This document shows, one piece after another, positions 1 to 22,342 of a stretch of 22,342 nucleotides of DNA. The notes beneath the pieces are model-generated. The model was not told where the DNA came from. It worked only from the letters and a program-made list of their open reading frames with translations, and searched no databases. Made by a program: the position numbers and the translations under genes. Source of the DNA: a virus; IMG/VR virus record IMGVR_UViG_3300006921_000179, positions 1 to 22,342 of that record; one strand, given 5' to 3'. Each line of letters opens with the position of its first letter. Within the stretch, counting starts at the first letter, position 1.

Positions 1-1
1 A

Positions 2-259
2 AAGGCTGAAGTAAATTCTCAGCAGGGTTCGCTGCTTGCACGGACCGATTGGGCTGTGGTTCGGAAGGCAGACAAGGGAACGGCGATCCCCTCAAACATC
101 CAGACTTGGCGCGATGCAATCCGCACCAAAGCAACCGCAATGGAAAGTGCGATTGATGGTGCGGCAAACACTGATGCTGTAGCGGCGCTGTTTGTTACAT
201 TTGACTCAGAAGGAAATAAGTCTGGTATCCTTTATGATTGGCCTGTGTTGGGAAGCTAG
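2..259 (+). CDS. Tail-assembly-chaperone-like phage protein, 3' end only
   Basis: The frame is already open at the left edge, so this is the last 85 codons of a gene that starts before the window. The visible part contains LLARTDWAVVRKADKG, then IPSNIQTWRDAIRTKA, then a short helix and DAVAALFV. The order 'TDW, then a proline, then WR-x-x-IR' is typical of small phage tail-fibre assembly or tail assembly chaperone proteins that help a distal tail protein fold and are usually encoded beside it. That family call is recognition, not a search. The gene ends with TAG three bases before the ATG of the 761-aa structural gene, so the two are almost certainly cotranscribed. An internal GTG at 56 could be read as a start, but the frame continues upstream without a stop and the conserved TDW segment lies before it. 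It may instead be a conserved hypothetical virion-module protein. Confidence 0.55.
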   Translation, partial: KAEVNSQQGSLLARTDWAVVRKADKGTAIPSNIQTWRDAIRTKATAMESAIDGAANTDAVAALFVTFDSEGNKSGILYDWPVLGS

Positions 260-262
260 TAA

Positions 263-2548
263 ATGCCTCTGTCTAAAATACAGTTTAGACCTGGAGTAAA
301 CCGCGAGACTACGTCCTACGGTGACGAGAACGGCTGGTTTAATTCGGATTTGATACGGTTTCGTAAGGGTCGTCCTGAGAAAATGGGCGGCTGGGAGCGT
401 CTGAGCAGCAACACCATAGACGGGACAGGTCGTTCCCTTCACGTCTGGGCGGCGCTCGACGGATCCAAATTCATGGGCCTTGGCACGGAAACCAAGTTCT
501 ATATTGAAGAGGGCGGTGGTTACAACGACATCACCCCAATACGGTCTACGGCTACGCTTGGGTCCAACCCGTTGAAAACGGGTGCCGCAAGTTCTGCTGT
601 AGTTACTGTAACCGCAGCAGCACATGGAGCAGTGACAGGTGACTTCGTTACTTTTAGCGGCGCGACTACTACGGATGGTATAACTGCCGCGCAGTTAAAC
701 ACGGAACATCAAGTCACCGTTGTTGATTCTAACAGCTACCAGATTACTACGGCTGGAACAGCCTCTTCCGGAAGCACTGCGGGAGGCGGATCTGCTGTTA
801 TTGCTAACTACCAGATCAACACAGGTCTTAACACGGTTGTTAGTGGCACAGGTTTTGGTGCGGGTCTCTGGAGTGGTTTGTCTACGGGTTACGCCCAGAC
901 CACGCTTAATGACGCTGGTGGTATAGACGCTAGCGTTACTTCATTTACGCTCACGAGCGCCGCTTCTTTTGAAACCGCTGCAACCACCACCAGTGCAAAC
1001 TTAACGGTCATAAGTTCTTCAATACCGGTTGCGGACTCCAGCGGGTTTCCAAGCAAGGGAACAATACTGATTGGCAGCGAGAAGATACGGTACGGCACCA
1101 ATGTAGGTAACGTATTTGGAGATCTTACCCGCGCTGACGACGGCACCACTGCGGCAACGTCCTCCAGCGGAGATTCAGTGACCTTCGTTGGGCTGATGCT
1201 GATCGACAGCGAGTTGATCCAATACACAGGAAAGTCTACCCATACAATCAATGCAGGCGTTGTTCGCGGTGTTCGAGGCACTACGGCAGCAGCCCACGAT
1301 GACGGCGTAGATGTTAAGGAAGCGAACGACTTTGTAGGATGGGGCGAGTCTTCCAGTACCGCTGCTAACACGGGCTCTAACATACGCCTGTATAGCCAAG
1401 ACAATTGGGGAGAAGACCTTATCCTGAACGTTTATGATGGAACTCCGTATTACTGGGACAAAACACTGGGCCTTGGTTCACGGGCCACGGACCTTGCTTC
1501 TCAATCAGGTGCTTCAGATGCACCGACAATAACACGTCGGATTATGGTTTCCGGCGCGGACAGGCATGTTGTCTGTTTTGGCTGTAATCCTTTGGGTGAA
1601 GCGGACCAAGACTTGTTAATGGTGCGCTGGTCTGACCAAGAGAATCCTGTTGATTGGACGCCTACCGCAACGAATACGGCGGGTTCTCAACGGATATCTT
1701 CTGGTTCCGAAATTATATCGGCGCAGAAAACTCGGCAGGAGATGCTGATTTGGACGGATACATCGCTCCACGCCATGCGGTTTACGGGGCCTCCGTTTAC
1801 GTTTGGTTTCAGTATGCTGGCAAACAACGTGTCTATTATTGGCCCCAACGCTGTGACTACGGTTGGCGACAAAGTCTTTTGGATGGATCGGGAGAATTTC
1901 TACGTTTACACGGGCCGCGTTCAGACTATTCCCTGCACTCTTCTGCGTTACGTGTTTGACGACATTAACCTGGAGCAGAATTTCAAGTGCTTTGCGGCTT
2001 CCAACAAGATGTTTGACGAGATCTTCTGGTTTTATCCAAGTGCCGATTCGACGGAGATAGACAGATACGTCAAGTTTAACTTTACAGAAAACACTTGGGA
2101 TCTGGGTACGTTGTCAAGAACAGCTTGGGTCGACTACGGCATACACAACAATCCAAGAGCCTCCGGTGTCGCCAGTGGCACGAACTTTGTCTATGTCCAC
2201 GAGACCGGCGATGATAACGACGGATCACCCATGACTTCGTTTATTGAGTCTGCGGACTTTGATATAGGCGACGGCGAACAATTTATGTTTGTAAGCCGCT
2301 TGGTTCCGGACATCGACATCACCAGCAGCGATGCGGAGGCTTCGGTAAACTATATATTAAAGACACGAAACTACCCCGGAGACAGTCTGTCTACCAATTC
2401 TACCAATGCGGTAACAGCGACTACTCAGCAGGCATTTCTTAGAAGCCGGTCGCGACAGGTCGCACTCAGGGTAGAGAGTTCTACAACGGATATAACGTGG
2501 ACGCTGGGCGATCTTCGCCTTGATGTACGTCCAGACGGGAGGCGGTGA
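263..2548 (+). CDS. P22 gp10-like packaged-DNA stabilisation / tail-hub structural protein
   Basis: This 761-aa protein starts at an ATG preceded by GGAAG. The N-terminus (residues 5-46, with RFRPGVNRET-like and LIRFRKGRPEKMGGWE segments) and the core around 376-560 (NWGEDLILNVYDG, WSDQENPVDW, TDTSLHAMRF, NFYVY) resemble the family annotated in marine podoviruses as P22 gp10-like or tail-tubular protein. In P22, gp10 plugs the portal after packaging and joins head to tail. Between roughly residues 100 and 355 the protein carries a Thr/Ser/Gly-rich beta insert. It contains an FCCH-like stretch (about 112-165) and two tandem copies of a unit of about 44 residues (about 268-306 and 312-351), each with a SExIxY strand and a GTTAA turn. 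The stop shares one base with the next ATG (TGATG). Family membership is fairly secure; the exact virion position is inferred. Confidence 0.7.
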   Translation: MPLSKIQFRPGVNRETTSYGDENGWFNSDLIRFRKGRPEKMGGWERLSSNTIDGTGRSLHVWAALDGSKFMGLGTETKFYIEEGGGYNDITPIRSTATLGSNPLKTGAASSAVVTVTAAAHGAVTGDFVTFSGATTTDGITAAQLNTEHQVTVVDSNSYQITTAGTASSGSTAGGGSAVIANYQINTGLNTVVSGTGFGAGLWSGLSTGYAQTTLNDAGGIDASVTSFTLTSAASFETAATTTSANLTVISSSIPVADSSGFPSKGTILIGSEKIRYGTNVGNVFGDLTRADDGTTAATSSSGDSVTFVGLMLIDSELIQYTGKSTHTINAGVVRGVRGTTAAAHDDGVDVKEANDFVGWGESSSTAANTGSNIRLYSQDNWGEDLILNVYDGTPYYWDKTLGLGSRATDLASQSGASDAPTITRRIMVSGADRHVVCFGCNPLGEADQDLLMVRWSDQENPVDWTPTATNTAGSQRISSGSEIISAQKTRQEMLIWTDTSLHAMRFTGPPFTFGFSMLANNVSIIGPNAVTTVGDKVFWMDRENFYVYTGRVQTIPCTLLRYVFDDINLEQNFKCFAASNKMFDEIFWFYPSADSTEIDRYVKFNFTENTWDLGTLSRTAWVDYGIHNNPRASGVASGTNFVYVHETGDDNDGSPMTSFIESADFDIGDGEQFMFVSRLVPDIDITSSDAEASVNYILKTRNYPGDSLSTNSTNAVTATTQQAFLRSRSRQVALRVESSTTDITWTLGDLRLDVRPDGRR

Positions 2549-2715
2549 TGGCAAGTCTGCTGGATCACAGTATGCCGATGGCTCCTGATGAGTACGATGC
2601 GGACACGTTTGTCCGCATTTTGCGTGATCTAGAGATGGCTCTTACCAAGATAGACTTTCCCGCTGTAGTTAGCGGCGAGGATGACACAAACGGTTTAAAC
2701 TGGTTTATGGACTGA
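2548..2715 (+). CDS. Small conserved-looking acidic virion-module protein (55 aa)
   Basis: A 55-codon frame runs from an ATG that overlaps the preceding stop (TGATG) to a TGA that overlaps the next ATG (again TGATG). This leaves no spare base on either side, which is strong evidence that it is translated. The protein begins MASLLDHSMPMAPDEYDADT, continues with a predicted helix (TFVRILRDLEMALTKIDF), and ends in an acidic tail GEDDTNGLNWFMD. There is no signal peptide or membrane segment. I recognise the general type as one of the tiny proteins found beside gp10-like genes in marine podoviruses but know no function. Its position between the gp10-like protein and a beta-rich virion protein suggests a small connector component or assembly factor. 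Frame and limits are convincing; function is unknown. Confidence 0.8.
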   Translation: MASLLDHSMPMAPDEYDADTFVRILRDLEMALTKIDFPAVVSGEDDTNGLNWFMD

Positions 2716-3053
2716 TGGCATCCGCATACAAAAATATAGTGACGACCATTGGGTCTACGGGGGATGTGGTCGTCTATACGTGTCCTGCGGCCACCCAATC
2801 CCTCGTAAAGAACATAAATTTATACAATAGCCATACCGGATCTATAGTGGTACTGTGCAAAATAACCGATAGCTCCGCTTCGGCAACGGTCATCTTGCAG
2901 AAGATCACCTTGGCTACTTTAGCCTCTACTTCTGCTACCGCAGACGTGTCCCTCACCGGTCCTTTTGTATTAGAGACAGGCGACACGCTTATATTTAACT
3001 GCGACACCGCGTCAAAGATTCAAGTCTTTGCAAATGTTTTGGAGCTTTCCTGA
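2715..3053 (+). CDS. Small beta-rich virion protein of unknown function
   Basis: This 112-aa protein starts at an ATG sharing its A with the previous stop and ends at a TGA sharing its A with the next ATG. The sequence alternates hydrophobic and polar residues throughout (GDVVVYTCPA, SIVVLCKITD, ATVILQKITLATLA, GDTLIFNC, KIQVFANVLEL). It has few charged residues, which is the pattern of an all-beta jelly-roll or Ig-like fold. It carries three cysteines near residues 24, 48 and 99. Such small beta proteins in podovirus structural clusters are often head decorations, head-tail adaptors or tail-tip parts. The sequence alone does not separate these. The location inside a translationally coupled string of virion genes supports a structural role. 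Confidence 0.7.
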   Translation: MASAYKNIVTTIGSTGDVVVYTCPAATQSLVKNINLYNSHTGSIVVLCKITDSSASATVILQKITLATLASTSATADVSLTGPFVLETGDTLIFNCDTASKIQVFANVLELS

Positions 3054-4876
3054 TGTTACAGCAAACACACACCGTATCTAATAAAGGGCTTCAGTCCTTT
3101 GTTGATTCTTCCCCGGAATACGAACTTGCCCCAACCGGAATTGCGTCCATGCACGAGCAGGCTCAGAAGCTTGCGGAATATGGACGCAACGGAGACATTT
3201 ATGTTGTTCACGCTGCGGAAGGCGAAACGGTCGTCCCGATGGAAGTGCTTAACGCAAACCCGAAGGTAAAAGATCTTCTCTTCAAACAAATGGAAGAGAT
3301 GGGTCTGGATCCGCAGGAGTTTGTAGTTGGCAACGAGCTTAACAGCATAAATCCTGACACAGGTCTTCCTGAGTTTTTCTTCAAGAGTGTGTTTAGGGCG
3401 GTCAAGAGAGTCGTTAAAAAGGTAGTAAAAGTTGTTAAAAAGGCTGCGCCAATTGTGTTGCCGATTGCTGCGGCTGCATTTGGCGTACCGTTTTTGGGAC
3501 CGGCGTTTGGCGCAGGGACTTTCGGAGCTAGCTTTTTAGGTAGCGGCATAGGAACTCTGGCGGGCGGCGGCAGCTTTAAAGACGCATTAAAATCCGGTTT
3601 AATTTCCGGTGGCATAGCGGGTCTTACGTCAGGTTTCACGGGGCCGGGAAGCTTTGGAGAAAACCTTACTAGCACTTTTACTGGTGCCACTCCCGTGTTC
3701 GACGCGGCTGGCACTCAAATAGGGACGCAGTATGCGGCCTCGCCGTTTGCAGATGCTCTTGGTAGCAGCGCAGCGAGACAAGCCAGCGCCGCAGCTTCTA
3801 AAGCACAGTTCAGCAATCTTTTCAGTAGTGATCCGTTGAGCGCGTTTACGGGTGAGGGTACGTTGTTTGGTGACACTCCGACCAGCGTCACGGACCCAGT
3901 AACCGGCGCTGTTAAACCGGGTTTTGTACCGACAACGCCGACAGCGCCGACAGCGCCAAGCCTTAATCCCAATGTTACACCCGTAAATCTTACCAACACC
4001 CCTTCTGCGGTTGAACAGGCCCGAGCCTTAAACTTGCCGATGGACGAGGCAGGAAACTTTTATGCAGGCGATCAGGTAGTAGCGGGTCCTAACATAACGG
4101 CATCTGGTCAACCTTTGGGAACCGGCAACATCATGGCATCCCAAGGAACTTCAACTTTACAAAACGTTGGCACCCAGATCCCGCCCAAGGACGTATCCAC
4201 ACTTGAAAGTTTATTCGGCTCAACAGGTAAATCGATAGACGAGGGTTTGACAACTGCCGGTGATTATCTTTTCCGTGGCGGCGATAGCGCAAAAGACATT
4301 GCCTCAAATGTGGCGAAGAAAGAAGCAGAATACCTAGCCAAAATGGCAAAGGCTGGTGTAAAACCTAGTGAGGCGGGTCTGAAAGCTGCTGCGGCTTCTG
4401 CTCAACCAACTATGCTTGCTAAGTACGGCCCAACATTGGCTCTCGGAGCGGGAGCCGCGTACCTTGGCGGCGCTTTTGACCCCGTAGAAGTTGAGCAGCC
4501 GACGGTGGACGATCTGGAAGGTTTTGTGCCTAGAGAAACAGGATACGACCTCTTCCAGAAAGATCGCCAAAGATATCTGGTTCAAGACATAAACCCGTAC
4601 CGCTACGACCCCGGAAACCCTGTCGTGCCGACCCAGTTCACGGCAAGAGCAGCCGACGGTGGTTATATGCAAAGCTCTGACTTCCCCCGCCGAGAAATGT
4701 TGGTGGAAGGCCCCGGAACCGAAACTTCTGATGACATCCCTGCAATGCTTTCCGACGGCGAGTTCGTAATGAATGCCAAGGCAGTGCGCGGGGCAGACCC
4801 TTCAGGTAACGGCAACCGTCAAGCGGGTGCTGCAAATCTCTACAACATGATGCGTAACTTTGAGATGAGGTCGTAG
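3053..4876 (+). CDS. Virion protein with basic amphipathic and hydrophobic membrane-active segment
   Basis: This 607-aa protein is translationally coupled to the gene before it (TGATG). Residues 45-110 form a conserved-looking soluble N-terminal domain (GDIYVVHAAEGETVV, then SINPDTGLPEFFF). Residues 111-131 are a lysine/arginine amphipathic helix (AVKRVVKKVVKVVKK). Residues 132-195 are a long glycine/alanine-rich hydrophobic stretch (IVLPIAAAAFGVPFLG onward). The middle is low-complexity and Thr/Pro-rich (about 285-320). The last 49 residues carry SDDIPAMLSDGEFVMNAKAV, a tail motif recurrent in marine podovirus virion proteins. The architecture fits an internal protein ejected with the DNA that inserts into the host envelope, comparable in role to T7 gp14-16 or P22 gp7/16/20, but no homology to those is claimed. 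A GTG or TTG alternative start is not needed. Confidence 0.65.
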   Translation: MLQQTHTVSNKGLQSFVDSSPEYELAPTGIASMHEQAQKLAEYGRNGDIYVVHAAEGETVVPMEVLNANPKVKDLLFKQMEEMGLDPQEFVVGNELNSINPDTGLPEFFFKSVFRAVKRVVKKVVKVVKKAAPIVLPIAAAAFGVPFLGPAFGAGTFGASFLGSGIGTLAGGGSFKDALKSGLISGGIAGLTSGFTGPGSFGENLTSTFTGATPVFDAAGTQIGTQYAASPFADALGSSAARQASAAASKAQFSNLFSSDPLSAFTGEGTLFGDTPTSVTDPVTGAVKPGFVPTTPTAPTAPSLNPNVTPVNLTNTPSAVEQARALNLPMDEAGNFYAGDQVVAGPNITASGQPLGTGNIMASQGTSTLQNVGTQIPPKDVSTLESLFGSTGKSIDEGLTTAGDYLFRGGDSAKDIASNVAKKEAEYLAKMAKAGVKPSEAGLKAAAASAQPTMLAKYGPTLALGAGAAYLGGAFDPVEVEQPTVDDLEGFVPRETGYDLFQKDRQRYLVQDINPYRYDPGNPVVPTQFTARAADGGYMQSSDFPRREMLVEGPGTETSDDIPAMLSDGEFVMNAKAVRGADPSGNGNRQAGAANLYNMMRNFEMRS

Positions 4877-4878
4877 TC

Positions 4879-5925
4879 ATGGCCGATAAGACAATCCAAG
4901 AACAAATTGTCCGCGAAGCCCCGGAGATTGAGGCCCTAAAACTGGGCCTAATTCAGTCAGCCAAAGACCTCTCAGACACTCAGATACAACTTCCCGAGCA
5001 GCAGATTGCCGGTCTCACGGGTCTTCAGCAACAAGCCGCAACGCTTGGAGGGGCTACCGGAGGTATCGGAGGTTACCAGCCCTTCCTTACTGCCGGTTCG
5101 GAAACACTCGGTACGGGCCTTGGTACGTTAGACACGGCCCTCGGAACATTAGGACAGTCTCAGACACCAATCACCGCAGCGCAGCAAGCCATAGCAGGAT
5201 CCGGCCAGCTTTTCGCGCCAACGGACCTTTCTGCCTACACCAACCCTTTTCAGCAGCAGGTTATCGACACCACCCTTGCCGAAATGAACCGGCAAGGCCA
5301 GATTTCGCGCAACAACCTTGCAGCACAGGGCGTAGGTGCCGGAGCTTTCGGCGGCAGCCGCTTTGGCATTGCGGGCGCAGAACTGGATCGCAACCTTGCA
5401 GATTCTCAAGCTCGTGCTCTTGCTCAATTGAATGCCCAGAACTACTCCCAGGCCCTCGGCGCGTCTCAAACAGCTTTTGAAAACCAGCAGCGCAGACAGC
5501 AGGCACAGTCCCAGCTATATGGCGGGATTGCAGGGCTGTATGGAAGTCTAGGCGGTCAGCAGGCCGGTATCGCTGGACAACAGGCTGGCATTGGCGGTCA
5601 GCAGCTTGGCCTTGGTCAGTTGGCACAACAATCTGGCGTCCGGGACATTGCAACCTTGCAGTCTCTTGGTCAGGAGCAACAGCGCCAGCAGCAGTCCGAA
5701 CTCGACGCCGCCCGCGCAAATCAGCAAAGGCAGTTGTACGAGCCGTACAGTCGCGTTGCGTTCCTCTCGGATATTTACAAAGGGGCACCATCAACGCAGA
5801 CAACCCTCGGTTCTCAGGTTACCCCAACTGCCCCGACACCCTCCGCTTTCCAGCAGGTTGCTGGAGTTGGAACGGGACTTTTAGGAACCGCAGCCGCCGC
5901 CAAGCAACTCGGCGGACTATTTTAA
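4879..5925 (+). CDS. Gln/Gly-rich internal virion (probable ejection) protein
   Basis: This 348-aa protein has its start at ATG 4879, two bases after the previous stop, with GAGG upstream. It is unusually rich in Gln, Gly and Ala and almost free of Cys and Trp. Residues 119-165 (AYTNPFQQQVIDTTLAEMNR, then AAQGVGAGAFGGSR) match a motif set I recognise from many podovirus internal or structural proteins of unassigned function. Residues 225-245 are three near-perfect heptads (GGQQAGI, AGQQAGI, GGQQLGL), flanked by Gln-rich helices (260-285) likely to form a coiled coil. The C-terminus (325-348) is short, hydrophobic and Gly/Ala-rich. It is one of five consecutive large virion genes. I infer an internal core or injection protein; a tail-fibre role is less likely because there is no adhesin-like region. 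Confidence 0.65.
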   Translation: MADKTIQEQIVREAPEIEALKLGLIQSAKDLSDTQIQLPEQQIAGLTGLQQQAATLGGATGGIGGYQPFLTAGSETLGTGLGTLDTALGTLGQSQTPITAAQQAIAGSGQLFAPTDLSAYTNPFQQQVIDTTLAEMNRQGQISRNNLAAQGVGAGAFGGSRFGIAGAELDRNLADSQARALAQLNAQNYSQALGASQTAFENQQRRQQAQSQLYGGIAGLYGSLGGQQAGIAGQQAGIGGQQLGLGQLAQQSGVRDIATLQSLGQEQQRQQQSELDAARANQQRQLYEPYSRVAFLSDIYKGAPSTQTTLGSQVTPTAPTPSAFQQVAGVGTGLLGTAAAAKQLGGLF

Positions 5926-5934
5926 TAGGATAAT

Positions 5935-6909
5935 ATGATGCCCGGAATACAAGACAGGAAGATGTTTCGCAACGCAACGCCCATGGCGGCTGGCGGCTTA
6001 TTGATAGAGCCGCTTCGCCAAATGGGGGTGTTGAAACAAGTTGAAGACATGGTAGGTGCATCCAGAAGCGTTCCAGGCACGGACTTTGCGGCTCTGTTTA
6101 TGCAGATGTACGGAAGAGCACCGAGCCCACCTGAGTTACAGGAGTTCATGGCGCAGAACCCTGTCGGCATGGCCGAAGGTGGCGCTACTTTTCCAGATCT
6201 GAGCGGTGACGGAAAAGTAACCCAAAAGGATATTCTTATGGGCCGTGGGGTGTCGATGGCTGACGGAGGGATGATGCCTCCCATGGAAGAGAACACAATG
6301 GCAGACATGCCGTTGATGTCGCCGGAACAGGAAGCGCAGATTTATCAGGAAGCGCAGAATTTACCGCCCGAAGTTATCCAGATGGCGGGCAGCGAACTCG
6401 ACGCGGCTGGCAGAGAGCTTGCAGCAGAAGGCGTTGGAGCAGCAGTTAACGAGGAAGTCTCCCGCAGCATTGGCAACATGGACATGGCGGGTGACTTTAA
6501 GGACATTATGAACTCGGTCTGGGACGAGAACGAGGGTCTTGAGACCTACCGTTCGCGTCTAGCAGAGGTTGTAGGTCCGGAAGATGCCCAGAGAACGCCT
6601 GATTCTGTTCTGGCCCTTGTGCAGCCGACCCTCCAACTCGCACAGATTGACCAAGGCATTGGTGCCCTGATGCAGGAAGAACTGGCAGAAGTCGGCGGCA
6701 TGGACGGTGGTATCACCGAACTGGCTACCAAGAGCGCGGTTGCGGACGGCATGGCCGCTGAAACGGGCGCATTGGTCAACGCTGTAGGGAACATGGCCCA
6801 AGGGCCATCCGGCATTGCCGCGACGGGAACTGATCCTATGGGAATGGACCCAATGATGGTAGAAGCTATGATGCAAGGTGCAGGTCCCATGGGCCAAGGC
6901 ATGGTCTAA
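5935..6909 (+). CDS. Met-rich virion protein with a dockerin/EF-hand-like calcium loop
   Basis: This 324-aa protein starts at ATG 5935, with AGGA at 5927-5930; a second ATG follows directly. Residues 88-99 read DLSGDGKVTQKD, which places oxygen ligands at loop positions 1, 3, 5, 9 and 12, as in dockerin or EF-hand calcium loops. Only one loop is present, whereas dockerins have two. Short hydrophobic-A-x-GG motifs flank it (MAAGG near 17, MAEGG near 79, MADGG near 108). Residues 125-260 look helical and acidic. The last 70 residues are Gly/Met-rich (MGMDPMMVEAMMQG). I recognise the 'FPDLSGDGKVTQ' segment from other marine phage virion genes but know no experimental function. By position it is probably an internal or ejection protein. 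Confidence 0.6.
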   Translation: MMPGIQDRKMFRNATPMAAGGLLIEPLRQMGVLKQVEDMVGASRSVPGTDFAALFMQMYGRAPSPPELQEFMAQNPVGMAEGGATFPDLSGDGKVTQKDILMGRGVSMADGGMMPPMEENTMADMPLMSPEQEAQIYQEAQNLPPEVIQMAGSELDAAGRELAAEGVGAAVNEEVSRSIGNMDMAGDFKDIMNSVWDENEGLETYRSRLAEVVGPEDAQRTPDSVLALVQPTLQLAQIDQGIGALMQEELAEVGGMDGGITELATKSAVADGMAAETGALVNAVGNMAQGPSGIAATGTDPMGMDPMMVEAMMQGAGPMGQGMV

Positions 6910-6921
6910 CAGGAGCTATTC

Positions 6922-9900
6922 ATGGCTGACCCCGTAAAAAATCCGGATCCATTTGCAAAAACCCAAGGCATCGCCACCCTTCTAAAAGACCAAGGCGTTT
7001 TTGCGCCCACTGCGCTTACTCAAGCAGATATTCTCAAACAAAGACAACTTGTGTCCGGACTTCCCGGACTGGAGCCTACCGACTACTCTAAACAGTTGGA
7101 GGAATCCCAGAACATGGGAAAGTTGCAGCTTGCTCTTGCACTGGCCCAACGTGGTTTTGCGGCGGCGGGAGCGACACCCCAACGTGGCGAAGCGCCCATA
7201 AGCACCTTGTCTCGGGAGTTGTTTTCTCCACTTGCCGGTGACGCAGGCAAGGTTGCTAGCCAGATGATGCAACAGAGAAGTGCTTTAAAAGCGGCAGAAA
7301 AAGCGGACAAGGCACGGTTGTCGCAAGCTGCACTGACTATGACCCAACAACGTCTGGGTCAGGAAGACGCGGCAAGGGACAAACGGTTCTCGTTGGCTAA
7401 GTCTTTAACCGACCGGAATTACACCCCAACCAAAGGGCTACAACGCACGGTAAACGGTAAAACCAGTGATTTTTTGGGTTTTGTCTATACGGACAAGCTG
7501 ACAAATCTTCCGGCGTATGCTGCCGTTAAAGAAGACGGTACGCTGGAAGAAGTTCCTAGTGAACAGTTGAGTGAGTACCGCAAGCCCGCAGCAGTAACCG
7601 CGACCAAGGCCACCGGGGCAACAGTTATAGACCGCGTCACACGGTTTCCAGTTCGTAACCCAGACGGGTCTATTAAAGAGTGGAGGTTTGTCAATTTACG
7701 GCAACTTCGACAGATCATACCTACCCCAGGAGGCCCCACGTTAGAGTTTGGTGCCGAGCTTTATCCGCTTGGGTCAGAAAGACCCATGAAGATAAAAGTG
7801 TCAGACGGCAAGGGTGGGTTTACTCTTCGTAATCCCATGGAGGGTGTTGATTTTGTAAGCACGGACAAAGACAGTTACGACGCTCCTAAAGAAACAAAGT
7901 ACTACATTAAACCCAACCTTAACGACGCGGACTTTGCCGCTGCCAGAAACCTTCTGGGCAGCAAAGATTTAGAACGCGGCGAAGGCATTGTAAGGTGGAA
8001 TTTTAGACACAAGGTAGATCCGGAACTGTCTAAAAATTGGTTTGATGTAAAAGGGGGTGCCGCAAACCTTACTCCCGCCCAAGCCAACAAGTATCTTCAA
8101 ACAGAGAAGCCCAACATTGAAGACCCCTTTCCAGAAGGAGGCAAGCCTTTCGGGACAACCATAAAAGAACTCACGGTAGTTGAGGACGGCAAGCAAAAGA
8201 CTATCCAAGCTGTTCTGATGCAGACGGCTCCAGGTAAGTTCCGGTGGAAAGAAGCCGGAGAAGGCGGGCAATTTGTAGACGAACGATATCAAGGCGAGCT
8301 TTGGGGAACCATAACCGACGATAAGGTATATCAGAGCTTACGCCCTGTATTAGACCAAGCATTTAAATCTGCGGTGGGTCTGAGGACTAACCTTGAGTCA
8401 GACGTTTTAACGCGACTTGGAGGGCAGGTTTTAACGCAAGCCGACCTTAAAAGACTCGCTCCGTTAAAAGAAGATGAGCGCACCGACGCTCTTAACGACA
8501 TAATTAACGCTCGCATCCGGAAGCTTACGGGAGAGACCCCTGAAACTGTGACTACCGTGCCGAGCGAAGTTCTTCAGTTAGACCCCCGCGTCAAGGCCAT
8601 GGCTACCGTGCCGGAAGGTTCTACTAGTCTTACTCGTTCAGTTGTTGATCCGCGCATACTTCAACCGTGGACACGGGGCGGCGAAAACATACAGCTTGGC
8701 ACCGGTAGCCATCCCGGTTTTACCCAATCCGTTTCTTCCGGGGATGTTCTGGAATCCCGCAGGAATTTCCCTGCAATAAAGCAAGCCTTTGAGCAAATTT
8801 ACGGGGGTGCGCGGAACATTGGGGATGCGGAAGAACGGATCCTTCTCTTTAGCGGTTTGTGGAAGAATCTTCCCGGAGTGGCTGAAAGACAGGGCGCAAG
8901 AACACTAAGTGACAGTCAGTTCCGAACCGCCTTTGACAAAGCCACTGCTCAGTATAACGAAGTGGCAAAAGAGTTTAAGCCCGCCGCAGAAATAAACATT
9001 GGCAAAGGAGCACAGGCTAAAAACCTTCAGGGTGCTTTAGATGATGATCTGGACGCTCTCCGCGACAATGTAATTATGCTTCGTTTCAAAGATCAGGGCG
9101 GTGCTTGGTTCGCTGACGGTACTTGGATTGCCGAACTTCGCGGTGGTGGCCTTGGTGAACTTGTCGAAGCGTGGTCTGGCACGGACGGCAAAGAACGGGC
9201 AATGCCCAGCGACAAGTGGGATGACATAGCAAAGCCAGACAACCAGTTGAACGCCGCCGACTTAGAACTGAAACGACGGGCCTTTGCGTTTTTAAAAGAA
9301 AAATCTGCTTCTCAAGGCAAAAAAGGGGAGTCAATAGGTCTTACTGAATTTGAGAGAGCCGCAGAGTATCTTGGTGCATTAAGCAGGTACAAGGTTCGTG
9401 CGTTCTCCATGATTCAGGACTCACGGCCCTCGGACAAAGACATCGAAATTTTGCTGGCTGCTTTCGTTGGAAACAGAGATTCGGATACGACGACTTTTGC
9501 AAAACTACATGAATTGCAGAACCGCCACGTTAACAGTCTTAACAGAAGCGTTAACCGGGGTGTTTCTGTAAAAGCTGTTTTTGATCCTGTGTTCTTAGCT
9601 GATTTGGATCACACATCTCGGGCTCTGCAAAGGTCTTCGGTTCGCGACGTAGATCCCAGACGAGGGGGACGCGCAGAAGAATCTGCTAAACTGTTCCGTA
9701 GAAGCTCTGGTACAATTCAACGTGCAGCGGAGGCTGCGTCCGGAAGAATTATTCCCGGATACCGGGGTGGTGCTATCTCCCCAATGTCAGGAAACGTGGA
9801 CGAAGAATCTACGGCAAATCTTTACCGCAGAGTAGTATCCGCCGCTCAAGAAGCGTATCCTGACAAAACACCTCAAGAGGCCGTAACCGAATTTGTGCGG

Positions 9901-9999
9901 CAAGGCTTACACCTGACGCGCTTCCTTGGTGTGTATGGAACATCTCGGACGGCTACTCCGGCGGTTCAAGAAAGCGACGGCAGCTTTACAATTCGGTAG
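6922..9999 (+). CDS. Large internal virion protein (1025 aa), function unassigned
   Basis: The start is ATG 6922 with a good AGGAG seven bases upstream. The N-terminal ~170 residues are helical with heptad character (LQLALALAQRGFAAAG, then ALKAAEKADKARLSQAALTM) and end in a lysine-rich linker. The remainder is mostly soluble mixed alpha/beta without recognisable catalytic motifs. I saw no transglycosylase ExxxS pair, protease triad or membrane helix. Size, position before an even larger protein, and the run of neighbouring virion genes fit a podovirus ejection core protein of the T7 gp15/gp16 kind. That is inference from order, not homology. The stop is six bases before the next ATG, so translation of the two giants is linked. 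An alternative reading as a tape-measure protein is less likely because the neighbours look like podovirus genes. Confidence 0.6.
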   Translation: MADPVKNPDPFAKTQGIATLLKDQGVFAPTALTQADILKQRQLVSGLPGLEPTDYSKQLEESQNMGKLQLALALAQRGFAAAGATPQRGEAPISTLSRELFSPLAGDAGKVASQMMQQRSALKAAEKADKARLSQAALTMTQQRLGQEDAARDKRFSLAKSLTDRNYTPTKGLQRTVNGKTSDFLGFVYTDKLTNLPAYAAVKEDGTLEEVPSEQLSEYRKPAAVTATKATGATVIDRVTRFPVRNPDGSIKEWRFVNLRQLRQIIPTPGGPTLEFGAELYPLGSERPMKIKVSDGKGGFTLRNPMEGVDFVSTDKDSYDAPKETKYYIKPNLNDADFAAARNLLGSKDLERGEGIVRWNFRHKVDPELSKNWFDVKGGAANLTPAQANKYLQTEKPNIEDPFPEGGKPFGTTIKELTVVEDGKQKTIQAVLMQTAPGKFRWKEAGEGGQFVDERYQGELWGTITDDKVYQSLRPVLDQAFKSAVGLRTNLESDVLTRLGGQVLTQADLKRLAPLKEDERTDALNDIINARIRKLTGETPETVTTVPSEVLQLDPRVKAMATVPEGSTSLTRSVVDPRILQPWTRGGENIQLGTGSHPGFTQSVSSGDVLESRRNFPAIKQAFEQIYGGARNIGDAEERILLFSGLWKNLPGVAERQGARTLSDSQFRTAFDKATAQYNEVAKEFKPAAEINIGKGAQAKNLQGALDDDLDALRDNVIMLRFKDQGGAWFADGTWIAELRGGGLGELVEAWSGTDGKERAMPSDKWDDIAKPDNQLNAADLELKRRAFAFLKEKSASQGKKGESIGLTEFERAAEYLGALSRYKVRAFSMIQDSRPSDKDIEILLAAFVGNRDSDTTTFAKLHELQNRHVNSLNRSVNRGVSVKAVFDPVFLADLDHTSRALQRSSVRDVDPRRGGRAEESAKLFRRSSGTIQRAAEAASGRIIPGYRGGAISPMSGNVDEESTANLYRRVVSAAQEAYPDKTPQEAVTEFVRQGLHLTRFLGVYGTSRTATPAVQESDGSFTIR

Positions 10000-10005
10000 G
10001 AAAAG

Positions 10006-13000
10006 ATGGCAACTTTACAGCAACAGGTGTTTGAGCAGGTCATAAAAGACCCACGGTCTAGGAAAACAAACGTTCCTCAATCGGATCGTACCTTTTTTGA
10101 AATGCTTACTGACCCGAGCGTAGGGGATATTATAAAACAGGATGTTGTAGATTCTTTTAACAGAACCTACGTAAAAGCACCCCCTACCACGGGGCAAGAA
10201 ATCCGCGCACTTCCCACGGACGACCCACGTTACGTTCCGCCGGAAGCTCCGGCAGGCGGGTTACAAGCGGGAGAAACTGTCAACCCAGACGGTTCTATAA
10301 ATTACAGTCCTCTTTTAGAACAATCACAAAGACAGCAACTGACAATTAACCTCGGCTCCTTAGTTGGCGGCAAAATGACGGCGGAGGGGTCTTTTCTTCC
10401 CGGACCACCAAGACCGGGGTCCCCTACGTTTACGTTTAACTTGCCTGAAGGAATGCGTCCGGAAGAAATAACAGCGGATGTCTTCGACAAGATTATAAAA
10501 GTTGTACGGGCCAAGGCACCTGATGAATACCAAGCGGCTAAAGAGTACGAATCGGCATTTGTTAGTGGAACCAAGGCAGCGTCCAGAGAAGCGATACTTG
10601 GGATACCGTCCCTCGCGGATCTTCCAAGTCTTGGTATTCGTGCCCTCGACTATGTGGTTAGTCCGATTGGCACCAACACTCTTTCTCAAGATATCACGCA
10701 GGGTCTTCGCAAAGCTTTTGGTCTTAGCGACACACGGCCTACGGGGGGAAGCCCTTACCAAGATGATTCTCCGCGTTTACTGGAAGCTTTCGGGCTTTAT
10801 GCAACCGAATACCCCAACGCTCTATACCAAGGATCCGTTGTTATCGACCCAAGTCGAGAACTCATGCCTGTCCATGCCGCGACGGGTAAGCTTCTTGATG
10901 AGGTTTTAGGAAACCTTGGTGTTCCTAAACTTTTGACGCCACAACAAGAAACAGAGGCTCAAAAAACAGCCTCGTTTTTTGGCGGTATTTTTGGGGGAAG
11001 CTTGTCCGTTAGCGGTGCTGTTCGTCTGGGTGCGAAAGCCGCTGTAAAAGGATTGACCGTGGAGGACTTGCAAGATGCAACAACTCTAAACAGGTTTTTG
11101 TATTCTGTCGCAAACTCTCCCGGCGCGACTTTTGCGGCGGGAAAGAAAACGCGGAGAAAGTTTACCATACCGGGAACCCCTCTTTTTATGGGAAAAGACT
11201 TGGGCATGGCAGGGGCGTCCGGGACCGCCATGTACCTTACTCCAGATGAATGGGGACCCAACGGAAAAATAATGATGGGGTTAACTGCACCATTGGCTCT
11301 GTCTCAAGTGAAACGTGCCGTGACCGCTGCGACCAAAGGCCAGGGTCTTCCCATTATCAGTGGATTACTGGAGCCGTTCGATCCGGAAGGACAAGCGAGA
11401 CTGGCTGCTCGCTATGTTGCATCCATACCCGGTATAAAAGGAAACGAACCTCTTGTCGTAAAACTACTGACCGATTTAGAGAACGTTCCGACAAGGCCCG
11501 GACAAGATACCCTTGTTTCTACCCCCGCATATTTCAGCACTGTTTCCGATGAGATAGGACAAGCCGCGAAAGCTTGGAGTGACCTACGCAGCCAAGGTGT
11601 TTCGGATGCCGACGCTGTAGCACAACTCTCGCAAAATGCTGTGTACGGTAAATACGTTAACGGGGAAGTGCCTGTTTTTGGGACAAAAGCTCCTTCTATA
11701 GAAGCTTTAAATCAGACTGGAGCCGCTCTTAAAGTAGTTTCGGACAATATGTATGGAGCAATGGCTTGGCTTCAAACAGGGTCGCCGATTAAGAACGAGG
11801 TACTGAGATCTGCCGGGGACCGTTTAAAAGTTGCCGAGCAAGTCTTTAGGGATTTATCTAGAAACTTTGACGCGGATCCCGGCGCAGCGTCGGCTTACGT
11901 GCAAGATTCTGTTCGGAGACTGACGGAGCTTGCTGATGATGCGTTAGCTACTCACGCAACCGACGCGCTTCTTTACAATCAACTAAAGGCAATGATTGAG
12001 AACCCCGAGGCTCTTGCTCGCGGACAAATTGCAACTGCCGAACGTGCAATAGAAGGTGTTCAAAATGCGTTTAGAGAAGCGCGTGAAATTGAAACTGCAT
12101 TGTGGACCAACATTGGCGCAACCGAGATAGATATAGCTTCCCAGAACATGGCTTTGATTGGGGATAAAGCAGCCGAAATAATCCTGTCTACTCCTGTCGC
12201 ACAAAGGAACCAGATACCGTCTATTCTTTTTCAAATATCTGGTAAAAACCGTCTTCTCTCTGACGAAGCTTTAGAAGCTATGGCAAAAGCTGCCGGAGCT
12301 TCGACAGAAACACCCGTTGCAATCCGCAACGCTCGTGCAAAAATAGCTGAGTTGCAAGCTAGGAAAGTAGAAATAGAAGCTCGTCCGTACCAGGATCCCG
12401 CTCTCGCAAAGGCCCAGGCTAAACTTTCTAAGCTAGAGGCGGAACTTGCAGCAATACCGGATGGTCGCACAATCGAAGACGCCTCCGTTATCGGTAGAAT
12501 GAACCGCAAGCAAGTGGAAATAGCCGGTCAGCGACAGGTTGTTGACGATTTGTCTGGGGACGCAGTCAATCCCGCACTTACCAAGGTCAACGACGACCTC
12601 GTTGGGCAGCAGGCTAAACTTAAATCCCTTGAAGATGAAATAGTTCCTCAAACGGCTGCGGGGGATGAAGCAGTAACAATGGGTCCAAACGGCATCCTCG
12701 ACAACGTCAATACGTTAGACGAAGTTCTTGCAACACGCGGAGCCTTGTTAGACGCAGCAGCACGTCTGGGTTCCAGAACCGGGGGCAAAAACTCGGCTCG
12801 AATAGCAAACGAGGCCCAATCCTACATTATTGATGACTGGCTTCAAAACCCCGAAATTTTTGGCGTTGCAGGAAAAACAGAAGCCTATGACGCGGCGCGG
12901 ATATTCAGCGGAGAATTAAATACAAAATACACCCGTGGTCCTATAGCAGACTATTTGTTAAATGCAGCAGACCGTGGAGATAAGGTTAACCATAACCAGT

Positions 13001-14688
13001 TCCTTGCAAAAATTATCAAAGATAATGAAGTCGGTGCCGGAAGAGTGCCCTCGGGGAGTTTGGATGCGTTTGACGCAGGTCTTGTAGAAGCAAAAGCTCC
13101 CTACCTAATCCGCAAAGATGACGGAACTATTTCCGTTGATCCTGACGCTTCACTGACTCCCGGCCTTGAAGGTGTTACATGGGAAAGCATACGAACTGGG
13201 GGGGACGACCTTTTTTCTCCAACTTTATCAAGTCAACTTTTGCGAGAAGAGGTTTTAAACCAACTGGCGCTAATAGCTTTTGATGCAGCCGGAGTTCTCC
13301 AACCCCAAAAAGTCCAAAGAGCAGTTCGTTCTTGGGCATTGCCGATTGCAAAAATTGAAGAATCCTATCCGGGTTTTGGAAAAGAAATACAGGACTTAGC
13401 CGTCTCAGGAGAGCAATTAGCTGTTCGTAACAAAGTGTTGCACGACCCTTCAAGAAGCACCATAGACAAGGCGCTCGCAACACAGAACTTGGATGATCTA
13501 GCATCTGTTAGGGACGCTGGGGGTATTGTACGAAAAATCCAAGCCGACAGATCTAGTGCTTCTATTTTCCTAGACAAAGACCCCAACGTTGTGGCGGCAA
13601 CACTTTTAGCTGATCCCGCAAATTTTGAAACAAACGTCGCGGCAACACTTAGGATACTCGACACAGACGACACCGGGGCCGCTAGAGCCGGTTTCCAAAG
13701 GTCTTTCTTTGACGAGATGCTAAAACAAACTCTATCCGACCCTTCGACCGCTGGGCGGATGCCTGGGGAAGCTGTTCTAGACCCCTCTCGGATAAATCAG
13801 TTGTTAACGGAAAACGAAACTGCTTTACGTCAGATTTTCTCTGATCGTGTAGGACCTCCAGGTTCAAACATGACGAGCTACGACATGCTCAAGATATTTA
13901 ACGACGAAGTATCTTTGGGCATGGCAGAACGAGCAGGAAAAGCCGCAGGAGCAGCCTCGGAGCCTGTAAAATTAACCTTCCGGGGTGGGGAAGCAATTAG
14001 AAACGTTGGTCGCGTCGTAGGTGTTAAACTTGCCTCGGTAACAGGTGGTCCTGCCCTCGTGATGGCCGGGACCGGCGGAAGATTGGCGGGAAGGATATTT
14101 GAGTCTGGTGGAAACCAAGCCATATATTCATTAGTTGCGGATGCCCTTGCAGATCCGTCGCTAGCCAAACTTCTTCTTACGGAAACAGCAACCCTCAATA
14201 AAAAGGGTAGGTTTGTCTTCGACAAGAGACTGACTGAAGCTTTACGGCCCTACCAGTTCATGGCCGGTCCTCCGACACAGGTCATACGTGAGGGCGTCGA
14301 GGAGCAGAAAGAAATAGACCGTATCGAACGTGAGGGTGGTCAAACTGTAATAGAGTTTGACCCAGAACAAGAACTTTACCAGAGGCGCGGAGTGGGCGAC
14401 CAGTCCTCCGTGCAGCCCGTCGCGCCACCTACGCGCCGAGTTGCCTCTGCCATGCCGCCGCCAAGGGCTCCTGCATCAGGCTCCATACTTAGTCAGAGCA
14501 GTCCTGTCGCGTCACGGCCCACGGGCCAAACGTCAGAGCAAACGCTGGCTGGTCTAAGCCAGTTGGGTATGCCCCTCTTCGCCGCGCACGGCGGCTACAT
14601 AACCGGCGGTGCGGGAAGCGGTGTAGGCCGCATAGAACAATCCGGTATTATGTCGGTCAAGCGCAAACCAAGGCAGCTAGTCGGATGA
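10006..14688 (+). CDS. Giant internal virion / DNA-ejection protein (1560 aa)
   Basis: This is the longest gene in the window, with ATG 10006 preceded by TAGGAAA. The first ~110 residues include a Pro/Gly-rich linker. Hydrophobic Gly-rich patches lie near residues 322-340 (FFGGIFGGSLSVSG) and 1339-1367 (GVKLASVTGGPALVMAGTGG); these could be membrane-contacting. Residues about 768-880 are a strong predicted coiled coil (KIAELQARKVEIEAR, then AKLSKLEAELAAI). The C-terminus has a Pro-rich linker (about 1470-1500), then FAAHGGYITGG and a basic end (VKRKPRQLVG). The combination of great length, coiled coil and amphiphilic patches resembles large podovirus ejection proteins. No enzymatic domain is visible. 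The stop overlaps the endolysin start by four bases (ATGA). Confidence 0.6.
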   Translation: MATLQQQVFEQVIKDPRSRKTNVPQSDRTFFEMLTDPSVGDIIKQDVVDSFNRTYVKAPPTTGQEIRALPTDDPRYVPPEAPAGGLQAGETVNPDGSINYSPLLEQSQRQQLTINLGSLVGGKMTAEGSFLPGPPRPGSPTFTFNLPEGMRPEEITADVFDKIIKVVRAKAPDEYQAAKEYESAFVSGTKAASREAILGIPSLADLPSLGIRALDYVVSPIGTNTLSQDITQGLRKAFGLSDTRPTGGSPYQDDSPRLLEAFGLYATEYPNALYQGSVVIDPSRELMPVHAATGKLLDEVLGNLGVPKLLTPQQETEAQKTASFFGGIFGGSLSVSGAVRLGAKAAVKGLTVEDLQDATTLNRFLYSVANSPGATFAAGKKTRRKFTIPGTPLFMGKDLGMAGASGTAMYLTPDEWGPNGKIMMGLTAPLALSQVKRAVTAATKGQGLPIISGLLEPFDPEGQARLAARYVASIPGIKGNEPLVVKLLTDLENVPTRPGQDTLVSTPAYFSTVSDEIGQAAKAWSDLRSQGVSDADAVAQLSQNAVYGKYVNGEVPVFGTKAPSIEALNQTGAALKVVSDNMYGAMAWLQTGSPIKNEVLRSAGDRLKVAEQVFRDLSRNFDADPGAASAYVQDSVRRLTELADDALATHATDALLYNQLKAMIENPEALARGQIATAERAIEGVQNAFREAREIETALWTNIGATEIDIASQNMALIGDKAAEIILSTPVAQRNQIPSILFQISGKNRLLSDEALEAMAKAAGASTETPVAIRNARAKIAELQARKVEIEARPYQDPALAKAQAKLSKLEAELAAIPDGRTIEDASVIGRMNRKQVEIAGQRQVVDDLSGDAVNPALTKVNDDLVGQQAKLKSLEDEIVPQTAAGDEAVTMGPNGILDNVNTLDEVLATRGALLDAAARLGSRTGGKNSARIANEAQSYIIDDWLQNPEIFGVAGKTEAYDAARIFSGELNTKYTRGPIADYLLNAADRGDKVNHNQFLAKIIKDNEVGAGRVPSGSLDAFDAGLVEAKAPYLIRKDDGTISVDPDASLTPGLEGVTWESIRTGGDDLFSPTLSSQLLREEVLNQLALIAFDAAGVLQPQKVQRAVRSWALPIAKIEESYPGFGKEIQDLAVSGEQLAVRNKVLHDPSRSTIDKALATQNLDDLASVRDAGGIVRKIQADRSSASIFLDKDPNVVAATLLADPANFETNVAATLRILDTDDTGAARAGFQRSFFDEMLKQTLSDPSTAGRMPGEAVLDPSRINQLLTENETALRQIFSDRVGPPGSNMTSYDMLKIFNDEVSLGMAERAGKAAGAASEPVKLTFRGGEAIRNVGRVVGVKLASVTGGPALVMAGTGGRLAGRIFESGGNQAIYSLVADALADPSLAKLLLTETATLNKKGRFVFDKRLTEALRPYQFMAGPPTQVIREGVEEQKEIDRIEREGGQTVIEFDPEQELYQRRGVGDQSSVQPVAPPTRRVASAMPPPRAPASGSILSQSSPVASRPTGQTSEQTLAGLSQLGMPLFAAHGGYITGGAGSGVGRIEQSGIMSVKRKPRQLVG

Positions 14689-15134
14689 TGCTATCTACAC
14701 ACTTTTCTCTAAGCGAGCTTACAAAGTCTGAGACGGCCACTCGCAAGGGTATCGACAACACGCCCAACGGCACTGAAATTGAGAACCTGATTATCCTTTG
14801 CAGCGAGATACTGGAACCCGTCCGGGAGCACTATGGCGTACCGTTTGTGCCCAATAGCGGTTACAGGGGTCTGGATCTAAACCGGGCGATTGGTTCTTCG
14901 GACAAGTCTCAACACGTTACGGGCAATGCCGTAGACTTTGAAGTTCCGGGGTTCGACAACAAGGAGGTCGCGCTCTGGGTTATGGAGAACTGCGACTTCG
15001 ACCAGCTAATCCTGGAGTTCTACAAGGAGGGGGAGCCCACTAGCGGCTGGGTGCATTGCAGCTACGACGCATCCAAGACACACCGCAAATCGGCTCGCAT
15101 CTTTGACGGTCGTACTTGGACAGCGTTAGGCTAG
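14685..15134 (+). CDS. Endolysin: zinc D-Ala-D-Ala carboxypeptidase-like peptidase M15
   Basis: This 149-aa protein has the layout of the peptidase M15 (M15_3/DUF882-type) family, which cleaves peptide cross-links of peptidoglycan. The visible hallmarks are NSGYRGLDLNRAIG (57-70), SQHVTGNAVDFE (76-87) supplying zinc ligands His77 and Asp84, and GWVHCSY (121-127) supplying the third ligand, His124. Glu111, in LILEFY, is a candidate catalytic acid. No signal peptide or cell-wall-binding domain is present, so a holin or similar factor would be needed for export; none is seen next to it. It is the last gene of the virion block. Two adjacent ATGs exist (14685 and 14688), and the first overlaps the previous stop. 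The gene's 3' end overlaps the 3' end of the oppositely oriented helicase by nine bases. Confidence 0.88.
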   Translation: MMLSTHFSLSELTKSETATRKGIDNTPNGTEIENLIILCSEILEPVREHYGVPFVPNSGYRGLDLNRAIGSSDKSQHVTGNAVDFEVPGFDNKEVALWVMENCDFDQLILEFYKEGEPTSGWVHCSYDASKTHRKSARIFDGRTWTALG

Positions 15135-16565
15135 CCAGTTCCTCGCGTCCTCTCCTAGTATTGTATCGGCAATCCTGATTTTGTTCCGCAGGGCGGTGAC
15201 GATCTTCTCGTCTATAGTCTTGGGCGAGATCAGGTCGATATAGGTTACCTTGTTCTCTTGACCGATGCGGTGCGCCCGGTCTTCGGACTGAAGCCGTAGC
15301 TCCAGATCATAGCTGTTGCTGTAGTAGACCACGGTGTTTGCAGCCGTAAGGGTCAGACCGTAACCGCCTGTTTTAGGATGCCCCACGATGAAACGTAACT
15401 CCGATTGCCGATCTTGGAATGTTTCCACGATCTGTTGGCGCTCAGAATCAGGGGTCTCACCGTGGAGCGTTGCGACCGCTTGTACGCTAAAGCGGTCACG
15501 CAGGGCCTCGGCAATTGAACGAATATCCTGCGTCCAGGTCGCCCATATAATCGCCTTACCCTGTATCTCCTCGCAGATGTCCATGAGTTCGGACTGACGG
15601 TTGGACTTCAGGGGATGAACTTCCCCGTCGTCATCCGTCAGGCTACCCAGACATATCTGCTGAAGACGCATTATCTGCGTCAATACGTTTTGCGTGGTGG
15701 ACAAGTCACCACTGTCCAACCGAGCTAGCGCCAGATTTTTCATCTGTACGTAAGCGTCGGATTGTTCTTTGGTTAGCTCTACCTCGCGCTTCATGTACAC
15801 CTTGTCGGGCAGGTCGAGGCAATCTTCCTTGCGAACCCGGAAGGAGTGGCCGTCCAGCGTTTCGGTCAGTTCGTCCAGCCTCTGGAAACCGAGTATCTGA
15901 TTGAAGGAGTGCGCTCCCATGCTCCGGCGCTGCACCACGGCGTAGCGGCCTTGGAACGCATAGTAGCTCTTAAAGCCAAGTATCTTGGGGCTTAAAAAGT
16001 CCATCTGACTAAAGAGGTCCATGGGCGACTTCGTGACCGGGGATCCCGTCAGGATGCGCCGCATTACCGCACCACGGCCCACGGTGCATATAGACTTGGT
16101 CCGCTTGGCCTGCCGGTTCTTGATAGTGGTTGATTCGTCCACTGCCATGAAGACCTTAAACTTCTTAACGAAGAAGTCCGCGACATCGACACCCTTCTTT
16201 GTACTAAACGCCTCTATGTTCATCAGCAAAAACTTCAGCTTGGAGCTAGGCTCTGCAAGGGTCTTCAGTTCCTCGCGCTTTGTTTTTGTCAGATTGGGCT
16301 TCCATAGAACGACCTCCCGGTCTATGCGTTCGGGAAGATGCGTATCTATTTCGCCTATCCAGTTGGCGATAACACCCTTGGGTGCTACGATGACCGCGAA
16401 GTCAACATTCTTTCCTTCGAAGTTATGCGCGATGGTGTCTATGCAAACTTTTGTTTTGCCAGTACCCATGTCCATCAGAAGTGCGAAGTTCTCCTGATCC
16501 GCGCTGCCGTTAAAGGCTTCGCGCTGGTGCTCGTAAGGTTCGGTCTTAAAATCGAATCGGGGCAT
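15126..16565 (-). CDS. SNF2-type SF2 helicase / translocase
   Basis: This 479-aa enzyme carries the full two-RecA-domain SF2/SNF2 motif set. YEHQ is near residue 11 (Q-like). MGTGKT at 33-38 is Walker A, and APKGVIANW at 61-69 is motif Ia. DEST at 143-146 is Walker B, where DEAH is usual in SNF2. LTGSPV at 172-177 is motif III, TGGYGLTLTAANTVVYY is motif V, and SEDRAHRIGQ at 427-436 is motif VI. It is compact, with no extra accessory domains. Such phage proteins are annotated as DNA helicases and may remodel protein-DNA complexes, displace DNA strands or assist replication. It is the only minus-strand gene, divergent from the replication operon and convergent on the endolysin. A candidate promoter lies directly upstream; the ribosome site (AGAGAAA) is weak. 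The family call is secure; the biological role is not. Confidence 0.9.
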   Translation of the reverse strand: MPRFDFKTEPYEHQREAFNGSADQENFALLMDMGTGKTKVCIDTIAHNFEGKNVDFAVIVAPKGVIANWIGEIDTHLPERIDREVVLWKPNLTKTKREELKTLAEPSSKLKFLLMNIEAFSTKKGVDVADFFVKKFKVFMAVDESTTIKNRQAKRTKSICTVGRGAVMRRILTGSPVTKSPMDLFSQMDFLSPKILGFKSYYAFQGRYAVVQRRSMGAHSFNQILGFQRLDELTETLDGHSFRVRKEDCLDLPDKVYMKREVELTKEQSDAYVQMKNLALARLDSGDLSTTQNVLTQIMRLQQICLGSLTDDDGEVHPLKSNRQSELMDICEEIQGKAIIWATWTQDIRSIAEALRDRFSVQAVATLHGETPDSERQQIVETFQDRQSELRFIVGHPKTGGYGLTLTAANTVVYYSNSYDLELRLQSEDRAHRIGQENKVTYIDLISPKTIDEKIVTALRNKIRIADTILGEDARNWLA

Positions 16566-16576
16566 TAAGATTTCTC

Positions 16577-16605
16577 TTGCATCAACCTGTAAATACCCAT
16601 ATAAG
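16577..16605 (+). promoter_or_regulatory. Candidate sigma70-like promoter for the replication operon
   Basis: On the plus strand TTGCAT (16577-16582, only 3/6 to the -35 consensus) is followed after 17 bases by TATAAG (16600-16605, 5/6 to the -10 consensus). Initiation near 16612 would leave a leader of about 45 bases before ATG 16657, which has a good AGGAG site. The weak -35 suggests an activator or a phage-modified polymerase could be involved. TATAGT at 16618 is another possible -10, but it has no fitting -35. Confidence 0.4.
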
Positions 16606-16608
16606 GGT
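16595..16608. promoter_or_regulatory. Inverted repeat ACCC-N6-GGGT, candidate operator
   Basis: A 14-bp inverted repeat, ACCC-ATATAA-GGGT, spans both predicted -10 boxes in the 91-bp region between the divergent helicase and replication genes. A dimeric HTH protein bound here would block both promoters. Two HTH proteins are encoded downstream in the plus-strand operon. The half-sites are short, so chance is possible. Confidence 0.3.
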
Positions 16609-16626
16609 TTCTGACGGTATAGTCAA
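16598..16626 (-). promoter_or_regulatory. Candidate sigma70-like promoter for the SNF2 helicase
   Basis: Read on the minus strand, TTGACT (plus-strand 16621-16626) is a 5/6 match to the -35 box. It is followed after exactly 17 bases by TATATG (16598-16603), a 4/6 match to the -10 box. Transcription would start near 16591, about 26 bases before the helicase ATG. Its -10 overlaps that of the opposing promoter. Judged by eye only. Confidence 0.45.
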
Positions 16627-16656
16627 CCGCCGATTCATTATGCAGGAGCAAAGAAC

Positions 16657-17232
16657 ATGAATGACTTACTCTCCGAAATGGCTTCAGACTCTGGAGCAAC
16701 CTCCGACAAAATAGATCAGCTAGAAGAAGGTAAGCTCGACGCTGTTTCGCGTCTGGCAAATGAAGCAGCCGCGCTAGAGCAAAAGCTGGCGGACGCCGAG
16801 AAGCTGATGAAAGAGACCAAGGCCGCTCTCCACAAGATAACGGACGAGCATCTGCCGGAAGCCTTGGAGGTCATGGGTCTACAGAAGTTTACCTTGACCG
16901 ACGGATCAGAGATTGCCGTCAAACCTATTTACGCCGCCAGTATCCCCCGCGACCGCAAGGACGAAGCATTCCAGTGGTTGCGTGACCATGACTTTGGCGA
17001 CCTCGTAAAGAACAACGTGACCGTCACTTTTGGTCGCGGCGAAGACGACACTGCAAAGGAATTTGTAGACCTTTGTGGCACACAAGGATTCGTTCCCAGC
17101 CAGTTGGAAAAGGTCGAACCTATGACCTTGAAGGCGTGGCTTCGGGAGCGGGTAGAAGCGGGGGACCCCGTCCCGCTTGATCTATTCGGGGCTTTTATCT
17201 CACAACGAGCAACCATCAAAAGGAGCAAGTAA
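16657..17232 (+). CDS. Coiled-coil early phage protein (DUF7173-like)
   Basis: This 191-aa protein is the first gene of the replication operon, with AGGAG eight bases before the ATG. Residues about 17-65 form a predicted coiled coil (LANEAAALEQKLADAEKL). A compact C-terminal domain follows: GLQKFTLTDGSEIAVK, ASIPRDRKDEAFQWLRDHDFGDL, VTVTFGRGED and MTLKAWLRERVEAGDPVPLDLF. I recognise this pattern from a widespread uncharacterised phage family next to SSB or recombination genes, tentatively DUF7173. No catalytic residues or nucleotide-binding motif are evident. Being promoter-proximal and just upstream of an SSB-like gene, it is probably an early DNA-replication or recombination accessory factor. 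The gene ends ATIKRSK; its last codons contain the ribosome site of the next gene. Confidence 0.65.
   Translation: MNDLLSEMASDSGATSDKIDQLEEGKLDAVSRLANEAAALEQKLADAEKLMKETKAALHKITDEHLPEALEVMGLQKFTLTDGSEIAVKPIYAASIPRDRKDEAFQWLRDHDFGDLVKNNVTVTFGRGEDDTAKEFVDLCGTQGFVPSQLEKVEPMTLKAWLRERVEAGDPVPLDLFGAFISQRATIKRSK
17215..17230 (+). repeat. Copy 1 of a 16-bp direct repeat carrying a ribosome binding site
   Basis: ATCAAAAGGAGCAAGT ends the coiled-coil gene and supplies the AGGAG for the HTH gene at 17234. It matches 15 of 16 bases of a copy 211 bp downstream. A shorter version (GGAGCAAAGAACATG, 16645-16659) precedes the first gene of the operon. Confidence 0.8.
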
Positions 17233-17233
17233 C

Positions 17234-17443
17234 ATGCCTTTAGAAGAATGGATGGCTTTGACGGCCACCACCCAAGGACAGCTAGCCCGACATCTCGGGA
17301 TTTGCCAGACAGCAGTATCTCGATATCTAAGCGGTCAGCGGATCCCACGGCCCTCTGTGATGCTGGATATATATGAGGTATCCGATGGCGATGTTTCGCC
17401 AAACGACCTTGTTCTGGGGCGAACTATCAAAGGGAGCAAGTAG
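17234..17443 (+). CDS. Small Cro/YdaS-like helix-turn-helix protein (69 aa)
   Basis: Start ATG 17234 is chosen because AGGAG lies ten bases upstream and the previous gene stops at 17232. An in-frame ATA/ATG-type extension to about 17177 would overlap the upstream gene by 56 bases and adds nothing conserved. Residues 12-40 (TTQGQLARHLGICQTAVSRY, then LSGQRIPRP) form a textbook Cro/C1-type HTH with a recognition helix at about QTAVSRYLSG, similar to YdaS-like Cro proteins. The protein is only a DNA-binding domain plus a short tail ending TIKGSK. It sits inside the replication operon and is flanked on both sides by copies of a 16-bp repeat. It may autoregulate the operon or bind the inverted repeat at 16595; no operator assignment can be made from sequence. 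Confidence 0.8.
   Translation: MPLEEWMALTATTQGQLARHLGICQTAVSRYLSGQRIPRPSVMLDIYEVSDGDVSPNDLVLGRTIKGSK
17426..17441 (+). repeat. Copy 2 of the 16-bp direct repeat with ribosome binding site
   Basis: ATCAAAGGGAGCAAGT covers the end of the HTH gene and gives GGAG before the SSB-like ATG at 17446. One base differs from copy 1 at 17215-17230. Together the copies bracket the HTH gene exactly. Confidence 0.8.
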
Positions 17444-17445
17444 CA

Positions 17446-18225
17446 ATGGCAACAGCAGTAGCCAAAAAGAAGTCCGCCGCCGTGGCGGTTATGGACGAGA
17501 GCATGTTTGCGGCTGACGCAGGCGTTGGGGTCAACGATCTCGGATCGGAAGACCTCGCAATACCTTTCATCAAGGTGCTGCAAAAGATGTCCGACGAACT
17601 GGACGATCTGGATAACGCCAAGGCCGGTGACATTTACAACACCGTGACGAAAGACATCGTCAAGGGTAAGGATGGCGTTCGCGTAATCAACTGCGCGTAC
17701 AATCTCCAGTATATCGAATGGGAGCCCAGGGGCACCGGAACGGGAGCACCTCATGCCATCTACGGCGCGGGGGACGAGATACCCCAAACCGAAAGGGGAG
17801 ACGACAATAAGGACTACGTTGTCGGCGGCAGCGGTCGCTATCTTGAACGCACCGCGCAGCATTACGTTCTCGTTATTGACGAAGACGGCGTGACGCAACA
17901 GGCACTTCTGCCTATGAAGTCCACGCAGTTCAAGAAGTCGAAGCAGTGGAACTCGGCTATGAGGTCGTTAAAGATGAAGGATAGCAAGGGCAACCTGTTT
18001 ACGCCCCCTCGCTTTTCGCACATCTGGAAGATGGAGACGGTCTCCGAGGAGAACAAGAACGGTTCTTGGCACGGCTGGCAGATCAGCAAGGACGACGTGG
18101 TTAAAGACCCCAACGTCTACGCAGAGGCAAAGCTGTTTGCCGAATCGATCCAAGCGGGTCAGGTAAACGTCAAGCACGTCAGAGAGGAAGACAAAGAAAC
18201 CTCTGACGAAGACATCCCGTTCTAG
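17446..18225 (+). CDS. Probable phage single-stranded DNA-binding protein with SSB-type tail
   Basis: This 259-aa protein starts at ATG 17446 after a GGAGC site. A Lys/Ala-rich N-terminus (1-15) is followed by SEDLAIPFIKVLQKMSDEL (34-52), AGDIYNTVTKDIVKGKDGVR (60-79), YIEWEPRGTG (89-98) and beta strands such as TAQHYVLVIDEDG and HIWKMETV. This segment order is one I associate with phage ssDNA-binding or recombination-mediator proteins with an OB-like fold. The end is an acidic tail closing SDEDIPF (253-259), nearly identical to the bacterial SSB tip that recruits partner proteins. Position before the primase fits. The OB fold itself is not proven from sequence. The gene is followed by a strong hairpin. 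An alternative is an unrelated replication protein that merely carries an SSB tip. Confidence 0.65.
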   Translation: MATAVAKKKSAAVAVMDESMFAADAGVGVNDLGSEDLAIPFIKVLQKMSDELDDLDNAKAGDIYNTVTKDIVKGKDGVRVINCAYNLQYIEWEPRGTGTGAPHAIYGAGDEIPQTERGDDNKDYVVGGSGRYLERTAQHYVLVIDEDGVTQQALLPMKSTQFKKSKQWNSAMRSLKMKDSKGNLFTPPRFSHIWKMETVSEENKNGSWHGWQISKDDVVKDPNVYAEAKLFAESIQAGQVNVKHVREEDKETSDEDIPF

Positions 18226-18231
18226 GACATA

Positions 18232-18260
18232 CGGGGGGAGGGAAACCTTCCCCCGGTTTT
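18232..18260 (+). terminator. GC-rich hairpin with short T tract between SSB-like gene and primase
   Basis: Bases 18234-18242 pair with 18246-18254: nine pairs including one G-T, AAA loop, plus an outer C-G pair across one mismatch. TTTT follows at 18257-18260. This resembles an intrinsic terminator, although the T tract is short and two G bases intervene. The primase ATG is only 11 bases after the stem, and the only SD-like GGAGG lies in the left arm, so the structure could also control primase translation. Partial termination is most likely, because the downstream operon must still be expressed. Confidence 0.6.
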
Positions 18261-18265
18261 CCATA

Positions 18266-19807
18266 ATGAAAAAAGAAATAGAAAGATTTGCGCGGTTATT
18301 CCGTGGTCTGAACCGAGCCTACGGGGCTCTGGATCTGACTACGAAGGACGCTCGTGGAAAGCAAAAGGGCAAATACAAATTTGTCCACGAACCACGGACC
18401 AGCGTTACATACGAATCACACCTTAAAGGCGAGACCAGCATAGGCGTTGTCCCTATCAACGAGGACAACCTGTGCCTGTGGGGTGCCATAGATATTGACC
18501 AGTATCCGTTGGACCATGCCGCGATATTGAACAAACTAGACGAACTGGAAATACCTCTGGTCGTATGCCGCAGCAAGTCCGGGGGCGCTCACCTTTATCT
18601 TTTTATGTCTGAACTGGTAGAGGCCGAGAAGCTACAGATAAAGCTAAAAGAGGTTGCCGCCGAGATAGGCTTTGGCGGATGCGAGATCTTTCCAAAACAG
18701 ATCAAGCTGGTTCTAGAGCGCGGCGACAACGGAAACTTCCTAAACCTGCCGTACTTCGATCACGAAGGAGGGCTGCGCTATGCCTTCAACAAGGATGGTA
18801 GCGCCGCGACACTGGAGCAGTTCCTCGACCTAGCGGAGAAGTCCGCGATTAACGAGAAGGCTCTGGATGACCTCCTAGCCAAGTCGGTTCCCGACGTTGA
18901 CAACAAGCTGAAGGACGGACCTCCCTGCCTGCAAGCTTTGCTGCGTCAGGGTTTCCCGGAAGGCACACGAAACAACGGACTATTCAACCTGGGAGTATAT
19001 CTGAGGAAGGCTTACCCCGACGAGTGGGAAACCAAGATCCTCGAATACAATCAGAACATCATGGAGCCCGCGCTAGACCTAAAAGAGGTCAACATTGTCG
19101 CGGACCAGATAAAAAAGAAAGATTACCAGTACAAGTGCGCGGACCAGCCTATCTGCAATTTCTGCAACAAGGACCTGTGCCGCAGCCGAAAGCACGGCGT
19201 GGGCGGTGGAGCAAACACGCCGACCGTAGCCAACCTTCGTAAGTATGACAGTGAGCCGCCGCTGTGGTTCCTCGACGTTAACGGCAGTCCGGTTGAACTG
19301 GACACCGAGGGCCTACAGAAGCAGCCGCGCTTTCAGATACTGTGCATGGAGCAGATAAACTTCATGCCCCGGACTATTACCCGCCAAGCTTGGGAAGCCC
19401 AGATGAACAGCCTTCTGGGTCAGATGGTCGATACAGAAGGTGCGGTGATATCCACCTCCGAGGACACCAGCCTTCGCGGTCAGTTCTACGACATGCTAGA
19501 AGAGTTCTCCACGCACATGCAGTCCGCGATGGACAAAGAAGAGATCCTGCTTCGCCGCCCATGGACCGACGAAGAAGAAGGCAGAACATATTTTAGGCTC
19601 AAGGACTTTGAGGCGTTTCTTAAACGCAACAAGTTCTTCGAGTATCGATCCAACAAGATAGCGCAGCGCCTTAGAGATATTGACGGCAGATCCGAGCAGT
19701 TCCGAATCAAGGGGCGCACCGTCCGGTGTTGGTCGATACCGGCCTTTGCGAAGATAGAAGAGGCTTTTGAGTCTCGCTTTGATGACGAGGAGGACATTCC
19801 CTTTTGA
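18266..19807 (+). CDS. TOTE-type archaeo-eukaryotic primase (AEP) with PriCT-like and Cys-cluster regions
   Basis: This 513-aa protein resembles the AEP primase domain of TOTE conflict systems. Motif I is AIDID (74-78; Asp76 and Asp78 for metal). Motif II is SKSGGAHLYLF (103-113, His109). EIFPKQ (140-145, possible third acidic ligand Glu140) is followed by GNFLNLPYF (156-164). Residues 233-251 (GTRNNGLFNLGVYLRKAYP) look like a primase C-terminal PriCT helix bundle. Cys291, 297, 300 and 305 form a probable zinc site. The C-terminal ~130 residues are mixed and end DDEEDIPF, an SSB-like tip. It would make primers for the family A polymerase downstream. ATG 18266 is the only plausible start, yet it lacks a Shine-Dalgarno site and follows a strong hairpin. 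The family call is confident; priming activity is inferred. Confidence 0.85.
   Translation: MKKEIERFARLFRGLNRAYGALDLTTKDARGKQKGKYKFVHEPRTSVTYESHLKGETSIGVVPINEDNLCLWGAIDIDQYPLDHAAILNKLDELEIPLVVCRSKSGGAHLYLFMSELVEAEKLQIKLKEVAAEIGFGGCEIFPKQIKLVLERGDNGNFLNLPYFDHEGGLRYAFNKDGSAATLEQFLDLAEKSAINEKALDDLLAKSVPDVDNKLKDGPPCLQALLRQGFPEGTRNNGLFNLGVYLRKAYPDEWETKILEYNQNIMEPALDLKEVNIVADQIKKKDYQYKCADQPICNFCNKDLCRSRKHGVGGGANTPTVANLRKYDSEPPLWFLDVNGSPVELDTEGLQKQPRFQILCMEQINFMPRTITRQAWEAQMNSLLGQMVDTEGAVISTSEDTSLRGQFYDMLEEFSTHMQSAMDKEEILLRRPWTDEEEGRTYFRLKDFEAFLKRNKFFEYRSNKIAQRLRDIDGRSEQFRIKGRTVRCWSIPAFAKIEEAFESRFDDEEDIPF
19787..19794 (+). promoter_or_regulatory. Shine-Dalgarno site built from the primase acidic-tail codons
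   Basis: GAGGAGGA, which encodes the Glu-Glu-Asp of the primase tail, lies nine bases before the TTG start at 19804. This is a near-ideal anti-16S match and is the main reason to accept the rare TTG start. Confidence 0.7.
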
Positions 19808-20028
19808 CCTACGAAAATACCAACTGGAGCAAGCTTCTCCGGGAACTGAGACAAGAAAAGAAGCTGACGCAAAAAGAACTCGCGTACAAAAGCAAGATGC
19901 CGCAGCGCACGATAGCTGAGTATGAGAACGTGGGCGCAGCACGGCAGCTATCTATCTACAAGATAGAGCAGATACTGGATGCTCTTGGCTACGAAATAGA
20001 TGTGTTTCTGAAAGTGAAAGATGTTTAG
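19804..20028 (+). CDS. XRE-family helix-turn-helix regulator (74 aa), TTG start
   Basis: The start is TTG at 19804, overlapping the primase stop as TTGA. There is a strong GAGGAGGA upstream, and no ATG, GTG or other TTG occurs before the HTH. Residues 9-60 are a Cro/C1-type HTH: LLRELRQEKKLTQKELAYKS is helices 1-2, MPQRTIAEYENVG holds the recognition helix, and KIEQILDALGYEIDVFLK is the closing helix. It resembles the small DNA-binding half of HipB-type or phage-repressor proteins, with no dimerisation or cleavage domain. It overlaps the next gene by eight bases, so the two are translated together. Four of its five isoleucines use ATA. Target DNA is unknown; autoregulation of the replication operon is the simplest guess. 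No toxin partner is seen, so a toxin-antitoxin role is not supported. Confidence 0.8.
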   Translation: MTYENTNWSKLLRELRQEKKLTQKELAYKSKMPQRTIAEYENVGAARQLSIYKIEQILDALGYEIDVFLKVKDV

Positions 20029-21544
20029 ATATTTTGGTCCTCCGGGTACGGGAAAAACAACCACGCTGCTGAACCAAGTAGACGCCCTGCTATCGGGCGG
20101 CATGTCACCGAACGACATTGGGTATTTTGCCTTCACACGCAAAGCGGCCCACGAAGCACGGGACCGGGCGGTCGCACGATTTAACCTGGACCCAGAGAAG
20201 GACTTCTCCTACTTCCGGACGCTGCACAGTCTGGCGTTTCAGTGCCTTGGCATGTCCAGCGCCGACGTTCTCGGGGACAAGGGTCTCAAGGGGTTTAGCA
20301 AGGAGACGGGTGTAGACCTGTCATCTTCCGGGGCAGAGCACATAGTGGACGACGGGTTCACTCTTATGAAATCCAACAACCCCATCATGCGGGCAATTGA
20401 TCTGGCGCGGAACTCGTTACGGGGCATTCAGTATGCCTACAATGTTACGGAACTCGACATTCCGTTCTACGAGTTTGAACACCTGTACAAGGAATACGAA
20501 CGCTTTAAGGCGTTTAATGGTCTCAAAGACTTTACCGACATGATGGTAGAGCTATCCGAGAAGCCGGGAAACCTGCCGGTCCTCAATACGATATTCCTTG
20601 ACGAGGCGCAGGATCTCACCCCGCTACAATGGCGGGTAGCCCACAGTCTGAACGAGAGGTGCGAACGTATGTTCGTTGCTGGCGACGATGACCAAGGCAT
20701 ATACCGCTGGGCCGGTGCCGACATAGGGCACTTTGTCTCTCTGGAAGGTGGGTCCGAGGTCCTCTCCCAATCCTATCGTATACCCCGCAGCGTTCACCGG
20801 ATTGCGGATTCGGTTGTTCAGCGCATCCATAGCCGCCAGAAGAAGATCTGGGATCCTCGACAGGAAGAGGGCAGTGTCGAGAGAACCTACGACGCCAGCA
20901 CGGTTTCGTTTGGTGACGAGGAGTGGCTCGTTCTAGCACAGGCCAACTACATGCTGGATGACCTTGCAGACAGGCTGACCTCAAGCGGACATTACTTCGA
21001 GCGCAAGGGTTCCCCGTCTTTGAAAAAGAACGTGCGGAACGCCATCAGTTCTTGGAACCACATGCAACAAAGTCCGGGTCACGAGATATCCCTGAAGGAG
21101 GCCGTCAACATCTACGACCACATCTCCAGCGGAGAAGGGCGTCTGAAGCGCGGGGCCAAGAAGATGCTATCCGGTGCCGACGAGCAGGACCTGTTTACGA
21201 TATCAGTTCTTCGCCAGCACTTTGGGTTAGAGACTGCCGACGACACATGGGACGTGGCGCTGGACCGGATAGGCGACGAAGATCGGGCATACGCTACCGC
21301 ATTGCTCAACCGAGGCATCAACATCTTTGAGAAGCCCAAGATCAAACTGTCCACGATCCACGGTGCAAAGGGCGGCGAGGCGGACAACGTACTCCTGTTC
21401 ACGGACCTGTCAGGCAAGGCCCTCAAGGAGATGGAGAAGAACCCCGACGATGCTCACCGCGTTCTGTACGTTGGAATAACACGCGCAAAACAGAACCTCG
21501 TGCTCAAGATGCCCGAAGACTCCCAAAGAGGTTGGGCGATATGA
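20021..21544 (+). CDS. UvrD/Rep-like SF1 DNA helicase
   Basis: This 507-aa protein has all core SF1A motifs: GPPGTGKTTT (6-15, Walker A), FAFTRKAA (37-43 region, Ia), DEAQD (194-198, motif II), GDDDQGIYRWAG (221-232, motif III), QSYR (250-253, motif IV), STIHGAKGGEADNV (444-457, motif V) and VLYVGITRAK (481-490, motif VI). It should translocate on ssDNA and unwind duplex ahead of or around the fork. It is shorter than UvrD (about 720 aa), closer in size to compact phage helicases such as Dda. It begins only five residues before Walker A, so the usual N-terminal Q-motif is absent; a TGA at 20015-20017 in the same frame rules out an upstream extension. It overlaps the HTH gene before it by eight bases and the gene after it by four. 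Confidence 0.92.
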   Translation: MFRYFGPPGTGKTTTLLNQVDALLSGGMSPNDIGYFAFTRKAAHEARDRAVARFNLDPEKDFSYFRTLHSLAFQCLGMSSADVLGDKGLKGFSKETGVDLSSSGAEHIVDDGFTLMKSNNPIMRAIDLARNSLRGIQYAYNVTELDIPFYEFEHLYKEYERFKAFNGLKDFTDMMVELSEKPGNLPVLNTIFLDEAQDLTPLQWRVAHSLNERCERMFVAGDDDQGIYRWAGADIGHFVSLEGGSEVLSQSYRIPRSVHRIADSVVQRIHSRQKKIWDPRQEEGSVERTYDASTVSFGDEEWLVLAQANYMLDDLADRLTSSGHYFERKGSPSLKKNVRNAISSWNHMQQSPGHEISLKEAVNIYDHISSGEGRLKRGAKKMLSGADEQDLFTISVLRQHFGLETADDTWDVALDRIGDEDRAYATALLNRGINIFEKPKIKLSTIHGAKGGEADNVLLFTDLSGKALKEMEKNPDDAHRVLYVGITRAKQNLVLKMPEDSQRGWAI

Positions 21545-21903
21545 GAGTTATTATTGAGAGCCCCTATAGCGGGGGACATCCCGACAACATCGAATACGCT
21601 CGACGCTGCCTGTGGGATTCCATACTGCGCGATGAATCACCCTTTGCGTCCCACCTACTGTACACCCAAGTGCTAGACGACAAGATATCGGAGCAGCGAC
21701 AGAACGGTATGAAGCTCGCCCTCGCATGGTACGAAGTAGCAGAACTCTGCGCCGTCTACATGGACCGTGGAATGACGGAGGGCATGGAGAGCGGAATCAA
21801 ACACGCAAAGTCACTTGGAATACCTATTGAAGAAAGGATGTTGAACGATGGCAGTACCAGCCAAACAAGTTTTGGAGACAGCTTTAGATCTAATTGGGGG
21901 TGA
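21541..21903 (+). CDS. DUF7768-like protein, possible nucleotide-metabolism fold
   Basis: ATG 21541 overlaps the helicase stop (ATGA) and has AAAGAGG upstream, so this start is preferred over a TTG at 21532. The 120-aa product shows RVIIESPYSGG (2-12), NIEYARRCL (16-24), ASHLLYTQVLDD (36-47) and VYMDRGMTEGM (72-82), with IKHAKSLGIPIEERML near the end. These are hallmarks of a small phage family I know as DUF7768 and resemble the Rossmann-like nucleoside 2-deoxyribosyltransferase / DUF4406 fold. A nucleotide or NAD-related role is possible but unproven. The last ~18 residues are encoded inside the next gene's start region and do not look conserved. Its place before a MazG-like protein and a DNA polymerase supports nucleotide metabolism. 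Confidence 0.7.
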   Translation: MRVIIESPYSGGHPDNIEYARRCLWDSILRDESPFASHLLYTQVLDDKISEQRQNGMKLALAWYEVAELCAVYMDRGMTEGMESGIKHAKSLGIPIEERMLNDGSTSQTSFGDSFRSNWG

Positions 21904-22201
21904 CCGTGCCGCTGACTACGGTTCGATGTGGGAGAACCACGAAAATATAGCCCGGTTATGGAACGGCTACCTGTACAATAAAGAAGGTGATCTGACTGCC
22001 GAGGATGTAGCCAACCTGATGGAGTTGATGAAGATCGCCCGACGAAAGTTGGGGACGCTGAAGAAGGATAATTATATTGACGGCGCAGGCTATGCAGCGG
22101 TGGCCTTCGAGTGCGCCAAGGAACAGTATGATCGGAGCGGTGTCTCTGACCAACTGTCCCTCGAACTGTTGGCAAAGAAGTACCATGAAAAAGAATCTTA
22201 A
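21848..22201 (+). CDS. DUF6378-like (MazG-like helical) phage protein
   Basis: This 117-aa protein starts at ATG 21848 with AAAGGA nine bases before it, overlapping the previous gene by 56 bases. The pattern DRAADYGSMWENHENIARLW (19-38), then LTAEDVANLMELMKIAR (49-65) and DNYIDGAGYAAVA (74-86), is that of the phage family DUF6378. This is an all-helical protein with conserved Glu, Asp, Asn and His that may belong near the MazG NTP pyrophosphohydrolase superfamily. If so, it would trim nucleotide pools or modified nucleotides, but activity is not established. It lies immediately before DNA polymerase and overlaps it by 17 bases. The family call is moderately strong; the enzymatic assignment is inference. 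Confidence 0.72.
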   Translation: MAVPAKQVLETALDLIGGDRAADYGSMWENHENIARLWNGYLYNKEGDLTAEDVANLMELMKIARRKLGTLKKDNYIDGAGYAAVAFECAKEQYDRSGVSDQLSLELLAKKYHEKES

Positions 22202-22342
22202 AAAGCCCAAATGGGGCGTCAAAACCGAGTGGGTGCCAATTGAGCAGCTACCGCCGACACCCGAAGGCATCACGGAAATCGCTATTGACTTGGAGACCAA
22301 AGACCCACGGCTCAAGTCCCATGGCCCAGGATGGGCTACCGG
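22185..22342 (+). CDS. polA: DNA polymerase I (family A), N-terminal fragment with 3'-5' exonuclease motif
   Basis: The gene starts at ATG 22185 (AAAGAAG upstream) and runs off the right edge after 52 codons. The lysine-rich N-terminus (KKNLKKPKWG) is followed by ITEIAIDLETKDPRLKSHG, in which Asp35 and Glu37 are the ExoI DxE pair of the DnaQ-like proofreading domain. The 'AIDLET-D-P-L...GPGWAT' form is typical of phage family A polymerases. The polymerase domain is outside the window, so family A rather than B rests on this N-terminal similarity and on the operon context. It would extend primers made by the AEP primase. In HMO-2011 itself the polymerase is reported to carry a DnaJ-type zinc region; this cannot be checked here. 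Confidence 0.75.
   Translation, partial: MKKNLKKPKWGVKTEWVPIEQLPPTPEGITEIAIDLETKDPRLKSHGPGWAT

Follow-up and report, generated by a model that had tools for sequence, protein, structure and literature searches.

Matched C-terminal peptides on an AEP primase and a probable single-stranded DNA-binding protein appear to change together across a large phage group

Results

The replication module of the virus fragment

The viral DNA analyzed here, called the window, measures 22.3 kb and comprises positions 1 to 22,342 of virus record IMGVR_UViG_3300006921_000179. Tail and virion genes fill its first 15 kb, and a replication module follows. The module is edged by an SNF2/HepA-type helicase gene on the minus strand (15126..16565), and its order in phage DSL-LC04 is identical. 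Then come a gp33-like gene (16657..17232, plus strand; PF23984, phrog_2378), a small Cro/YdaS-like helix-turn-helix (HTH) protein gene (17177-17443), the gene for an SSB-like protein of the Pam3 gp34-like family (17446..18225, plus strand; 259 amino acids; PF23977, phrog_2402) and the gene for an AEP primase with an AEP-TOTE domain (18266..19807, plus strand; 513 amino acids; PF22548, phrog_21866). A second Cro/YdaS-like small HTH gene (19804-20028) overlaps the primase stop codon and is followed by a UvrD-like helicase gene (20021..21544, plus strand). Located 3' of the helicase, at 21532-22201, are the overlapping frames of DUF7768 (nucleoside deoxyribosyltransferase-like) and DUF6378.

The window contig stops before the expected gene for a family-A DNA polymerase (PolA), which lies downstream in 39 loci of the window clade. 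The closest named genome is that of DSL-LC04, with a primase 50% identical to that of the window and the same gene order, followed by PolA. The gp33-like protein, the SSB-like protein, the AEP primase, the UvrD-like helicase and PolA form a constant gene set.

Identity of the two neighboring proteins

The first-pass annotation of this DNA had named the larger of the two neighboring proteins an AEP primase, and the profile match (PF22548, 49 bits), the catalytic motifs and the predicted fold bear this out. Residues D76 and D78 of the DxD motif, S105 and H109 of the SxxxH motif, and D154 of the GD motif are invariant, and the AlphaFold2 model (pLDDT 87) has as its closest solved fold in Foldseek the CRISPR-associated Prim-Pol (CAPP) structure 7nqe (E=1e-10). 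Judged by its sequence the enzyme is an AEP primase, and primase activity is predicted. The last 20 or so residues are modeled with low confidence (pLDDT about 60 for residues 500-513), and the tail is probably flexible.

The SSB-like protein matches the PF23977 profile with 215 bits against a cut-off of 27, and this is the only profile that matches; that of the canonical bacterial SSB (PF00436) does not. PF23977 and phrog_2402 comprise hundreds of phage members without an assigned function, and the cyanophage paper that we searched assigns none to gp34 of Pam3. A sequence search of solved structures with the SSB-like family returned nothing. The AlphaFold2 model (pLDDT 85) gave no significant Foldseek match; its weak top matches include RPA2, PrgE, Rim1 and SsbB (E 0.03-0.4, with low TM scores), and several of these are OB-fold ssDNA-binding proteins. 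The model is disordered from about residue 240, with pLDDT below 50 for residues 250-259. Taking low pLDDT as an indirect sign, a disordered linker is predicted between fold and C-terminus in both proteins.

No PF00436 SSB was present in any of the 12 named phages searched, and so the gp34-like protein is by elimination the likely SSB of these phages. A counterpoint to this elimination is that Acinetobacter-type relatives also encode a second small ssDNA-binding protein. This protein, phrog_18154, adjoins PolA in Acinetobacter and Salmonella relatives and ends in DDDLPF or DDDIPF (L085:29932-30255; L087:21114-21455; L093:22127-22429), and the gp34-like and primase tails in these loci end in EF, EY or EM. 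In three other loci (L266, L282 and L313) the gp34-like proteins have arginine-rich ends (ARRR or RSFRR) and no hydrophobic tip.

An EDIPF tip on both proteins

The C-terminus of the SSB-like protein reads ETSDEDIPF and that of the primase RFDDEEDIPF. The tip of the former is encoded at 18208..18222 on the plus strand (GAA GAC ATC CCG TTC), directly before the stop codon TAG at 18223-18225, and that of the latter at 19790..19804 on the plus strand (GAG GAC ATT CCC TTT), directly before TGA at 19805-19807. The codons confirm the first-pass claim that both neighbors end in EDIPF, SDEDIPF in one and DDEEDIPF in the other, with four of the five codons synonymously different. The interval first given for the pair, 18199-19807, has its start inside the SSB-like gene, and the whole pair spans 17446-19807.

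We fetched 80 close relatives, 77-100% identical, and counted distinct C-termini. All 46 primase C-termini end in [DE][DE]xPF, and of the 49 distinct SSB-like C-termini all end in PF and 45 in [DE]xPF. Close homologues of the primase without the tip were looked for and none was seen. In the window and in all close relatives the C-terminal residue is thus Phe and the penultimate residue Pro, as in a bacterial SSB C-terminus. Those loci also contain 1129 other ORFs on the same strand with 150 or more amino acids, of which 2 end in PF, 1 in [DE]xPF and 35 in F. The close relatives have I, V, L, M, T or Q at position -3, and the linker is more variable. In 60 distinct primase DNA sequences of the clade the Pro of the tip is written with all four codons and the Phe with both, with no replacement, and the same pattern is found in 59 sequences of the SSB-like gene. 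The constancy of PF despite synonymous codon change indicates purifying selection on the peptide, so that in the window clade the tip is, on sequence grounds, under selection. This agrees with the earlier suggestion of selection on the peptide as opposed to recent duplication; a recent duplication of the tail is ruled out by the differing codons and unrelated linkers.

A third carrier of the tip was not found in the module: the gp33-like protein (ending in IKRSK), the UvrD-like helicase (ending in QRGWAI) and PolA are without it, and the first two are themselves candidate partners of the tips. Apart from unrelated ORFs that occur singly, the only other carrier was phrog_18154, the small SSB of the Acinetobacter and Salmonella phages. 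In the open-access literature searched, which is a partial literature, we found no description of such a tail on an AEP primase, consistent with the statement in the first-pass annotation that none was known.

Tip variants across the wider family

Searching with divergent primases and with named phages widened the survey to a large phage group, marine and freshwater; as queries, the R5C and DMU1 primases returned only 1 and 3 viral loci, respectively. In an alignment of 72 primases that reaches down to about 36% identity, at least 90% retain the terminal Phe, whereas the neighboring columns vary. Of the 214 distinct C-termini of primases in the four large clades, 206 end in an aromatic residue (46/46, 67/67, 43/51 and 50/50). 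In the DSL-LC04 clade the acidic residues before the hydrophobic end are largely lost: the primase ends in a basic SPF tip (KKGSPF or TQRSPF) and the SSB-like protein in ENIPF or PAPF. In Acinetobacter-type relatives the primase ends in SEF and the SSB-like protein in GEF or DEY. The two tips are unlike each other in the 023Pt clade, with ENF or EDF on the primase and PY (TPY) on the SSB-like protein. Other tip pairs are NIV/DIV in the HTVC027P clade, APY/QPY or TPY/APY in contigs from SAR11 single-cell genomes, ELI/DLI in a contig binned with a Lachnospiraceae MAG, PDL/PEL and PDL/TEL in two viral contigs, and DPY/APY and NY/NY. Judging from these C-termini, the acidic EDIPF is one version of a C-terminal hydrophobic anchor that persists on both proteins in most lineages.

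The primases of Nanhaivirus (ending in GEA) and of the HTVC023P clade (ending in GKFRT) lack the aromatic end. PolA is present in Nanhaivirus R5C and Pan1 and in the HTVC023P clade, and the SSB-like tip stays in the lineages without a primase tip. Nanhaivirus, where PolA and the SSB tip occur without a primase tip, demonstrates that the latter is not required. The HTVC023P clade (L397-L465) has, in place of the terminal tip, a different and strongly conserved primase tail, EMDDEFHTGKFRT. In ct3Et533 (primase at L083:14688-16214, and its SSB-like ORF) both proteins extend one residue past PF, ending in PPPFV and DIPFA.

A separate class, AEP primases fused to a DUF5906/D5-type helicase (L515:9974-12235; L524:9989-12187; L560-L564), also carries PF tips in several lineages: DDEDIPF in a Mesorhizobium contig, LDDDVPF in an element of a Rhodospirillaceae MAG, SDKPPF in YuA gp26, SDTPF in Rhizobium phage RHph_TM26, DKNPF in Epa5 and KKDPF in PA_LZ03. 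The fused primases of Vibrio J2, AAT-1, RDJL2 and Donnerlittchen are without a PF tip. A gp34-like SSB was not found in L515 or L524.

Phage tips and the SSB tips of the accompanying bacteria

The canonical form of EDIPF raises the possibility of host mimicry, in which the two phage proteins would imitate the SSB tip of the host and bind Pol III chi, PriA, RecO, ExoI, RecG or DnaG to recruit or block them. EDIPF is the canonical bacterial SSB tip and would fit the hydrophobic pocket, basic lip and basic ridge of the host pockets (PMC10164576). In the genomes and single-cell assemblies that hold contigs of these phages, the bacterial SSBs end in DDDIPF, DDEIPF, DEDIPF, EEDIPF or DDDLPF, and in EELPFN in Lachnospiraceae. 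The phage tips in those same genomes, however, are PY, IV or LI; the binning of phage contigs into MAGs is uncertain, and the single-cell genomes are the better guide. Binding to host SSB pockets depends on the terminal Phe with its carboxylate and on the acidic residues, and it is abolished or weakened when the Phe is lost or the Pro is changed (PMC10164576). Given these requirements, divergent phage tips beside canonical host tips mean that no fixed pocket of the host can serve as receptor throughout the family. The earlier proposal of docking on host SSB partners does not hold as a general function, since the paired tips change to basic-flanked SPF (KKGSPF), ENF, PY, IV, LI and DL while the bacterial SSBs stay canonical, and on this sequence comparison mimicry of the host SSB does not by itself explain the family. 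We regard it as rather unlikely to be the main role of the tips, although docking on host proteins may be an additional role in the EDIPF clade, where the tip is canonical.

Covariation of the two tips

Coordinated change of the tips was assessed in 76 representatives below 75% identity, against a null in which one trait was re-evolved on the tree of the primase core. The last-residue states match in 46 of the 76 against 31 expected (p 0.003-0.01 under the phylogeny-simulated null), and their mutual information is significant under the same kind of null (p 0.0005-0.001). A Pagel test is significant for aliphatic ends (p = 0.004) and not significant for aromatic-versus-rest (p 0.11). Covariation at position -2 is weaker (p about 0.02), acidity at positions -3 to -10 gives no signal, and the signal is limited to positions -1 and -2. 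The same test gave no significant covariation of the PolA, UvrD or gp33 C-termini with the tips. Matched changes between sisters are seen for VDPF/SVPF against DVL/SVM and for DPF/DAPF against ELI/DLI, and the pairs NIV/DIV, PDL/PEL and NY/NY are matched changes elsewhere on the tree. An independent-pairs test counted 3.9 same and 0.1 opposite changes and was not significant (median p 0.125), with too few contrasts. By these comparisons of sequences the two tips change together in evolution, beyond what phylogeny accounts for. Such paired changes point to one co-evolving docking site, probably encoded by the phage, and a changing receptor is what host mimicry fails to provide.

Acidic hydrophobic tails could instead be generic tags that have no partner in common and serve solubility, stability or protection from C-terminal proteolysis. 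Strong variation of the tips between clades and the occurrence of Phe at the end of 3% of other ORFs would suit this explanation; it is made very improbable by a PF that hardly varies within the clade while its codons change synonymously, by the limitation of pairwise covariation to the last two residues and by the absence of such tails from PolA, UvrD and gp33 in the same operon.

Tail autoregulation is known for T7 gp2.5 and E. coli SSB, and this precedent makes self-binding another candidate. The tips would bind the SSB-like protein itself, in cis or in trans: its own tail would cover the DNA site, and the primase tail would compete for the groove and load the primase on covered DNA. Covariation of the tips would then follow without a third protein. 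The tail of the SSB-like model is, however, left disordered, and the SSB tip stays in lineages without a primase tip, so that the primase is not needed for upkeep of the SSB tip; we consider self-binding distinctly unlikely.

Discussion

The pair of tips first noticed in one virus fragment gains in scope as a feature of a whole family, in which the two tips co-evolve, and loses host-SSB mimicry as its general function. Tip covariation and the canonical tips of the host SSBs together make it probable that a single site, encoded by the phage and specific to its lineage, receives both tails. The best explanation, which we would put at about an even chance, is that the primase and the probable SSB share a C-terminal docking peptide (E-D-I-P-F in the window) on flexible tails, and that both tails, either in turn or from separate copies of the proteins, bind the same pocket of one replisome partner encoded by the phage, most likely its PolA. 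Docking of the tails would bring the polymerase to strands coated with SSB and to newly made primers, and SSB and primase would hand off through competition for one site. PolA is our best guess for the receptor, named by analogy and co-occurrence: it is encoded in 10 of the 10 named phages with an AEP primase. Serratia phage Hera and Pseudomonas phage LBL3 encode a gp34-like protein and Pol III alpha and no PolA, and tblastn found no AEP primase in either. Sequence observations that count against this explanation are the 023Pt clade, where the tips are unlike each other, and Nanhaivirus R5C/Pan1 and the HTVC023P clade, which have PolA without a primase tip.

Among the docking hubs of bacterial DNA replication the SSB tip is the best known, and the textbook example of a replisome wired through tails is that of T7. 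An unrelated primase and a probable SSB with matched, co-changing tips amount to a natural experiment in such wiring, repeated in tens of lineages with different code letters, and suggest that both tails connect to one and the same component of the replication machinery of the phage itself. It is predicted that the receptor pocket must change with the tip, so that the partner could be found by co-folding and tip swaps. A likely role is also offered for PF23977 and phrog_2402. A broader generalization is that the primases and SSBs of PolA phages follow a convergent T7-like rule, sharing a lineage-specific peptide code because a single receptor drags both tips, and that this arose again in the D5-fused AEP primases of other phages and elements; we hold this tentatively, at somewhat below an even chance.

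Comparison with known systems

The tips resemble the bacterial SSB C-terminus (DDDIPF) and its hub of partners in the final Phe, the penultimate Pro, the preceding acidic residues and the disordered linker. They differ in that a primase is among the carriers, in that the family of the probable SSB is PF23977 and not PF00436, and in that the tips of the family drift to PY, IV, LI and DL in step on both proteins. The primase shares the catalytic AEP domain with the AEP-TOTE/CAPP family, as the profile and Foldseek matches indicate; unlike CAPP enzymes it sits in a phage replication operon, and it adds zinc-ligand-like cysteines (C291, C300 and C305) and a C-terminal region with a docking tail. 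The polymerase-SSB primase pairs of mobile elements (PMC10061031) likewise combine a primase with a dedicated small ssDNA-binding partner of the element; those pairs form a folded PolA-SSB complex, whereas the proteins described here are separate and linked only by a shared peptide tail.

The closest parallel is the T7 replisome, in which an SSB-type protein and a primase carry similar tails with a terminal Phe (gp2.5 ends in DEDGDF and gp4 in SNDTDF) and a family-A polymerase is encoded in the same phage. The acidic tail of gp4 binds basic patches of the PolA-family polymerase gp5 (PMC12593628; PMC5997990). Here, too, the SSB-like protein and the primase end in Phe, and a PolA-family polymerase is seen in the relatives of the window. 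BLASTP gave no significant match to T7 gp2.5 or gp4, and the phages of this family differ from T7 in having an AEP instead of a TOPRIM primase, a separate UvrD-like helicase, and a PF and not a DF tip. Because the T7 tails include one with known binding to gp5 and the proteins here are not detectably related to gp2.5 or gp4, we propose that the same wiring principle has been built from other parts. On this analogy the pair of tips would be the T7 arrangement assembled from unrelated proteins.
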